Positions 1-64,000 of a stretch of 64,000 nt of DNA are shown one piece after another. The notes under the pieces are model-generated. The model was not told the origin of the DNA. It saw only the letters and a program-made list of their open reading frames with translations, and did no database searches. Location: the NCBI GenBank assembly GCA_903900265.1, contig CAIUMM010000106.1, positions 62,001 through 126,000 of the forward strand, written 5' to 3'. Position 1 is the stretch's first letter. Each line of letters begins with the position of its first letter. The position numbers and the translations under genes are program-made. Source of the stretch: an uncultured Pseudomonadota bacterium (GTDB lineage: Bacteria > Myxococcota_A > UBA796 > SXON01).

Positions 1-8
1 TCGCGTAC

Positions 9-2117
9 ATGGTGCTCGCGATGGTCGACGCGCCTGCGCCGGAAGCCCGCGCGGAGGCCGAGGTCAGCCCGGTGGAAGCGACTCCGGTGGAGGTCGCGGT
101 CGTAGCGGAGTCGGACGCCGACGCGGAGGCGACCGCGGCAGCAGCAAAGGCCAAACGCCGCGAAAAGCTGACGCGCACCATCGTCCCTGGCGCGATGGAC
201 GCCCGCATCTTCACGCTGCAAGAGCGCGGGGCGTTGCTCCAGAAGGTGCACTTCGCCAACTACATGGACGGCTACGACGTCTACATCGGCGCCGGCGCGG
301 CGGTCGCTACGCAGATGGCGCAGCCGCGCTGCGTGCTGCAAGTGCGCGGCGGTCGGGTCTCCCTGCTGGTTCACGACGCCAAGGTGCGGGTGAACGGCGA
401 AGCCGCCGAAGTCGGCGCGGGGCTCGCCCTGCAGGGCAACGTCACCATCGAGATCGACGGCAACACCGTGGAGTACCGCGATCTCTCCCACGTGACCGCC
501 GATGGTTGGCCCTACCTCGGCGAGCTGCGCCGCGCGGGCGGCGGGACGTACTTGGAGTTTGAGACCAAGCACCGCATCGGCCGCGACCGTCGCTGCAAGG
601 TGCGGCTGCCCGATGAGCCCCAGAACGACAACATCGTCTGGTTGCCGTCGGTGGGCGGCGGGACAACGATCCGCTCCCGAACTGGCGAGATCGCGAAGTC
701 GAGGTTCTACACCGACTCGATCATGGTCGCGTCCGAGCACGCCGAGATCGATCTGGACGGCGAGCCGGTGCTGCGATCCCTCGCGCGCCAGTGCTACACC
801 TTCGTGCGCCGCGGCGATCAGGTGTTTTCGCTGGTGCCCCGCGCCGAGGGCTTCGCGGGGGCCTTTGAGGTCGCGCTGCAGCCGGACGACGAGGTGCTGG
901 CGGGCAACTGCTTGTTCCAAGTCAGCTTCCCTCCCAGCGAGGCGCTCCGCAGCCTCGAACCTACGCAGCTCTCCGAGCCGCCGCCGCCGCCGATGAGCCC
1001 CGTGGACCTCGACGACGCGGCGGACGCTCCGCCCGCGCCGCAATTGGACAAGCCCGCCGCATCGGCGCCCGCTCAGCAGCCCGGCATCGCCCCCGGCGCC
1101 GGCGTCGTGCACCGTCCCCGCGCGCTCACGATGGACGTGCCCGCGGCCTTCGGGCTCGGCGAGCGCGGCACCGCGCCACGCCCCGTGCGCCTCGGCGACG
1201 TCGCGGTCAGCCCCCACCCCGGGAACGAGGACCACACGACCCCGGTGCAAAAGCCCGCTTCACGCGGCGTCCCGGCGATCGACGAGCGCCCGATCCCCGA
1301 CTCTTCGGGCGCGTTCCCGGCATTGGCGCGTCCCATGCGCGCGCCCGTGACAGCGCCCGTTCCTGCGCCGCCAGAGCCCGATCCCCTGCCGGAAGTGAGC
1401 GCGAGCTCCGAAGCCGATCTCGGCGTGGTCTCCGTGGACGAAGCGCAGTGGCAATTCGAGCTCTCCCGACCCGCGCAGCTGCTGCAAGTCGGCTGGACGC
1501 TGTCGGGCGAGGCCGTCGTCGGCAATCATCGCGGGTGCGCTATCGTCATCCCCGAGGTGCGCGCCTTCGCTGAACAAGCCTTCATGACCCTCGACTACTT
1601 CCGCGTTCAGGTGCGCGGCAAGCGCGGGAAGATCGAGCTGCTGCAGGAAGGCGACGCGCGCATCCTCGTCAACGGTGCCGAAGCCGAACAGGTCGAACAG
1701 GTCGAGGGCGCGACCCTTGAAGTGGTGCGGCGGGACAAGGACCTCGAGCCCGACTTCGACGTCTCGCTCTCGATCCAGGATGAGCCCGGCTTGCCCGATC
1801 CGCGCGCGCGCCTGCTCGCCGTCGACGTGCAAGACCGCCTCGTAGCCGCGCTGTTCACCACCGGCCTGCCGCTCCGAGCCCCCCGGCGCGTCCAGCTCGG
1901 TCCGGTCACGCTCACCGCGCTGTACGACGGCGAGCGCCTCGTGCTCTCCGACTATGTGGACAGCTACCGGCTTCCGGGCGGGACATTCCAGCCGGTGTTC
2001 TTCCGCGAGGGCGCGCGGGCGTACCGCACGCTCCCCGAGGACGGCGCGGCGGTGACGCTCAGCGCCGGGGACCAGCTCATCGCCGGCAACTGCGTGTACC
2101 GGTTCAAGCCCGCATGA
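9..2117 (+). CDS. Multi-FHA-like domain protein, 5' end possibly outside window
   Basis: About 702 residues. An acidic, Ala/Glu-rich N-terminus leads into FHA-like beta-sandwich segments at about residues 80-157 and 175-305. The second has the clearest hallmarks, with HRIGRDRRC followed by SEHAEI. A Pro-rich linker (about 325-470) precedes further FHA-like segments at about 485-580 and 615-702. The ends of the second and last units resemble each other (LAGNCLFQVSF and IAGNCVYRFKP), so repeats are likely. FHA domains bind phosphothreonine peptides. The stop overlaps the next gene, a PP2C phosphatase, by ATGA, so the pair probably reads and erases Ser/Thr phosphorylation. The frame is open to base 1 and no ribosome binding site is visible before the ATG at 9, so the true start may lie upstream. 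Confidence 0.7.
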   Translation: MVLAMVDAPAPEARAEAEVSPVEATPVEVAVVAESDADAEATAAAAKAKRREKLTRTIVPGAMDARIFTLQERGALLQKVHFANYMDGYDVYIGAGAAVATQMAQPRCVLQVRGGRVSLLVHDAKVRVNGEAAEVGAGLALQGNVTIEIDGNTVEYRDLSHVTADGWPYLGELRRAGGGTYLEFETKHRIGRDRRCKVRLPDEPQNDNIVWLPSVGGGTTIRSRTGEIAKSRFYTDSIMVASEHAEIDLDGEPVLRSLARQCYTFVRRGDQVFSLVPRAEGFAGAFEVALQPDDEVLAGNCLFQVSFPPSEALRSLEPTQLSEPPPPPMSPVDLDDAADAPPAPQLDKPAASAPAQQPGIAPGAGVVHRPRALTMDVPAAFGLGERGTAPRPVRLGDVAVSPHPGNEDHTTPVQKPASRGVPAIDERPIPDSSGAFPALARPMRAPVTAPVPAPPEPDPLPEVSASSEADLGVVSVDEAQWQFELSRPAQLLQVGWTLSGEAVVGNHRGCAIVIPEVRAFAEQAFMTLDYFRVQVRGKRGKIELLQEGDARILVNGAEAEQVEQVEGATLEVVRRDKDLEPDFDVSLSIQDEPGLPDPRARLLAVDVQDRLVAALFTTGLPLRAPRRVQLGPVTLTALYDGERLVLSDYVDSYRLPGGTFQPVFFREGARAYRTLPEDGAAVTLSAGDQLIAGNCVYRFKPA

Positions 2118-3016
2118 GCACAGCGGGCATCTACACCATCGGCGTGGTCTGCACCGTCGGCGTCGGCCCCGAAAAGGGAGGCCGCGCCCGGAACGAAGAC
2201 AACTACCTGATCGGCAGGGATGGGGAGGTGCGCGTGCGCCTCGGCGAGCGCGAGCACCGCACCGAGGCACGATCGGACGCGGCGCTGGTCCTCGCGGTGG
2301 CCGACGGCATGGGCGGCCATGATGACGGCGAGACCGCGTCCACCAAGACCGTGCAGGCAATCGCGCGGCTCTACGGGCGGCCCCGCCCGCCGGACGTCGA
2401 GGGCGGACTTCGCGACTTCGTGCTCGAAACCCATCACCGGCTACGACCCACCGTCGCGGTGAGCGGCGTGGTGAAGATGGGGACGACGCTCACGCTGCTG
2501 TGGATCGTCGGCGGGCGCGTGTATTGGACGCACGTCGGCGACAGCCGCTTGTACGTGGTGCGGGACGGTCGCATGCTGACGGTCACCCGCGATCAAACCC
2601 GCGCCGAATTCGCCCGCCGGGACGGTCGCCCGGAGCCCCTGCACCCGCACCACTTGTCCCAGAACTTCTTGTACGGGTCGCGTGGGCTCGGACACGACGA
2701 GTCCCTGCGCATCGATCGCGGCGTCGACACCGGCAGCTTCACGCTGCGCGCGCGGGATCGCCTGCTGCTGTGCAGCGACGGCCTGCACGGCTTCGTCGAA
2801 GAAGCCGCGATCTACAGCGCGCTCACCTCCGGTGACGCTCAGGGCGCAGCCGCCGCGCTGGTCGGTACGGCGCTCGCCGCAAACAGCGAGGACAACGTCA
2901 CCGCGCTCGTCCTCGACGTCACAGGGGACCCCCGCGCGCACCACGAGCGCGCTCCCCGCGAGGAGTGGGAGGAGCCCTCCACCACCCTCGTGCCCGCGGG
3001 CTACGACACCGAGTAA
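2114..3016 (+). CDS. PP2C-family Ser/Thr protein phosphatase
   Basis: A 300-residue cytoplasmic metal-dependent phosphatase that removes phosphate from Ser/Thr residues. PP2C motifs are in order: RNEDNYL near the start, ADGMGGH at about 66, the GTT and HVGDSRLYVV block at about 120-145, LLCSDGLHGFV at about 220, and EDNVTALVL near 262-270. These carry the Asp residues that bind the two metals. Length matches the stand-alone bacterial PP2C family. It overlaps the upstream FHA gene by ATGA, implying translational coupling. It probably counteracts one of the Hanks-type kinases of this genome, but which one cannot be told from the sequence. Confidence 0.93.
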   Translation: MSTAGIYTIGVVCTVGVGPEKGGRARNEDNYLIGRDGEVRVRLGEREHRTEARSDAALVLAVADGMGGHDDGETASTKTVQAIARLYGRPRPPDVEGGLRDFVLETHHRLRPTVAVSGVVKMGTTLTLLWIVGGRVYWTHVGDSRLYVVRDGRMLTVTRDQTRAEFARRDGRPEPLHPHHLSQNFLYGSRGLGHDESLRIDRGVDTGSFTLRARDRLLLCSDGLHGFVEEAAIYSALTSGDAQGAAAALVGTALAANSEDNVTALVLDVTGDPRAHHERAPREEWEEPSTTLVPAGYDTE

Positions 3017-3046
3017 CGAGCCCGATCCGTCCGACCGACCCGCCCC

Positions 3047-4291
3047 CTAAAACCTGCTCCACTCCGAAGGCATCGAGGCGCGAGCGACATAAAAGTGGCT
3101 CGCGTCCACGCTGGAGCCGGTGGTGCCAAAATACTCGGAGTGGTAATCGATGCCGTCGGTGCTGGATTGGGTGGACCAATACCGGAAGCCCGAGATGTCG
3201 CCGCTGCTGTCGGTCTCCCAGTCCATGAAGATCACGCTGTGACCGCTGCCGGAGTTGCGCCAGAACTGCACAAAATCACCGGGCTCTACGTCCGTCCACG
3301 AGCGCACCTGCTCGCCGAGGCCGTAGTTCTCGAGCGCGGTGACCACGCCGTCGCCGTACACATCGCGCACGAACCAATCGATGCGGAATTCGTTGAGCTG
3401 GCTGACGCTCAATCCGTTCAACGTTCCATCGCCGCCGGTGGTGCGATCGGCCTCGTCGAAGGCGCGCATCATCACCTCCCACGTCAGGCCCACGCAATAG
3501 CAGCGCCCCTGCGGATCCCCGGTGGCCACGGTCGTGCCGCGGTACACGATGTCCCGCGTGGTCCCGTACCACCCGCCGTCCTCGGGCCAATAGTAGTCGT
3601 TGGTTCCGTCGGTGGGGTAGGTCTCCAAGACGTCCAACACCAGCGCGTTGAAGCCGGATCCGGAGGGCGACTCACCCGGTTCTACGGTGACATTGATGCC
3701 GTCCGAGGCCCGCATGCGCGCGTCGGCGTTGTAGCCACGCGCCTCCACAAAGTGCGCGGCGCCCTCTTCAGGCATGTCCGCGGTCAACAACCCCTCGCTG
3801 TTCGTGGTGCCCAGCGATGCGCCGTCCACGAAGATCTCGACGGTCGCGATGTCGGCCGACTGCGCGACCACAAAAGTGACCGGGTTGTACACGTGGGCGT
3901 CGTCCGTCGGGCTCGTCAGCGTGATCCACGAGGCTCCGGCCGGGGCCACGCGGATGGAGAGCGCGTGGGTGCCGAGCGGCGCGCCATCGGCGTCAAAGCC
4001 CTGCAGTTGCAGATCGTGCAGGCCATCCTCCAGCGTGACGGTCAGGGAGCCGTCCCCGACATCGGCCGTAGACACGTCCGCGCCGTCCGCGCGCAACTCC
4101 ACCGAGTCCACGTTTTTCCCAGCCGCGAACGCCAACACAAACGGGCTCTCTACCGTCGCCCCGTTGGTGGGGCTGGTGACCTGTACGCTGTCGGCGCGCA
4201 GAAAAGTCTGGTCCTCAGCGGATTGTTCGGCACGACGGGCGTCGTCGCCGCCCTTCTGGGGAGCACACGCAGCGAGCAGCAAAAAAAGCAT
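3047..4291 (-). CDS. Lipoprotein with Ig-like domains and a NlpC/P60- or CHAP-like C-terminus
   Basis: I start at 4291, where MLFLLLAACAPQKG gives a short lipoprotein signal with lipobox Cys and GAGG lies upstream; the frame runs further 5' but that part has no signal features. About 414 residues. Two Ig-like segments follow, each opening with VTSPTNGATV or LTSPTDDAHV. The C-terminal half has CYCVGLTWEVM and, about 110 residues later, GSGHSVIFMDW. This is the Cys/His spacing of papain-like NlpC/P60 or CHAP cell-wall amidases. A role in peptidoglycan cleavage on the cell surface is inferred; other Cys-peptidase-like folds would fit. It is divergent from the DUF1295 gene. Confidence 0.6.
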   Translation of the reverse strand: MLFLLLAACAPQKGGDDARRAEQSAEDQTFLRADSVQVTSPTNGATVESPFVLAFAAGKNVDSVELRADGADVSTADVGDGSLTVTLEDGLHDLQLQGFDADGAPLGTHALSIRVAPAGASWITLTSPTDDAHVYNPVTFVVAQSADIATVEIFVDGASLGTTNSEGLLTADMPEEGAAHFVEARGYNADARMRASDGINVTVEPGESPSGSGFNALVLDVLETYPTDGTNDYYWPEDGGWYGTTRDIVYRGTTVATGDPQGRCYCVGLTWEVMMRAFDEADRTTGGDGTLNGLSVSQLNEFRIDWFVRDVYGDGVVTALENYGLGEQVRSWTDVEPGDFVQFWRNSGSGHSVIFMDWETDSSGDISGFRYWSTQSSTDGIDYHSEYFGTTGSSVDASHFYVARASMPSEWSRF

Positions 4292-4377
4292 GAATGCCTC
4301 GGGAGACGAGTAGATATCCAGAAAGCGGTAGCGGCAGCCACCCGATCTCTCTGCGGAGGGAGCGTTAGAAAGCCGCC

Positions 4378-5181
4378 ATGCCACCCGAACTTGTACTCCC
4401 CGTCCTCATCGCCGCGGCCGTCGCCGGGGCGTGCTTAGTACTGTCCTGGATCTTTCAGGAATTCTCGTGGGTCGACCGGATCTGGTCCATCGTCCCGCCC
4501 GTGTACATCGGGACCTTCGCGGCGAACGCAGGCTGGAGCGACCCGCGGCTGAACCTCATGACCGCGCTGACGGCGTTGTGGGGCCTGCGCCTGACGCTGA
4601 ACTATGCGCGCAAGGGCGGCTACGCGCCGGGCGGGGAAGACTACCGGTGGAGCGTGCTGCGCAGCCGCATGCCGCGGTGGGCGTGGGAGCTGTTCAACAT
4701 CGGGTTCATCTCGGGATACCAGAACTTCCTACTGCTCTTGTTGGCGATGCCGGCGTGGCTGGCGTGGCAGAACCGCACGCCGCTTGGCGTCATCGACGCG
4801 GTCGCCGCGGTGGGCTTCCTCGCGCTGCTCGTCGGCGAGACCGTCGCGGACCAGCAACAGTGGGAGTTCCAGCAAGATCGCAAAGCCCGCAAGGCGCGCG
4901 GCGAGCCGGACGGCAAGGGTTTTGTGGACACCGGACTTTGGGCCTGGTCCCGCCACCCCAACTTCTTCTGCGAGCAGGGGCAATGGTGGATGGTGTACCT
5001 GTTCAGCATCGCCGCGACCGGAAGCCCGCTCAACATCAGCATCATCGGCGCCGGGCTGTTGACGATCCTGTTCGATGGATCCGCGAGGTTCACCGAGTCC
5101 ATCACCGCATCCAAGTACCCGCTGTACAAGACCTACCAACACACGGTCTCCCGGATGATCCCGTGGATGCGGCGGGCGTAA
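4378..5181 (+). CDS. DUF1295 integral membrane protein
   Basis: A 267-residue polytopic membrane protein with about six hydrophobic segments. The signature GLWAWSRHPNFFCEQGQWW lies near residue 185-205, with FTESITASKYPLYKTYQ near the end. This pattern is characteristic of DUF1295, related to steroid 5-alpha-reductases and isoprenylcysteine methyltransferases. Family members are thought to use NADPH or SAM on lipid-like substrates, but no substrate can be assigned here. It starts 86 bp from the divergent lipoprotein gene and its stop directly abuts the stop of the convergent TonB-dependent receptor gene, with no room for a separate terminator. Confidence 0.85.
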   Translation: MPPELVLPVLIAAAVAGACLVLSWIFQEFSWVDRIWSIVPPVYIGTFAANAGWSDPRLNLMTALTALWGLRLTLNYARKGGYAPGGEDYRWSVLRSRMPRWAWELFNIGFISGYQNFLLLLLAMPAWLAWQNRTPLGVIDAVAAVGFLALLVGETVADQQQWEFQQDRKARKARGEPDGKGFVDTGLWAWSRHPNFFCEQGQWWMVYLFSIAATGSPLNISIIGAGLLTILFDGSARFTESITASKYPLYKTYQHTVSRMIPWMRRA

Positions 5182-7473
5182 CTACCGGTACACGCCTTCA
5201 ACGCCGATGATCGGCAGCACGGGCAGGCCAAATCCATAGGTCTGCACGGCATAGACGTCCGCGAGCCCGGTGATCACCGGCTCGGGGATGCGGCGGTTGT
5301 AGACGTTTTGTACGTCGAGGTAGAGGTCAACCCCGAGCGCGCGCTTCACGAGGTGGCGGGAGATCTTGACGTCGAGCGCGTGAAAATCCGGGAGGCGCCC
5401 GCGCCGGTCCGCGACCAACGGCACGGAGACCGAGCGCAGCACGTCCACCGCGACGGCGTCGGGCGCGGTAGGGGCGGGAAAGCCGCTGCCATAGCGAAAC
5501 CGACCGGACAGCGTCCAACCCCGGCCAAGGGACTCGCTGCCGACGAGGACGATGGTGAGAGGCTGATCGTAGACCGAGGGCGCCCACGCTTGATCTGGCT
5601 CTTCGCGCCGCACGCTCCGGGACCACGACAAGGACAACCAACCCGAGAAGCGATCCAACGCGACCTTCGACAGCGTCTCCACGCCAAAAGCGAGGCCGTC
5701 GCCTTGGCCGAGGGAGCCGTCGGCTTCAAACTGCGTCAGATTCACGATCCGCCGACCATAGGCGTCGGCGTCCACGGAAAACGGCCCCGATCGCCAGCTT
5801 GCGCCGAGGCCCGCTCCCCAGCTGTACTCCAAGCGCAACGCCGCCCCCTCCGGCGGGCCCAACAGCAGCTCGGCGGGCGGCGCTTGGTGGTAAACGCCCG
5901 CGTCCATCCGGAGATCCACCCCATCGCTCACCGGGTGCACCACCGACACGCGCGGCGAGAGCGACAGGCGCGGGAGCTGATCGCTGACCAGCGCGGCGTC
6001 CGTGCGCAGGCCCAGCACCGCTCGCGTGGTGTGTCCCACGCGCAGGTCGCCGTACAGCTCAGGCGAGCCGACCCAACCCTGCCGGTTGATCCCGTTGTAG
6101 GCGAGCTGGAGCTGATCCATCCGTAGGTCCAAACCGGTAGAGCCGCCGATGGCCCCCCGCCCGTCATCCTGAAGTTCGGCGCGCATCCCCAAGCCCACCA
6201 TGCGCCGATCCTGCTGCCGGGACAGCGCGGAGATCGTGACCTCGCGCTGCTCGTAGCTGAAGTACGGTCGAACGATCGCTGGCTTACCCAACACGAAACC
6301 CTGCCAATCTCCTTGGACCTGCTGGCTCTTGTACGCCACAAGCACACGCTCGCCGTTGGCGGTGGATCCGTCTACGGTGTCGGTAAAACCGAAGGCGAAC
6401 AGGCGAAGGGGGGCAGGAACGCGCACATCCCCGCGCAGCTGCCAATCCCAGAACCGGGGAGCGATCGCCGCCTGCTCGGCGCTGATCGTCGGAACGGCCT
6501 GCAACACCGCGTCGAGGTACGACCGACGCAGCCCCAGCGCAAACCCGCCCACGGGCGTCGGCACCGACACAAACGCACCGGCGAGCACGATGTTTGCGCC
6601 GGCGCGCGCCTCCACGCGGCTGCTCGCCGCCTCCGGACGGGTCGTCACCAGATCGACGACTCCCGCGGTAGAACGCCCGTAGCGCGAGGACTGCCCTCCG
6701 GGCGTGAAGTCCACATGGTCGATGAAGGCTGGATGAACGACGCTCGTGAACCCACCGAGGTGGTAGATCAACGGAACCCGCACCCCGTCGATGTAGACCC
6801 CGGTATCGCGAGGATCTCCGCCGCGTACCAACAACCAACCCGAGTCCAAGGGCGTACGTACCGCTCCCGGCAGGTTGGTGATCGCCCGCAGCGGATCGCC
6901 CATCGTGCCTGGTGTCGTGCGGACGTCGTCCGCGGTCAACACGCGGCGGATCACCTCGGCGCGGACCTTGTCGTAGGCGGCGGTCAATCCTTCGGGAGCC
7001 GGGTCGATCACGGCTACGGCGGAATCGTCTGCGACCGCGCTCCGCGGAGGACGGAGCACGATCGTCAACGGAACGTCCACGGCTACCGGCGCGCCGCCTT
7101 CGCTGGCGGGCACAAAGTCAATTTGGCGACACAAGGCGGTCACGTACCCAGCCCAGTATCCAAAGCGAGGGTCGTCGGCGTCCAAGGCCACGGATGCACC
7201 CTCCGCGCGCACCCCGACCACCGCGACATCGGCGACCGCGCCGGTCACGCCGATCTGCAGCGTCACGTCGACGAGGAACGCGCCCTCAGCTGGGTCCAGC
7301 TCCACCGGCCACCGAAAGTCCAGCGGCGCGCGCGGCACCGGCGGGATCAGCGCGTCCGCAGCGAGCGGCGCTTCCGGATCGGCCGCCCAAGCCGCCCCAA
7401 CCCCCAGCGAGCCCCACACGAGCGCGGGGAGCACCAGACACAGGGCCAGCCGAAGCGCAGGGCGAGCGTACAC
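5182..7473 (-). CDS. TonB-dependent outer-membrane receptor with N-terminal TonB-like domain
   Basis: 763 residues starting at a GTG. A signal peptide covers about residues 1-31, ending AAWA. Residues about 45-145 resemble the C-terminal domain of TonB or energy-transducer proteins (VDVTLQIGVTGAVADVAVV, then FVPASEGGAPVAVDVPL). The plug domain (about 165-290) includes LPGAVRTPLDSGWLLVRGGD and VYIDGVRVPLIYHLGG. The rest is a beta-barrel rich in alternating aromatic strands. The role is active uptake of an unknown ligand such as a siderophore or oligosaccharide. There is no neighbouring exbB/exbD or tonB in the window. A TonB-like module fused at the periplasmic N-terminus is unusual. Confidence 0.85.
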   Translation of the reverse strand: MYARPALRLALCLVLPALVWGSLGVGAAWAADPEAPLAADALIPPVPRAPLDFRWPVELDPAEGAFLVDVTLQIGVTGAVADVAVVGVRAEGASVALDADDPRFGYWAGYVTALCRQIDFVPASEGGAPVAVDVPLTIVLRPPRSAVADDSAVAVIDPAPEGLTAAYDKVRAEVIRRVLTADDVRTTPGTMGDPLRAITNLPGAVRTPLDSGWLLVRGGDPRDTGVYIDGVRVPLIYHLGGFTSVVHPAFIDHVDFTPGGQSSRYGRSTAGVVDLVTTRPEAASSRVEARAGANIVLAGAFVSVPTPVGGFALGLRRSYLDAVLQAVPTISAEQAAIAPRFWDWQLRGDVRVPAPLRLFAFGFTDTVDGSTANGERVLVAYKSQQVQGDWQGFVLGKPAIVRPYFSYEQREVTISALSRQQDRRMVGLGMRAELQDDGRGAIGGSTGLDLRMDQLQLAYNGINRQGWVGSPELYGDLRVGHTTRAVLGLRTDAALVSDQLPRLSLSPRVSVVHPVSDGVDLRMDAGVYHQAPPAELLLGPPEGAALRLEYSWGAGLGASWRSGPFSVDADAYGRRIVNLTQFEADGSLGQGDGLAFGVETLSKVALDRFSGWLSLSWSRSVRREEPDQAWAPSVYDQPLTIVLVGSESLGRGWTLSGRFRYGSGFPAPTAPDAVAVDVLRSVSVPLVADRRGRLPDFHALDVKISRHLVKRALGVDLYLDVQNVYNRRIPEPVITGLADVYAVQTYGFGLPVLPIIGVEGVYR

Positions 7474-7521
7474 GCTCTACCGTAGCACGCCGGCGTTAGC
7501 TTCCTCCCCAAAGGAAAAGCA

Positions 7522-8202
7522 ATGCCCCGCGTTCTGGTCGCCGACGACGATGCTCACCTCCGCGAGGTCGTGGTTTTTGCGTTGAAGAAAGCGGGATTTG
7601 AGGTGGAGGAAGCCATGGATGGCCGCGGGGCGGTGGCGGGCCATGGCGCCGCAGACCTCGTGGTGCTCGACATCGTCATGCCGGAGATGGACGGGCTGGA
7701 GGCCTGCCGGCGGATTCGCGCGCAATCCCGCGTGCCCATCGTGTTCTTGTCCTCGCGCGATGAGGAATTTGACCGCGTGCTCGGCCTCGAGTTGGGCGCA
7801 GACGACTACCTCACCAAGCCGTTTTCGCCCCGCGAGCTCGTCGCGCGCGTCCGCGCCGTGCTGCGCCGTGCATAGCCCGAACCCGATAGCCCTGCTCCCT
7901 CCCCGCTCCTCATCTTCGGTCGGATCACCCTGGATCCTGTCGAACATCGCGTGCACGTAGACCGCGCCGAGCTCCCGCTCACCGTCACCGAGTTCGCGCT
8001 GTTTCGCGCGCTGCTTGGGCGTCCCGGAAAGGTGTACACCCGCGAGGAGCTGACCGGGCTGGCCTACGGCGACAACCATCACCTGTCTGATCGCACACTG
8101 GACTCCCACATCCGGCGCATCCGTGGGCACTTTCGCTCGTTTGACCTCGACCCGGTAGAGACCGTACACGGCCTCGGCTACCGACTTCGAAAGCCCGCTT
8201 GA
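7522..8202 (+). pseudogene. OmpR-family response regulator interrupted by an in-frame amber codon
   Basis: Residues 1-117 form a full receiver domain: VADDD acid pocket, [10 protein letters not shown] with the phospho-acceptor Asp, LSSRDEE and LTKPFSP. Codon 118 is TAG (7873-7875). The same frame continues without another stop, reading PEPDSPAPSP, then LIFGRITLDPVEHRV and a complete winged-helix DNA-binding domain up to residue 226 (VTEFALFRALLGRPG, RTLDSHIRRIRGHF, TVHGLGYRLRKPA). Apart from TAG the protein is a normal-length OmpR/PhoB regulator, and changing that codon to CAG would restore it. The cognate kinase overlaps by TTGA. Either this is a recent nonsense mutation, a sequencing error, or two separate proteins, with the DNA-binding part restarting at GTG 7951. 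Confidence 0.85.
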
Positions 8203-9701
8203 GCCCGCCTGCGCAGCGCAACCTGCTGCCGGTGCTGCCGTTGCAGCGTTGGCTGGTGCTGTCGCACCTGACCGTGCTCTTGCTGCCGTTGGTCACGCTG
8301 CTCGCTACGGGCGCGCTCGCCCGCGATCTGGAGCAACAGACCCGAGAGGACCTCGATCATCAGGCGTCCCTGCTCGCGCTGCACATCGAGACCGAGGTCC
8401 GTCACGCGCGCGAGGACGCCGAATTCAGCGCCGTGCACCCTCCCCGCGGCATCGCCGAGGTCGCGCAGCCGATCACCCAGCTGCTCGCCGACGCGAAGCA
8501 GCTCACCCTCGCCGGTTTTCGCGTCGTCGACGACCGCGGCATCGTGGTCGCGAGCTCCGGGGACGGCGTAGGGGACGACATCTCCGAAGACGACGAAGTG
8601 CGCGCCGCGCTCGCCGGATCCACCGGCCTCGCGCTACGCCCACGCCCGACTCAGGGCTCGAGGAGCCAGTCGCTCTCAAGCCCAAGCCGCCGCTCCGAGG
8701 TGCGCGTGTTTGTGGCGCGGCCGGTGCGCCTGCAAAACGCAGCCCAGAGCGAGATCTTAGGCGCGGTCGTGCTCTCGCGCACACCCCGCGAAGAGTGGCA
8801 AACGCTCTGGCAGATGGCGCCGCAGCTGTGGTTCGGCGCGCTCGCCGCGGTCGCGACCACCACCGGGATGGCCTTTGTCTCTGGGTATTTTCTGTCCCGA
8901 TCGCTCGCCCGGCTGGCGCGCGTAGGCGGGAGGCTCGCCGCCGGGGATCTGGGCGACGCGCTCGCGCAGGTGGAAGGATCGCAGGTGCTGGAGGTGCGCG
9001 CGCTGGCGGCGTCGCTGCGCACCATGTCCGAGCGACTGCGCGCGCGGCTGAGCTACATCTCCGACTTTGCGGCGAACGTCTCGCATGAATTCAAGACCCC
9101 GGTCTCGAGCCTGCTCGGCACCATCGAGATCTTGAAGGACGACCTGCACGCGCCGGACCTCACGCCCGACCAGAAGGCGCGCTTCCTCGACAACGCCACC
9201 TCAGATCTTCAACGACTGTCACGCCTTGTCAGCGGATTACTGCGGCTCGCCCGCGCGGAAGAGGGCAGCGAGCGCCGCCGGATTGACCTGAGCGCTCTGG
9301 TCCGGGAGACCGCAGCCCGACTGGATGTGCCCGTCTCGGGGACCGCCGGACACGTGTTGGGCAACGCGGAAGAGCTGCAGAGCGCGGTGACCAACCTCGT
9401 CGAGAACGGCCGAACCCACGGGCGCGGCTCGGTGTGGATCGAGCTTGTTCCCCACGGATTCGATGTGGTCGACAACGGCGTCGGCATCTCCGAAGCCAAC
9501 CGCCCGCGCATCTTCGAGCGCTTCTTCACCACCGCGCGCGACTCCGGCGGCACCGGGCTGGGCCTCGCAGTGGTGCGCGCCATCGTCGTCGCCCACGGAG
9601 GGACGATCACCGTCGCTTCGCGCGCCGAGCGCGCTCACGCAGAAGGAGCAGAAGGAGATGTCACGGAGACCCGTTTTCGGGTCCGACTGCCCGCCGCATG
9701 A
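8199..9701 (+). CDS. Membrane sensor histidine kinase (partner of the upstream regulator)
   Basis: 500 residues from a TTG start that overlaps the upstream TGA (TTGA). Transmembrane segment 1 is at about 20-42, a periplasmic sensing region at about 43-205, and transmembrane segment 2 at about 208-230. HAMP follows, then HisKA with the phospho-acceptor His in SHEFKTPVSSLLG (about 290). HATPase_c shows NLVENGRTHG, DNGVGIS, FERFF and GGTGLGLAVV. All boxes needed for autophosphorylation are present. The kinase is intact although its regulator contains a stop codon. The signal sensed is unknown; the ectodomain has no recognisable family, though a Cache-like fold is possible. Confidence 0.93.
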   Translation: MSPPAQRNLLPVLPLQRWLVLSHLTVLLLPLVTLLATGALARDLEQQTREDLDHQASLLALHIETEVRHAREDAEFSAVHPPRGIAEVAQPITQLLADAKQLTLAGFRVVDDRGIVVASSGDGVGDDISEDDEVRAALAGSTGLALRPRPTQGSRSQSLSSPSRRSEVRVFVARPVRLQNAAQSEILGAVVLSRTPREEWQTLWQMAPQLWFGALAAVATTTGMAFVSGYFLSRSLARLARVGGRLAAGDLGDALAQVEGSQVLEVRALAASLRTMSERLRARLSYISDFAANVSHEFKTPVSSLLGTIEILKDDLHAPDLTPDQKARFLDNATSDLQRLSRLVSGLLRLARAEEGSERRRIDLSALVRETAARLDVPVSGTAGHVLGNAEELQSAVTNLVENGRTHGRGSVWIELVPHGFDVVDNGVGISEANRPRIFERFFTTARDSGGTGLGLAVVRAIVVAHGGTITVASRAERAHAEGAEGDVTETRFRVRLPAA

Positions 9702-9736
9702 ACTGAGCGAGCACCATAGGGGAAGGGCGAACCAGG

Positions 9737-10567
9737 ATGTACCCGATGCTCATGCTCGTCACCTTTGCGTTCGCTGGATCGACCCCGTCGATCGTCCCTT
9801 TTCCTGTCCGCGCGACCGATGCCGTCAGCGGCACCACGTTCGCCGAACAGATCGCGGCACTCCCGGATCATGAGCGCTACGCCGCGACGCGCGACGCGGT
9901 GCTCTCAGGAAACGTGCCTTCGTTCCTTCGCAGTCTGGTCCCGGTCACGCTCGTCGGAGGCCCGAGCGCCGCCGCGACCACGATCACCGTGTTCGTGACG
10001 CGAGACTACTTGTCGGTCGGCGGTGATGACGACTTTGTCCCGATGCCGCTGGATTTTGTAGACGCCGCCGAGGTCGCGAGCGCGCTGGGCTTCGGCTTGC
10101 CTACGCGACGCATCGTCGATGCGATCTACAACGCCGCCGACGTGCAGGGCACCCCTGCGCCGCTGCCCGCGGGTCCGGAGATGCGCTCCATCCCCTACAT
10201 CCTCGAGAGTCGGGCGCGCATCGTCGCGGAGATCGGAGCCAGCCACATCGGAGCGCTGTGGGCCGGAACGAAGAAAGACCTCGTGCTGACTCCACAGTTA
10301 CAAGCCCAGCCTGACCGGGAGGCGATCTACGGGTGGCACCAGCAAAACGGACGCCCGATCCAACCGTTGAGCCTCGTGCACGGCGTGCATTACGCCGACT
10401 ACAGCCACGGCATCCGCCTCGTCGCCGACACTGTGCTGGTGAACGGCGAGCCGCGCAGCTACTTCGACGTGCTCGCGGACCCTGCCCTCGCCGCGTGCCT
10501 GAGCGACGAGGGCCCGATCCCGCAGGCGCGGGCGTTCATCGCGACCGCTGCAAATGCAGATGGATAG
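9737..10567 (+). CDS. Secreted protein of unknown function
   Basis: 276 residues. A short hydrophobic N-terminus (MLMLVTFAFAG) suggests a signal peptide. The body is globular with no membrane segment. A distinctive C-terminal stretch, GWHQQNGRPIQPLSLVHG then HYADYSHGIRLV (about residues 200-235), is rich in His, Asp and Tyr, as in a catalytic or metal site, but I cannot name the family with certainty. The gene follows the histidine kinase by 35 bases in the same direction and may be co-transcribed with it. AGGGGAAGG about 15 bases upstream of the ATG at 9737 is a possible ribosome binding site. Confidence 0.6.
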   Translation: MYPMLMLVTFAFAGSTPSIVPFPVRATDAVSGTTFAEQIAALPDHERYAATRDAVLSGNVPSFLRSLVPVTLVGGPSAAATTITVFVTRDYLSVGGDDDFVPMPLDFVDAAEVASALGFGLPTRRIVDAIYNAADVQGTPAPLPAGPEMRSIPYILESRARIVAEIGASHIGALWAGTKKDLVLTPQLQAQPDREAIYGWHQQNGRPIQPLSLVHGVHYADYSHGIRLVADTVLVNGEPRSYFDVLADPALAACLSDEGPIPQARAFIATAANADG

Positions 10568-10641
10568 CCGGTAGTTCAACGATGCGCGTCGATGCGGCGC
10601 AGGAATCAAGGGGCGTCCGCTGCGTAGCGCTCGAAAAGATC

Positions 10642-10660
10642 TTGAGAAACTCGCTCTCAA
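10642..10660. repeat. Inverted repeat upstream of the chemosensory locus
   Basis: Arms TTGAGA and TCTCAA separated by seven bases in the 273-bp intergenic region. A TTGACG hexamer lies at about 10709 without a convincing -10 partner. The repeat could be an operator for the following operon or a weak hairpin ending the preceding gene. The rest of the gap shows nothing else I can support. Confidence 0.3.
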
Positions 10661-10824
10661 AAGTCAAATCCGCGTCATTTCACCCGATGCAGAGAGTGTA
10701 GACGAAAGGTTGACGCAAAAATGACGAACCCCCGAGCGCCCGCGAGACCGCACACAGGCCCACCCTGAGCCGGTCGCGGGGTTGGGGAGGCCGCATGAGC
10801 AGAAGTTGAAGAGCAGTTGAAGAA

Positions 10825-10832
10825 AGGGAGGT
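10825..10832 (+). promoter_or_regulatory. Ribosome binding site deciding the start of the receiver-GGDEF gene
   Basis: AGGGAGGT lies eight bases before ATG 10841. It favours that start over the in-frame TTG at 10817, which would place the site inside the coding region. Confidence 0.7.
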
Positions 10833-10840
10833 CAAACACC

Positions 10841-12277
10841 ATGTACACCGTGCTCCTTGTCGATCCGTCGCCGACCCGGGATGTCCTCGCAGAGCGCTTG
10901 GAGCTGCAAGGGTACCGCGTGGTCAGCACCTCGGACGCCGCCAAAGGAGCCCACCTCGCCCTGTCCGCCCCCCCGGCGATCATCATCGCCGACCTTTGGA
11001 TGCCCGGCATCTCCGGCATCCAACTGTGCCGGCTGCTCCGCTCGGAGCCCGCCACCGAGCACGTGCCGATCATCCTGCGCGGCCCGGAGCAGAGCGGCCG
11101 GGATCGCTTCTGGGCCGAGCGCGCCGGCGCGATCGCCTACGTCGGCCGTGGCAGCATGGGCGACCTCGTGCGCGCCCTCAACCAAGCGCTCGCGGCGGCG
11201 CCGCCCCAAGCCGACGGGTTCTTCACCCAACTTGGGGGTGGCGAGCTCGACTTGCGTGAACGTATCGCCGCACAGTTGGACAGCGCGCTGTTCGATTCGG
11301 TGATCGCCTCGGAGATCCGCGCATTGGGCGTCTGCGGCACCTTCGACCGCTTGTTTGACACTCTCTCCCAATTTGTGGTGCGGGTCGCCGGATACCGTTG
11401 GCTCGCCGTGCACAGCTTCCAACCCGAGCGCTTCGCGGTGCACGCGCACCCCGCACATCGGCAGGCCGCCGAAATCGAAGCCCGCGCGGCGCTCCGGGTG
11501 TGCAGCGACGTCCCCGCCATGTTCGTCGAGGATGAAGACGCCGCCGATGAGGCGACGGGCTCGACCCCGCTGTTCGAGGCGATCACGATGGGCGCCGACA
11601 CCTTGGGCACGATCGCGATGGGCGCACGCGCGCCCGTGGCGGGCGTACACGGCGCCCACGAAGCCGATCTGATGCGGGTGATCGCCCGCGAGCTGGGCGG
11701 CCCGATCCGCATCGCGACGCTGATGGAAGAGTCCAACCGGCTGGCGATGATCGACCCGCTCACCGGCTTGCTGAACCGGCGCGCGTTCATCGCCGCGATG
11801 GAGCGGCAGATCGCGCTGCTGGAGCGTCACGGAGAAGGCTTTTGCCTGCTGCTGCTCGACGTCGACCACTTCAAGAACCTCAACGACCAGCACGGGCACG
11901 CCACCGGAGACGCGGTGCTCATGCACCTCGGCGTCACCCTCCCCGCGTGTGTGCGGCGGTCCGACGTGGTCGGGCGCTGGGGCGGCGAGGAGTTTGTGAT
12001 CGCGCTGACCATCCAGGACCCGACGCGCGCCGCAGCCCGCGCCGAGACCATTCGGCAGGCGATCGCCAACATCGTCGTGCGCGACTCCACCGGCGCGCCG
12101 GTCGAGGTCACCGCCTCCATCGGCGTGGCAGCCGCGGAGTTCGGGGACAGCGTAGAGCAGCTGGTCGAGCGCGCCGACAAGGCGATGTACGCGGCGAAGT
12201 CCGCGGGCCGCAACAACGTCACGCTGCACCCGGGCACGCCTCCGGCGCTGCAGGCGCGCCCGGCACAGGTGCATTGA
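10841..12277 (+). CDS. Receiver-GGDEF diguanylate cyclase
   Basis: 478 residues from ATG 10841. Residues 1-115 are a receiver domain (LLVDPSPT, IADLWMPGISG), but the usual KP motif near its end is not evident. A middle region (about 145-295) resembles a GAF domain. The C-terminal GGDEF domain has DPLTGLLNRRAF, DVDHFKNLND and the active-site GRWGGEEF. The product is cyclic-di-GMP. An RRSD inhibitory site sits five residues before GGEEF, so product feedback is expected. As first gene of the chemosensory cluster, it is a plausible output or input, linking CheA signalling to c-di-GMP. It overlaps the next gene by one base. Confidence 0.9.
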   Translation: MYTVLLVDPSPTRDVLAERLELQGYRVVSTSDAAKGAHLALSAPPAIIIADLWMPGISGIQLCRLLRSEPATEHVPIILRGPEQSGRDRFWAERAGAIAYVGRGSMGDLVRALNQALAAAPPQADGFFTQLGGGELDLRERIAAQLDSALFDSVIASEIRALGVCGTFDRLFDTLSQFVVRVAGYRWLAVHSFQPERFAVHAHPAHRQAAEIEARAALRVCSDVPAMFVEDEDAADEATGSTPLFEAITMGADTLGTIAMGARAPVAGVHGAHEADLMRVIARELGGPIRIATLMEESNRLAMIDPLTGLLNRRAFIAAMERQIALLERHGEGFCLLLLDVDHFKNLNDQHGHATGDAVLMHLGVTLPACVRRSDVVGRWGGEEFVIALTIQDPTRAAARAETIRQAIANIVVRDSTGAPVEVTASIGVAAAEFGDSVEQLVERADKAMYAAKSAGRNNVTLHPGTPPALQARPAQVH

Positions 12278-12678
12278 TGGCCGTCGCCCCAAAGGTGCTC
12301 GTCGTTGATCATACGCTGTTTGTACGACAACAGTTGAACCTGACGCTGACCGGTGCTGGCTTCACGGTGCTCGAAGCCTCCGATGGAGAGCTTGGATTGC
12401 TTCAGGTCGAGTACCATCCGGACGTCGCGATGGTGCTCTCAGAGGTGGACATGCCCCACATGGACGGGCTCACGATGTTGGAGCGGCTGAAGGCGAACGG
12501 CGCACGGCCTGCGCTGCCGGTGCTCATGCTCACCGCGCATGCGCCGCTGCCGCTGTTGGGGCGAGCCAAACGCGCCGGAGCCCGGGGATGGATCGTACGC
12601 CCGATCAAACCGGAACATCTGGTCGAGACCGTGCGGCGCCTCACCACGTCGACGGCGACGTACGCCCGCGCATCCTGA
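12277..12678 (+). CDS. Degenerate CheY-like receiver (pseudo-receiver)
   Basis: 133 residues, a single receiver fold. The phospho-acceptor position is Glu56 (LSEVDMPHMDG, where the family has D-x-x-M-P). The acid pocket is D11-H12 instead of Asp-Asp, and the conserved Lys is Arg108 (WIVRPIKPEHL). The switch Thr (LMLTAHA) is kept. Normal phosphotransfer from CheA is therefore unlikely; Glu may mimic a permanently phosphorylated state. It is translationally linked (TGATG) to the diguanylate cyclase and lies just before cheA. It could be a constitutive or competitor partner of CheA or of the motor/output protein. Confidence 0.85.
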   Translation: MAVAPKVLVVDHTLFVRQQLNLTLTGAGFTVLEASDGELGLLQVEYHPDVAMVLSEVDMPHMDGLTMLERLKANGARPALPVLMLTAHAPLPLLGRAKRAGARGWIVRPIKPEHLVETVRRLTTSTATYARAS

Positions 12679-12763
12679 GCGGCGGCCTCCACTCTTCTCG
12701 ACTTCCGCGCAGGTTGCCCTCAGGAAGGCGAGATACTGACCGATAGCCTTCGGCGGAGCGAGC

Positions 12764-15166
12764 ATGGACGACATCGACGATATGGAGGAAGTCATCAACG
12801 ACTTCCTGGTCGAGAGCCACGAGAACCTCGACCGACTGGACCGAGACTTTGTCGCTTTTGAGGCGGACCCGTCCCAGAAGGCGCTGCTTCCTGCCATTTT
12901 CCGTGCCATCCACACCATCAAAGGCACCTGCGGGTTCCTCGGGTACTCCAAGCTGGAGGCGCTCTCCCACGTGGGCGAGACCCTCCTCGGCAAAATGCGC
13001 GACGGCACCCTCGCGCCCACTCAAGCCCGCATCACCGCGTTGCTGGCGATGGTCGATGCGATTCGCGCGATGCTCCACAGCATCGAGACCACCCGAAACG
13101 ACGGCGCCGATGACCACGCGGCGCTCCGGGGCACGCTGACCGCCCTGCTGACCGATGCGCCGGAGGAGCCCGCCCCGGTCGCAACGGCCGCGCCGGTCGC
13201 AACGCCCGCGCCGATCGCAACGCCCGCGCCGATCGCGCCCCCCGCGCCGATCGCAACGCCCACGCCGATCGCCCAACCCGCGCCGATCGCCCAGCCCGCG
13301 CAGATCGCGACGACCGCCCCGATCGCGACGCCCGCGCCGATCGCGACGCCCGCGCCGATCGCGACGCCCGCGCCGGCGGTCCCGCAGCCCGCCCGTCCCG
13401 CGCCCGGCGAGCCAGCGACCGCCCCGACGACCGCCTCAGCGACAGAATCGAGCGTGCGCGTCGACGTCGCGCTGCTCGGCAAGCTGATGAACCTCGTCGG
13501 CGAGCTTGTGCTGACGCGCAACCAGCTGCTGCAACATACGAACCTCGGCGGCGATCCCGGCCTGATGGCCGCCACGCAGCGCCTGAACCTCATCACCTCC
13601 GAGCTGCAAGAAGAGGTGATGCGCACCCGCATGCAGACCGTCGGCACGGTGTGGGCCAAGTTCCCGCGCCTGGTCCGCGACCTCTGCGCATCCTGCGGCA
13701 AACAAGTGCGCCTCGAGATGGACGGCCAAGACACCGAGGTGGACCGCACCCTCCTCGACGCCATCAAGGATCCGCTCACCCACATCATCCGCAACGCGGT
13801 CGACCACGGAATCGAAGCGCCGGCACGTCGCATCGCGGCCGGAAAACCCGCAGAGGGAACCTTGTCGCTGCGCGCCTTCCATGAAGGCGGCCAAGTGAAC
13901 ATCGAGATCGTAGACGATGGGGGAGGGATCCCGCTCGATCGCATTCGGAAAAAGGCCATCGAGCGAGGCCTGATCACCCCCGAAGCCGCGGCGCGTATGC
14001 TCGATCAGGACGTCATCAACTTGATCTTCGTCCCCGGATTTTCCACGGCCGAAGCGGTCACCAACGTCTCGGGGCGAGGCGTCGGTATGGACGTCGTACG
14101 CACCAACATCGAGCAGGTGGGCGGCGCGATCGTGCTGGAGAGCCGCGAGGGGGAAGGCACCCGCATCCGGATTCGCATCCCACTGACGCTCGCCATCGTT
14201 CCGGCGCTGATCATCGAGTGCAGCGGTGATCGCTACGCGATCCCGCAGGTGAGCCTCGTCGAGCTCGTGCGCATCGAGCCAGAGGACGTCGCGACGGTGG
14301 TGGAGCACGTGCATGACGTGCCGGTGATCCGGCGGCGCGGCAAGCTGCTGCCGATCCTCACGCTGGCGCGCGAGCTCGCGCTGCCCCTCGAGAAGAATGG
14401 AGGAGCCGTCAGCCTCGTCGTGCTTCAGGCCGCAGACCAGTGCTTCGGCATCATCGTCGACAGGATCTGCGACACCGCCGAGATCGTCGTCAAGCCGTTG
14501 GGCCGTATGCTCAAGGACATCGGGGTCTACGCCGGCGCGACGATCATGGGCGACGGCGGCGTCGCGTTGATCCTCGACGTCATCGGGCTCGCGACGCGCG
14601 CCGGGCTCTTGGGCGAGTCCAGCGCGGGTTTCCGCGCCGAAGCGGCCGCCAGCGCGATCGCGGTCGCGGGCGAAGGAAAGCAGCGGGTGCTGGTCGTAGG
14701 ATCCCGCGACGACGCCCGAATTGCGATGCCGCTGGACCACGTGGAGCGCCTCGAGGAGATCCCCGCCGCGATGATCGAGCGCACCGGATCGCAGGAGGTC
14801 ACCCAATACCGGGGTGGGATTCTGCCGCTCGTTCGCCTGTCGCGCGTGCTGACCGAGCGGCGCACGCATCCCCGCCATGGCCCGACCTGGGGACCGCCGG
14901 AAGGGGATCTGCTCCCCGTGATCCTGTACTCCTCCAACGGCAACCACGTCGGCATTATCGTCGACCAGATCCACGACATCATCGAAGAGGAGCTGACCGC
15001 GCGCCGCCCCGCGGTGCGAGCGGGCGTGCTGTTCTCCGTCGTCCTGCTCGGGCGGGTGACCGAGATGATCGATCTCGAGTGGGTCGTCGCTTCGCTCGAA
15101 CGACCAGGCCCGGCGTTCCATCGCGCGGCAGGGCCGAAGAACACCGCAGCCTCAGGTGCTGAATGA
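12764..15166 (+). CDS. cheA: Chemotaxis histidine kinase CheA with two CheW-like domains
   Basis: 800 residues. The HPt domain (1-110) has phospho-His50 in FRAIHTIKGTCGF. A Pro/Ala/Ile repeat linker spans about 137-205. The dimerisation domain follows (LGKLMNLVGELVLTRNQLLQ), then HATPase_c with HIIRNAVDHGIE, DDGGGI and the VSGRGVGMDVV loop. Two CheW-like domains are at the end (about 475-620 and 640-780), where most CheA proteins have one. No P2 CheY-binding domain is recognisable; the low-complexity linker occupies its place. It sits in the cytoplasmic receptor array with CheW and the MCP encoded downstream, phosphorylating CheY proteins. It overlaps cheW by ATGA. Confidence 0.97.
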   Translation: MDDIDDMEEVINDFLVESHENLDRLDRDFVAFEADPSQKALLPAIFRAIHTIKGTCGFLGYSKLEALSHVGETLLGKMRDGTLAPTQARITALLAMVDAIRAMLHSIETTRNDGADDHAALRGTLTALLTDAPEEPAPVATAAPVATPAPIATPAPIAPPAPIATPTPIAQPAPIAQPAQIATTAPIATPAPIATPAPIATPAPAVPQPARPAPGEPATAPTTASATESSVRVDVALLGKLMNLVGELVLTRNQLLQHTNLGGDPGLMAATQRLNLITSELQEEVMRTRMQTVGTVWAKFPRLVRDLCASCGKQVRLEMDGQDTEVDRTLLDAIKDPLTHIIRNAVDHGIEAPARRIAAGKPAEGTLSLRAFHEGGQVNIEIVDDGGGIPLDRIRKKAIERGLITPEAAARMLDQDVINLIFVPGFSTAEAVTNVSGRGVGMDVVRTNIEQVGGAIVLESREGEGTRIRIRIPLTLAIVPALIIECSGDRYAIPQVSLVELVRIEPEDVATVVEHVHDVPVIRRRGKLLPILTLARELALPLEKNGGAVSLVVLQAADQCFGIIVDRICDTAEIVVKPLGRMLKDIGVYAGATIMGDGGVALILDVIGLATRAGLLGESSAGFRAEAAASAIAVAGEGKQRVLVVGSRDDARIAMPLDHVERLEEIPAAMIERTGSQEVTQYRGGILPLVRLSRVLTERRTHPRHGPTWGPPEGDLLPVILYSSNGNHVGIIVDQIHDIIEEELTARRPAVRAGVLFSVVLLGRVTEMIDLEWVVASLERPGPAFHRAAGPKNTAASGAE
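13172..13379 (+). repeat. 18-bp tandem repeat coding the CheA linker
   Basis: About eleven imperfect copies of an 18-bp unit encode the hexapeptide APIATP and variants. Many units contain CGATCG. Because the unit is a multiple of three, copy-number change alters linker length without a frameshift. Confidence 0.8.
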
Positions 15167-15597
15167 TCGAGCCCCACTCCCTCGTCACGTTCAAGGTCGA
15201 CGGCCTTCGCTTCGGCATCGACGTCGCTCGCGTGCAAGAGGTGCTGCGCGCCACCACCAACACCCGCGTGCCGCTGGCACCCCAGGTGATCGGCGGTCTG
15301 GTCAACCTGCGCGGCGAGATCGTCGTCGCGTTGGACATGCGCCGCCGGCTCGGGCTCCCCGACGCTGCGCGCGACGCCCAGAGGATGAACCTCGTGGTGC
15401 GCACGCCCGAAGGCCCGATCAGCCTCATCGTCGACGAGATCGGCGAGGTCATGGAGCCCACCGAAGATCAGCTCGAGCGCATCCCCGACACGCTGCGTGG
15501 CCCGGTGCGGCAGTACGCAGACGGCGTGGTGAAGGCCAGCGGCGGGCCGTTGCTGATCCTGAACGTCGAACGCGCGATCGACATGCGGGGGTCCTGA
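15163..15597 (+). CDS. cheW: Chemotaxis coupling protein CheW
   Basis: 144 residues, one CheW SH3-like domain: LVTFKVDGLRFGIDVARVQEVLR, IGGLVNLRGEIVVALDMRRRLGL, then ISLIVDEIGEV and QYADGVVKASGGPLLILNV. It bridges MCP signalling tips and CheA in the cytoplasmic array. It overlaps cheA by ATGA and is followed after three bases by an in-frame start for the OprB-like gene. Confidence 0.96.
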   Translation: MIEPHSLVTFKVDGLRFGIDVARVQEVLRATTNTRVPLAPQVIGGLVNLRGEIVVALDMRRRLGLPDAARDAQRMNLVVRTPEGPISLIVDEIGEVMEPTEDQLERIPDTLRGPVRQYADGVVKASGGPLLILNVERAIDMRGS

Positions 15598-15600
15598 ACG

Positions 15601-16578
15601 ATGCCGATCCCGCTTGGAGACATCGTCGCACCCATCGCCGTGGTGGCCTTGGAAGGCTCCGCAACGGACGAAGCCGCGGTGGCGGCGCGCAGCCTGGCAA
15701 ACCTCGGAGTGAGCGTAGACATCGGTGCGTTCTCGCCTTGGAAGGGCGCGAGCATCACCGGCGTGCTGCAAGGCATCTTCGGCAATGAGGCGGGCGCATC
15801 GTACGGCGCGTGGCAAGGCTACTCCAACATCCAGGCCGATCCGCTCGTTGGGGCTGCGGAGGTTTTCCTCGCGCAGGAGCTCGGCGAGGTCGTGGCGCTA
15901 CGCGCAGGCAGGATCGACGGCGGCGGCAGCTTCGGCGTCACCCGTCACGGCGCGGACTTCATCAATCCTTCCTTCGGCGTATCGCCGACGATGGCGGGCG
16001 TTCCTACCTTTCCCGAACCCACATGGGGCGGCGAGGTCGAAGCCACGCCGCTCTCCGCGCTGTCTGTGATGGCTGGGGCCTACGCAGGAGAAGGAGGGCC
16101 CTACCTCATCGGCCAGATCGGCAGCCAATGGGCAGCGGAGCAGCGCGGCGAAGGAAGCGCGGCGGCCGGCGCCTGGCACAACGGCGAAGGCACAGGCGCG
16201 TTCGCGGTCGTGGACCAACAGGTGCTCGGGATGCCCGGAGAGCGCGGTCTCACCGGCTTTGCCCAGCTCGGCCTCGCCCGACCGTTAGACGGCGGAGCGC
16301 GGGCGCACCTCGGCGGCGGATTCGTACTTCACGGGCCGCTTACCGCGCGCAGTGACGACGCAGTGGGCGTAGGCGTTAGCTGGGTGGCGTTGCCAGACTC
16401 GCTGCAAGACTCGCTAAGCGCCGCATACGACGGAGCCAAATCCGAGACCATCGCGGAGGTTTGGTACGAAGCGGCGCTCGCCGCTGAGCTCGCCATTCGT
16501 TTGGATGTGCAAGCCTTTGTGCGCTCGCCCTCCCAAACCGGCGGCATCGCCACCCTCCGCACCCAGTTTTCCCTTTAG
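15601..16578 (+). CDS. OprB-like carbohydrate-selective porin, no clear signal peptide
   Basis: 325 residues. The order of motifs fits OprB-family porins: SNIQADPLVGAAEVFLAQEL, VALRAGRID, ADFINPSFGVSPTM, FPEPTWG, GAFAVVDQQV, GLTGFAQLGLA, GVGVSWV and a final beta strand RTQFSL. OprB barrels let sugars cross the outer membrane. The N-terminus MPIPLGDIVAPIAVVALEGSA is only weakly hydrophobic and lacks positive charge, and no upstream start can supply a signal because the cheW stop lies in the same frame three bases before. Either export uses an atypical signal or the start region has been lost. Its place inside the che operon suggests a link between substrate entry and chemosensing. Confidence 0.65.
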   Translation: MPIPLGDIVAPIAVVALEGSATDEAAVAARSLANLGVSVDIGAFSPWKGASITGVLQGIFGNEAGASYGAWQGYSNIQADPLVGAAEVFLAQELGEVVALRAGRIDGGGSFGVTRHGADFINPSFGVSPTMAGVPTFPEPTWGGEVEATPLSALSVMAGAYAGEGGPYLIGQIGSQWAAEQRGEGSAAAGAWHNGEGTGAFAVVDQQVLGMPGERGLTGFAQLGLARPLDGGARAHLGGGFVLHGPLTARSDDAVGVGVSWVALPDSLQDSLSAAYDGAKSETIAEVWYEAALAAELAIRLDVQAFVRSPSQTGGIATLRTQFSL

Positions 16579-16649
16579 TTTTCCCCTTCGTTTTCATTGT
16601 AGTTTGCGCCAAGCCGGCCGGATAAACCCCCTCAGGATCGGACACCCAC

Positions 16650-18281
16650 ATGACCGCCAGCACTTTCACTCCAAATCGGCTTCGTGACGACGCAGAGGCC
16701 GCCCCGCGCGCGGCAGGAGGCCTCTCGGTGCGCATGCGCTTGCTCGCGCTCAGCGGAATTTCCGTCGTCGCCCTCGGCGCGCTCGGCATCGCCGCGTGGC
16801 GAGCCGACGGCCAGTCCCGCGCCAGCATGGCCCACGTGAAGAACGCCGGACAGATCCTCGCGGTGCAGCTTGACGCCGACATGATGCACGACGCGCTGCG
16901 GGGCGACGCGCTGCGGCTGCTCTCCACGACCGACCCGGCGACCATCCAGAGCACGCGCTCCGACATCGACGCGCACACCGCCCGCATCGAGGCCGACATC
17001 TCCGAGATCGCAGCGGCCCAGCTGACCCCCGAGATCGACACCTACGTGGCCGACCTTCGGCCTGCCCTTCTGGACTACGTCAAGGATTCGCGCGAGCTCG
17101 CGACGCTGGCGACCAGCGACCGCGAGGCGCTCACCGCGGCGATGCCCGCTTTCCAGCAATCGTTCACCACCCTCGAAGGCAAGATGGCCGGCCTGTCCGA
17201 CCTTATGGCCGCGCACAGCGACGCGGTCGACGTTGCCCTGAACGAGACCCTCGACGGCAGCGCGTGGCTGATGCGCGGCATCTGCGGCGTAGGCTTGATC
17301 GCGCTGATCATCAGCACGATCACCATCACCCGCAGCATCGTCGACCCGATGCGCTCGGCGATGACCGGCCTCGACGCACTCGCCCGGCGCGACTGCACCT
17401 ACCGCATGCGGCCGGAAGGTCCCACCGAGATGGTGCAGATGGCCCACGCCCTCAACCACTCGGTCGAAGGCATCGGCGGCGCCATCGGTACCATCGCCAC
17501 CGGCGCGCAATCGCTGGCCTCGTCCGCATCGAGCCTGACCGGCATCAGCGAAGCGCTCGGCACCGACGCCGAGTCCACCTCCGCACAGGTTCAGGCCGCC
17601 TCTGCGGCTGCAGAAGAAGTGAGCGAGAACGTCCAGACCGTCGCAACCGGCATCGAAGAGATGAGCGTCGCGATGCGCGAGGTCGCCAAGAGCGCGAGCG
17701 AAGCGTCGAGCGTCGCCACCATGGCCGTACAGGCCGCGGACGTCACCAACCGCACCGTCTCTCGCTTGGGCGACAGCAGCGCTGAGATCGGCAAGGTCGT
17801 CAAGGTGATCACCTCGATCGCCCAACAAACCAACCTGCTCGCGCTCAACGCCACCATCGAAGCTGCGCGCGCCGGAGAGGCCGGAAAGGGCTTCGCCGTC
17901 GTCGCCAACGAGGTCAAGGAGCTCGCCAAGGAGACCGCAAAAGCCACGGAGGACATCAGCAAGAAGGTGGAGGCTATCCAAGCGGACACCCGCGTGGCGG
18001 TAGAAGCCATCCAGCAGATCGGCGCGACGATCAACCAGATCCACGACCTGCAGAGCACCATCGCCAGCGCAGTGGAAGAGCAGACCGCGACCGCGAACGA
18101 GATCGCGCGCAATGTCGCCGAAGCCGCGCGCGGGAGCGCGCACATCGCGTCCAGCATTGGGGCGGTGTCGCACGCCGCCGCGCGCACCACCGCGAGCGCT
18201 GCTACCGCCCGCGCAGCCGCGGCAGAACTGGTCGCGCTCGCCAGCAACCTCCAAAACGTCGTATCTCAGTTCCGTATCTGA
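16650..18281 (+). CDS. Methyl-accepting chemotaxis protein
   Basis: 543 residues. Transmembrane segment 1 is at about 29-50, a helical periplasmic sensor of four-helix-bundle type at about 51-205, and transmembrane segment 2 at about 207-228. HAMP follows, then a cytoplasmic coiled-coil signalling domain. The hairpin tip reads [21 protein letters not shown], which binds CheA and CheW. Glu/Gln-rich flanks are likely methylation sites for the CheR and CheB encoded downstream. There is no C-terminal pentapeptide tether. The only receptor gene in the cluster, it probably defines its input. Confidence 0.96.
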
Positions 18282-18285
18282 CCCC

Positions 18286-18304
18286 CCGCTCCGCAGCGGA
18301 GCGG
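18286..18304. repeat. GC-rich inverted repeat between mcp and cheY
   Basis: CCGCTCCGC and GCGGAGCGG flank a single A, so RNA could fold a stem of seven or eight pairs just after the MCP stop. There is no T-run, so a terminator is unlikely. It may stabilise or separate the mcp message from cheY onwards. Confidence 0.45.
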
Positions 18305-18319
18305 ATACCCGGAGTCTCT

Positions 18320-18712
18320 ATGCTCGCTCTCGTCGTCGATGACTCTCGCGCCATGCGAAGCATCATCAAGAACATCATCAAGACGGAAGGGTTCACCTTT
18401 GTCGAAGCCGGTCATGGGCTCGAAGCCCTCGCCGTGCTCGAGACGGGCGAAGTCCCCGATCTCGCGCTGGTGGACTGGAACATGCCCGAGATGAACGGCT
18501 TGGAATTCGTACAGGCCGTGCGCGCAAATGAGCGCTTCAACACGATGAAGATCCTGATGGTGACCACCGAGACCGAGTTCGAGTACATGAGCCGCGCCTT
18601 AGAAGCCGGTGCAAATGAATACCTGATGAAGCCCTTCGACCGGGCGGCGTTGCGCGGGAAGCTCGAGATGATCGGACTGATCGCACCGACTGAAATACAG
18701 GACAATGAATGA
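18320..18712 (+). CDS. cheY: CheY-type single-domain response regulator
   Basis: 130 residues with all receiver residues: VVDDSRAMR, LVDWNMPEMNG with the phospho-acceptor Asp, MVTTET and YLMKPFD. It is expected to be phosphorylated by CheA. The binding partner could be a motor or another output. It overlaps cheB by ATGA. Confidence 0.93.
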   Translation: MLALVVDDSRAMRSIIKNIIKTEGFTFVEAGHGLEALAVLETGEVPDLALVDWNMPEMNGLEFVQAVRANERFNTMKILMVTTETEFEYMSRALEAGANEYLMKPFDRAALRGKLEMIGLIAPTEIQDNE

Positions 18713-19659
18713 GCGTATTGCGCGTGTTCGTGATCGCTGGCTCGGCAGAAGGGCGGCAAGGCCTGACCGACGCGATCCGAGACGCGGGTGCGGAGGTCAG
18801 CGGCTCGGCGGCCGATGTGCGCGCGGGATTCGAGAGGCTTCGCAGCAGTCCGCCCGGGCTAGTCACCGTGGCGCGCTCCTCCTGCCCGGACGCGGGCACG
18901 CTCGCTGCGATGCTGCGCGCGCAACAGCTCGAAACCTCCGTGCTCGTTCACGCGGATGAGTCCGCAAACAGCGTACGCACCGAGGTCCTCCCCACCGTAC
19001 GCGTGCTGATCCGCAGGCATTTAGCGGGTACCGCCGGATCTGGAACGGTGCAGGTCGTCGCGATCGGCGCGTCCACCGGCGGTCCGGTCGCGCTGCCGCA
19101 GCTGCTGGCCGCGCTGCGCGGGCCCATCGCCGTTCCCATCCTGATCGTTCAACACATGCCGGTCGGCTTCACCGGTCCATTCGCGGAGAGACTGACGCGC
19201 CAGTGCGGGTTTCCGGTACGCGAAGCCGTGACCGGAGCCGTCCCGCGCGCGGGGGAGGCGTGGCTCGCCCCCGCAGACCACCACATGGTGCTCAAGCGCA
19301 CCGAAGATGGTCTGCACCTGATCACCCACCGCGGCCCGCCTGAAAACTCCTGTAGACCTGCAGTAGACGTGCTGTTCCGCAGCGTAGCCGAAGCCGTCGG
19401 CTCGCGCGGGCTCGGCGTGGTGCTCACCGGCATGGGACAAGACGGCCTGATCGGCGCACGACAGATGTCGGGGACGGGAGCTTCGATCCTCGTCCAAGAC
19501 GAGGCTTCCAGCGTGATCTGGGGCATGCCCGGAGCCATCGCCAAGGCGGGGATCGCGGCGCGCATCCTGCCGCTTGAACCCTTGGCGGCCGAGATCCTCG
19601 CCCGCGTTCCTCCGCCACCGCGCCTCCCTGCGCCCTCACGCCCGCCCTCGTCGGTCTAA
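18709..19659 (+). CDS. cheB: CheB methylesterase with a degenerate receiver domain
   Basis: 316 residues. The C-terminal methylesterase (about 110-300) is intact: Ser122 in IGASTGGP, His149 in QHMPVGF and Asp245 in GMGQDG. It removes methyl esters from MCP glutamates. The N-terminal receiver-like domain keeps the fold (VFVIAGSAEGRQGL) but has Ala10-Gly11 in place of the Asp pair, and VTVARSSCPD where the phospho-acceptor Asp and MP motif belong. CheA therefore probably cannot activate it by phosphorylation. It lies between cheY (ATGA overlap) and cheR. Confidence 0.94.
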   Translation: MSVLRVFVIAGSAEGRQGLTDAIRDAGAEVSGSAADVRAGFERLRSSPPGLVTVARSSCPDAGTLAAMLRAQQLETSVLVHADESANSVRTEVLPTVRVLIRRHLAGTAGSGTVQVVAIGASTGGPVALPQLLAALRGPIAVPILIVQHMPVGFTGPFAERLTRQCGFPVREAVTGAVPRAGEAWLAPADHHMVLKRTEDGLHLITHRGPPENSCRPAVDVLFRSVAEAVGSRGLGVVLTGMGQDGLIGARQMSGTGASILVQDEASSVIWGMPGAIAKAGIAARILPLEPLAAEILARVPPPPRLPAPSRPPSSV

Positions 19660-19670
19660 GGACGCAAACG

Positions 19671-20516
19671 ATGCCGCTCTCAGCACCCGACTACCAGTTC
19701 CTGAAGAACCTGGTGTACAAAGACTCCGCCATCGTCTTGGGGGATGACCACGCCTACTTGCTCGAGGCGCGACTTGGGCCGCTCGCGCAGCTAGAGGGCG
19801 TGGCCGACGTCACCGCGCTCGTTCGCGTGCTGCAAAAGGCAGCCGATCCTGCGCTGAGGCGCCGCGTGGTCGAGACGATGACCACCAACGAGACCAGCTT
19901 CTTTAGGGACATCCAGCCCTTCGAAGTCCTGAAAAATACGATTCTCCCGGAGCTGGTCAAAAAGCGCGCGACCGAACGGAGCCTGCGGATCTGGTCTGGA
20001 GCCGCGTCCACCGGTCAGGAGGCTTGCAGCTTGGCGATGACCTTGCTCGAGCACCAGCGGGACGTCGCGCTGGGGTGGGACGTGCAGATCCTCGGGACCG
20101 ACCTGTCCAGCCGCGTGGTCGAACGCGCAAAGAGCGGCCTCTACAGCCAGCTCGAGGTCAACCGCGGACTGCCGGCCCCGATGCTGATGAAGCATTTTAC
20201 CCGCTCGGGGGTGCAGTGGCAGACCTCAAGCGCGGTGCAAAGGTTGGTGCAGTACCGGGTGATGAACCTCGCCGCCGCATGGCCGCTGATGCCGCAATTC
20301 GACATCATCTTCCTACGCAACGTGCTCATCTACTTCGACATGGACACCCGACGCGCCATCTTCACCCGGCTCCGCAACTGCCTACGCAAAGACGGCGTGC
20401 TGTTCATCGGCGGGGCGGAGAGCATTCGCGAAGCCGATGACGCCTTTGAGTGCGTGCGCGCAGGCTCTACCCATTACTACCGTCACAAGACACAGCCCAC
20501 AGCGGGCATAGGATGA
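19671..20516 (+). CDS. cheR: Chemoreceptor methyltransferase CheR
   Basis: 281 residues. The helical N-terminal domain (1-80) contains TTNETSFFRD at its end. The SAM-binding Rossmann domain shows IWSGAASTGQEACSLAM, ILGTDLSSRVVERA, FDIIFLRNVLIYFD and LFIGGAESI. It methylates MCP glutamates with S-adenosylmethionine, opposing CheB. There is no TPR extension. The stop overlaps the next gene by ATGA. Confidence 0.96.
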   Translation: MPLSAPDYQFLKNLVYKDSAIVLGDDHAYLLEARLGPLAQLEGVADVTALVRVLQKAADPALRRRVVETMTTNETSFFRDIQPFEVLKNTILPELVKKRATERSLRIWSGAASTGQEACSLAMTLLEHQRDVALGWDVQILGTDLSSRVVERAKSGLYSQLEVNRGLPAPMLMKHFTRSGVQWQTSSAVQRLVQYRVMNLAAAWPLMPQFDIIFLRNVLIYFDMDTRRAIFTRLRNCLRKDGVLFIGGAESIREADDAFECVRAGSTHYYRHKTQPTAGIG

Positions 20517-20995
20517 CTGCCATGGACCCCGAAGTTTCCGACCTCCTCCAGATGACCGAGGTCGTGTGGTCAACCGTGCTGGGCCTCCCGCTCGAGCAAC
20601 GGACCGAGACCGACGCCAAGGCGCCCGGCATCACCGGCTGCGTGCACATCACCGGCGCATGGGAGGGTGTGCTGTTGATCTTCGCCGCCGGCGAGCTGGG
20701 CCGTACGCTGGCCGCTTCGATGTTCGCGATGGACGCTGCCGAGGTGACCGAGTCCGAGACCATCGACGCCATCTGTGAGATCGCCAACATTCTGGGCGGA
20801 AACATCAAGGCGCTGGTTCCCCAACCTTCGCTGCTGTCCTTACCTTCCACGCTCGACGGCCCCAGAGCCAATCAGCACTTTCCGCGCACCCGCGAAGTGT
20901 GCGCACTGAACCTGACCTGCGAAGGCGAGCAGCTGAGCGTGTTAGTTTTAAAGAAAATATCCGACGACGCCACACGCACGAAACACGACACCTGA
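20513..20995 (+). CDS. cheX: CheX-type CheY phosphatase
   Basis: 160 residues from ATG 20513, which overlaps the cheR stop. An upstream in-frame start exists but has no context. The CheX/CheC signature is ICEIANILGGN (about residues 84-94), matching E-x-x-N-x-x-x-G-N, the acid-amide pair that dephosphorylates CheY-P. A TGCVHITGAWEG strand pair precedes it. In this cluster it should reset one of the two intact CheY proteins. Confidence 0.85.
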   Translation: MTAMDPEVSDLLQMTEVVWSTVLGLPLEQRTETDAKAPGITGCVHITGAWEGVLLIFAAGELGRTLAASMFAMDAAEVTESETIDAICEIANILGGNIKALVPQPSLLSLPSTLDGPRANQHFPRTREVCALNLTCEGEQLSVLVLKKISDDATRTKHDT

Positions 20996-21020
20996 GCGCG
21001 GCACGCCGCCCGGAGCACCC

Positions 21021-21383
21021 TTGAAAATTTTGATCGTAGACGACAGCCGCGCGATGCGCATGATCGTGGCCCGCACGCTTCGCCAAACCGGCGTGGACGT
21101 CAACATCGTCGGCGAGGCCGCAAACGGACAAGAGGCGCTCAAGATGATCGCCGAATTTGGCCCGGACCTCGTGCTGTGTGACTGGAACATGCCCGTCATG
21201 AACGGCCTCGAGTTGCTCACCGCCTTGCGCGCAGCCAACAACCCCGTCCGCTTCGGCTTCGTCACCTCGGAGGGCACCAGCGACGTGCGGGAGACCGCCC
21301 TCGCTGCGGGCGCCGCCTTCGTGTTGGTCAAGCCGTTCATGGTCGAAGACTTCCGCGTCGCGATCACCACGGGCAAGCCATGA
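21021..21383 (+). CDS. cheY: CheY-type single-domain response regulator (second copy)
   Basis: 120 residues from TTG 21021, with CCGGAG upstream. All receiver residues are present: IVDDSRAMR, LCDWNMPVMNG, VTSEGT and LVKPFMV. It overlaps the following CheX-like gene by ATGA. It is clearly divergent from the other CheY, so separate outputs or a phosphate-sink role are possible. Confidence 0.92.
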   Translation: MKILIVDDSRAMRMIVARTLRQTGVDVNIVGEAANGQEALKMIAEFGPDLVLCDWNMPVMNGLELLTALRAANNPVRFGFVTSEGTSDVRETALAAGAAFVLVKPFMVEDFRVAITTGKP

Positions 21384-21859
21384 GCGTCGACTACGTTCAG
21401 TTCACCGGAGATGGCCTGAAGCAGACGCTCACCGCGCTGCTCGGCCGGGCGGTCACCGTGAAGTCCGTGCCTCCGGCGCCGACGCCCGCTTGGGCGGTGA
21501 CCGCCACCTATGTGCGCCCCGACGGCGCGATGCAGGGCACCTGCGTGCTCGACATCTCCGCCGCGGCCAGCATCGGCGCCGCGCTCACGATGATCCCCGC
21601 GCCGGTCACCGTCACCGCCGTCAAGAACAAGGCGATGCCCGAGGGCCTGATGGAGAACTTGCAGGAGGTGCTCAACGTCATGGCGCGGCTGTTCCAGTCC
21701 GCAGCCCATGAGCGGACCAGCTTGCAAGGTGTATACGTGACGCCCAAAGCCCCACCGCCCGCCGCTGCGCCGATCTCCAAGAGCCCGCGCGCCCGGTTGG
21801 ATCTCGAGGTCTCCGTCTCTGGCTACGCGCCTGGCCGAGTCACGCTCTACAGCGCCTGA
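21380..21859 (+). CDS. Divergent CheX-like protein
   Basis: 159 residues. MENLQEVLNVMARLF (about 91-105) aligns with the CheX/CheC helix, retaining E-x-x-N but replacing the following G-N. GTCVLDISAAASIGAALTMIP resembles the core strand and helix. A Pro-rich stretch at about 120-135 leads to a short C-terminal beta segment. Phosphatase activity is uncertain; it may be a CheY-binding adaptor. Its coupling to the second cheY suggests they act together. Confidence 0.6.
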   Translation: MSVDYVQFTGDGLKQTLTALLGRAVTVKSVPPAPTPAWAVTATYVRPDGAMQGTCVLDISAAASIGAALTMIPAPVTVTAVKNKAMPEGLMENLQEVLNVMARLFQSAAHERTSLQGVYVTPKAPPPAAAPISKSPRARLDLEVSVSGYAPGRVTLYSA

Positions 21860-21867
21860 GCGGCCCG

Positions 21868-21893
21868 CACCCCGCCGGGTGTTCCATTCCTTG
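21868..21893 (+). terminator. Possible terminator after the chemosensory operon
   Basis: CACCC and GGGTG pair around a CGCC loop, followed by a T-rich TTCCATTCCTT. The stem is only five pairs, so it is weak. It lies between the last che-like gene and icmF. Confidence 0.4.
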
Positions 21894-21907
21894 ATAGCTC
21901 TGCTCTC

Positions 21908-24900
21908 ATGGAAACCGAGCGCTACACCCCCGTCCACAAACTGCGTATCGTCACGGCCGCCGCGCTGTTCGACGGCCACGACGCCAGCATCAACATCATG
22001 CGCCGGATCCTGCAATCCAGCGGCGCTGAGGTCATCCACCTCGGCCACAATCGCTCGGTGTCCGAGGTCGTCGAGGCGGCGATCGAAGAGGACGCACAGG
22101 CGATCACCGTCTCGAGCTACCAGGGCGGCCACATGGAGTACTTCCGCTACATGCGGCAGCTCCTCGATGAAGCCGGCGCGGGCCATGTCAAGATCTTCGG
22201 CGGTGGCGGCGGCGTAATCGTCCCTGACGAGATCCGCGAGCTCCAAAAGAGCGGCATCGAGCGCATCTACAGCCCCGAGGACGGGCGGCGTCTCGGATTG
22301 CAAGGAATGATCAACGATATTCTGCGCCGCTCCGACTATGACACGCTCTCCGCGGGGTCGGTGGATCTGGCCAAGCTGCGTGCCGGGAACCCCGCGCAGC
22401 TCGCGCGGGCGATCACCGCGGCGGAAAACCACCCCGATGACCTGCAAGCCGATCTGCGCGCCGTGCTGAGCTCCGAAGCGCAGAACAAAGCGCCCGTGGT
22501 CGGGTTTACCGGTACCGGCGGCGCGGGAAAGTCCAGCTTCGTAGACGAGCTGGTGCGCCGCTTCCGCCTCGATTTTGCGCGCCCCGGCCAAACACAGCCG
22601 CGGCGCATCGCGGTGCTCTCCATCGATCCCACCCGCAAGCGCTCGGGCGGCGCGCTGTTGGGCGACCGCATCCGCATGAACGCGGTGCACGGACTCGCCG
22701 CGCAGACCCCTGAAAACCCGACCGGCGCGGAGCTGGTGTTCATGCGCTCGCTCGCAACCCGCGACGAAAAGGGCGAGCTCTCCGGGGCCACAAAAGACGC
22801 GATCCGCCTGTGTCGGGAGGCCGGCTACGACCTCGTGCTCATCGAGACCAGCGGCATCGGACAAGGAGACGCCGCGATCGTCGAGGTGTCGGACCTCTCG
22901 GTCTACGTGATGACGCCGGAGTTCGGCGCCCAGAGCCAGCTCGAGAAGATCGACATGCTCGACTACGCCAACATGGTCGTGGTCAACAAGTTCGAGCGGC
23001 GCGGCGCGGAAGACGCGCTGCGTGACGTGCGCAAGCAGGTCAAGCGCAACAAAGAGCTCTGGCACGCCGAGGACGACAGCCTGCCGGTGTTCGGCACCAT
23101 CGCGTCGCAGTTCAACGACGCCGGGGTGAACGCCGCGTACCTGCATCTGTGCACGTTGTTGGCGGAATACACCGGCAAAGCATGGGCCTCGAAGATCGAC
23201 GCCCCCGCGAGCAAAGCGAGTCCGCCGCGCCGTCGGATCCTGCCGCCCGAGCGCACGCGCTACCTCGGCGAGATCGTCGACACCGTGCGCAAGTACCGCG
23301 CAAACGTGATGAATCAGGCCAACAACGCCCGTCGGCGCTGGCGGCTTGAAGGCGCGGCGGAGGAGCTGGAGGGCGAGGCCAAACACGCCGCGCTCGCCAA
23401 GCGCGACACGATCACGCTGTCGCCCGAGGTCGCGAACTATGTGCGTTGCTGGCCGGAGCTTCGCCAGAGCTACCTCGGCGACGACTACGCGTACACCGTG
23501 CGCGGCAAGGTGCTACGCCAGCCGCTGAAGGTGGAGTCGCTCTCGCATCTGAAGATCCCGCGCGTCTCCGCGCCCCGCTTCGAAGATGCCGGCGAGATCG
23601 TACGCTTCGGCTTCCTCGAGAACTTCCCCGGCTTGTTCCCGTACACCGCCGGAGTGTTCCCGCTCAAGCGCCAAAACGAAGATCCCAAGCGCATGTTCGC
23701 CGGAGAAGGCGGCCCGGCCCGCACCAACGCGCGCTTCCATTACTTGTGCAAGGGCGAGCCCGCCAAGCGCTTGTCCACCGCGTTCGACAGCGTCACGCTC
23801 TACGGCGAGGACCCGCACGAGCGCCCAGACATCTACGGCAAGATCGGCGAGAGCGGCGTCAGCGTCCCCACGCTCGACGACATGAAGATCCTGTACGGAG
23901 GCTTCGATCTGTGCGCGCCGTCCACCAGCGTCAGCATGACCATCAACGGCCCGGCGCCGATCCTGCTCGCGATGTACTTCAACACCGCGATCGACCAGCA
24001 ACTCGCCGCGTTCACCGAGAAGAATGGGCGTGCGCCCTCGGAGATGGAGTCGGCCGCGATCCGCGCGGACACGGTGGCCACCGTGCGCGGCACGGTACAA
24101 GCCGACATCCTCAAAGAAGATCAGGCGCAGAACACCTGCATCTTCTCGACCGAGTTTTCGCTGAAGATGATGGGCGACATCCAGCAGTACTTCGTCGATA
24201 ATGATGTTCGAAACTACTATTCGGTGTCGATCTCCGGATACCACATCGCCGAGGCGGGCGCCAACCCCGTCAGCCAGCTCGCGTTCACGCTCTCCAACGG
24301 CTTTACGTTCGTCGAGTACTACCGCTCGCGCGGCATGAAGGTCGACGACTTCGCGCCTAACCTGTCGTTCTTCTTCTCGAACGGCTTGGACCCCGAGTAC
24401 ACGGTGATCGGCCGCGTCGCACGCCGAATCTGGGCGGTCGCGATGCGCGAGCTCTACGGCGCCGACGAGCGCAGCCAGAAGCTGAAGTACCACATCCAAA
24501 CGTCAGGCCGCTCGCTGCACGCCCGTGAGATCCAGTTCAACGACATCCGCACCACCTTGCAGGCGTTGCTGGCGTTGTTCGACAACTGCAACAGCCTGCA
24601 CACCAACGCCTACGACGAGGCCGTCACCACGCCGACCGAAGAGTCGGTGCGCCGCGCGATGGCCATCCAGATGATCATCAACAAAGAGCTGGGCTGGGCG
24701 CGCAACGAAAACCCGCTGCAAGGGAGCTACATCGTCGACGAGCTGACGGATCTGGTCGAAGAGGCGGTGCTGCAGGAGTTTGAGCGCATCGACGGGCGCG
24801 GCGGCGTGCTTGGCGCGATGGAAACGCAGTACCAACGTGGCAAGATCCAGGAAGAGTCGCTGTTCTACGAGCAGAAGAAGCACGACGGATCCTTGCCGAT

Positions 24901-25195
24901 CGTCGGCATCAACACCTTTCAGGATCCAGCCACGCTCGGCGCCGATTGGGAGCCGGGAAAGATCGAGCTGCGGCGCGCCTCACCCGAAGAGAAGACCGCG
25001 CAGATCACCGCGCTCCGCGAGTTCCAAGCCCGCCACGCCGCCGAGGCCCCGGCGGCGCTCGAGCGGCTCCGTCAGGTCGCGCTCAACGGCGGCAACCTGT
25101 TCGCCGAGCTGATGCACACCGTGCGCGTCGCGAGCCTTGGGCAGATCTCGCGGGCGCTCTACGATGTCGGCGGCGAATACCGGCGGAATCTTTGA
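21908..25195 (+). CDS. icmF: Fused isobutyryl-CoA mutase (IcmF), B12-dependent
   Basis: 1095 residues with the IcmF order. The cobalamin-binding domain (1-150) has [10 protein letters not shown], the D-x-H-x-x-G type motif. A MeaB-like G-protein chaperone (about 195-420) has P-loop GTGGAGKSS and [10 protein letters not shown]. The mutase TIM barrel (about 520-1095) has [19 protein letters not shown]. It interconverts isobutyryl-CoA and n-butyryl-CoA using adenosylcobalamin, with the GTPase guarding the cofactor. The guanine-specificity motif reads NKFE rather than NKxD. It is full length, and its stop overlaps the next gene by TTGA. Methylmalonyl-CoA mutase is less likely because those are not fused this way. 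Confidence 0.95.
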
Positions 25196-26883
25196 TCCTG
25201 CTGCTCGCGCTGGGGTGCACCGACGTAGAAGCCACGCCGGACCCCCAAGCCACGCCGGAGGAGCGCCTCGACGCGCTCGCTCCCGGCGCCTCGCCCAGCC
25301 TGTCCAAGACCGTCGCGCTCTACACGCGTGATCTGGACAAGGTGGCCGACGTGCTCGAGCAAGTCGAGCCCGCGCTGGTGCCGATGCTGCTGCCGAAGGA
25401 CTCCGCGGCGCTGAACGATGACGTCGAGGAGCTGCTGCAGCTCGACGCGCCGGACATCGCGACGGTGCAGGTCAAGCGCACCGCCGACAAGAATCAGGCG
25501 ACTTTTCGCGGTCGCGTCACCGGGCAGAACCTCGACACCGTGCAGATCCTCGTGCAATCCAGCGGCGGCCCGACCCCCGACTGGCGATACGATCTCGGCA
25601 CGCCGATCCAGCGCGGCGAGGTCATCGCCGGCGGCACGAAGGTCAGCAGCAGCGTAGCGGTGCCGGGCAAAGCGACCCGAACCAACAACGCCTGGGACTT
25701 CGAATTCTCGGTGCCCGGCTCTGGCCCGATGAGCTTGATCGTGCGCGCGGTCGCAGCACCGAGCGAAGAAAACAGCAGCGGCAGCGGCGAACCCGAAGAG
25801 CGCGCGACCGTCGACGACGCCCCGGGCGGCGTCTACGGGTCCGAGAGCGAAGCCGTACACCTGTTGGTGGACCTGCTTCAAGACGACGATGTAGGCGAGA
25901 AAGACCCTGATCTGCTGGTCGCCGTCGCGCTCACGTGGGCGCCGTGGCTGGACTTGGTGCAGACCGCGATCCAACCCACCGTGCGCGCCGACGCCAAAGC
26001 GCGGATGCGGTACGCCGACGAGGTCGATCGTTGGCTCGAAAAGCGCGCAGCAGGCTGGACCGTGCACGGACTCGGCGGCATCCAAAAGGTGCTCTGGGCG
26101 TGGCCGGGCGCGGAGAGCGCGGTGTACGGCGCCCGCCCGTTGGGCTGGGAGCAGGAAAAGCTCTCGATGGAGGCCTATCGTTTCCATGTCGCCGGGGTTG
26201 ACACCCTGCGCACCTTGCGCGACGATCTTCCCTTCGACCCCAGCGCATTCTCCACCGCCGATCAGCGCGACGCGCGCATTTGGAAGGATCTGGACTACCG
26301 CGCCGATGACGACGGGATGCAGGCGCTCTGCGACCAGAAGCTGCTCGACCGGCGCACCTGCTTTCGCTGGGAGCGCGACCACGCGGAAGGGCGCTCGCTG
26401 GGGACGGTCGACAGCGCTCCCGTCGCGCTGAACCTTGGCACCAGCGCGGCGATGCAGACCCACCGATGGGCCGAAGAAGACACCTTTGCGGGGGATTGCG
26501 CGACCGCGACCACCGTCGCGATCGCCGCGTTCCAGGCGGTCGGGCTGGCTCCGCTCGCCATCGGATGGGCCGGAGACACCTGGTACGAGCCCACCCACAA
26601 CATGCCGTTAGTCTGGAACGGCAAGCGCTTCGCGCCGATGCAGGCTGGGCCGTCGGGAAAATGGAATGGGCACGCCGCGTTCGTCTACGCGACGCTGCCT
26701 CCGTTGAACGCCGCCGCGCTCTCGATGGGATGGGGCGGGGCTGGGGCCCGCGGCCCGGCGGTCCCCGGCACGCAGACCACCTACGGCGAGCTCAACAGCT
26801 GGCTGGATGACGGCATCCCTGCGGAGTCGGTGCTGCGCTGGCTGGACGAAGGGCGGCAGGGACAATGGCCGGAGATCCAGTAG
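25192..26883 (+). CDS. Predicted lipoprotein with transglutaminase-like C-terminal region
   Basis: About 563 residues from TTG 25192, which overlaps the icmF stop. The start MILLLALGC gives a very short hydrophobic segment and a possible lipobox Cys at residue 9, but no basic residue precedes it. The middle (about 80-190) looks beta-rich, followed by a helical region. Near the C-terminus [15 protein letters not shown] (Cys about 436) and PTHNMPLVW (His about 468) have the Cys-helix and His spacing of transglutaminase or papain-like folds. The catalytic assignment is a guess. The coupling with icmF may be only positional. Confidence 0.5.
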
Positions 26884-27356
26884 CCGCGCTGAATCCGCTG
26901 TGGTCGGAGCCCGGTCCCGCCGGCAGCCAATGCCGGGGATGCGTGTGGCACTACGTGGGCGGTCGAGGCGCGCCGGTAGACCGCTGCCGCCGCCATCGGG
27001 GCGAAGCGGTGTCGCCGCTCGCTCCCGGATGCCCGGCGTTCACCGCGGCGTTGGACTGCCTGACCTGCGGCGCGTGCTGCCGCGAGGCCTACCACGCCGT
27101 CGAGGTCGCCCCGCGCGACCCGTTTTTGCGGCTGCACCCCGAGCGCATCGTCCGCGACGCTGAAAACGCCGGCCGCGCCGTCGTTCGCCGCGTGCCTACG
27201 CCCACCGGCACGCGATGCAGCTGCCTCGGAGATCCGCCTGAGGGCGAAGACTACCGCTGCGCCGTCTACCGCGATCGCCCCAAGACCTGCCGCGACTTCG
27301 AACAAGCGAGCGTCAACTGCGTCGAGGCACGTCGTCGGGTCGGGCTGACGCGCTGA
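26865..27356 (+). CDS. YkgJ-family cysteine-cluster protein
   Basis: 163 residues with many cysteines. The hallmark CLTCGACCREAY (about residues 65-76) and later CSCLGDP, CAVYRDRPKTCRDFE fit the YkgJ/zinc- or iron-binding cluster family of unknown function. An extra N-terminal pair (CRGCVWHY, CRRH) may bind a second metal. The ATG lies within the last codons of the upstream lipoprotein gene, overlapping by 19 bases, so coupling is likely. Confidence 0.85.
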   Translation: MAGDPVAALNPLWSEPGPAGSQCRGCVWHYVGGRGAPVDRCRRHRGEAVSPLAPGCPAFTAALDCLTCGACCREAYHAVEVAPRDPFLRLHPERIVRDAENAGRAVVRRVPTPTGTRCSCLGDPPEGEDYRCAVYRDRPKTCRDFEQASVNCVEARRRVGLTR

Positions 27357-27417
27357 GGCTCACGGTCCTCCGGTTTGGCGCGCTCTGCCCGGAGTAGGCT
27401 GCCAGGAGCAGACAGCA

Positions 27418-27433
27418 TAGTCTTTATAGACTA
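27418..27433. promoter_or_regulatory. Palindromic operator candidate of the toxin-antitoxin operon
   Basis: TAGTCT and AGACTA are perfect 6-bp arms around TTAT. The site lies 21 bases before the antitoxin start and overlaps TATAGA, a possible -10 element. Phd/YefM antitoxins usually repress their own operon at such a site. Confidence 0.6.
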
Positions 27434-27443
27434 CTCTGGTCAT

Positions 27444-27449
27444 GGAGGT
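27444..27449 (+). promoter_or_regulatory. Ribosome binding site deciding the antitoxin start
   Basis: GGAGGT lies four bases before GTG 27454. The alternative ATG at 27442 would have the site inside its own first codons and no SD of its own. Confidence 0.55.
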
Positions 27450-27453
27450 CTAT

Positions 27454-27714
27454 GTGAGCACCACCGTCAGTCTCTCCGATGCAAAGGCCCGACTCTCCGA
27501 GGTCGTGCGTTCGGTACGAACGCGTGGCGAGGACACCGTGATCACGGTCGATGGCGAGCCTGCCGTCCGGCTTGTGCCGGTGTACCCCGGCCCACGCACG
27601 CTCACGCCCGCCGAGACCGCTGGTTTCCGCGCCCTTCTCGATAGTCTCCCACGGATCCCCAGAACCACTACGGAGTTCGATGCCGTCGTTCTCGTGAGCG
27701 AGGGCCGGAGGTGA
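27454..27714 (+). CDS. Phd/YefM-type antitoxin
   Basis: 86 residues from GTG 27454. The N-terminal fold STTVSLSDAKARLSEVVRSV then VITVDGEPAVRLVPV is the Phd/YefM DNA-binding pattern. The C-terminal part (about 45-86) would wrap the toxin. It overlaps vapC by GTGA. It should neutralise the PIN toxin and repress the operon at the palindrome upstream. Four residues longer if ATG 27442 is used. Confidence 0.85.
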   Translation: MSTTVSLSDAKARLSEVVRSVRTRGEDTVITVDGEPAVRLVPVYPGPRTLTPAETAGFRALLDSLPRIPRTTTEFDAVVLVSEGRR

Positions 27715-28124
27715 CCCCCATCCTCGACGCATCCGTTTTCATCTCCGCAATATCCCCGAGCGAACGTCATCATCGTCAGGCTCGCTTGCTCTTCGAAAGC
27801 CATCCCGACTCCGCTCAGTTCTTGGTCCCTGAGTTGTTCCGAGTCGAAGTCGTCGCCGGCCTCGCGAGACGAGGGGAGCCACCCGAGCTGCTGGACGCGG
27901 TCGATGCGATCGTGAGGGGCCCCAGATTCTACGTGTGCCCACTCGACGAAGATCTGCTCGCAGAGTCTGTTCGCGTGGTGCGCCTTGCGCGCCTTCGGGC
28001 CTACGATGCCGTCTACGTCGCGTTGGCTTTGGCGCACCGGGAGCCCTTGTTCACGCTCGACGCAGAGGTCGTCGCGCGCTGTGCACACAGCTTACCAGAG
28101 CTTCGCGTCGTCGGGGTGAGCTGA
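27711..28124 (+). CDS. vapC: VapC-type PIN-domain toxin
   Basis: 137 residues from GTG 27711. The PIN acidic residues are in place: Asp in ILDASVFI, Glu in ELFRVEVVAG, Asp in RAYDAVYVALA and Asp in FTLDAEV. Such toxins are Mg-dependent RNases that cut tRNA or rRNA and stop growth when the antitoxin is lost. Length and overlap with the antitoxin are typical of a complete module. Confidence 0.9.
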   Translation: MTPILDASVFISAISPSERHHRQARLLFESHPDSAQFLVPELFRVEVVAGLARRGEPPELLDAVDAIVRGPRFYVCPLDEDLLAESVRVVRLARLRAYDAVYVALALAHREPLFTLDAEVVARCAHSLPELRVVGVS

Positions 28125-28203
28125 TCCCGTGCGCCGACTCCGACACGAAGCGTGCCCCCCGAACAGGCTATGAGACCTCGCAACGCCCTCCCGGAGCTGC
28201 ACC

Positions 28204-28629
28204 ATGAACATCGGTCCCTCAAGCAGCATTCGCGCTGTAGTCAGCACGCTGATCGCCCTGCTCGGCCTGTCTTCAGGCTGCGACGACACCGAGCCCGCCG
28301 GTCCCATCGCGCTGGCCTTGAACAGCCCGGTAGACGGCGACACCGTGTGCGGCACGCCGCTGCGCGTCGAGACCACCATCGACAACTTCACGCTGACCAA
28401 CGAAACCATCGAAGACGCCCCGGGAGACGTCGGCCACATGCACGTCTACCTGAACGGCCAAGAGGTCGCGCAGTCCGATCAGGAGACCGTGGATATCAGC
28501 GACGTCGCCGATGGCGCGTGGCAGCTTCGGGTCGATCTCGCGCTCTCCAACCACAACGCGCTCGACCCCTACGTGGGCGAGACCATCTACATCACCGTGG
28601 ACAACAGCCTGTGTGACGCGGCGCGTTAG
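28204..28629 (+). CDS. Small lipoprotein of unknown function
   Basis: 141 residues. The signal peptide ends in LLGLSSGCDD, a good lipobox with Asp after Cys. The mature part looks like one Ig-type beta domain (LALNSPVDGDTVCGTPLRVE to ETIYITVDNSLC), with the two cysteines possibly bridged. A GGAG site precedes the ATG by seven bases. Eight bases separate it from the helicase gene. Confidence 0.7.
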   Translation: MNIGPSSSIRAVVSTLIALLGLSSGCDDTEPAGPIALALNSPVDGDTVCGTPLRVETTIDNFTLTNETIEDAPGDVGHMHVYLNGQEVAQSDQETVDISDVADGAWQLRVDLALSNHNALDPYVGETIYITVDNSLCDAAR

Positions 28630-28637
28630 CCGCGGTC

Positions 28638-30002
28638 ATGCCTTGGTCCCTGCGCTACGAAGGTGGCACCCTCGTTCTGGACGGCTGCGACGCCGCCGAT
28701 CTGCCGGAAGGCGTGGTCTGGGATCCGCGCATCCAGCGCGGACGCTGCCTCGCCGCGCTCTACGCCAAGCTGGTGCTCACCGCGCGCGACCGAAAAATCC
28801 CGCTGGAGGACCGCACCCGCCAGTACGAGAAGCTCGACACCTTGCGGCCGCTGACGCTGCGCTCCCCACGCGGCTACCAATCCGAAGCGGTCGCGGCCTG
28901 GAGCGGCGCACGCAACCAAGGCGTGATCGTGCTCCCGACAGGCGCAGGAAAGAGCTTCGTCGCCGAGCTCGCGATCCTGCACGCCAAGCGCAGCACGCTG
29001 GTCGTCGTACCGACGTTGGACCTGCTCTCCCAATGGTACGGAAACCTGCGGCGCGCGTTCGGAGAAGAGCGGATCGGCGCGCTGGGCGGCGGCGCCCATG
29101 ACATCCGCCCGATCACCGTCGCCACCTACGACTCGGTGTTCATCCACATCGAGAAGTACGGGGATCGCTTTGGCCTCGTGGTCTGGGACGAGTGCCACCA
29201 TCTGCCCGCCGCGGGCTACGCGCACGCCGCGAGCGCGCTGATAGCGCCGTACCGACTTGGACTCACCGCCACGCCCGAGCGCACCGACAACGCCCACGAG
29301 CGCTACCCGGAGCTGATCGGCGAGGTCGTGTATCGCAAGGAGATCCCCGAGCTCGCAGGCGACTTTCTCGCGCCGTACACCACCGAGGTGATCACCGTCT
29401 CGTTGTCGGACGCCGAGCGGGAGCGCTACGACGCACTTCGCAAGCAATATCGGGATTTTTTGGAGCAGAACCACATCCGAATCCGCTCTCCCGAAGACTG
29501 GCAGAGCTTCATTCGGACGGCGTCACGCTCCAAAGCGGGCCGCGCCGCCCACAAAGCCCACATGGAGTGCAAGCGCATCGTACAAGGCGGGGAGCGGAAG
29601 CTCCAGATGGTGTCCGACCTCATCGCCGAAGAATGGGGACGACGCACCATCGTTTTTACCAACGACAACGCCACCGCCATGCGCATCTCCCGCGCGCTGC
29701 TGCTCCCCTGCATCACCCATCACACCGACGTAAAAGAGCGTCGACACTGGATCGACGCGTTCACCGCGGGCTCAGTCACGGTGTTGGTGACGTCCCGGGT
29801 GTTGAACGAAGGCGTGGACATCCCCGAAGCCGAGGTCGCGATCGTCGTGAGCGGCACCAGCACCGTGCGCGAGAGCGTGCAGCGCCTTGGCCGCATTTTG
29901 CGCCCGCGCGCCGGCAAGCAAGCGCGCCTGTACGAGCTGGTGGCCGAGAACACCGGCGAGACGTTCACCAGCGAACGTCGTCGAGAACACGCCGCGTTCT
30001 AA
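28638..30002 (+). CDS. SF2 DEAD/DEAH-box helicase, XPB-like
   Basis: 454 residues. An N-terminal 75-residue region precedes helicase motifs: YQSEAVAAW (Q-like), Walker A LPTGAGKSF, VPTLDLLSQW, Walker B VVWDECHHLP, LTATPERTD, and in lobe 2 VLNEGVDIPEAEVAIV and QRLGRILRP. The order and the DECHH box resemble XPB-type and type III restriction-like SF2 enzymes. It should be an ATP-driven duplex DNA translocase, perhaps in repair. No nuclease or restriction partner is adjacent. Confidence 0.9.
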   Translation: MPWSLRYEGGTLVLDGCDAADLPEGVVWDPRIQRGRCLAALYAKLVLTARDRKIPLEDRTRQYEKLDTLRPLTLRSPRGYQSEAVAAWSGARNQGVIVLPTGAGKSFVAELAILHAKRSTLVVVPTLDLLSQWYGNLRRAFGEERIGALGGGAHDIRPITVATYDSVFIHIEKYGDRFGLVVWDECHHLPAAGYAHAASALIAPYRLGLTATPERTDNAHERYPELIGEVVYRKEIPELAGDFLAPYTTEVITVSLSDAERERYDALRKQYRDFLEQNHIRIRSPEDWQSFIRTASRSKAGRAAHKAHMECKRIVQGGERKLQMVSDLIAEEWGRRTIVFTNDNATAMRISRALLLPCITHHTDVKERRHWIDAFTAGSVTVLVTSRVLNEGVDIPEAEVAIVVSGTSTVRESVQRLGRILRPRAGKQARLYELVAENTGETFTSERRREHAAF

Positions 30003-30036
30003 GTCGAACACATCGCAACGAAGCTCAGACCAACGC

Positions 30037-30963
30037 CTACGGCGTTGTCAGGTGCGTGCGCGCCTCTTTTGCAGCTTTGGACTTGGGATACTTGTCTGCA
30101 GTCGCCCGCCAGAACACCTTGGCGTCGTCGGGCCGGCCCAACGCGCTCATGCACTCGCCTTGACGCAGCATCGACCACGGCGCCCAGGTGCTGGTGCCCG
30201 CGGCGTCGATCACCGCCTGAAAAGCCTGCACGCTGCTGACAAAGTCGCTCTCGTTCTGGTAGCTCTCGGCGATCCGGTACAAGGCTTCGGCCACCCGGTC
30301 CGACTTGGGGTTCTCGCGAATGAAGCGCTGCGCCACGGCGCGCGCGGCGGCGCCCTTGCCGTCCTGCAGGTTCTGGGTGATCAACGCGAAATACTCGTCC
30401 GGCGTCGATGCGAGCGGGGCCTCGGGGGCGACCGGCGGCGGCGAGGTGACCGCGACGCCGGTGGGTTGGGACACCGCGGCAGCCTCGGAGCCGTCCTTGG
30501 ACGGCGGCGGCGGCGCGCGTACACCGAGGGACTTTTCGAGGTTGGCGACGCGCAGTTCGAGGTAGCCCATGCGCCAGTCGGCGTCCTGCTGGTAACCGAG
30601 CCCGGCAGCCTCAAACGTCGAGTAGTCGTGCTGCAACACCTCAAAGTCGCCGCGTGCGTTCGCCACTTCCTGGCGTAGCTGCTCCATGGTGTCCATCCGC
30701 AGGATGTCTTCCTGCCCCCGCGAGCGCGTCACCTCTTCGAGCTGCCCAACCCGCCGGGAAACATCCTCGGAGCCCGCTTCCAGCTCATTCACGCGGCGCT
30801 GATGCTCGGCGAGCTCCTTCTCCATCTGGCCGGTCGCCGACTGGCCAGTGCGGTTGACCACGCAACCCGAAGCCACCAACGCGGCCAATCCGAGGACGAG
30901 TACACGCTGCGACCGCTGCATCAAAGGATCACGCAAGGGGACGTGGGGGAAGGTGTAGGTCAT
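30037..30963 (-). CDS. CpoB/YbgF-like lipoprotein with coiled coil and TPRs
   Basis: The start could be ATG 30963, which overlaps the upstream stop by ATGA, or ATG 30921, which gives an ideal lipoprotein signal (MQRSQRVLVLGLAALVASGC). About 308 or 294 residues. A coiled coil (about 45-150) is followed by a Pro-rich linker, then C-terminal TPRs beginning at PDEYFALITQNLQDG, with LYRIAESYQNESDFVSSVQAFQAVID. This is the layout of CpoB/YbgF, which links Tol-Pal constriction to cell-wall synthesis. Its coupling with a Pal-like gene supports that role. Confidence 0.8.
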   Translation of the reverse strand: MTYTFPHVPLRDPLMQRSQRVLVLGLAALVASGCVVNRTGQSATGQMEKELAEHQRRVNELEAGSEDVSRRVGQLEEVTRSRGQEDILRMDTMEQLRQEVANARGDFEVLQHDYSTFEAAGLGYQQDADWRMGYLELRVANLEKSLGVRAPPPPSKDGSEAAAVSQPTGVAVTSPPPVAPEAPLASTPDEYFALITQNLQDGKGAAARAVAQRFIRENPKSDRVAEALYRIAESYQNESDFVSSVQAFQAVIDAAGTSTWAPWSMLRQGECMSALGRPDDAKVFWRATADKYPKSKAAKEARTHLTTP

Positions 30964-31742
30964 TGCTGCACCAAGATGTCTGCGCGGCGGTTCTTTGACT
31001 GGGAAGCGTCGTCGTTGCCGGGAGCCGCGGGCCGCTCCTCGCCGTAGCTGACCGCGCGCAACTTCAGGGGGGAAACCCCGAGTCCTTGCAGGTACCGCGT
31101 GATGGACTCTGCGCGACGCTGGCCGAGCGCGAGGTTGTACTCGGTAGTGCCCTTGTTGTCGCAGTTTCCTTCCACGCGCACCGTGGCGCCGCGGCCCTTC
31201 ACGCACGCCGCGAGCGTGTCGAGCTGCGCCCGCATCGCCGGCTCGACGATGGAGCTGTCAAAGCCAAAGTAGACGGTAAAGTTGCTGCAGCCCGCATCGT
31301 CGGTAGGCGCCTGAATCGTCAACCCGCGACGCAACACGCCCTTGCTGCCATCCGGATTTTTGACGATGACGTCATACACACCGGCCGGAAGCGCGGGAAC
31401 CGAAACCGACACGGCGTTCTCATCGGTCACGCGCACGCCCGAACCCTCGACGTCGGAGAACGAAACCGTCGCGCCCGACTGGAAACCGGAGCCAAAGATC
31501 TCGGCCGCAAAACCGCGATCCGCCGTACCAAAGGCAGGATCGACGCCGCCCACTACGAGCTTGGACGCCGGCGAAGGCAGCTCGTCCACGGTCTCGACGT
31601 CGACCTCTTTGTCCTTGTGCGGATTGCACTTCGCTGCGATCAACAGCGGCGCGAGGAGCAGCGCCATACCCCAGCGCGAACCACGCGCCGGAGCAAAGCG
31701 GCCACCGAGAGCAGGCGGGGGAGGCATGGGAGAGGCGCGCAT
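30960..31742 (-). CDS. Pal/OmpA-family peptidoglycan-binding protein with IPT/TIG-like domain
   Basis: 260 residues. The hydrophobic signal LLAPLLIAAKC ends in a Cys preceded by Lys, which is not a normal lipobox. Residues about 55-140 look like an IPT/TIG Ig-like domain (ASKLVVGGVDPAFGTADRG). The OmpA domain (about 150-260) has FYGFDSS-like FGFDSSIVEPAM and EYNLALGQRRAESITRYL, the region that binds diaminopimelate peptidoglycan. It probably anchors the outer membrane to the wall. Later starts at 31727 or 31667 are possible. It is coupled to the CpoB-like gene. Confidence 0.82.
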   Translation of the reverse strand: MRASPMPPPPALGGRFAPARGSRWGMALLLAPLLIAAKCNPHKDKEVDVETVDELPSPASKLVVGGVDPAFGTADRGFAAEIFGSGFQSGATVSFSDVEGSGVRVTDENAVSVSVPALPAGVYDVIVKNPDGSKGVLRRGLTIQAPTDDAGCSNFTVYFGFDSSIVEPAMRAQLDTLAACVKGRGATVRVEGNCDNKGTTEYNLALGQRRAESITRYLQGLGVSPLKLRAVSYGEERPAAPGNDDASQSKNRRADILVQQ

Positions 31743-31776
31743 AAAACCACCGGTAGCGCGGCGTCTATCCTTGCCG

Positions 31777-32517
31777 CTACCTCCGCTGCAACCGCCCCTC
31801 TACCAACCGGAAACCCACCGGAACATTGGCCTGAAAGGCGGCGTCCTCCGGCACAGGCCACGAACGGGTGGCGAAAATCTCCGCGAGCCGGCCCCGAATG
31901 CGGGTGGACTCTTCACGCGGGTTGATCAAAGCCGCCGCGAGCAGGTCGCGCGGGGAAGCATCTTCCGTTTCAGAACCTACGTTTTCTTGGGCGGCGCCCT
32001 GCGCGGCGATCGCCTCGATCGCTGCGTGCCGCACGCCCTCGTCAAAGTCTGTCAAGAACCTCGCCGCAGCCGGGGCGATGGCCGAATCCCGACGCTCGGC
32101 GAGGAAGAGCAGCAGTGTGCGCTTCTTCTCGGGTTTGAACTCGTCTTCTACCCGTTGTGCCGCCAACATGTCGATGAGCGCGCGCGTGCCGGCTCCCGGC
32201 CCTTCGACCTTGTCGATCACCGCGACCGCCCACTGAAAATGAACGCTTGTACGTGCAAAGTCTCGAGCGGCCACCGCAGCAGCGGGCCCGGTCTCTACAA
32301 GGAGGTCGAACACCAGCTCCTTCTCTTTTTTGTCCTTGAGGCTGTGCTCTAATTGCAGCTCAAAGCGTTTGAAAACGGCCGTGAGCGCCTCCGGCGTACC
32401 GTTGTCCAACAACCACCGGGCGCTGGTTTCACGGTCCTCGGGTTGGGCATCACGCGTACCTACGCGGCGAGCGTGCTTCTTGAGGGGGTCGCCGAAGATT
32501 TTATCGAGAAAAGACAT
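31777..32517 (-). CDS. HEAT-like helical repeat protein
   Basis: 246 residues, charged and helical. Repeats of about 35 residues are seen (ARWLLDNGTPEALTAVFKRFE, AVAVIDKVEGPGAGTRALIDML, AARFLTDFDEGVRHAAIEAIAA), a pattern of HEAT or PBS-lyase-like repeats. There is no signal peptide or catalytic motif. It is probably a cytoplasmic scaffold. It heads a minus-strand run with the Pal- and CpoB-like genes, 34 bases apart. Confidence 0.65.
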   Translation of the reverse strand: MSFLDKIFGDPLKKHARRVGTRDAQPEDRETSARWLLDNGTPEALTAVFKRFELQLEHSLKDKKEKELVFDLLVETGPAAAVAARDFARTSVHFQWAVAVIDKVEGPGAGTRALIDMLAAQRVEDEFKPEKKRTLLLFLAERRDSAIAPAAARFLTDFDEGVRHAAIEAIAAQGAAQENVGSETEDASPRDLLAAALINPREESTRIRGRLAEIFATRSWPVPEDAAFQANVPVGFRLVEGRLQRR

Positions 32518-32544
32518 GGATCGCCTTGCGCCGCGAATGGCTAT

Positions 32545-33474
32545 TCACCGGGCAGCCTGAGGGGAAGGGGGGACCGCCGCTTGGGCCCCGAGCACAGCGC
32601 TCGCAGCGGCGCGCTGGGGCAGCGCCACGCCGAACGACGCCGCCGCGACCCCATCGGGCGCAGCGGCCGTCAACCCCGCCCCCCCGCTGCACTCAAAGAA
32701 CAACGACGCCCGCCCCACCGGCCGCAGCACGCGCACCCACCCGCCGATCACCGAGCGGCCCGGGTTTCGCGCCGTCGCTACGTCGGCGTTCAGCAAGGCA
32801 CCAAGCTGCAAACCGATCGGGCCTCCGCGCGGCATCGTCCAGCTGCCCGCGACACGCCCCAGCGGCACATCATCTTGATTGGCAAAGCGCAATGGGTTGC
32901 CCCAAACGCCGAGCCCCGCGCCGGCCAGCGCACGCCAGGGTCCCGACGCCACCTCCAGCCCCGCCCCGAACGACACATCCGTCTCGTCCGTACCCAGCTC
33001 GTTTTCATCTTCAGCATCCGGCAGCTTCACCCCAAAGCCGGTCCACACGCGCCAAATTCCCCGTTCGACGACGACAGCGGACGCACCCAAACGCACGTCG
33101 CCCGCCCCAACCACCGTGCCACCGGCCGATCGGTCGGCGATTCCGTCGAAACCACCTGCCAATTGCACACGAGCATCCGGCATCCAACGTCCGCCAAGGC
33201 CGAAGGTCAGCCGGTCGCGCGCGCCGCTTCGAAATGGCGGCACAAATCCGGGCGAAAATGTCACGCCGCCCGCCGCCTGACCGGAACTCGCGCCGCCGTC
33301 CATCGCCAGCGAAGGCAACCACCCATCCTCGCCCCCATGTCCCGGAGTAAATCCTTCAGCACGTAAAATGGAAGAAAATAAAGATATAAATAAGATAAAG
33401 CAACGACGAGCTACCGTTGCACACTGTGACATGTGAAAGAGAAAGTCAGGAAAGGGTTGACGAGAGCGGGTCAT
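32545..33474 (-). CDS. Outer-membrane beta-barrel-like exported protein
   Basis: About 309 residues from ATG 33474, or 295 from ATG 33432. The second start begins MSQCATVARRCFILFISLFSSILRAEG, a good signal peptide. The body alternates short Gly-rich amphipathic strands such as LTFGLGGRWMPDARVQLAGGFDGIA and FGAGLEVASGPWRALAGAGLGVWG, typical of a small beta-barrel or transporter-like outer-membrane protein. No family could be named. The frame extends upstream to 33834 but only as antisense of the next gene. Confidence 0.55.
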   Translation of the reverse strand: MTRSRQPFPDFLFHMSQCATVARRCFILFISLFSSILRAEGFTPGHGGEDGWLPSLAMDGGASSGQAAGGVTFSPGFVPPFRSGARDRLTFGLGGRWMPDARVQLAGGFDGIADRSAGGTVVGAGDVRLGASAVVVERGIWRVWTGFGVKLPDAEDENELGTDETDVSFGAGLEVASGPWRALAGAGLGVWGNPLRFANQDDVPLGRVAGSWTMPRGGPIGLQLGALLNADVATARNPGRSVIGGWVRVLRPVGRASLFFECSGGAGLTAAAPDGVAAASFGVALPQRAAASAVLGAQAAVPPSPQAAR

Positions 33475-33537
33475 CGTTCGTAAAGTAGTACACCTTACCC
33501 TCGGGCACACCATGCGCCCGACTCGGAGCTGACCGCA

Positions 33538-34908
33538 ATGAACGTCCCCACCCGGTTCCCCCTCGTATTCGCGATGCTCGGCATGACTGCCCTCGTCAGC
33601 TGTACGCAGACTGACGGAAAGCTGAATGAGGACACCGTGCCCGCTGCGTGCACCGGCCCCGTAGCGAACGCGGGCCCCGACCAGTCCGTCTCTCACAGCA
33701 CCCTCGTCACCCTTGATGGCTCGGGCAGCGCCCTCTGCGACGGCTCGGCTCCTGGCTACGTGTGGACGCTGGAGACCGTGCCCACCGATTCTACGATCGA
33801 CGCGGGCGACATCTCGCTCACCGATCCGGCGCATCCCACCTTCACCCCCGACTCCGTGGGCGCGTTCGTGTTCTCGCTGGTGGTCACCGACGCAGAAGGC
33901 AACCCGTCGCCGGCCGACCTCGTGGTCATCAACGTCGGCGCAGCCACCTCCAAGCCGATCGCCGATTGCGGCGGCAACCTCACGGCCGAAGTGATGGAGC
34001 GCGTGGACCTGAACGGCTCACGCTCCTCTGACCCTGAAGGCGCCGCGCTCACCTACCAGTGGACGCTCTCGGCCGTCCCCGCCTGCTCGGCGCTGACCAA
34101 CGGCGACATCTACAACGGCACCACCGCGCACGCTGCGCTCGTCCCGGACTGCGCCGCGGTCTTCGTCGTCGCCCTCGCGGTCAACGACGGCGAGAGCTGG
34201 TCGGATCCCGCGTACTGCTCGGTCACCGTCGGCTCCGGCAATCAGGCCCCCGTCGCAGACGCGGGCTCCACGCAGGCGCTCTCCCCCTGCACCGAGCATC
34301 ACTACGAGCTCAACGGCTACGGCAGCTACGACCCGGAAGGCGCGCCGATCACCTACCAGTGGTCGTTGATCTCGGCGCCCGCGGGCTCGACCTCGTCGAA
34401 CGCGAGCTTCAACAACGCCACGCTGCCCAACCCCGCCTTCGAGTGGGACCTCCCTGGCGAGTACTCGTTCGCGCTCCAGGTGAACGACGGCGCGAGCACC
34501 TCGCCCCCCGACGTCGTCGTCCTGACCTTCCACGACGTCTCTGAAAACGCGGTGCCCATCGCCAACGCCGGCGCGGACGAGACGATCAACAAAGAGCCGG
34601 AGTGCGAGACCGCCTCGTACGTGTTCACCTGCGACGACTGCCCGGCCGAAGACGTGACGCTGGACGGCACCGCCTCGGACGACCCGGTAGACGGCGACGA
34701 GCTGCAGTTCCGCTGGACCGAGCCCACCGGCGAGCTCACCATCGAGTCTCCGAACAGCGCGACCACCCGCGTTGTCACCCCCTCCTACCCCTCCGAGCGG
34801 AACGTAGCGATCGTCCACTCGTGGAACGTCGATCTCGCGGTCAGCGACTGCGCGGATACCGTCCACGACTCGGTCACCGTCACCTACACCTGCACCGGCA
34901 CCTACTAA
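33538..34908 (+). CDS. PKD-repeat surface lipoprotein (first of tandem pair)
   Basis: 456 residues. The signal peptide ends in TALVSCTQ with a lipobox Cys. About four PKD/Ig-like repeats follow, each opening with a form of VANAGPDQSV and containing the core YQWTLSAVP or YQWSLISAP and a closing VVTDAEG-like strand. The last repeat carries an unusual Cys cluster (CETASYVFTCDDCPAED). Such proteins are usually surface adhesins or scaffold spacers. It is 12 bases from its paralogue with GGAG as ribosome binding site. Confidence 0.85.
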   Translation: MNVPTRFPLVFAMLGMTALVSCTQTDGKLNEDTVPAACTGPVANAGPDQSVSHSTLVTLDGSGSALCDGSAPGYVWTLETVPTDSTIDAGDISLTDPAHPTFTPDSVGAFVFSLVVTDAEGNPSPADLVVINVGAATSKPIADCGGNLTAEVMERVDLNGSRSSDPEGAALTYQWTLSAVPACSALTNGDIYNGTTAHAALVPDCAAVFVVALAVNDGESWSDPAYCSVTVGSGNQAPVADAGSTQALSPCTEHHYELNGYGSYDPEGAPITYQWSLISAPAGSTSSNASFNNATLPNPAFEWDLPGEYSFALQVNDGASTSPPDVVVLTFHDVSENAVPIANAGADETINKEPECETASYVFTCDDCPAEDVTLDGTASDDPVDGDELQFRWTEPTGELTIESPNSATTRVVTPSYPSERNVAIVHSWNVDLAVSDCADTVHDSVTVTYTCTGTY

Positions 34909-34920
34909 ATCGGAGCGACG

Positions 34921-36327
34921 ATGCGCACCTCTCTCTTTCAGATTCTTCCTGCACTGTTGCTCCCCGCGTTGGTGTTGACCGCATGCAACACCGATAAGGG
35001 CCAGACGGACTCGCAGGGTGCTGTGTCGGACCCGAGCAACCGTGCTCCCTCTGCGAACGCCGGTCCCGATCAGACGCTCCCCGCCGACTCCACCGTCACC
35101 TTGACCGGCGCCGGTTCCGTCGACCCCGACGGCGATGCGTTGACCTTCGTGTGGGCCTTTGACCACGTCCCCGAAGGCTCAACGATCACCGAGCGTGAAG
35201 CCCCGTTCAGCGACAACCGCAGCACGACCGCGGTCGCCACCACGTTCATGCCCGACAAGGTCGGCACCTACGTGATCTCGCTCACCGTCACCGACGCGAA
35301 GGGTCTTTCGTCCGGCACCGACTACGTCATCATCACCGCCGAAGCGGCCGAGAACATCCCGGTCGCCAACGCGGGCCCCGACCAGACGGCGCCCATCACC
35401 ACCACCGTGACGCTGAACGGGGCCTCCAGCTACGACCCCGTCGGTCGCCCGCTGACCTACGTCTGGACCGTGGTCGACAAGCCGACCAACTCCACCGTCA
35501 CCGGCGTGAGTGACCGCACCGCGGCGTCCCCTACCCTCGCGCTCGACGCGAAGGGCAGCTACATTTTGAGCCTCGTGGTCAACAACGGACTGGCTTCGTC
35601 GAACGCCGATGAAGTCACGATCACGGCCACCGCGGACGACGCCGCACCGACCGCGAACGCCGGCCCTGACCAGCCCCTCGCGCAGGACTGCACCACCCTG
35701 ACGCTCGACTGCTCCGGCTCCAGCGATCCCGACGGCGATCCGCTCACCTACTCGTGGACGCTACAGGGCAAGCCTACCGGCTCGGCCACCTCCAACGCCA
35801 CGTTCTCGGACCGCACCGCGATCAAGCCCACGTTCTACCCCGACATCGCCGGTAGCTACGTGTTCTCCTGCGCGGTGAACGACGGCTCGAACTGGTCGAT
35901 CCCCGACACCATGAACATGACCGCCGCCGAGCGCACCATCAACTCGCGCCCGGTCGTGAACGCAGGCGCAGACCAGGCGATCGACGTCGGTACGGCGGTT
36001 TGCGTTGAAGATGGCTACGTCTACGACTGCGACGAGTGCACCGACAAGGTCGTCACCCTCGGCGGCGACGCGACCGTCTCCGATCCCGACGGCGACCCCA
36101 TCACCTTGGTGTGGACCGTCGAGAGCGGGGATGCGACCATCGCAGACCCGAGCTCGCTGTCGACGACGATCACCTTGGAGAAGGCTGAGCCCACCGATCC
36201 CACTACCTGTGAAGAGATCCCCTACACCGTCAAGCTGACGGTGATGGACTGCACCGGCGCGGTGTCCACCGACACCATCAAGTTCACGTCCTCTTGCTGC
36301 GGCGTGGCAGACACTTCGGCTCGCTGA
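34921..36327 (+). CDS. PKD-repeat surface lipoprotein (second of tandem pair)
   Basis: 468 residues with signal LPALVLTACNT. About four PKD-like repeats open with ANAGPDQTLP, ANAGPDQTAP, ANAGPDQPLA and VNAGADQAID. The last has the same Cys-rich insert as the upstream gene (CVEDGYVYDCDECTDK), so the two are tandem duplicates. A 12-bp stem hairpin follows the stop and probably ends the message. Confidence 0.87.
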   Translation: MRTSLFQILPALLLPALVLTACNTDKGQTDSQGAVSDPSNRAPSANAGPDQTLPADSTVTLTGAGSVDPDGDALTFVWAFDHVPEGSTITEREAPFSDNRSTTAVATTFMPDKVGTYVISLTVTDAKGLSSGTDYVIITAEAAENIPVANAGPDQTAPITTTVTLNGASSYDPVGRPLTYVWTVVDKPTNSTVTGVSDRTAASPTLALDAKGSYILSLVVNNGLASSNADEVTITATADDAAPTANAGPDQPLAQDCTTLTLDCSGSSDPDGDPLTYSWTLQGKPTGSATSNATFSDRTAIKPTFYPDIAGSYVFSCAVNDGSNWSIPDTMNMTAAERTINSRPVVNAGADQAIDVGTAVCVEDGYVYDCDECTDKVVTLGGDATVSDPDGDPITLVWTVESGDATIADPSSLSTTITLEKAEPTDPTTCEEIPYTVKLTVMDCTGAVSTDTIKFTSSCCGVADTSAR

Positions 36328-36340
36328 AGGCTGGCACTTC

Positions 36341-36347
36341 CTAAGGA
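36341..36347 (+). promoter_or_regulatory. Ribosome binding site supporting the start at 36354
   Basis: TAAGGAA lies about six bases before ATG 36354. It would be accessible while the start codon itself borders the hairpin described next. Confidence 0.4.
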
Positions 36348-36353
36348 ACCGAC

Positions 36354-37244
36354 ATGCCGGGCTTCGTAACTATAGACGAAGTCCGGCCTGTCGCGTTTTT
36401 GCAGGCCAATCGCTGCGCAGATGACCGCTATCCAGCGCTCGCCGGGACATGGGCCGTTGGATGCGTAGGCAGCGACGCCGTGAACGTCGCGGTGTCCCTG
36501 CCAGACAGCCGCGTCGTGACGCTGACCGCGCCGGCGCGTTCGCCCTCTCTGGGGATCGGCTGGCTATGGACGACCGGGCTGCCAGCGGGAGCCTGGGCGC
36601 TCCCCGACCCGGTGCGCCGAACCTACGGCGTGACCTTCGTGGAGGGCGCGGTCACCACGCTGGTCCCGCGCGAGGGCGTGGCTCCCCCGGCGGTGGCGAA
36701 CGTAGACGGCCACCCGACCGCGTTCATCCCCTACGCCGATCACGTCGACCGCATCGACCTCACCGCTTCCTCCTGGCCGGTGCACCCCGCGCATCCGGCG
36801 CCCGGCGAGCCGGTCGCGCTCGGAGAGGACTGGGCGGCGTGGACCGAGCGCAGTCCCCGCACCGGAGCCGATGTGTGGGCGCTGCGCGGGGACGTCGTCG
36901 CGGCGATCGTGCAAGGAGCCGGGGACCAGCGGCTCGTGGCCGGCAGCAACAACTACCTCTGGTGGGTAGACGGAGACGCCGTCGTACGCCGGGAGATGAG
37001 CAGCGGCACCGAAGCGCGCTTTCCGGCCCAGACCGGGTTCACCGCCGGGCTCGCGGTCGATCCCACCGATGGATCGGTCGCGTGCTGGGAGGACCGCCGC
37101 GCGCTTGAGACCACCGGCGTCGACCTGTGGTGCTCGAACGGCGCGCACCTCGATCGCCCCGGTGACCAACGCTGGCCGACGATGTCCAACGGCTATCTGC
37201 TGTGGCGCGAAGGGGAACAGGTCATGACCGCGCGCCTCCGGTAG
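36354..37244 (+). CDS. Beta-propeller-like protein of unknown function, start uncertain
   Basis: 296 residues from ATG 36354. Repeating strands such as VALGEDWAAWTERSPRTGADVWAL, QRLVAGSNNYLWWVDGDAV and GSVACWEDRRALETTGVDLW resemble the TolB-like beta-propeller fold. There is no signal peptide at this start. The first 12 codons are formed by a perfect hairpin, so the real start may be TTG 36399, just before QANRCADDRYPA, or the 5' end may have been replaced. It is convergent with the MoxR gene. Confidence 0.55.
   Translation: MPGFVTIDEVRPVAFLQANRCADDRYPALAGTWAVGCVGSDAVNVAVSLPDSRVVTLTAPARSPSLGIGWLWTTGLPAGAWALPDPVRRTYGVTFVEGAVTTLVPREGVAPPAVANVDGHPTAFIPYADHVDRIDLTASSWPVHPAHPAPGEPVALGEDWAAWTERSPRTGADVWALRGDVVAAIVQGAGDQRLVAGSNNYLWWVDGDAVVRREMSSGTEARFPAQTGFTAGLAVDPTDGSVACWEDRRALETTGVDLWCSNGAHLDRPGDQRWPTMSNGYLLWREGEQVMTARLR
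36356..36400 (+). terminator. 12-bp stem hairpin with T-run, overlapping a start codon
   Basis: GCCGGGCTTCGT (36356-36367) pairs with ACGAAGTCCGGC (36376-36387) through one G-T wobble, with an 8-base loop. After eight bases comes TTTTT. It looks like an intrinsic terminator of the PKD lipoprotein pair. However, it begins at the G of the ATG of the next ORF, so it might instead control that gene's translation. Confidence 0.65.
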
Positions 37245-37250
37245 CCGGAG
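37236..37250. terminator. Small hairpin at a convergent gene junction
   Basis: CTCCGG and CCGGAG flank the TAG stop codon as a three-base loop. It sits between two convergent genes and could slow transcription from both sides, but the stem is short and lacks a T-run. Confidence 0.3.
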
Positions 37251-37267
37251 CAGGGATCGCCGCGCAG

Positions 37268-38254
37268 CTACGGGGTTTTGACCTTGGCGAGGATCTCTTT
37301 GATCACCATGTCCGCGGTGACGCCGTCGGCTTCGGCTTCGTAGGCGAGGGTGATGCGGTGGCGCAGCACGTCGGGCGCGACGTCCTTGACGTCATCGGGC
37401 GTGGCGAAGTCCCGACCGTCCAGCATCGCCCACGCGCGCGCGCAGGCGGCGAGCGCGAGAGTTGCGCGCGGCGAAGCACCGTATTGCACGTAGCGGCCCA
37501 TCTGCGGCGAGATGCTGCCGGCCTGGCGCGTGGTGTGCACCAGCGACACGATGTAGTCGGCGAGCACCGGCTTCAGCGTGATCTGTCCGCAGAGGCGCTG
37601 CATGCGCGCCAGCGCGTCCGGCGTGAGCACCGCGGCGGGTGTCTCGGAGGGCCGCGAAGCCCGGAACAGGATCTCCCGCTCCTCTTCGCGCGTCGGATAT
37701 CCGACCACCAGCTTCATCAGGAAGCGATCCACCTGCGCTTCGGGCAGGGGGTACGTGCCTTCTTGCTCGATGGGGTTCTGCGTCGCGAGCACGAGGAACG
37801 GCCGGGGCAACGGGAAGGTCTCGTCCGCGAGCGTGACCTGGCGCTCCTGCATCGCCTCGAGCAACGCCGACTGCACCTTGGCCGGCGCGCGGTTGATCTC
37901 GTCCGCGAGCACGAGGTTCGCAAAAATCGGACCTTTGCGCGTGGTGAACGTACCTTCGCGGGGGTTGTATACCTGCCCGCCGAGCACATCGGCCGGCAGC
38001 AGGTCCGGCGTGAACTGCACCCGCGCAAACGCAGCGTGCATCGCGTTCGCGAGCGCCTTGACGGCCGTGGTCTTTGCCAATCCGGGGACGCCTTCGAGCA
38101 GCACGTGGCCATCGGCGAGCAGCGCGGTGAGCAAGCGATCGACCATGTACTTTTGGCCGACGATCACCTTGGCGACCTCTACGCGCACGGCGCGAAGCTG
38201 CTCAGCCGCGTGGGCCAGCTCCGCGTTCATGTCTACCGAAACGACTTCAGCCAT
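37268..38254 (-). CDS. MoxR-family AAA ATPase
   Basis: 328 residues from ATG 38254, chosen because GAGGT lies five bases upstream; the open frame beyond it has no homology. Walker A is GVPGLAKTTAVKAL, Walker B LVLADEINRAPAKVQSALL, sensor 1 LATQNPIEQEGTYPLPEAQVD. The C-terminal lid has VQYGASPRATLALA. MoxR ATPases act as chaperones that assemble or activate partner complexes, often with VWA proteins. No VWA gene is present; instead it is divergent from the pseudokinase operon with a 118-bp shared promoter region, suggesting a functional link. Confidence 0.93.
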   Translation of the reverse strand: MAEVVSVDMNAELAHAAEQLRAVRVEVAKVIVGQKYMVDRLLTALLADGHVLLEGVPGLAKTTAVKALANAMHAAFARVQFTPDLLPADVLGGQVYNPREGTFTTRKGPIFANLVLADEINRAPAKVQSALLEAMQERQVTLADETFPLPRPFLVLATQNPIEQEGTYPLPEAQVDRFLMKLVVGYPTREEEREILFRASRPSETPAAVLTPDALARMQRLCGQITLKPVLADYIVSLVHTTRQAGSISPQMGRYVQYGASPRATLALAACARAWAMLDGRDFATPDDVKDVAPDVLRHRITLAYEAEADGVTADMVIKEILAKVKTP

Positions 38255-38361
38255 CCTACACCTCGCTCCACCGGGTATTGCGGGACGGGGACACCGCCAC
38301 CGCAGGAGAAAAATCGTGACGGGGAAAGCACCCCTGCCGTTTCTGGATATCTGGTCGCGCC

Positions 38362-38367
38362 GAGGAG
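38362..38367 (+). promoter_or_regulatory. Ribosome binding site deciding the pseudokinase start
   Basis: GAGGAG lies five bases before TTG 38373. An in-frame GTG at 38316 is the only other reasonable start and has a poorer site. Confidence 0.6.
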
Positions 38368-38372
38368 TTTCT

Positions 38373-40760
38373 TTGAGCATCGCCGGGTACACCCGCACTG
38401 GCCGCGTACAGTTAGGCCCCGCATCCGACCTGATCGAGATGCAGGGCACCGATGGCGCGCGCCACACCGCGATCGTCTTTCATCCGGAGTACCGGAAGCA
38501 CAACGCGATCAACGCCGCGCTGGGCGTCGTGCTGGGGTTCCTCGAGTCGCCCATGGTCACCGGCCTGGCCGATCTACGCGCTTACGACCTTGGACAATCC
38601 GCGTTTGTATACCCGACCGGACAGGTGTGGTCGGTGGCCGAGGCGGTGCGCACCCTCGGGGATCTCGGCGAGGTCGGCGGGGTACGCGCCGGCGTAGAGC
38701 TGATGGTCGCTGTGGGGGAGATCCTCGTAGAAGCCGCTGAAAATGGGGAGAATCAGGGGGTCTACAGCCATGGCGGCCTGACCCCCTGGCGCGTCGTGCT
38801 CGACGCGGAAGGCCGTCCCACCGTCATCGGGCACGCGCTGCCGCAGGTCGAGATCCTGACGTTTCACGAGCACCCGGAGCGCATCCCCCGCGAGGACGCC
38901 TTCCGGTACTGCCCGCCGGAGCGCATGGAGTCCCGGCGCGAAAACTTCTCCTCGGACGTGTTCAGCCTCGGGCTCATCGCTTTTGAGATCATGACCGGCA
39001 AGCCGGTCTACGACGGGCTCGTCAACGACATCCGCGGCAAGGCCGCGCGCGGTGAAACCAGCCGCCGAATCCATCAGTTCCGCGACTACATGCCCGAGGC
39101 AGTGCGCGAGCTGCTGACCACCGCGCTGCGCCCCGATCTGCGCGACCGCTACGCCTCCGGCGCAGAGTTCCTCGACGCAGCGCGCGCGGCCCTGCACGCA
39201 GACCCGGACGGCGGCCAGCTCCGGGACATGATGGACCGCGTCAGCAAGCAGGTCAGCCGCGCCCGCGAGACGCTGGACCCCGCGCGTACGTCGATGCTGT
39301 CCAAAGAGGATCTGGCCCGGCTGGTGGAGGAAGACGCCGGCCCGATCGCCAAGATGCCCGCGAAGCCGGCACCCGCAGCGCCCCCGCGCGCGGCAACGGC
39401 TGCCCCACCTGCAGCAGCGCCCGGCCCCGCGCCGCTTGGAACCTCCACCGCAGACGCTGGGCCCGCAATACGACGCCTGCCGCCCCGGCTCCGAGACGCG
39501 GAAGCCGCTCCAGCCGCGCCCGCCCCCTCCGTCGCCGCCGCGCCCGCCCCCTCCGTCGCCGCCGCGCCCCTCTCCACAGCTGCCGCGCACACCGCGGCAC
39601 CCGCCGCAGCGCCCGTCGCCAGCACGCCCGCGAGCCCGGCGACCGTCGAGCCCGCCGCCGCTCCGGCAGCCGGGGACGCTCCGCGCTGGTCCCTGCCGAC
39701 GCGCCGTCCAAACCCCCGTGCCGCCCCCGCCCAAGAGGCCGCCCCGCTCGCACCGGCCATCGATCGGACAGCGCCTCCGGAGCCCAAGCCGGAGCCTCGC
39801 GCCGCAGCGCCCGCGCCCACACCTGCCCCGCCCTTCCACGCCGCACCGGTCGCAGCCCCGCCCCCTACGGCGGCACACGCCGCACCTGCGCCTACGCAGA
39901 CGGTCGCCGCAGAGCGCCACTCGCTGCCCGAGTCGGCACGCCCGGTACCGCCGCCCCCTTCGGTGCCCGCCGGGGCCTCCGACCGAGCCGCCGATCTGCT
40001 GCGCCGGATCCGCGAGTCCTCCGGCGACCACGCCCGCGTCGCCAGCGCGATGGCCGAAGCCGCACCCGAGCCTGCAAAGCCGGCGCCCGTGAAGGCTGAG
40101 CCCGAGCCTGTAAAGCCCGCGCCGCCGGCGACGGTCACCCTCGCGCCCGTAGCGCCGGAAGCCGCGCCGCCGAAGCCCCCGCAGCCGGCTCAGCCAGCGC
40201 CGGTCGCGATCGAAGCTGCGCCGCCGAAGCCCGCGCTTCGCTCGGCGTCAAGGCGCACGCCGGACCCGGTTCGCACCGTCCTCCGCGGCGAGTCTGCGCC
40301 GTACCGGCTCTGTCGCGGACCGGGCTCCCCGGTGGTGCAGCGCCGGCTGATGAACCAAAGTGCGTTGGGCGACGTCGTGATGGTGCTGGTCGGGCAGATG
40401 GTGCCGATGCGCGCCACGCCGGACGGACGCCTGACCGGATGGTATCGCCTCGGTCCCGCGGCCGGTCCCCTCCCCGCCAGCACGCGGCTCGACAGCATCG
40501 CCGCCGAGGAGGTGCTCTACTTCCATTGGGTCCCCGGGCAGCTGCTCCACCTGACGGTCGAAGCGGCGGGCGCAACCCTCGTGCTCCCCGTGCACACCGC
40601 GGTCCCCGTCGCCACGCTGATCGACGCGCTCGCGAGCATCCTGAACCTGCCGGCCGGCGACTGGAATCTGCAGGTCGACGGCGCCACGCTCGACTCCTCC
40701 GGCATCCTTGAAGATGTGGCGCTCACCCCCGAGACCCGCCTGACGGTCGTGAAAGCGTGA
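38373..40760 (+). CDS. Pseudokinase with Pro/Ala linker and ubiquitin-like C-terminus
   Basis: 795 residues from TTG 38373. Residues about 1-270 have the protein-kinase fold but lack activity residues. The beta-3 Lys is missing (TAIVFHPEY), the HRD-K-N loop reads SHGGLTPWRVVLD (about 131), and DFG reads GHA (about 152). The C-lobe is recognisable (FRYCPPERME, SSDVFSLGLIAFEIMTGKPVY). A Pro/Ala-rich linker spans about 325-640. The last 70 residues (LHLTVEAAGATLVLPVHTAV to ETRLTVVKA) match a ubiquitin-like beta-grasp pattern; a similar unit may precede it. It overlaps the FHA-transglycosylase gene by GTGA. I infer a cytoplasmic scaffold; partners are unknown. Confidence 0.72.
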   Translation: MSIAGYTRTGRVQLGPASDLIEMQGTDGARHTAIVFHPEYRKHNAINAALGVVLGFLESPMVTGLADLRAYDLGQSAFVYPTGQVWSVAEAVRTLGDLGEVGGVRAGVELMVAVGEILVEAAENGENQGVYSHGGLTPWRVVLDAEGRPTVIGHALPQVEILTFHEHPERIPREDAFRYCPPERMESRRENFSSDVFSLGLIAFEIMTGKPVYDGLVNDIRGKAARGETSRRIHQFRDYMPEAVRELLTTALRPDLRDRYASGAEFLDAARAALHADPDGGQLRDMMDRVSKQVSRARETLDPARTSMLSKEDLARLVEEDAGPIAKMPAKPAPAAPPRAATAAPPAAAPGPAPLGTSTADAGPAIRRLPPRLRDAEAAPAAPAPSVAAAPAPSVAAAPLSTAAAHTAAPAAAPVASTPASPATVEPAAAPAAGDAPRWSLPTRRPNPRAAPAQEAAPLAPAIDRTAPPEPKPEPRAAAPAPTPAPPFHAAPVAAPPPTAAHAAPAPTQTVAAERHSLPESARPVPPPPSVPAGASDRAADLLRRIRESSGDHARVASAMAEAAPEPAKPAPVKAEPEPVKPAPPATVTLAPVAPEAAPPKPPQPAQPAPVAIEAAPPKPALRSASRRTPDPVRTVLRGESAPYRLCRGPGSPVVQRRLMNQSALGDVVMVLVGQMVPMRATPDGRLTGWYRLGPAAGPLPASTRLDSIAAEEVLYFHWVPGQLLHLTVEAAGATLVLPVHTAVPVATLIDALASILNLPAGDWNLQVDGATLDSSGILEDVALTPETRLTVVKA

Positions 40761-42376
40761 GTCAGGAGCGCTGGGACGTCGTCGTCCGTTTCCTGAACGG
40801 ACCGCTGCAGTTTGAAGGCGACATCGTCATGCGCGGCCCGGTCGTGCGCCTCGGCGCCAACCCCGGCCCCGGCGGCCTCAAGCTCGAAGGCTACCGCGGG
40901 CTTGATGATCGCCAAGCGGTGATCACCGCCTACGACGGCGGCAGCGCCTCGATCGCGCCGGTAGGACCCAATCAGGTGCGCATGGCCCCCCACGAGCACG
41001 TGGACTGGGAAGAAGTGCACCCGCTGCGCACGCCGACGCACCTGAGCAGCGGCTGCGCGCTGCACTTCGGGCCTCCCGGACGCGGCGCGACCTGCGTGTT
41101 CGTCGAATGTCGGCGCCTCGGCGTTTGGGAGCAGCGCGAGCTGCTGTCCGACGCCTCCCAGGTCGACCCCCAGAGCGAAAACAACGACGTCAAGCGCCTC
41201 GACAGCGGCAGCCGCTTTCCGTGGTGGCTGATCCCAGCCGTCCTCGGCATCTTCTTCGCGTTCACCAGCGCGCTCGGGCTGATCCTCTTTGTGTTCCTGC
41301 AACGCGACGTCGACCGTCTCGGCCCCGTCGACGAAGGCCTCGAAAAATACGGCCTCGACGCCGCGATGAGCGAGAAGGTCAACACCACGCTGCTCGTCGG
41401 CGTGGAGGATGGCTTCAAAGCCTTCGTGATGAAGCCCAACATCGACGCCGCCGGGTGGAAAGAGCTGGAGACCCCGGAAAAATGGGACACCAACCTCATC
41501 GCGTGGATCACCCGCTCCGAGACGCTGTTCGGAAAATCCTGGGCGGTCTGGGCGCTCTTTGACCGCTCGACCAGCGAGTACGCCCAAGCGCTCGGCGAGA
41601 TCCGCAAGGCGGGACTGCCCGACGTTCTCGCCGCGATCCCCTTCCAAGAGTCCGGCTACCGCGCCCAGCCGCAGTCTCCGGTATGCGCCAAAGGCTGGTG
41701 GCAGTTCATGCCCGAGACCGCGAAACGTGCCGGGATCGAAGTGAGTAACTGTCACTTTCGGGGCTCGGGAACCCCGTGGAGCCCGACCCTGCTCGCGCCG
41801 CCCCGAAACGCCTATAAGAACGCCGACTACGTTGAAAACAACGCGTGCAAGATCACCAACTGCGATCAGGACGGCCGCACCGACATCCGCGCCTCGACGA
41901 TGGGGGCGGTCAAGCTGCTCAAACAGGTATTTCAAGACGAAGAGCTCCGGTATTCGGGCTCGGTGGTGCAAGCGGTGATCGCTTCGCACAACGCCGGCTA
42001 TGACGACAGCCCCTACCGGAACGGCGCCACCAGCAACACCAATGTGCTCATCGCCTACCGGCGCTATCGCCAAGCGGCCAACGTCGACCGCGCGCCCGAC
42101 TTCCTCGGCCGGAACATCACCTGCGACAGCCCCGAAAAAATGCAGGGTGGACCGAATGACACGTGTGGCGGCTACCTCGCCAAGGAGACCCAACACTACG
42201 TGCACTACATCATCGCGTACCAGCTGCTCGCCGCTTGCTACTACGGCAAGAACTACGCCGATGCCTACCCGGTTTTCTCCGACTACCGCGAGTTTTCCCG
42301 CGCGAACGGCTACTGCAAGGACATCGCCGTTCCGACCAAAGAGGAAGTCCAGAAGCACATGAAGGGCGGCAAATGA
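40757..42376 (+). CDS. FHA-TM-lytic transglycosylase fusion
   Basis: 539 residues from GTG 40757. Residues 1-125 form an FHA-like domain (VVRLGANPGPGGLKLEG, LDDRQAVIT). One transmembrane helix at about 152-178 (WWLIPAVLGIFFAFTSALGL) places FHA in the cytoplasm and the rest in the periplasm. The SLT/MltD-type lytic transglycosylase domain has catalytic Glu in IPFQESGYR, then AKGWWQFMPETAKRAG and SHNAGYDDSPYR. It would cleave peptidoglycan glycan strands. An enzyme tied to an FHA sensor suggests wall remodelling controlled by cytoplasmic binding events. It overlaps both neighbours (GTGA and ATGA). Confidence 0.85.
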   Translation: MSQERWDVVVRFLNGPLQFEGDIVMRGPVVRLGANPGPGGLKLEGYRGLDDRQAVITAYDGGSASIAPVGPNQVRMAPHEHVDWEEVHPLRTPTHLSSGCALHFGPPGRGATCVFVECRRLGVWEQRELLSDASQVDPQSENNDVKRLDSGSRFPWWLIPAVLGIFFAFTSALGLILFVFLQRDVDRLGPVDEGLEKYGLDAAMSEKVNTTLLVGVEDGFKAFVMKPNIDAAGWKELETPEKWDTNLIAWITRSETLFGKSWAVWALFDRSTSEYAQALGEIRKAGLPDVLAAIPFQESGYRAQPQSPVCAKGWWQFMPETAKRAGIEVSNCHFRGSGTPWSPTLLAPPRNAYKNADYVENNACKITNCDQDGRTDIRASTMGAVKLLKQVFQDEELRYSGSVVQAVIASHNAGYDDSPYRNGATSNTNVLIAYRRYRQAANVDRAPDFLGRNITCDSPEKMQGGPNDTCGGYLAKETQHYVHYIIAYQLLAACYYGKNYADAYPVFSDYREFSRANGYCKDIAVPTKEEVQKHMKGGK

Positions 42377-43116
42377 ACTGGAGGCTGCTCGTGTGTACCG
42401 GCGCCGCGCTGCTCGCGTTCTTCTGGGGCGGCGTGCTGATGCTGGACGAAGAGATCGTCGAGGTGGACGCAAAAACAAAGGTAGAACAAGGGCAGCAGGA
42501 CAAGCTCTTCGGCATGCAGTTCGCCGCGTCCCAGCGTGAGAAGAACTTTCAGGACATGGGCTTCGCCGAAGCCGAAGTCGCGGCGTTGATCAAGAAGATC
42601 GGCGTGCTCGAAGAGAAGTACCACACGCGTGACCCCAACCAAGACGTCGTCACCGTGCGCATCGACGCCGCCAGCGATCAGGACGAGCTCGCGGCTGCGC
42701 TGTGCGGCACCAACGCGTCGTTGCCGGTGCGCTACTCAGCGATGAAATTCCTGATGATCGAGCGGGGCGGCAGCTTGGCCGCCGCCGATCTGGACGAGAT
42801 CAGCTCGCTGGAGCTGCAACCTTGGGCCAAAGCCGCGCGCGTCGAAGCGGTCTACGAGACGGCCGAAGCCCAGACCGACCGCAAGGACGACGCCACGCGC
42901 ATGGGCCTCGCGGCGATCATCGCCGGGTCCGAAGCCACCGACCTGCTGCTGACGAAGAAGAGCCCCTTTGGACGCGGCGTGTTCGCCGGCTGGTCCTGGG
43001 ACTCGGTGCAGAAGCAGTACCCCGGAACCCGCGAAAAGCTCATCGACTACGTGGCCCTGTTGCACCTCGTCGGCGAGGTCGCGAACAGTGACAAGGGCAT
43101 GTGCAAGACCGGGTAA
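42373..43116 (+). CDS. Membrane-anchored coiled-coil protein of unknown function
   Basis: 247 residues from ATG 42373, overlapping the upstream stop. One N-terminal transmembrane helix (about 5-24), then a charged coiled coil (about 30-85) and a helical domain with two widely spaced Cys residues. No family is recognised. Its position as third gene of a coupled operon with the pseudokinase and the FHA-transglycosylase implies the three work together at the inner membrane. Confidence 0.75.
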   Translation: MNWRLLVCTGAALLAFFWGGVLMLDEEIVEVDAKTKVEQGQQDKLFGMQFAASQREKNFQDMGFAEAEVAALIKKIGVLEEKYHTRDPNQDVVTVRIDAASDQDELAAALCGTNASLPVRYSAMKFLMIERGGSLAAADLDEISSLELQPWAKAARVEAVYETAEAQTDRKDDATRMGLAAIIAGSEATDLLLTKKSPFGRGVFAGWSWDSVQKQYPGTREKLIDYVALLHLVGEVANSDKGMCKTG

Positions 43117-43137
43117 AGCAGCGCGCAGACCGGACGG

Positions 43138-43851
43138 CTACTGTGGAGGTTTGACCACCGAAGTCAGCAAGCGCCCGTTGCCCAGATCCACGATACCGAC
43201 CCCCTTGCTGAAGGCGATGCTGCGTTGCGCGGTGAACGAGATGCGGTAGGCATCAAAGCCACCGGCGGGAGTGTCGACGTGCTCGGGGAGAATATTCCCC
43301 ACGGCGGACCAAGGGATCGTCGTGTCCTGCGTGACGGTGCCGTCCGACGCCGTGACCATCAGCCGCACCGTGCCTTCGGTCGTGATCGTCGGGGTCCCCA
43401 CCATGTCGGCCGGCGCAAAACGCACCGGAGGCGCGTACACGAGCGTGTCGGTGGCGGTAGGATCTTGGGCGTCGGCGTGCGTGGTGCCCAACAGCGATAC
43501 ACCGCTCGCATCCTCCACAAAGTACGTGAGCGCGACGTCCTCCAACGCGTCCGTCTCGGTGGATTGCCACGCGCGGACCGTCCACGCCGTCATGCCTTGG
43601 AACTCGCGCAGTCCGATCGTCTCGCGGTGCTCTACGCCCGCGCCCGCAGCGGTGTACGTCCATTTCCAGCCGGGGGACAGCGGGAAGTACGAGTCATCCA
43701 CCAACGCCGCGGATCGCGGCGCGGGGACGCGAAAGCCCGAAGCCCGCGCGGGGCGCATCACCGTCTGTGGCGCAGCGCGACCATCGCCACAGCCTACGCT
43801 GACCGCTGAAAAAAACCAGCTTGTAAAGGCAATCGTCGCCCGGCCGGTCAA
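43138..43851 (-). CDS. Small lipoprotein of unknown function
   Basis: 237 residues. The N-terminus MTGRATIAFTSWFFSAVSVGCG gives a lipobox-like SVGC. The mature part begins after a low-complexity stretch with SYFPLSPGWKWTYT, an opening seen in secreted beta-rich proteins of unknown function, and stays beta-rich to the end. It overlaps the stop of the agmatinase-family gene by ATGA, so the two are co-transcribed. Confidence 0.65.
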   Translation of the reverse strand: MTGRATIAFTSWFFSAVSVGCGDGRAAPQTVMRPARASGFRVPAPRSAALVDDSYFPLSPGWKWTYTAAGAGVEHRETIGLREFQGMTAWTVRAWQSTETDALEDVALTYFVEDASGVSLLGTTHADAQDPTATDTLVYAPPVRFAPADMVGTPTITTEGTVRLMVTASDGTVTQDTTIPWSAVGNILPEHVDTPAGGFDAYRISFTAQRSIAFSKGVGIVDLGNGRLLTSVVKPPQ

Positions 43852-44870
43852 GGAGCGTCGCCACGCTGGTGCGAGCGCACCGCATGACCGCAGAGCTTAT
43901 ACAGGAGGCGCGCGCCGACGTTACCGTCCCATTCGTCCGGTCCGACCTCGTTGAGATCGAAGCCCACGATGGTGCGATTCGCCGCCACTTCGGCGAGCAG
44001 CACGCACGCTTGTCCCCAGGTCAAGCCGCCCGGCACCGGCGTGCCGGTCCCCGGGCAAAGCGCGGGGTCCAACCCATCGATGTCCCAGCTGATCCAGATC
44101 CGCTCGGGCAGCGTATCGACGATGTCGCGCACGATGCTCAACCACGTGCGGCCCTCGGCCAACGCCCGCTGCATCTGCGGGTCGGTAAACCAGAACACGC
44201 GCGGTTCTTCTTGGGCAAACTCTGCTTCTCGCGCGCCTACATCCCGCAGCCCCACCTGCGCGACCGCGCCAATGCCGGGGATACGCGTGAGCACGTTGTA
44301 GAAAATACTCGCGTGCGACCACGTAAAGCCCTCGTACGCGACGCGCAGATCGGCGTGGGCGTCGATGTGGAGGATGCCGAGGCCCGGGTAGCGCTCGGCC
44401 GCAGCGGCGATCGCGCCGAACGGCACCGAGTGGTCCCCGCCGAGCACGCCGGGAAGGTGTCCGCCCTCAAACAAGCGGCTGACTTCGCGGTAGATGTGGT
44501 CGTTGAGCTGCTCGCCTAAGGCGTTCACGCGCTCCAACGCGTCCTCAGGCACGATCCCCTCGCCCTCGCCGGTCTGGGCGGCGATCACCGCGAGGGCATC
44601 GCCCTCAGCGGCTTCATCCCAGAGGCGGATCCGGTCGTCTTCCGGCTCGATCGCAAAACCTTCCTTCCACGCATCGCCGACCTCCAAGTCATGCAGGTCG
44701 ACCTGCGCCGAAGCTTCGAGCACGGCGCGGGGGCCCTCACGGGTACCGCGGCGGTAGGAGGTGGTCGCTTGCCAGGGCACCGGGATCAGCACCACGCGTG
44801 CGTTTCGTGGGGTGAAGGGCAGGCCGAAGATCTGATCGGCGTTCGCGGGAGCGTCGGGGTCGAAGGACAT
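43848..44870 (-). CDS. Agmatinase/arginase-family ureohydrolase
   Basis: 340 residues. Binuclear Mn ligands are visible in GVLGGDHSVPF, ILHIDAHADLR and ISWDIDGLDPALCPGTGTPVPGGLT. The family hydrolyses guanidino compounds to urea; agmatine to putrescine is most common, but formiminoglutamate or guanidino-acid substrates are equally possible from sequence alone. Length and motif order are normal. It is cytoplasmic. Confidence 0.92.
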   Translation of the reverse strand: MSFDPDAPANADQIFGLPFTPRNARVVLIPVPWQATTSYRRGTREGPRAVLEASAQVDLHDLEVGDAWKEGFAIEPEDDRIRLWDEAAEGDALAVIAAQTGEGEGIVPEDALERVNALGEQLNDHIYREVSRLFEGGHLPGVLGGDHSVPFGAIAAAAERYPGLGILHIDAHADLRVAYEGFTWSHASIFYNVLTRIPGIGAVAQVGLRDVGAREAEFAQEEPRVFWFTDPQMQRALAEGRTWLSIVRDIVDTLPERIWISWDIDGLDPALCPGTGTPVPGGLTWGQACVLLAEVAANRTIVGFDLNEVGPDEWDGNVGARLLYKLCGHAVRSHQRGDAP

Positions 44871-44921
44871 ACACGGAGCCTATCGGGCTATAGGGCGTGA
44901 AACCGCTTCCCGAGGGCTCTG

Positions 44922-45569
44922 ATGTCCATGTTGCTCCTTTTTGGCCTCTCCTCGGCGTGGGTCCCTGCAGCCAGCGCCTGTGATCAAGCTGTGTTTCAGC
45001 GCATCCCCGCCCCTGTCCCCGACAGCTCAGGCCATGGCGTCGCCACCGGCACCGCCGTCGTCGACGGGATGGACGTGGTCGGCGGCAACTTCACGCGGTT
45101 CAGCGCGTGGGCGATGGGCGACTGGCAGAAGGTACTCAAAGACGCCGGCGCGCAGGACGACTGGGTGCCCGATCGCTTCGGCTACGACAAGAGCGAGTAC
45201 ATCGACCCCAGCCACATGTACTTGTCCTTCGACATCGGCTTCATGTTCGACGCCGTGCACATCAAGCGGCAGCTGGTCGCGCAGGTGCAGAACGTCGACC
45301 ACGGCGATCGCTTCGACAGCTGCTGGTGGATGATCGACCCTACGCCGTACATGGACAAGATCGCCCAATGGAAGACCGACGCGGTGTGGGAGCGCAAGAT
45401 GATGGGCCGCTGGGAGGTGACGCCGAAGTCGGGCGGCGGCACGATGGTCAGCTATCAATGGTGGGCGGAGACCGGAAAAATCCCGTCGAGCATCCAGCGC
45501 TACGCCGTTGGGCAGACCATCCCGGACCTGCTGGACGCGTTCGACGAGCACGTCGGCAGGGTTCGGTAG
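44922..45569 (+). CDS. Secreted START/SRPBCC-like protein
   Basis: 215 residues. The signal peptide MSMLLLFGLSSAWVPAASA has a clean AxA site. The mature part has alternating strands and a long C-terminal helix (IPDLLDAFDEHVGRVR), plus KMMGRWEVTPKSGGGTMVSYQWW, resembling lipid-binding START-like folds. This is low-level similarity. GAGG precedes the ATG. It is followed after 13 bases by the SGNH-hydrolase gene. Confidence 0.6.
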   Translation: MSMLLLFGLSSAWVPAASACDQAVFQRIPAPVPDSSGHGVATGTAVVDGMDVVGGNFTRFSAWAMGDWQKVLKDAGAQDDWVPDRFGYDKSEYIDPSHMYLSFDIGFMFDAVHIKRQLVAQVQNVDHGDRFDSCWWMIDPTPYMDKIAQWKTDAVWERKMMGRWEVTPKSGGGTMVSYQWWAETGKIPSSIQRYAVGQTIPDLLDAFDEHVGRVR

Positions 45570-45582
45570 CGGGGTCAAGGCG

Positions 45583-46575
45583 TTGAGACGCGTCGCCGTC
45601 GGCGTGCTGGTCGGTCTCGGCCTGCTGATGATCACCGAAGGCGTGCTGCGGCTCGTCGTGCACGAGACCGGACACGCGAGCATCCCCGACAAGCTCGTCG
45701 CTGAGCACGTGTCCCGAGGCGGGATGAAGTACGACGCCGACTTTGGGTGGACGTGGGCGGACGTTCCGGTGCCGGTGCTGGGCATCAACTCCGACGGGTT
45801 TCGGTACGCTGAGCTCACCAAAGACAAGCCTGCCGGCACGCTTCGCGGCTTCACGTTCGGGGATTCGCAGACCTTCGGGGCCGGCCTCGACGCCGACAAG
45901 TCCTACACCGCCGTCGCCGAGCAAACGCTCCACGCGCAGGGCTGGCCTGTACAGTTGGTCGACGCCGCGACCGTCGGCTACGGCTCGCTCCAAGTGCTCC
46001 GCCTCCTCGAATTCAAGGTGATGCAGTGGCACCCGGACTTCATCGTGATCGACTGCCGCACCCGCGACTCCGCGCGCGAGACGCGAGTGCTGCACCAGAC
46101 CGACGCGCTGACCCCGGTGCGGGAGTTTCTGTTCTCCAGCCGCATCTACTACGTGCTGCGGCTCGCCATGCCGGGCGCCGGGGGCGACAAGGGGCGCCGC
46201 TTGCACGCTGCGACCACCGAGGAGATCCACGGCGGCGAAGGCAACCACGACGTGATCGTCGAGTTCGCCAAAAAAGAGGGGCTCCCTGTCGTGTTCCTCG
46301 ACTACCCGTTCTGGGACCCAGCCACCGGCATCGGGCCGCGCGCGCCGGCCTCAGAGCTCCCGCCCGGCGTGACCGTCGTCCCGGCGACCAACGCGCTTTT
46401 GGCGTCGGGCTTGCCGCCGAGCACGCTGTTCTTTGAGAACAACCACCTCGCGGTGCGCGGCGCTGACATCGTCGGGCACACGCTCGCCGACACGCTGGCG
46501 ACCACGGTGTTGCCGGGGCTCGCGGCGGCATCGGACATCACCGCACCGGGAAGCACCGCGCCCCCGAAGCCGTGA
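45583..46575 (+). CDS. Membrane-anchored SGNH/GDSL-type hydrolase
   Basis: About 330 residues from TTG 45583, with AAGG upstream. A signal anchor (RRVAVGVLVGLGLLMITEGVLRL) is followed by block I FTFGDSQTFGAG with the nucleophile Ser (about residue 95), block II TVGYGSLQ, and a late block NNHLAVRGADIVG that supplies the catalytic His. Such enzymes are esterases or acetylhydrolases acting on lipids or polysaccharides outside the cytoplasm. Substrate unknown. Confidence 0.8.
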   Translation: MRRVAVGVLVGLGLLMITEGVLRLVVHETGHASIPDKLVAEHVSRGGMKYDADFGWTWADVPVPVLGINSDGFRYAELTKDKPAGTLRGFTFGDSQTFGAGLDADKSYTAVAEQTLHAQGWPVQLVDAATVGYGSLQVLRLLEFKVMQWHPDFIVIDCRTRDSARETRVLHQTDALTPVREFLFSSRIYYVLRLAMPGAGGDKGRRLHAATTEEIHGGEGNHDVIVEFAKKEGLPVVFLDYPFWDPATGIGPRAPASELPPGVTVVPATNALLASGLPPSTLFFENNHLAVRGADIVGHTLADTLATTVLPGLAAASDITAPGSTAPPKP

Positions 46576-46580
46576 CCCAC

Positions 46581-46601
46581 GGCAGCGGTAAATATGCTGC
46601 C
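46581..46601. terminator. Bidirectional hairpin between convergent genes
   Basis: GGCAGC and GCTGCC pair around a nine-base AT-rich loop. An alternative pairing of GCGGTA with TACCGC overlaps it. The site lies between the convergent stops and could end both messages, although T-runs are absent. Confidence 0.45.
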
Positions 46602-47212
46602 TACCGCGCTCGTCGACGCCGAACACCGCCGAGTCGGACCCCACCGAGCCCCCTGCCGCCGCGCCCGCTCGCGTTCAGCGCCACCGCGAAGAGCAACAGC
46701 CCGACGCCGCCAAAGATGTAGGTGAGCGCCGCTTCGGTCTCGCTGGGCGGCGCAGGCAATTCCGCAGCCGGCGTACCGTGCGGAGCGCGCGCCCCGGGAA
46801 CTTCTCCGGCGCGGGCCCGCATCGAGTCGCCCGTCGCGACCATCTCCAGCCGCCGATCGGTGAGCGCGTGGTCCCAGCCCACCCGGTCCCCCGCCATCGC
46901 CCGACCGCCGACGCTCGCCGAGGCCTGATAGGCATCTCCCGGCACCACGACAGAGCCGCTGAAGATCGCGTCCCCCGCCTGCTTGTCGGGCGCGACGCCG
47001 TCATCCTGCAGCGGGACTTCGACCTCGCTCGTCGGGTCGGTGAGGCGCGCAAACACGGGACCATCGTGCGCCGTCGCCGCGGTCAGATCGAGGTGAATGA
47101 CCACAAGATGGCCATCCTCCGCGACCGCGGGGCAGAACGACGCCAAGCCTGCGAGCACAAAAAGCAACAACAGCACCAACGATCCGTCCGGAGCGCGCAA
47201 ACCGTAGCACAC
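46601..47212 (-). CDS. Exported protein with C-terminal membrane anchor, start uncertain
   Basis: About 203 residues from GTG 47212; the frame is open to an ATG at 47272, which would overlap gpmI. A hydrophobic signal (LVLLLLFVLAGLASFCPAVA) is followed by a beta domain with VPLQDDGVAPDKQAGDAIFSG, a pattern like the choice-of-anchor X domain. A C-terminal transmembrane segment (ALTYIFGGVGLLLFAVAL) and an Arg/Gly-rich tail follow, as in sorted surface proteins. It is divergent from gpmI. Confidence 0.6.
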   Translation of the reverse strand: MCYGLRAPDGSLVLLLLFVLAGLASFCPAVAEDGHLVVIHLDLTAATAHDGPVFARLTDPTSEVEVPLQDDGVAPDKQAGDAIFSGSVVVPGDAYQASASVGGRAMAGDRVGWDHALTDRRLEMVATGDSMRARAGEVPGARAPHGTPAAELPAPPSETEAALTYIFGGVGLLLFAVALNASGRGGRGLGGVRLGGVRRRRAR

Positions 47213-47262
47213 ACTCCCCCGAAAAACACCGCGCCGCCGGTGCCGGGATAGGTTCTGACCCC

Positions 47263-48941
47263 ATGAATACACCTACCGTCGTGCTCTGCATCCTCGACGG
47301 CGTCGGCTGGGGCCGCCGCGATGCCACCGACGCGGTCTACGCCGCACAAACCCCCGTGCTTGATGGTCTGTGGGCCACGCACCCGCACACGCTGCTGCGC
47401 GCCCACGGCACCGCCGTCGGGCTGCCGTCGGACGCCGACATGGGCAACTCCGAGGTCGGCCACAACGCGATGGGCGCCGGGCGCGTCATCGAGCAAGGCG
47501 CCAAGCTCGTCGACGCCGCGATCGCGAGCGGCGCGATCTTTGAAACGCCGGCGTGGAAGCAAGCATGCGCGGCCCCGACGCTGCACCTGTTGGGGCTGGT
47601 CAGCGACGGCAACGTGCACAGCAACGTGTCCCACCTGCGCGCGCTGATCCACCGCGCCGCGGCTGACGGCGTGCGCCGCATCCGACTGCACGCGCTGACC
47701 GACGGGCGCGACGTCTCCGAGCGCTCGGCGCTGACCTGGATCGAGCCGCTCGAGGCCGAGCTCGCGGCGCTCACCGGGCCGCACGGGCCACACGGACCGC
47801 AAGGGCCGCACGAGCGGGTCGACGCCCGCATCGCGTCGGGCGGCGGTCGTATGGCGATCACCATGGATCGCTACGACGCCGACTGGCCGATGGTCAAGCG
47901 CGGTTGGGACTGCCACGTACACGGCGTCGGCCGCAGGTTTGCCACCGCTACCGAGGCGATCCGCACGCTCTACGCCGAAGATCCGAAGGTCAACGACCAG
48001 AACCTCGCCGCGTTCGTCTGCGACGACCGAGATGCCCCCGAAGCGCCGCTGATCCGCAGCGGGGAGTCCGTGATCTTCTTCAACTTCCGCGGCGACCGCG
48101 CCATCGAGATCAGCCGCGCGTTCACCGGCACAGCACCCATCGACCTTCGCGGGCCGGCCGGTCAACCCGCGCCCGACGTCTTTTACGCCGGGATGATGCA
48201 GTACGACGGCGACCTGAAGCTCCCCGAGCACTACCTCGTCGAGCCGCCGGCCATCGACCAGACCGTCGGGCTCGCGCTCGTCGCGGCCGGGCGCCGCACC
48301 CTCGCCGTGTCCGAGACCCAGAAGTTCGGCCACGTCACGTACTTCTTCAACGGCAACCGCTCCGGCCGGCTGTCGGACACGCTCGAGCGCTACGTCGAGG
48401 TCCCCAGCGATGTCGTCTCCTTCGACCAAAAACCCGAGATGAAAGCCGCCGAGATCACCGACGTCGTGGTCGACGCGCTGACCGGCGCCGGTCCCCGATA
48501 CGACCACATCCGGCTCAACCTCGCGAACGGCGACATGGTCGGGCACACCGGGGATTTTGACGCCACCGTGCGCGGCATGGAGGCCGTGGATCACGCGTTA
48601 GGGCGCATCGTCGCGGCGTGCGCGCAGGCCGGCGCCGTGCTGCTCGTCACCGCCGACCACGGCAACGCCGACCTGATGTTCGAGCTGGACAAGTCCGGAA
48701 AGCCGGTGGTCGATCACGGGCGCAGCCGCCCCAAGACCAGCCACACGCTCAATCCCGTGCCGTTCATCCTCGTCGATCCGACCGGCGCGTGGGGGCTCAG
48801 CCCCGCCGCGCTCAGCCCCGCCTCCCAAGCCGGCGGCGGCGCCGGCGCACCCGGCATCGCCCAGATCGGCGCCACGCTGCTGCGCCTGCTCGACGTCCCT
48901 ATCCCCGCCGTCTACCTGCCCGCCCTCGTGGAGCCCCGCGT

Positions 48942-48945
<4 letters not shown>
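47263..48945 (+). CDS. gpmI: Cofactor-independent phosphoglycerate mutase
   Basis: 560 residues. It converts 3-phosphoglycerate to 2-phosphoglycerate in glycolysis with Mn. The catalytic Ser62 is in [17 protein letters not shown], with metal ligands in [30 protein letters not shown] and VTADHGNAD. It is slightly longer than the usual 510-550 residues, with a [14 protein letters not shown] insert of repeated Gly-Pro-His near 175-188. The stop overlaps the threonine aldolase gene by ATGA. Confidence 0.96.
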
Positions 48946-49994
<1,049 letters not shown>

Positions 49995-49997
49995 CGG

Positions 49998-51923
49998 GTG
50001 CTTGAAGCCCAACAGTGGGTCGGCAACGGCCGCTATCAGTTGGTGCGCTTCCTGCGCGCGGGAGGCGCTGGCGTGGTGTGGGAGGCGCGGGATCGTCGCC
50101 CCCGACCCGGCGAGTCCGCGGCCGTCGCCATCAAGGTGCTGGACGCCGCCGCCGGGGGAGCCGCAGCCGCCGAACGCGAAGCCGAAGGCGCCGCGCGCGT
50201 GCAGCACCCGAACGTGGTGCGGGTGCGCGACACCTTCACCGCGGACGGGCTCGCGTTCATGGTCATGGAGCTCGCCGTCGGCAGCCTCGCCGACCTCGTC
50301 GCGCGCGAGGGACCGCTCCCGCCGCCCATCGCGCTCGGCTGCGCGCTCCAAGCCTGCGAGGCCTTAGCCGCCGCACACCGCGCGGGGGTGGTGCACCGCG
50401 ACGTCAAGCCCCACAACCTGCTCGTGTTCGCCGACGGCAGCGTGCGGCTCGCGGACTTCGGCGCCGCGCGGGCCTTGATGGACGGCCACACGCGGACGCG
50501 CACCGGCGCGCTGCTTGGTAGCATCCCGTTCATGGCGCCCGAGCAGCGCCGCGACGCCCGGGCCGTGCAGCCCGCCACCGATGTCTACGCGCTGTCCGTC
50601 ACCCTCGGCTGGCTGCTGCTCGGGGAGGCCCCCGAAGAGCCCTGGACCGAGGAGGCGGCGGCCCAGCTGCGATCGGTGCGCGCGCCCGAGGGTCTGGTGC
50701 AGGCGTTCGCGGCGGCAGGCGCCCGGCGACCGGAGGACCGCCCCGCCGACGGCGCGGCGCTCTTGGAGGTGCTGCGCGGCTGCGGCGTCGTGCCCGCGCC
50801 GGTGCCGATGCCGGAGGGCTGGGAGGGGGTGCGGGAGGAGGCGCCGGGGGGGACGGCGAGGGCCGCGGCGAGTCGGGGCTCGCGGTGGACGCTGGGGGTG
50901 TTGGCGGGGGTGTTGGGGGTTGCGGGGGTGTTGGGGGTTGGTGCAGGTTGGGCTGGGTGGGGGCGAGGGGGGGAGAGTGACGCGAACGCCACGACGCGCA
51001 GCAGCGAATCGCCTGTCGGCCGACTTGGGCGCTGTACCGACTACATCGACGCGTGGGGTGACGATGTGCGGTCGGGGCCGCTTGAATCCACCGGCGTGGC
51101 CATTCAGGACGTCGATGAGGACGGCCATCCAGACGTGGTGATCGCCAATCAACTCTCCGAGACGGACACAATCTGGTGGGGTGTGGCCGGCAGAATGCCG
51201 CAGACGCAATCCGAGGTATTCATCGGTCGCCATCAGGAGGCGCCGGCGATTGCCGACATCGACGGAGACGGTCGAAACGACATCGTGGCGGCACTACAGA
51301 CCGACTCGGCCATCGCGGTTGCGTTCGCCACCGGGCCCAGGACGTTCGCCAAACCGCAACGGTTTCCAGAGGACCCAGCCCCGGTTCGACTCGCAGTCGG
51401 GGACATGGACAGCGATGGGCGGACGGACGTGTTGATACGCACGGTGAAGGGCGATGTGGCGATGTCACGAAAGGGAGTCGATCCGCCAAACACCTTCGCC
51501 CCCCACACGTTGAGCACCCGTCTCGGAGAAGATGTGTTGGACTGGATACCAATTGCGACCGACGCGATCTCCTACGCTGAACTTACTGCCTCCGAGCTAA
51601 GAAAGGTACCCGTGGTCGGTACGAAGACGGTCCTAGCCCACGGCTTGAACGGAATGTGGAAGCCAAAGTTGCTACCCAGAGGTACGGACGGAAATTGGAT
51701 GGTAGTTACCTACCTTCCCGACTCCCACGAACACCAGTTGGTCCGGCTCACGCCTACACCGTGCCGGATCGCGATGCTACCGTGGGACCCGGTTCCATTG
51801 GCTGTCGGCGATCTGGATGCGGACGGAACGCTGGACGTCGTGACCATCCACACCTGCGAAGGCTGCACGAGTAACCATGCCTTTCATCGTGGATTACGCG
51901 GCGCCGGCGCGCCGCGTCCATGA
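49998..51923 (+). CDS. Hanks-type Ser/Thr kinase with extracytoplasmic VCBS/FG-GAP-like sensor
   Basis: 641 residues from GTG 49998. The kinase domain (about 12-260) is complete: VAIKVL (Lys about 46), VVHRDVKPHNLL, LADFGAA and FMAPEQRRD. A transmembrane helix (about 295-318) is encoded by a strikingly G-rich sequence. The outer part (about 340-641) has repeats of D-x-D-x-D-G type, such as DVDEDGHPDVVIA, DIDGDGRNDIV, DMDSDGRTDVL and DLDADGTLDVV, typical of calcium-binding FG-GAP/VCBS propellers. It likely senses a surface ligand. GC is visibly lower in the ectodomain than in the kinase part. It is convergent with a PKD lipoprotein gene. Confidence 0.9.
   Translation: MLEAQQWVGNGRYQLVRFLRAGGAGVVWEARDRRPRPGESAAVAIKVLDAAAGGAAAAEREAEGAARVQHPNVVRVRDTFTADGLAFMVMELAVGSLADLVAREGPLPPPIALGCALQACEALAAAHRAGVVHRDVKPHNLLVFADGSVRLADFGAARALMDGHTRTRTGALLGSIPFMAPEQRRDARAVQPATDVYALSVTLGWLLLGEAPEEPWTEEAAAQLRSVRAPEGLVQAFAAAGARRPEDRPADGAALLEVLRGCGVVPAPVPMPEGWEGVREEAPGGTARAAASRGSRWTLGVLAGVLGVAGVLGVGAGWAGWGRGGESDANATTRSSESPVGRLGRCTDYIDAWGDDVRSGPLESTGVAIQDVDEDGHPDVVIANQLSETDTIWWGVAGRMPQTQSEVFIGRHQEAPAIADIDGDGRNDIVAALQTDSAIAVAFATGPRTFAKPQRFPEDPAPVRLAVGDMDSDGRTDVLIRTVKGDVAMSRKGVDPPNTFAPHTLSTRLGEDVLDWIPIATDAISYAELTASELRKVPVVGTKTVLAHGLNGMWKPKLLPRGTDGNWMVVTYLPDSHEHQLVRLTPTPCRIAMLPWDPVPLAVGDLDADGTLDVVTIHTCEGCTSNHAFHRGLRGAGAPRP
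50894..50937 (+). other. G-quadruplex candidate in the kinase TM segment
   Basis: Five runs of GGGGG with loops of 7, 4, 4 and 4 bases lie on the coding strand, so both DNA and mRNA could fold into a quadruplex. The protein here is a Gly/Val/Leu repeat of the membrane helix (VLAGVLGVAGVLGVG). Confidence 0.7.
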
Positions 51924-51944
51924 CTCGCCCCCCGCCCCGGCGGC

Positions 51945-53321
51945 TCAGCGAACGTAGATCACGAACCACCGGCCGCTACCCGCGCAGCTTGTCGAGTAGT
52001 AAGACTGGCTCCCATCGTTGCAGAAGTCGCCAGTGTAGGTGCCAGAGCTCCCCCCACCCTCGTCGGCCCAAGCAGCCCAGAGGGGGGCACCCTCGGAATG
52101 AAATCCGATGCGACCATACGACCCGTCGATCCATGGGCCACTATCCCCGTTGAAGTTGCTGTACCCAAAGTACAGCGTATCCATCAACAAGGACCCGTCC
52201 GACAGGCGCGCCACAGTGTCAACACTCCCGCGGTGCGTCAGCATGGGTGCAGACGTGATCCACTCTGCGGGCATCGAAAACCTTGCCCAAAGCTCAATGT
52301 TCAAACCCGATGCATCCGCAAAGCCGATCATGGCCTCCGAGGCGTCCGAGCGCAGCGCCAACGAATCGACCGTATACGGAATCGTGATGTCCGAGTAGTA
52401 GGACTGCGTGCGGGCGATAAAGATCGCGGTCCATCCCCCGCTCGCGGTGGACATGTCGCACGTCACGGACTCGGGCGTTCGTCCATCGGGGTACACGACA
52501 TAGGTTCCGTCGCCGGTAGAGTGCCCCGCGTCGAGTATGTCCTTACAAGAAGCGGACGGAGCGCGGATGTCCACGCTCGCGCTCGCGGCGGCGCTCTCCC
52601 GATCGCCGTCGCTCGCAGAGACCGTGCACGTCCATTGCTCACCGGGCGAAGTCGCTCCCGGACTGACCGCCGCCGCCGTCACGCCCGAGGCCGCCCCATC
52701 CACGCTCCAAGCATAGCTGTACGTCACCGCGTCGCCGTCGGGGTCCACGCTCTCGCCGTCGATCACACAGGTAAGCACGTCGTCGTCGGTGGGGTCGGCA
52801 GGGTTGATGCTGACCGTCGGGGCGCTCGGCGCGCGGTTGCCCTGCTCGATGGTCACGCTCGCGCTGGAGGCGGTGCCGTCCAGCACGCCGTCGCTCGGGG
52901 TGACGGTACAGGTCCAGCTCTCGCCGCCCGAGGTCTGGGCCGCGGACACGGTCTGGCCGCTGATCCCAGCGTCCCCACCGTTGACCTTCCACGCGTATCG
53001 GTAGGTGACGGTGTCCCCGTTGGGGTCGGTGGCTTCGGTGACGATCGAGCAGATCAGGTCGTCGTCCTCCCCCGGAGTGGCGGGCGTGATCGCGATCGCC
53101 GCGCCGCTCGGCGCCGCGTTTTGAGAGGTAGCCGTGTCGTCACCGCCCTCGCAGTCCGGCGAGCCCGAGCAGCCCTCGTCGTCGCAGTCAAACGCGCCGT
53201 TGCCATCGTTGTCGGCGCCGTCTCCGCACTCGCCGGGGTTCTGCCCCTCTGGCGCCGCACCGCACGCCGTGAGTACAAGGAAGGAGAACGACAAAGACGA
53301 AGACAGTGAGAAAATACGCAT
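51945..53321 (-). CDS. PKD/Ig-repeat lipoprotein with fibrinogen-like C-terminal domain
   Basis: About 458 residues from ATG 53321, chosen for the lipoprotein signal SFSFLVLTACGA and GGAG seven bases upstream; the frame runs further 5' through the duplicated block. A MopE-like Asp/Cys segment (CGDGADNDGNGAFDCDDEGC) probably binds metal. Two or three Ig/PKD repeats follow (GAAIAITPATPGEDDDLIC, APTVSINPADPTDDDVLTC). The C-terminal domain (about 280-458) has CKDILDAGHSTGDGTY, SVTCDMSTASGGWT and a final Cys pair, the fibrinogen-related GGW pattern of lectin-like binding. It is probably a surface adhesin, convergent with the kinase. Confidence 0.8.
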   Translation of the reverse strand: MRIFSLSSSLSFSFLVLTACGAAPEGQNPGECGDGADNDGNGAFDCDDEGCSGSPDCEGGDDTATSQNAAPSGAAIAITPATPGEDDDLICSIVTEATDPNGDTVTYRYAWKVNGGDAGISGQTVSAAQTSGGESWTCTVTPSDGVLDGTASSASVTIEQGNRAPSAPTVSINPADPTDDDVLTCVIDGESVDPDGDAVTYSYAWSVDGAASGVTAAAVSPGATSPGEQWTCTVSASDGDRESAAASASVDIRAPSASCKDILDAGHSTGDGTYVVYPDGRTPESVTCDMSTASGGWTAIFIARTQSYYSDITIPYTVDSLALRSDASEAMIGFADASGLNIELWARFSMPAEWITSAPMLTHRGSVDTVARLSDGSLLMDTLYFGYSNFNGDSGPWIDGSYGRIGFHSEGAPLWAAWADEGGGSSGTYTGDFCNDGSQSYYSTSCAGSGRWFVIYVR

Positions 53322-53449
53322 CAAATCGCTCCAGAGCGCGCCGCGCCCGCTTGGGTTTGTTGTACGGGCCATCCTGCCACGCGCCACTCGCCGATCGAGC
53401 CTGATCCGACCTCCGTTCCCGCTCGCAAGCTCCGACGACGGGCTACCGG
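53319..53449. repeat. 131-bp duplicated upstream block, copy A
   Basis: This stretch, from the start codon of the fibrinogen-like lipoprotein gene upstream, matches 57412-57542 without gaps at all but about 10 positions by my count. It holds the GGAG ribosome binding site and probably the promoter of the minus-strand gene. Confidence 0.9.
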
Positions 53450-53461
53450 CGTGGAACATCC

Positions 53462-53800
53462 ATGATGTCCAATCGCCCCAAGCTGCTTCTCGCCACCGCG
53501 ACCGGTGCAAGGCGCCAAGACCTCAGCGGTCGACCCGACAGGTTGCCCTCCGGGATCCAAGATCTGCTGAACGCGGACGACGTGACCTTCAGCACGTACG
53601 CCCGAGCGGCGAACGGGCAGATCATCCGTCTGAACGAGGAGGACGCCCCCTGCGCGTTGGGACCGAAGGGAGTGGGCTGGACCATTGAGGCGCTTGGCGA
53701 CCTCAACGGCGACGGCACGCTCGATGCCGTCGCGCACGACTCCTGTCGGGAGTGCACCAGCAACCACGTGTTCCTGCGGGGCGTCGCCGCCGAGCGCTGA
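53462..53800 (+). pseudogene. C-terminal fragment of a second kinase-VCBS gene
   Basis: A 112-residue ORF. Its end (ALGDLNGDGTLDAVAHDSC then CTSNHVFLRG) matches the end of the kinase at 49998 (AVGDLDADGTLDVVTIHTC, CTSNHAFHRG). It lacks kinase domain, transmembrane helix, signal peptide and most of the propeller. It begins 12 bases after copy A of the duplicated block. It is convergent with a PKD lipoprotein, as the full kinase is. I read it as the tail of a truncated kinase paralogue; whether it is expressed is unknown. Confidence 0.7.
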
Positions 53801-53820
53801 CGGACACGGATACGCGTTTT

Positions 53821-56800
53821 CTAGGGGCAGCCGGGCCCACTAGACTGCCAGGTGCCGGAGGCAATGCTCAAGTCATACCCTGTTCCAGTGCCTTCATAGG
53901 TTTTGGTTCCCGAGCCCTCCGCGAAGTCGTAGTACAGCAGCGTCTTCGAGTCGGGGGTCAGGACGCGGGACGGTGTGAACGTCGTGGTGTACCGCGCAGT
54001 GTTGGAAATCTGCAGCGATGCGATGGCGCCTGCTGCCGTTAGGTCCGGGTAGCCGGGTTGACCGCCGACGTGCAACCCGATTGGAAACGACATGTTGGAA
54101 TGATCCGCCGAGCCTGAACGGACCCGCACTGTCACATCCACGCCATCCACGAACACCTTCCAGTTCGTCGTGAACGCGCTGGAGCGGACAAGTGCAATGT
54201 GGTGCCACGCATTCGGAGTGTATGAGCCTGAAGCCGTTTCGTAATCACCGTTGTTTAGCCCGTGCTCAAAACCAACCCCCGTCGGACTAAAACGGATCGA
54301 CCAGGAAGGCAGGTCGCCGGTCCGGCTACCCACCACCTCCCCGACACTGCCCGTTGAGTCCGGATACAACCAGAACTCGATGGTATTTCCCGTCGAGTAG
54401 GTCATCGTGTATGCCGAGGTCGCAGCACCATAGAAGTAGGAGCCCGCCGTGCTGAAGCGGAACGAACTGCAGTCAGAGGGGAAACTCGTCAGCACCGAGT
54501 CCGAGCCTACGGCTCCGCTGGTGGCTGCGTCCGAAGCCACCACCTCGCACGTCCACGTCTCCTCCCCGCCCACGTCCACACCATCCGCGACGCTGGCCGT
54601 CGCCGAGTCTGTCGCGTCGGTGTAGTCCACGCCGTCGATATCCCAGGCGAAGCTGTACGTGATGGCGTCCCCATCGGCGTCCGTCGCCGCGGTCGTGACC
54701 GTACACGTCAGGTCGTCTCCCTCGACCGCGTCAACGGGTGTGATCTCAACGACGGGTGCAGTCGGCGCGGTGTTGGACACCGTGACGCTGCTCGACGTTG
54801 CGGAGGTGCTGGCGGTTCCATCATTGGCCGTGGCGATGACGTACACCGCCTGTCCCTTGTTGAAGTACAGCGCTCCCGAGAGCGATGCGCTGCTGCTCGA
54901 CTGCTTCAGGGCGCCGTCCACGTACCATGCGTAGGTCAAGCTGAGTGTGTCGCCGTCGGCGTCGCTCGAGACGACGTTCGCGGTCAACGTGCCATTGGTG
55001 TACACCGTGCTCGGCGAAAGCGTGACGCTGCTGACCACTGGCGCGGTGTTGCCGATGGTGACGCTCGCGGTGTCGGTGTCCGAGCCGGACTTGCCGTCTG
55101 ACGCTGTCACCGTGCAAACTACGGTCTTGCCGGCAGAGAAGGCGCCGCTGAGCGTACTGGAACTGGTGCCCGTGCTCGTGGCGCTGACCGCGCTGCCGCC
55201 TACCGTCCAGCTGAAGCTGAGCGCGGTGCTGTCGTCGTCCGTGTCGGTGGCAGAACCCGCGCAGGTGAGCGTGGACGAGCGCGTGGGGCTGGACGGCGTG
55301 AGCGACGCCGTGACGACCGGCGCGCGGTTGCCAAGCGTGACGCTGGCGCCGCCGGTAGCCGTGCCGCCGTCCGCATCGGCGGCGGTGACCGCGCAGGCGA
55401 TGCTTGCCAGGGACGCCGCCGTGGCGCTGCTCAACGACAACGTCGCGCCCGAGCCGAGCGCGGTCCCGGTGCTGCTGTTGGTCCACGCGTAGGTCAGCGA
55501 GGGCGTGCCGCCGTCGGCGTCCGTCGCCGAGGCCGAGCAAGTCAGCAGGTCGTCGTTGTACGCGGTGCTTGGGCTGATCGACACCGTGCCCATCACCGGC
55601 GCGGTGTTGGACACCGTGGCGGACGCGCTGCCCGTCGCCGTCCCGCCATCTGCGTCGGTCGCGGTGGCGGAGCAGGTCAGCACGTCGCCGGGGTTGTTGG
55701 ACGCGGTGAGCGTCAGCGTGGCGCCGGTAGCGCCGGTGGACCACGCGTAGGACAGCGTGGGCGAGCCGCCATCCGTGTCGGTCGCGATGGCCGCGCAGGT
55801 GAGCACGTCGCCCACCTTCCCGGTGCTCGGCGAGACGGAGACGGTGGAAACCACAGGATCGGTGTTGGTAACGGTGGCGCTCGCAGAGCCGGAAGATGTG
55901 GCGCCGTCGTTGTCGGTGGCCGTGGCGGTGCAGGTGACCTCCATTCCGGGGTCGTGCGCCGAGGTCAGCGTCAGCGTGTCCCCGGTCTCGCCGGTCGACC
56001 ACGCATACGAAATCGCGGGGGTCTCCGCATCGGCGTCGGTAGCGCTCGACGTGCACGTCAGCAAATCGCCCACCTTTCCGGTAGACGGTGAGACCGCAAC
56101 AGGTCCCAACACCGGTGCCGTGTTGGAGATCGTCAACGCGTTGCTGACCGCCGCGCCGCTCGCTTCGCCGTCAAAAGGCGTGGCCGCGCAGGTGACAGCG
56201 TCGCCCTTGTTGAAGCTCGCGCCGTCCAGCGTCGCCGTCGTCCCGACCTCGGTGCCGTTGACCGACCACGCGTAGGTCCAGCTTTCGACGTCCCCGTCGA
56301 CGTCAGAAAATCCCGCCGGCAAGCACGTCAGCGTGCTGGCTTCGTAGGCGGCAGCGGGGTCAATCGCGACGCTCGTCGCGGTAGGCAGGCTGTTCTGTAC
56401 TTCGGCGTCGGCAGAGACAAACGCCGCGCCGTCGTCAAAACCGTCGTTGGGCACGACCTCGACCGAGATGCGCTGGTGCTTGGCGAAGCTCCCGGCCACG
56501 AGCGTGTCGCTGTCGCCCGACTGCGCTTCGGTTCCGTCCACAAAGAAGGTGTAGGTGTAGGTGATCGCGTCGGCATCGGCGTCGTAGCCCTCGACTACGG
56601 CGACGACATCGTCGGTCACGTAGGGCGCGTCCGGCACCAACGTCACGCCGAGCACCTCGGGCGCGGAGTTGGCGATCTGCACCTCGGCGGTGCCCGGAGT
56701 TCCGGCACCCTCGCCGTCGGAAGCGGTGACGGTCACCATCCAACGTTGGCCGTGGGAGGTCTGATCGGCGGGTACGGTGTCGGCGGCGATGTCGGTCGGC

Positions 56801-57414
56801 GCGCTGTCGAGGCTCCACGCGTATGTGAGCGTCACGGCGTCGCCATCCGCGTCTTCGGCGGTCGCGACGGCCTGCAGATCATCGCCGGCTACCGGCGCGT
56901 CCGGCGTGATCGCCACGGTGACCGTCGGCAGCGCATCAACGATGGTGGTCGTGGCGGTGGCAGCGGTGCTGTCAACGTCCCCGTCATTGGCGGTGACGCT
57001 GAGCTCCCAAACCTCGCCCTTGGTCGTCTCGGCGGACGGCACGGTGTTTGTGATCAGATCGGTGCGCGGCAAGCCGTCCTGCTTCCAGGAGTAGCTGTAG
57101 GTGACGGCTGCCCCTTCCGGGTCGGCGGCGTCGACGTCGATCACCGCCACCAGATCGGCCGAGGTATTCGGGCTCAGCGGCCCGATGCTGACCGTGGGCG
57201 CGCTCGGCGCTTGGTCTTCGATATCCACGACCGCTGTGCCGTCGCAGGCTTGGATGAGGATAAACGAGATCGGCAGGGGCAGCAAACGCATGCAGACTCG
57301 GGAAGTTCTGCCCACCTTAGGCGCACTTTTCGGCCAACTCTGGCCGGCCGTCGGCAGGCCCCGCGGGCTGGAATGCGCAAGGGACACAGGCAAAGACAAC
57401 GAGGACATACGCAT
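53821..57414 (-). CDS. Large Ig/PKD-repeat lipoprotein with LamG-like C-terminus
   Basis: About 1197 residues from ATG 57414, which has the GGAG site of the duplicated block; ATG 57291 instead starts a normal lipoprotein signal (MRLLPLPISFILIQACDG) without a good ribosome site. Ten Ig-like repeats of about 85-90 residues follow, opening with forms of NTAPVVSSVTLSPSTV and containing LTYAWSTG and CTATATDADGG. The end (about 980-1197) is a concanavalin/LamG-like domain (NTIEFWLYPDSTG, AWHHIALVRSSA, TLLYYDFAEGSGT). It is probably a long surface stalk with a carbohydrate-binding tip. The 5' end looks chimeric. Confidence 0.85.
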   Translation of the reverse strand: MRMSSLSLPVSLAHSSPRGLPTAGQSWPKSAPKVGRTSRVCMRLLPLPISFILIQACDGTAVVDIEDQAPSAPTVSIGPLSPNTSADLVAVIDVDAADPEGAAVTYSYSWKQDGLPRTDLITNTVPSAETTKGEVWELSVTANDGDVDSTAATATTTIVDALPTVTVAITPDAPVAGDDLQAVATAEDADGDAVTLTYAWSLDSAPTDIAADTVPADQTSHGQRWMVTVTASDGEGAGTPGTAEVQIANSAPEVLGVTLVPDAPYVTDDVVAVVEGYDADADAITYTYTFFVDGTEAQSGDSDTLVAGSFAKHQRISVEVVPNDGFDDGAAFVSADAEVQNSLPTATSVAIDPAAAYEASTLTCLPAGFSDVDGDVESWTYAWSVNGTEVGTTATLDGASFNKGDAVTCAATPFDGEASGAAVSNALTISNTAPVLGPVAVSPSTGKVGDLLTCTSSATDADAETPAISYAWSTGETGDTLTLTSAHDPGMEVTCTATATDNDGATSSGSASATVTNTDPVVSTVSVSPSTGKVGDVLTCAAIATDTDGGSPTLSYAWSTGATGATLTLTASNNPGDVLTCSATATDADGGTATGSASATVSNTAPVMGTVSISPSTAYNDDLLTCSASATDADGGTPSLTYAWTNSSTGTALGSGATLSLSSATAASLASIACAVTAADADGGTATGGASVTLGNRAPVVTASLTPSSPTRSSTLTCAGSATDTDDDSTALSFSWTVGGSAVSATSTGTSSSTLSGAFSAGKTVVCTVTASDGKSGSDTDTASVTIGNTAPVVSSVTLSPSTVYTNGTLTANVVSSDADGDTLSLTYAWYVDGALKQSSSSASLSGALYFNKGQAVYVIATANDGTASTSATSSSVTVSNTAPTAPVVEITPVDAVEGDDLTCTVTTAATDADGDAITYSFAWDIDGVDYTDATDSATASVADGVDVGGEETWTCEVVASDAATSGAVGSDSVLTSFPSDCSSFRFSTAGSYFYGAATSAYTMTYSTGNTIEFWLYPDSTGSVGEVVGSRTGDLPSWSIRFSPTGVGFEHGLNNGDYETASGSYTPNAWHHIALVRSSAFTTNWKVFVDGVDVTVRVRSGSADHSNMSFPIGLHVGGQPGYPDLTAAGAIASLQISNTARYTTTFTPSRVLTPDSKTLLYYDFAEGSGTKTYEGTGTGYDLSIASGTWQSSGPGCP

Positions 57415-57542
57415 CAAATCGCTCCAGAGCGCGCCGCGCCCGCTTGAGTTTGTTGTACGAGCCACCCTGCCACGCCCCGCTCGCCGATCGAGCCTGCTCC
57501 GACCTTCGTTCCCGCTCCGAAGCCCCGACGACGGGCTACCGG
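57412..57542. repeat. 131-bp duplicated upstream block, copy B
   Basis: This copy is collinear with 53319-53449, with about 10 differences. It lies between the LamG-type lipoprotein gene and the divergent FHA gene, eight bases before the FHA start. Confidence 0.9.
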
Positions 57543-57550
57543 GGCGCGGT

Positions 57551-58423
57551 ATGGGAACCCTCCGCATCGTCGACGGCGAAGCTCGCCGCTCACTTCCGCT
57601 CGCCACCAGCACGTTGATCGGGCGAGGCGGCGCCTGTCTGGTTCGCCTCCGACACCCCGCGGTGCCGCTCTACTGGCTCGAGGTGCGCTGGGGCAACGGC
57701 GCGTGGTCGTGGCGCGCGCTCGCGGCCGAGGCCCGCACCCGCGGCGGTGGCGCCTTTGTGGGCAGCGGCTGGCGCGCGCTAACGGCAGCCGGGGGACGCG
57801 CCCCGCGCATCACGCTCGCCGCCGACGTCTGGGTCGAGCTGCTCGACGCCGGCCCGCCGAGGCCCTTCCTGACCGACGTAGCGACCGGCGACCCCGTGCC
57901 GGCCGAACAGGTGGACCACACGCTCGAGGTGCGCGACGACGCGATCGTGCCGCTCAGCGCCGAGGGCGACCCCGCGGGGGGCCTGCCCGACGGCGCCGTG
58001 GTGCGCGCGGGCGACCGCATGGTGCGCGTGCACATCCCCACCCGCGAACCCGATACCCAGGGCTCCCGGCTGGACCTCGCCGCGCCCGATCTCGAGCTCC
58101 AGATCGACGTCGAGGCGCTCACCGCCCGCTTCATGCTCGGCGACGCCGAGGTGATCGCCCGAGGCGCGTGCGTGCGCCTGCTCGACGTCTACGTGGCGGC
58201 GCGCGAGGCCGACATCCCCGCCGGAGGTTGGCTCACCCCCGATGATGCCCACGCCGCCTGGCTCGCCCGCGGTGGGCCCGCCGACAGCTCCCCCGCGCGC
58301 ATCGCCTGGGAGCGCTCGAAGCTGCGCGCCCAGCTCTCCCGCGCCGGCGCCACCGGGCTCGACGCGCTGTACGAGATCCGCCGCGACGGCGACACCGTAC
58401 GCACCCGCGTCCGCGTGTTCTAA
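57551..58423 (+). CDS. FHA-domain protein with winged-helix-like C-terminus (paralogue 1)
   Basis: 290 residues from ATG 57551. The N-terminus has the FHA-like LATSTLIGRGGACLVRLRHPAVP. The middle contains WSWRALAAEARTRGGGAF and PLSAEGDPAGGLPDG. The C-terminal region (about 185-290) ends WERSKLRAQLSRAGATGLDALYEIRR, resembling the winged-helix domain found with FHA in transcriptional regulators. It is a clear paralogue of the protein at 60760-61659. It may bind a phosphorylated kinase and switch genes; it is divergent from the LamG lipoprotein. Confidence 0.8.
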   Translation: MGTLRIVDGEARRSLPLATSTLIGRGGACLVRLRHPAVPLYWLEVRWGNGAWSWRALAAEARTRGGGAFVGSGWRALTAAGGRAPRITLAADVWVELLDAGPPRPFLTDVATGDPVPAEQVDHTLEVRDDAIVPLSAEGDPAGGLPDGAVVRAGDRMVRVHIPTREPDTQGSRLDLAAPDLELQIDVEALTARFMLGDAEVIARGACVRLLDVYVAAREADIPAGGWLTPDDAHAAWLARGGPADSSPARIAWERSKLRAQLSRAGATGLDALYEIRRDGDTVRTRVRVF

Positions 58424-58538
58424 GGCGGTTGGGGGCGGGCTAGCTCCGACCCCCGCCCGGCCCGGCACCGCCGTGGAACGCCCGTGGGCCGGGGTGCGCT
58501 CAGCGGGCGAGAGATCGTCGCCTGTGTCCAATCGCTGA

Positions 58539-58550
58539 CCTGTATACAGG
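58539..58550. promoter_or_regulatory. Perfect 12-bp palindrome upstream of the DUF1810 gene
   Basis: CCTGTATACAGG, with extra CCTGT half-sites at 58521 and 58554. It lies 38 bases before the DUF1810 start in a 164-bp intergenic gap and is a plausible repressor site. The earlier part of the gap has a GC-rich GGGCGGG/CCCGCCC repeat near 58440. Confidence 0.45.
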
Positions 58551-58587
58551 CAACCTGTAGAGGGGAGACCGTGGTACGACGCTCGGC

Positions 58588-59031
58588 ATGCACACCGAAT
58601 CTCCAGACCCCGACACCCTCCAGCGCTTTGTAGACGCTCAGGAGCGGCGCTACGCCACGGCGATGGCAGAGCTACGCGCCGGTCGCAAGGAGTCGCATTG
58701 GATTTGGTTTATCTTCCCGCAGGTCGCCGGCCTTGGGAACAGCGAAGTCGCGCAGCGTTACGCGATCGCGGACATAGACGAGGCGGTGGCCTACCTTGCG
58801 CATCCGGTGCTGGGCGCGCGACTCGTCGCGTGCGTAGAGGCCTTGCGCGCGCACCGCGGCACGCCCATCCGCGACATCCTCGGTGATCTTGACGCGATGA
58901 AGCTCCGATCGAGCTTGACGCTATACGCCCAAGCGCAGGGCGGGGACGGCAGGGTGTTTGCGGCAGCGCTGCTTGAGTTCTACGACGGGGAGTCGGACGG
59001 CCGCACGCTCGCAATCCTCAACGGGGGTTGA
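58588..59031 (+). CDS. DUF1810 family protein
   Basis: 147 residues. The family signature SHWIWFIFPQVAGLGNSEVAQRY starts near residue 36 and is followed by HPVLGARLVACVEALRAHRG, MKLRSSLTLYAQ and the C-terminal LLEFYDGESDGRTLAIL. Members are small cytoplasmic proteins of unknown function. It is full length. A palindrome lies just upstream. It marks the start of a patchwork region with several remnants. Confidence 0.9.
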   Translation: MHTESPDPDTLQRFVDAQERRYATAMAELRAGRKESHWIWFIFPQVAGLGNSEVAQRYAIADIDEAVAYLAHPVLGARLVACVEALRAHRGTPIRDILGDLDAMKLRSSLTLYAQAQGGDGRVFAAALLEFYDGESDGRTLAILNGG

Positions 59032-59083
59032 AGGGCGACCCTCGCCTCAACGCCTACACAGCCTATGGACTGGTGATCCGCCC

Positions 59084-59290
59084 ATGACCCCCACATTACA
59101 ACGCCTCGCGGCGGCGCACGCGCTGCTGCCGGTGCGACGCACCGAGCGACTGGTGCTGCGCCCGATCAGTATAGCCGCAACGAGCGCCATGGCGCGCAAT
59201 GTGTTGGAATCGAAGAGCAGCGGGGGAGGAATGACGGGCGCGTGGGATCGAATCGCGCACGGACCGGTGGCAAGGTCTGGCAAGGGTTGA
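59084..59290 (+). pseudogene. Possible N-terminal remnant of a GNAT acetyltransferase
   Basis: The short ORF opens with LPVRRTERLVLRPISI, which looks like the beginning of RimJ/RimL-type GNAT acetyltransferases, then becomes low in sense (KSSGGGMTGAWDR) and stops at 68 residues. The rest of the 59032-59377 gap has no gene I can support. Confidence 0.35.
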
Positions 59291-59377
59291 GTAGGAATTC
59301 ACGGTAAAGAGAGAGAGACACAAGCCGTTCCTTAACAGGACACCTCCTTCAACCAAACCAAACATCGAAGAATCATA

Positions 59378-60238
59378 ATGATTTCCACCCTTCTGTTTCT
59401 CGCGTGCGCCAGTCCCACTGAAATCAAGATCGACGCCCCTGACAGCGTTCGCCGTGGAGATTCGTTTGTACCGAAGATCACGGTTCTGGATCAGAACGGC
59501 CAACCGATGGACGTCGGCGAAGATGTGAAGTTGACGTTGAGTGACACCAAAGTAGCGTCTCTGCAAGACGGCACTGTCACCGCTGCCACCACGGGGGAAT
59601 TCGAAATCAAAGTAACTGTCGGTGACAGCTTGAAGCAGACACACTCGGTGCACATTGACGATCCAATAATTGGACAGTGGATGGTAGAAAAATGGCGCTT
59701 TGAGCACAGCTATACGTGGGCTCCAAGCTACTTCGACGGAGCATCGCTGGTAATCCTTGACCAGAAGAAGTGGTCCAAAGGTGACCCCAAGGACCTCTGG
59801 TACAACATCTCGAAATTTGTGGTTCAAGTAAAACAGGACCGTAACGGTCACATGCACGCCATCTGGAAAGACGTGTCGAGCGTAGATGTGAAAACTGTGC
59901 AGTTCGCAGTCTGGAGTGATTCTGCCCTGCCGTACTATGCAGATGCTGCAAATGGTTCACCGCAAGAAATCGCCTCCAAGTGCCTGAAGGGAAACGCCGA
60001 GGCGGGAGCAGACCTTATCAATCACATCCAACCACAGGCTCGTGAAAACATGTACGTAGGGAAGACCTTTCAGGAGAGCCTGGGATTCGAACCCTCTGAA
60101 GCAAACTGCGCGAGGTCCAACGCTTGGCCGGCTGAAGTCGGCGACGACATCACCATCGTGCTCGCCCCGGACGGCAAAACCTGGTCCGCGTCGACATCGA
60201 ACGGAAAGGCAGACGCCAAGTTCCTGACCTACCCGTAG
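59378..60238 (+). CDS. Lipoprotein with Ig-like N-terminus, lower GC
   Basis: 286 residues. MISTLLFLACAS gives a short lipoprotein signal. Residues about 15-92 form a bacterial Ig-like (Big_2 type) domain (IDAPDSVRRGDSFVPKITVLD, AATTGEFEIKVTVGD). A second unknown domain follows (IIGQWMVEKWRFEHSYTW), resembling calycin-like lipoprotein folds. GC is clearly below that of the neighbours, codon use is richer in A/T-ending codons, and Shine-Dalgarno support is poor. It may have been acquired recently. Confidence 0.65.
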   Translation: MISTLLFLACASPTEIKIDAPDSVRRGDSFVPKITVLDQNGQPMDVGEDVKLTLSDTKVASLQDGTVTAATTGEFEIKVTVGDSLKQTHSVHIDDPIIGQWMVEKWRFEHSYTWAPSYFDGASLVILDQKKWSKGDPKDLWYNISKFVVQVKQDRNGHMHAIWKDVSSVDVKTVQFAVWSDSALPYYADAANGSPQEIASKCLKGNAEAGADLINHIQPQARENMYVGKTFQESLGFEPSEANCARSNAWPAEVGDDITIVLAPDGKTWSASTSNGKADAKFLTYP

Positions 60239-60759
60239 CACGGATCACGACGAGACACCGGCCTCTGACGCCCCACCGCGCGCGTCGCGGGGTACGCCGT
60301 GTAGCCGCCTGCCCGTACACCACGACGCGATTGATGTTGCACCGGGAGCGCGGCGCTTCAGAGATGGCCTCAGACGAGCCGCTCGCGGCCGACCTGATAG
60401 CGATTGCGGGGGGCTGCTCAGCCCGCGATGCGCGTGGCTTATCGGGAAAACTGAGCCTGCGCGGCTACTTCGTCGAAGCGCGGGCCTCCGACGCCATCGA
60501 ACGCAGTAGGCCCACGGCCTTCGACGAGCGCGCCAAGGGCGTGTGCGCCAACGCGCTGGACAGCTGGATCCAACGCGCGAGCAGCGCGCTCCGGACAGCA
60601 GCGGGCGCTGCCGGGCGCTGACGAAGTCCAGCATCGCGAGATAAATCCGCGTGCTGAGCAGGTTGGTCTGCCCCTCCAGCTAAGTCGAATCCGGCGTGAC
60701 GAGCAGATCGCCGTCGGGGCCGAAGGCACCGCCGACGACTTCGGGGTCGGGCTTACAGC
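60239..60759. other. 520-bp region without an intact gene
   Basis: Several short ORFs on both strands cover this stretch but none has coding features I trust. Its right end contains the remnant listed next. Confidence 0.5.
60605..60759 (-). pseudogene. Decayed gene fragment with in-frame stop
   Basis: Reading the minus strand downstream of the FHA paralogue gives KPDPEVVGGAFGPDGDLL, then VTPDST, a TAG stop, then LEGQTNLLSTRIYLAML and DFV. The stretches on both sides look protein-like in one frame, so this is probably a remnant. The family is not recognised. Confidence 0.35.
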
Positions 60760-61659
60760 TCAACTCCTCAAGAAGATAGCAGCAGGCCCGAGATTGAGCC
60801 GCAACTCAACAAACGCGCCGACCTTGCGCCGGGCAAACAAAGTGTCGAGACCACTCACGCGCTGACGCGCAAGTTGGGCGCGGAGCTTGCCTCGCTCCCA
60901 GCTCATCCGCTCAAGGGAGGTCTCACGGGCACCCCCAAGATCGGCCCAACTTGCCCAGGCTGCGCTCGCGTCGAGCCACCCCTCGCCGTGGAGCCGGGCC
61001 AGCGCAAAAACCAGCAGCACACGAACACACTCACCACGCACCACCGCGACGACATCATCCTGCACGAAGGAGGCGCGAAGCTCTCCACTATCGATGTCAA
61101 GTATGGCTTTGGGACGAGCCAGGTCCATCCGGGGCGACAACGTCGGCGGGAACCCGACAGGCACGTAGGCCCGCAGCATACGCGTGCTACCGTCGGCCCC
61201 CACGTGCACCCAGTACTGGCCGTCGCGCAGCGCACACGCGGGGTCGCCTTCCGCATCGAGCGGTATCAGTTGATCGCCTCGTACCTCGGCTACCTCCGTC
61301 AGCGCGTCACCGTCAAGCGGCTCATCGGCAAGCATGTCCCATGCGAAAGGCAAGGGAGGCCCATCATCCACCAATTCGACGTGTACGTCGGCACCGGTCA
61401 GACGGACCCGGGCACCGGCGCGCGCGTCAAGGGTCCGCCACCCATCAGCGGAAAATGCACCTCCACCATAGGTTCGGTCCTGTGCCGCCAAAGCACGCCA
61501 GAGCCATCTATCAGAGACCCAGCGCAGCTCCAGCCAGTGCGCGGGACAGGCCGCAGTAGAGACCCGCGCCAGACAGGCAGCACCGCGGCCGACCAGCGTC
61601 GCGGCAGCGAGTGGCACCGCACGCACGAAGGAGGATTCGGAAAGGAGGAGCGTCGGCAT
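60760..61659 (-). CDS. FHA-domain protein with winged-helix-like C-terminus (paralogue 2)
   Basis: 299 residues. It aligns along its length with the protein at 57551: LAAATLVGRGAACLARV, WLWRALAAQDRTYGGGAF, PLDAEGDPACALRDGQYW and the C-terminal WERGKLRAQLARQRVSGLDTLFARR. The FHA-like front and winged-helix-like end suggest a phospho-responsive regulator. It is divergent from the glycosylase-like gene, 83 bases apart. No kinase gene is intact nearby, though a broken one lies at 62429-62914. Confidence 0.75.
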   Translation of the reverse strand: MPTLLLSESSFVRAVPLAAATLVGRGAACLARVSTAACPAHWLELRWVSDRWLWRALAAQDRTYGGGAFSADGWRTLDARAGARVRLTGADVHVELVDDGPPLPFAWDMLADEPLDGDALTEVAEVRGDQLIPLDAEGDPACALRDGQYWVHVGADGSTRMLRAYVPVGFPPTLSPRMDLARPKAILDIDSGELRASFVQDDVVAVVRGECVRVLLVFALARLHGEGWLDASAAWASWADLGGARETSLERMSWERGKLRAQLARQRVSGLDTLFARRKVGAFVELRLNLGPAAIFLRS

Positions 61660-61742
61660 TCTTGGTTGTCATTAACGGACGGCGCAATCAACGGGGCATG
61701 GCCTGGCAAGGTCTGGAGAACTATCGGCCTTACACTCGGGTC

Positions 61743-62522
61743 ATGCAACTACACACCCGTCTCGACGCATGGCTCAGAGGACGAATCGGCTATGGTTCCC
61801 TGTCTGCACCTGCGTGGTATATCGGTGCCGAAGAGGCCTGCGGGGGGCGCAACGAGCTGGAACGTAGGCTCGGAGTCGGCACGGTTGCCGAATCCGACAC
61901 GATGGTCGAGGACCTGCAACAAGCGCACGCCCGGATAACCGATGGTGCCCAGTTGTTCGCCGGGGTGCCCCGCCTCCAGCCCACCTGGAACAAGCTGATT
62001 CACGCGCACCTTGTGGCCACCACAAACGACACCCCCACACGCGATGACCGCCGCACAGCGCAGCGGGACTGGTGGGGGCGGACGCAGGTCGATGCTCCCG
62101 AGCACCAGGTCTTGTTGGCAGAGCTGTGGCCCTTGCCTTGTCCGCACAGTGGGGCCGAACACTGGTTGGCCATGTATGGCGACCTTGGGCGAGAATACCT
62201 CGCCTCTCGCGCCGCCTATGAGGCGCAGTGGGGTCCGGAGCGGCACAAGCTCTTCGAGTCACTTATAAAGGTGCACCGCCCAAAGTGGGTTGTAGCCTAC
62301 GGAGGTGCCGCGGCGTCTGCAGCCTCGCTGTGGGCGGGCCAGCGTACCGAGTGGGTGCCCATAATCGTGGGCGACATCCAGTGGGGCCTCGTCGCAAAGG
62401 CCGGGGGCACAGTATTCATCCAAGCACCTCATCCAGTGTCGCGCCAAGGCAACGCGCTCAAGGGCTGGGCTGCAGCGGGACGAGCGATCTGCGCCCACGC
62501 CATCAACACCCCGAGCGTGTAG
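61743..62522 (+). CDS. Uncharacterised protein, uracil-DNA-glycosylase-like pattern
   Basis: About 259 residues from ATG 61743; ATG 61698 is also possible. Features that recall the UDG superfamily are an early APAWYIGAEEACGGRNE (motif-1-like), ELWPLPCPHS in the middle, a Rossmann-like KWVVAYGGAAA, and FIQAPHPVSRQGNA near the end at the place of the HPSP loop. This is weak similarity; function is not proven. The last codons overlap the broken kinase gene on the other strand, so the natural C-terminus may be lost. Confidence 0.5.
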   Translation: MQLHTRLDAWLRGRIGYGSLSAPAWYIGAEEACGGRNELERRLGVGTVAESDTMVEDLQQAHARITDGAQLFAGVPRLQPTWNKLIHAHLVATTNDTPTRDDRRTAQRDWWGRTQVDAPEHQVLLAELWPLPCPHSGAEHWLAMYGDLGREYLASRAAYEAQWGPERHKLFESLIKVHRPKWVVAYGGAAASAASLWAGQRTEWVPIIVGDIQWGLVAKAGGTVFIQAPHPVSRQGNALKGWAAAGRAICAHAINTPSV

Positions 62523-62914
62523 AATTCCGTCGCCAGACGCACCGCGCCTAGGTCACGGCGCTGATAGGGCGCGATGAACAGCAGCGTTCCGAGCATCGCT
62601 CCGGCGAGGATCCGCGTGTCCCCAAAGCTGTGGACATACGCGATGCCAAAGTCAGCGATCTGCACGCGCCGGTCCGAAACTACCAGCACGTTCTGCGACT
62701 TGATGTTGCGGCGGACGACGCCGGCCGCGTGCACTGAGGCGAGCGCCGACGCTAGTTCCCGCGCGATGGGACGCAACGTCGCGCCGTCCAGTGGGCCTAC
62801 GGCCTCGACGCCATAGGTAAGGCTGCCCGCGCCACGGTCCATCACCAACCAACCGCGCTCGGCCTCGACGAACGATGCGTATACCCTCACCGCGCCGGGG
62901 ATAGGCACGCTCAT
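62429..62914 (-). pseudogene. Truncated and mutated Ser/Thr kinase gene
   Basis: 161 residues from ATG 62914 that start inside the kinase N-lobe, so the ATP-binding loop and VAIK Lys are absent. VVRRNIKSQNVLV replaces HRD-x-K-x-x-N, with the catalytic Asp changed to Asn. IADFGIAYV is kept, and FIAPYQRRD replaces APE. Similarity ends at about YTLGVLMAW (near 62490), where the frame runs into antisense of the upstream gene. It cannot be an active kinase. Confidence 0.8.
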
Positions 62915-63040
62915 CGCGCACCGGGGCCGTGCAGCGCGGCCGTGAGGAGGAGTCCCATGGCGTACATGTACGGTGTTAGACGTGGCAGTTCGTCGCTGTT
63001 CCACCTTGACCAACCTGGTCAGCTTCTCCATGCTGGAGCC

Positions 63041-63283
63041 ATGAACCCCGTGAAAATCGACGACGCCAAGACCCACCTGTCCGAGCTCGTGCAGCACGCA
63101 GAGCCCGGCGAGGAGATCGTCATCGCGCGCAACGGCAAACCTACGGCGCGGCTCGTACCCTTGGCGGCACCCGCCGCAAGCAGGCCCGGCGGCTGGGAAG
63201 GTCGGGTGTGGATGACCCCGGATTTGGACGAATCCGATGCCACGATCGCTGCGTTGATGCTCCACAGCGACCCGCCCGAATGA
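63041..63283 (+). CDS. Phd/YefM-type antitoxin without its toxin
   Basis: 80 residues from ATG 63041. The N-terminal VKIDDAKTHLSELVQHAEPGEEIVIARNGKPTARLVPL is the Phd/YefM fold, and the tail GRVWMTPDLDESDATIAAL is typical of partners of PIN toxins. Its stop overlaps ATGAAGCTGCTC at 63280, the usual first codons (MKLL) of VapC, but the reading continues SASEVFLGCAPI with no PIN domain. The toxin gene has apparently been lost. Confidence 0.85.
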   Translation: MNPVKIDDAKTHLSELVQHAEPGEEIVIARNGKPTARLVPLAAPAASRPGGWEGRVWMTPDLDESDATIAALMLHSDPPE

Positions 63284-63369
63284 AGCTGCTCTCGGCGAGC
63301 GAGGTCTTCCTTGGGTGCGCGCCGATTCCGCACGCCCATCCATCGACGCACCCGCCCATGCGCGTACAC

Positions 63370-63396
63370 CCTGTACGGCATACTCAGCCGTACAGG
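63370..63396. promoter_or_regulatory. Operator candidate: 10-bp perfect inverted repeat
   Basis: Arms CCTGTACGGC and GCCGTACAGG with seven bases between. A further GTACA lies at 63364, so three GTAC half-sites occur. The right arm runs into the AGGAG ribosome site, so bound protein could block both transcription and translation of the antitoxin-toxin pair. Confidence 0.75.
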
Positions 63397-63403
63397 AGTC
63401 ATC

Positions 63404-63655
63404 ATGTCCACCTCAGCCGCGCGCATCGAGCTCCGAGTCAAGCCGGCCACCAAGGCGATCATCCAGCAGGCAGCTGCGCTGTCTCAGGTCTCGCTCACCG
63501 ATTTCATCACCGACATCGTGCTCACCCGGGCGCAGGAGCTGGTGAACGGGGTGGCCGCTCCCCCAACGCGTCAGCCCCGGCCCATCGGAGGTTGGACCTT
63601 CGATCTGCCCGACGGATGGGATGCGCCCCTCGATGATCTCGCAGAGTACCGATGA
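63404..63655 (+). CDS. DUF1778/RHH-type antitoxin
   Basis: 83 residues from ATG 63404, with AGGAG six bases upstream. The N-terminal RIELRVKPATKAIIQQAAALSQ and SLTDFITDIVLTRAQEL matches the ribbon-helix-helix DUF1778/TacA pattern. The tail FDLPDGWDAPLDDLAEYR looks like the toxin-wrapping end of Phd/VapB partners of PIN toxins. It overlaps the PIN toxin by ATGA. DUF1778 antitoxins usually pair with GNAT toxins, so this combination is less common. Confidence 0.82.
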   Translation: MSTSAARIELRVKPATKAIIQQAAALSQVSLTDFITDIVLTRAQELVNGVAAPPTRQPRPIGGWTFDLPDGWDAPLDDLAEYR

Positions 63656-64000
63656 GGCTGCTCATCGACACGCACGTGTTGTTGTGGGCTGCGCTGGCTG
63701 ACCCCCGACTCCGCGGCCAAACGCGCGACGACTTTGTCGACCCCAACAATTCGCTGGTGGTGAGCGTGGCGACGATGTGGGAGATCAGCATCAAGTACGC
63801 GCTCGGAAAACTGCCACTGCCAGTTCCTCCTCGCGACTTCTTCGCCAGGGAGATCGCTACCCGGGCCTACGAGGTGCTCGACATCCAGCGCCCGCACGCA
63901 GAGCGTCAGGCCGAGCTCCCCTTCCCCGTGGACGGGCACCGCGATCCCTTTGCTCGACTGCTCGTCACCCAAGCCATCGTCGAGGGCATTCCGCTGCTGT
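63652..64000 (+). CDS. vapC: VapC-type PIN-domain toxin, cut by window end
   Basis: At least 116 residues, running off the right edge without a stop. MRLLIDTHVLLWAAL supplies the first PIN Asp, TMWEISIKYALGKL the Glu, and DGHRDPFARLLVTQA the later Asp. Only the last strand and helix are missing. It is expected to be an Mg-dependent RNase controlled by the DUF1778-type antitoxin just upstream, to which it is translationally coupled. Confidence 0.92.
   Translation, partial: MRLLIDTHVLLWAALADPRLRGQTRDDFVDPNNSLVVSVATMWEISIKYALGKLPLPVPPRDFFAREIATRAYEVLDIQRPHAERQAELPFPVDGHRDPFARLLVTQAIVEGIPLL

Follow-up and report, generated by a model that had tools for sequence, protein, structure and literature searches.

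A CheY-like protein encoded between a diguanylate cyclase gene and a che operon has canonical ancestry and carries changes focused on its phosphorylation pocket. Our preferred reading, held with middling confidence, is that an orphaned canonical CheY turned into a lineage-specific, phosphorylation-independent pseudo-receiver, which is probably active-like for the adjacent cyclase. The pseudo-receiver class is already known, and what makes the case interesting is the transition documented here. The features considered in the window (the whole stretch of DNA analyzed, 64,000 nucleotides) are as follows, with their evidence in parentheses.

10841..12277, forward strand: diguanylate cyclase with a pseudo-receiver, a putative GAF-like middle, and a GGDEF domain (GGEEF, upstream RxxD) (Pfam, orthologues, tree)
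12275..12279, forward strand: TGATG overlap of the cyclase stop and the CheY-like start (sequence)
12277..12678, forward strand: CheY-like protein, most likely a pseudo-receiver (133 aa; D11-H12, E56, T86, R108, I110) (ORF, Pfam, alignment, AlphaFold)
12307..12312, forward strand: codons D11 (GAT, 12307-12309) and H12 (CAT, 12310-12312), the second acidic metal-binding residue being changed to His
12442..12444, forward strand: codon E56 (GAG) at the phospho-acceptor position, Asp in 30/30 relatives
12598..12606, forward strand: codons R108 (CGC, 12598-12600), P109, and I110 (ATC, 12604-12606), K-P-F in relatives and K-P-V in one
12764..15166, forward strand: cheA of a complete che operon (Hpt, dimer, HATPase, and two CheW stretches), distinct from the ancestral partner kinase (Pfam)
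15163..21859, forward strand: rest of the che operon, comprising cheW, an OprB-like porin gene, mcp, cheY, cheB, cheR, cheX, cheY, and the unassigned ORF 21380-21859 (Pfam and other evidence)

Residues, fold, and relatives of the CheY-like protein

The open reading frame starts with ATG, ends with TGA, and encodes a stand-alone receiver, the whole domain of which was spanned by Pfam Response_reg (PF00072) at 72.9 bits (cut-off of 30.2). Alignment with solved CheY proteins placed D11, H12, E56, T86, R108, and I110 at D12, D13, D57, T87, K109, and F111 of E. coli CheY, the numbering of the window protein being one lower. The protein carries D-H / E / T / R in place of the canonical receiver set D-D / D / T / K. 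The AlphaFold model, built from 14 aligned sequences, had a mean pLDDT of 88.9 and a complete (beta-alpha)5 receiver fold with five strands and five helices, and its best PDB matches were Spo0F, Thermotoga RR468, and CheY structures (TM about 0.84-0.86). The first-pass annotation had described the three replaced residues, with the switch Thr (T86) and the fold remaining, and this description was borne out by the codons, the alignment, and the model. Ile110, at a position with Phe in relatives, is one more change of note.

The protein is recognized computationally as a receiver by PF00072, and its DD2, D, and K residues are all replaced, as in the published definition of a pseudo-receiver (PMC12632262); with Glu56 in place of the acceptor Asp, it also falls among the aspartate-less receivers (ALRs). 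It therefore fits both classes, and phosphotransfer chemistry is most likely absent, as predicted from these residues. Pseudo-receivers make up about 6% of bacterial receivers, and their origin and working are an open question (PMC12632262). They are not rare in the source genome (G000) as such, since about 7 of its about 42 receivers lack canonical residues, with Glu at the acceptor position in two. A second receiver with an acceptor Glu (D-P / E / A / K) was located at G000:C175:18365-18868 (L182). An assembly or base-calling error is unlikely to have produced the window allele, as nearly half of its positions differ from the nearest relatives, no frame breaks were present, and the locus lies inside a 269-kb contig. 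No second, canonical copy was seen in the source genome, in which the next-best match had an E value of 4e-12.

Relatives were searched for in two overlapping sets of genomes, one from the class (71) and one from the phylum (379), and 30 related sequences were found (36 to 56% identity in the aligned stretch). The acidic first residue and the D, D, T, and K residues were kept in all 30, and the residue two positions after the Lys (K+2) was Phe in 29 and Val in one; H12, E56, or R108 occurred in none. The canonical subfamily is marked by TTEG and GA[KR]GWIVKPF, and the window protein is the single departure within it. The reading as an old, conserved pseudo-receiver family, for which the first-pass annotation had proposed an alignment of orthologues, was rejected, as no relative departs from the canonical second acid, D, T, or K. 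None of the four other genomes of the same genus had a close orthologue (best matches with E values between 6e-16 and 8e-12). A scan of genome contigs returned distant, unspecific receivers only. A second genome with the window allele was not found among the relatives examined, and the new residues cannot be shown to be conserved.

The ancestral module and its missing partners

In the relatives, the kinase of the CheY module is a membrane protein that combines a PAS-like stretch with an Hpt domain and a CheA-type ATPase and lacks a CheW domain. It adjoins the CheY–cyclase pair or sits elsewhere in the genome in G009, G011, G028, and G040. The neighbor of the CheY gene in these four genomes is an orthologue of the window cyclase (41-65% identical), and full-length cyclase orthologues in the class were present only in these genomes and G000, each near the CheY. 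Judging from these neighborhoods, the cyclase is the ancestral partner gene of the CheY in the nearest genomes (REC-GAF-GGDEF). A CheX-family protein was found in the module of G011, G028, G040, G024, and G045 and at many loci of the phylum. A kinase matching both Hpt and ATPase was present in 11 of the 70 other class genomes, all 11 of which also had the CheY; two class genomes, both incomplete (76% and 83% complete), had the CheY without such a kinase, and 57 had neither gene. This co-occurrence (11/2/0/57) gave a Fisher p of 4e-11, calculated with shared ancestry ignored for genomes that are not phylogenetically independent. The module of a CheW-less membrane kinase with Hpt and CheA-type ATPase, a GWIVKPF-type CheY, and often CheX is widespread (L078, L079, L080, L083, L084, L085, L089, and L090), and no published description of an Hpt-kinase/CheX/CheY/cyclase module was found in the literature searched.

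The window protein is orthologous to the canonical CheYs of this module (G009, G011, G028, G040, and others) by sequence, tree, and cyclase neighbor, and shares with them W at K-3 and the GA[KR]GWIV-P motif. It differs from them in D12H, C55S, D56E, P91L, K108R, and F110I, in its lost partners, and in its accelerated change. No module-type kinase was found in the source genome, where the only matches were the window CheA and a CheA-like protein on contig C111; the assembly is 94% complete, and a kinase elsewhere in the genome is possible. No relative of the G011 CheX was detectable in the source genome either. A contig break does not explain the missing kinase and CheX at the locus, because the locus is inside its contig. 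The G011-type CheX was also not detected in G009, the CheY of which is canonical, and thus CheX loss alone does not explain the residue change.

The preferred reading would begin with a canonical single-domain CheY of an Hpt-kinase module, usually with CheX and, in the nearest genomes, with the REC-GAF-GGDEF cyclase. The kinase and phosphatase genes would have been lost in this lineage, and the cyclase–CheY pair would have come to lie just upstream of an unrelated che operon, in an order of events that we infer. The pocket would have been rebuilt (His for the second acid, Glu for the acceptor Asp, Arg for the Lys, and Ile for the Phe at K+2) with the fold retained, and a phosphoryl group is most likely no longer accepted. 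The protein would then be in an active-like state and work through protein contact, with the translationally coupled cyclase as its probable target and a possible effect on c-di-GMP.

Rates and positions of change

In the 14-taxon CheY tree, the window branch had 1.81 changes per column compared to 0.21 for G009 and 0.30 for G011, and in the five-taxon CheY tree, it had 0.87 compared to 0.18 and 0.24 in the sisters. In the cyclase tree, the window branch (0.27) was similar to the others (0.28 and 0.30); the acceleration is confined to the CheY-like gene. Fast evolution is also expected under relaxed constraint, which counts against the preferred reading and suits its main rival, an early stage of gene decay. 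According to this rival, which we regard as possible, loss of the kinase put an end to selection on phosphorylation, and what is left is a protein that still folds but has no function and is bound to disappear in time. In the relatives, the old function is tied to D/D/K, and the third-position GC content (GC3) of the gene is somewhat low (76.9 compared to 85-91 in the cyclase gene, cheA, cheW, and mcp), yet that of cheY2 is 77.1. In neutral simulations to the same divergence, 22-41% kept an intact frame without a stop, which is compatible with decay, and the intact frame alone is therefore weak evidence of function.

The positions of change speak against simple decay. Of the 25 columns invariant in the 13 orthologues, the six residues listed above were changed in the window protein, and five of the six map to the phosphorylation pocket or next to it (hypergeometric p of 0.0055, a significance inflated by a pocket column set that the analyst picked knowing the changes). 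Among the 17 invariant columns outside the pocket, 16 were kept, compared to 47 of 94 other columns (Fisher p of 0.0005, with the caveat that slowly changing residue types are also overrepresented in orthologue-invariant columns). The window protein has no internal indels compared to the nearest orthologues, its gene overlaps tightly with an intact cyclase gene evolving at a normal rate, and its changes are like those in functional pseudo-receivers. From this column pattern, constraint on the fold appears to have lasted through at least part of the branch even as the chemistry was lost. The first-pass annotation had taken canonical orthologues as a sign of a decaying gene; the new residues are indeed not shared by the relatives, but simple decay is not the sole outcome, as the fold positions outside the pocket were kept.

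A stronger version of the preferred reading, which we put forward tentatively, is that after the loss of the kinase (and CheX), selection remodelled the CheY into a permanently active-like cyclase partner, by which a phosphorylation-gated c-di-GMP switch would have become constitutive or contact-gated. If so, the birth of a pseudo-receiver was captured with its canonical sisters as controls. The pointers to an active-like state are Glu56, Ile110, and His12 together with Trp at the Y106 position, and the 'locked active' state suggested by the first-pass annotation is plausible. The acceptor Asp is replaced most frequently by Glu (26%), which often fails to activate alone (PMC4395418); Glu at this position partly mimics phosphate in many regulators, and Arg is a common replacement of the Lys (PMC12632262). 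Ile at K+2 favors active conformations of CheY (PMC12632262).

The window protein resembles the Glu class of ALRs and pseudo-receivers (PMC12632262 and PMC4395418) in being recognized by Pfam without the acceptor Asp, the second acid, and the Lys, in its non-Phe residue at K+2, and in the absence of a kinase, as for most studied atypical regulators. It differs in being a stand-alone domain, in having canonical sisters at 52-54% identity, and in that its lost kinase is identifiable in relatives. With the constitutively active CheY D13K/Y106W (PDB 1u8t; PMC11528121), it shares the replacement of the second acid by a possibly basic residue (His) and Trp at the Y106 position; however, it is natural, its Lys is changed to Arg, its acceptor is Glu, its Trp is ancestral in the subfamily, and its output partner is a putative one. 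EpsW of Myxococcus xanthus is likewise a single-domain regulator, one that has been described as orphaned from its kinase, but it keeps the canonical Asp, and its engineered D58E and D13K forms showed no activation and lost function, a warning against equating Glu with an active state (PMC4671073). What is less usual here is that the ancestor, the lost partners, and the changed residues can all be named within one family, and Glu56, His12, and Ile110 are open to one-by-one comparison with the canonical sisters.

The replaced pocket also bears on whether phosphorylation persists in an unorthodox form, at Glu56, at His12, or elsewhere in the protein, with CheA or a small molecule as the donor. 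T86, D11, and the fold are kept, and Glu can be phosphorylated (PMC4395418), but neither the metal-binding second acid nor the Lys is present, and bacterial phospho-Glu signaling was not known to the authors of that study (PMC4395418); we consider this highly improbable.

Coupled cyclase and downstream che operon

The translational tie to the diguanylate cyclase, noted in the first-pass annotation, was confirmed by the stop–start overlap, whereas in G009, the cyclase stop is a few dozen bases upstream of the CheY start. The N-terminal receiver of the cyclase (10841-11195) has D-P, a kept D, no T, and no K, and the identical state was found in G009 and G011. This pseudo-receiver is better conserved than the GGDEF domain (73-80% compared to 56-59%). 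Such conservation would fit a surface used for contact, not a site of phosphorylation, and the CheY may dock there. Contact between the two proteins is suggested by the gene neighborhood alone. The ORF at 9737-10567 (276 aa), just upstream of the cyclase gene, had no Pfam or NCBIfam match.

The CheY-like gene lies 86 bp upstream of cheA in the same direction, and the intervening sequence gave no informative promoter or terminator signal. Its place just before cheA, as given in the first-pass annotation, is correct, but this nearness is probably incidental, because the partner in the relatives is a different, CheW-less Hpt kinase that was not found in the source genome. G009 has an orthologous che operon (CheA core 81% identical) on a contig separate from the module; this contig starts inside cheA, and hence no upstream neighbor is visible. 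Its cyclase–CheY pair is followed by an apparently unrelated gene on the opposite strand. G011 has the module and no match to the window CheA at 1e-60 in the search with a CheA fragment. This CheY is thus not consistently associated with this cheA operon in the relatives, its assignment as the cognate of the adjacent CheA is not supported, and the CheY–CheA adjacency is probably recent, because the module and operon are separated in G009 and the module occurs without this CheA in G011.

The same comparisons weigh on the first-pass proposal of a decoy and on the related reading in which the protein, as a decoy or docking partner, would occupy a surface of the downstream CheA or compete with the canonical CheYs of the operon (genes at 18320 and 21021). 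The short distance to cheA, the shared direction without a terminator-like site in between, and the predicted CheY fold would suit this role; the descent from a module with another kinase and the arrangements in G009 and G011 leave it without support, and we judge it improbable. The case also warns against taking CheA as the kinase of a protein because its gene lies near cheA.

Within the operon, an OprB-like porin gene (15601-16578) lies between cheW and mcp and was not seen in the G009 operon. The CheB encoded from 18709 (18709-19659) begins with about 110 residues that have no Pfam receiver match or acidic pocket, a part that G009 CheB appears to lack altogether, and its methylesterase domain is intact.
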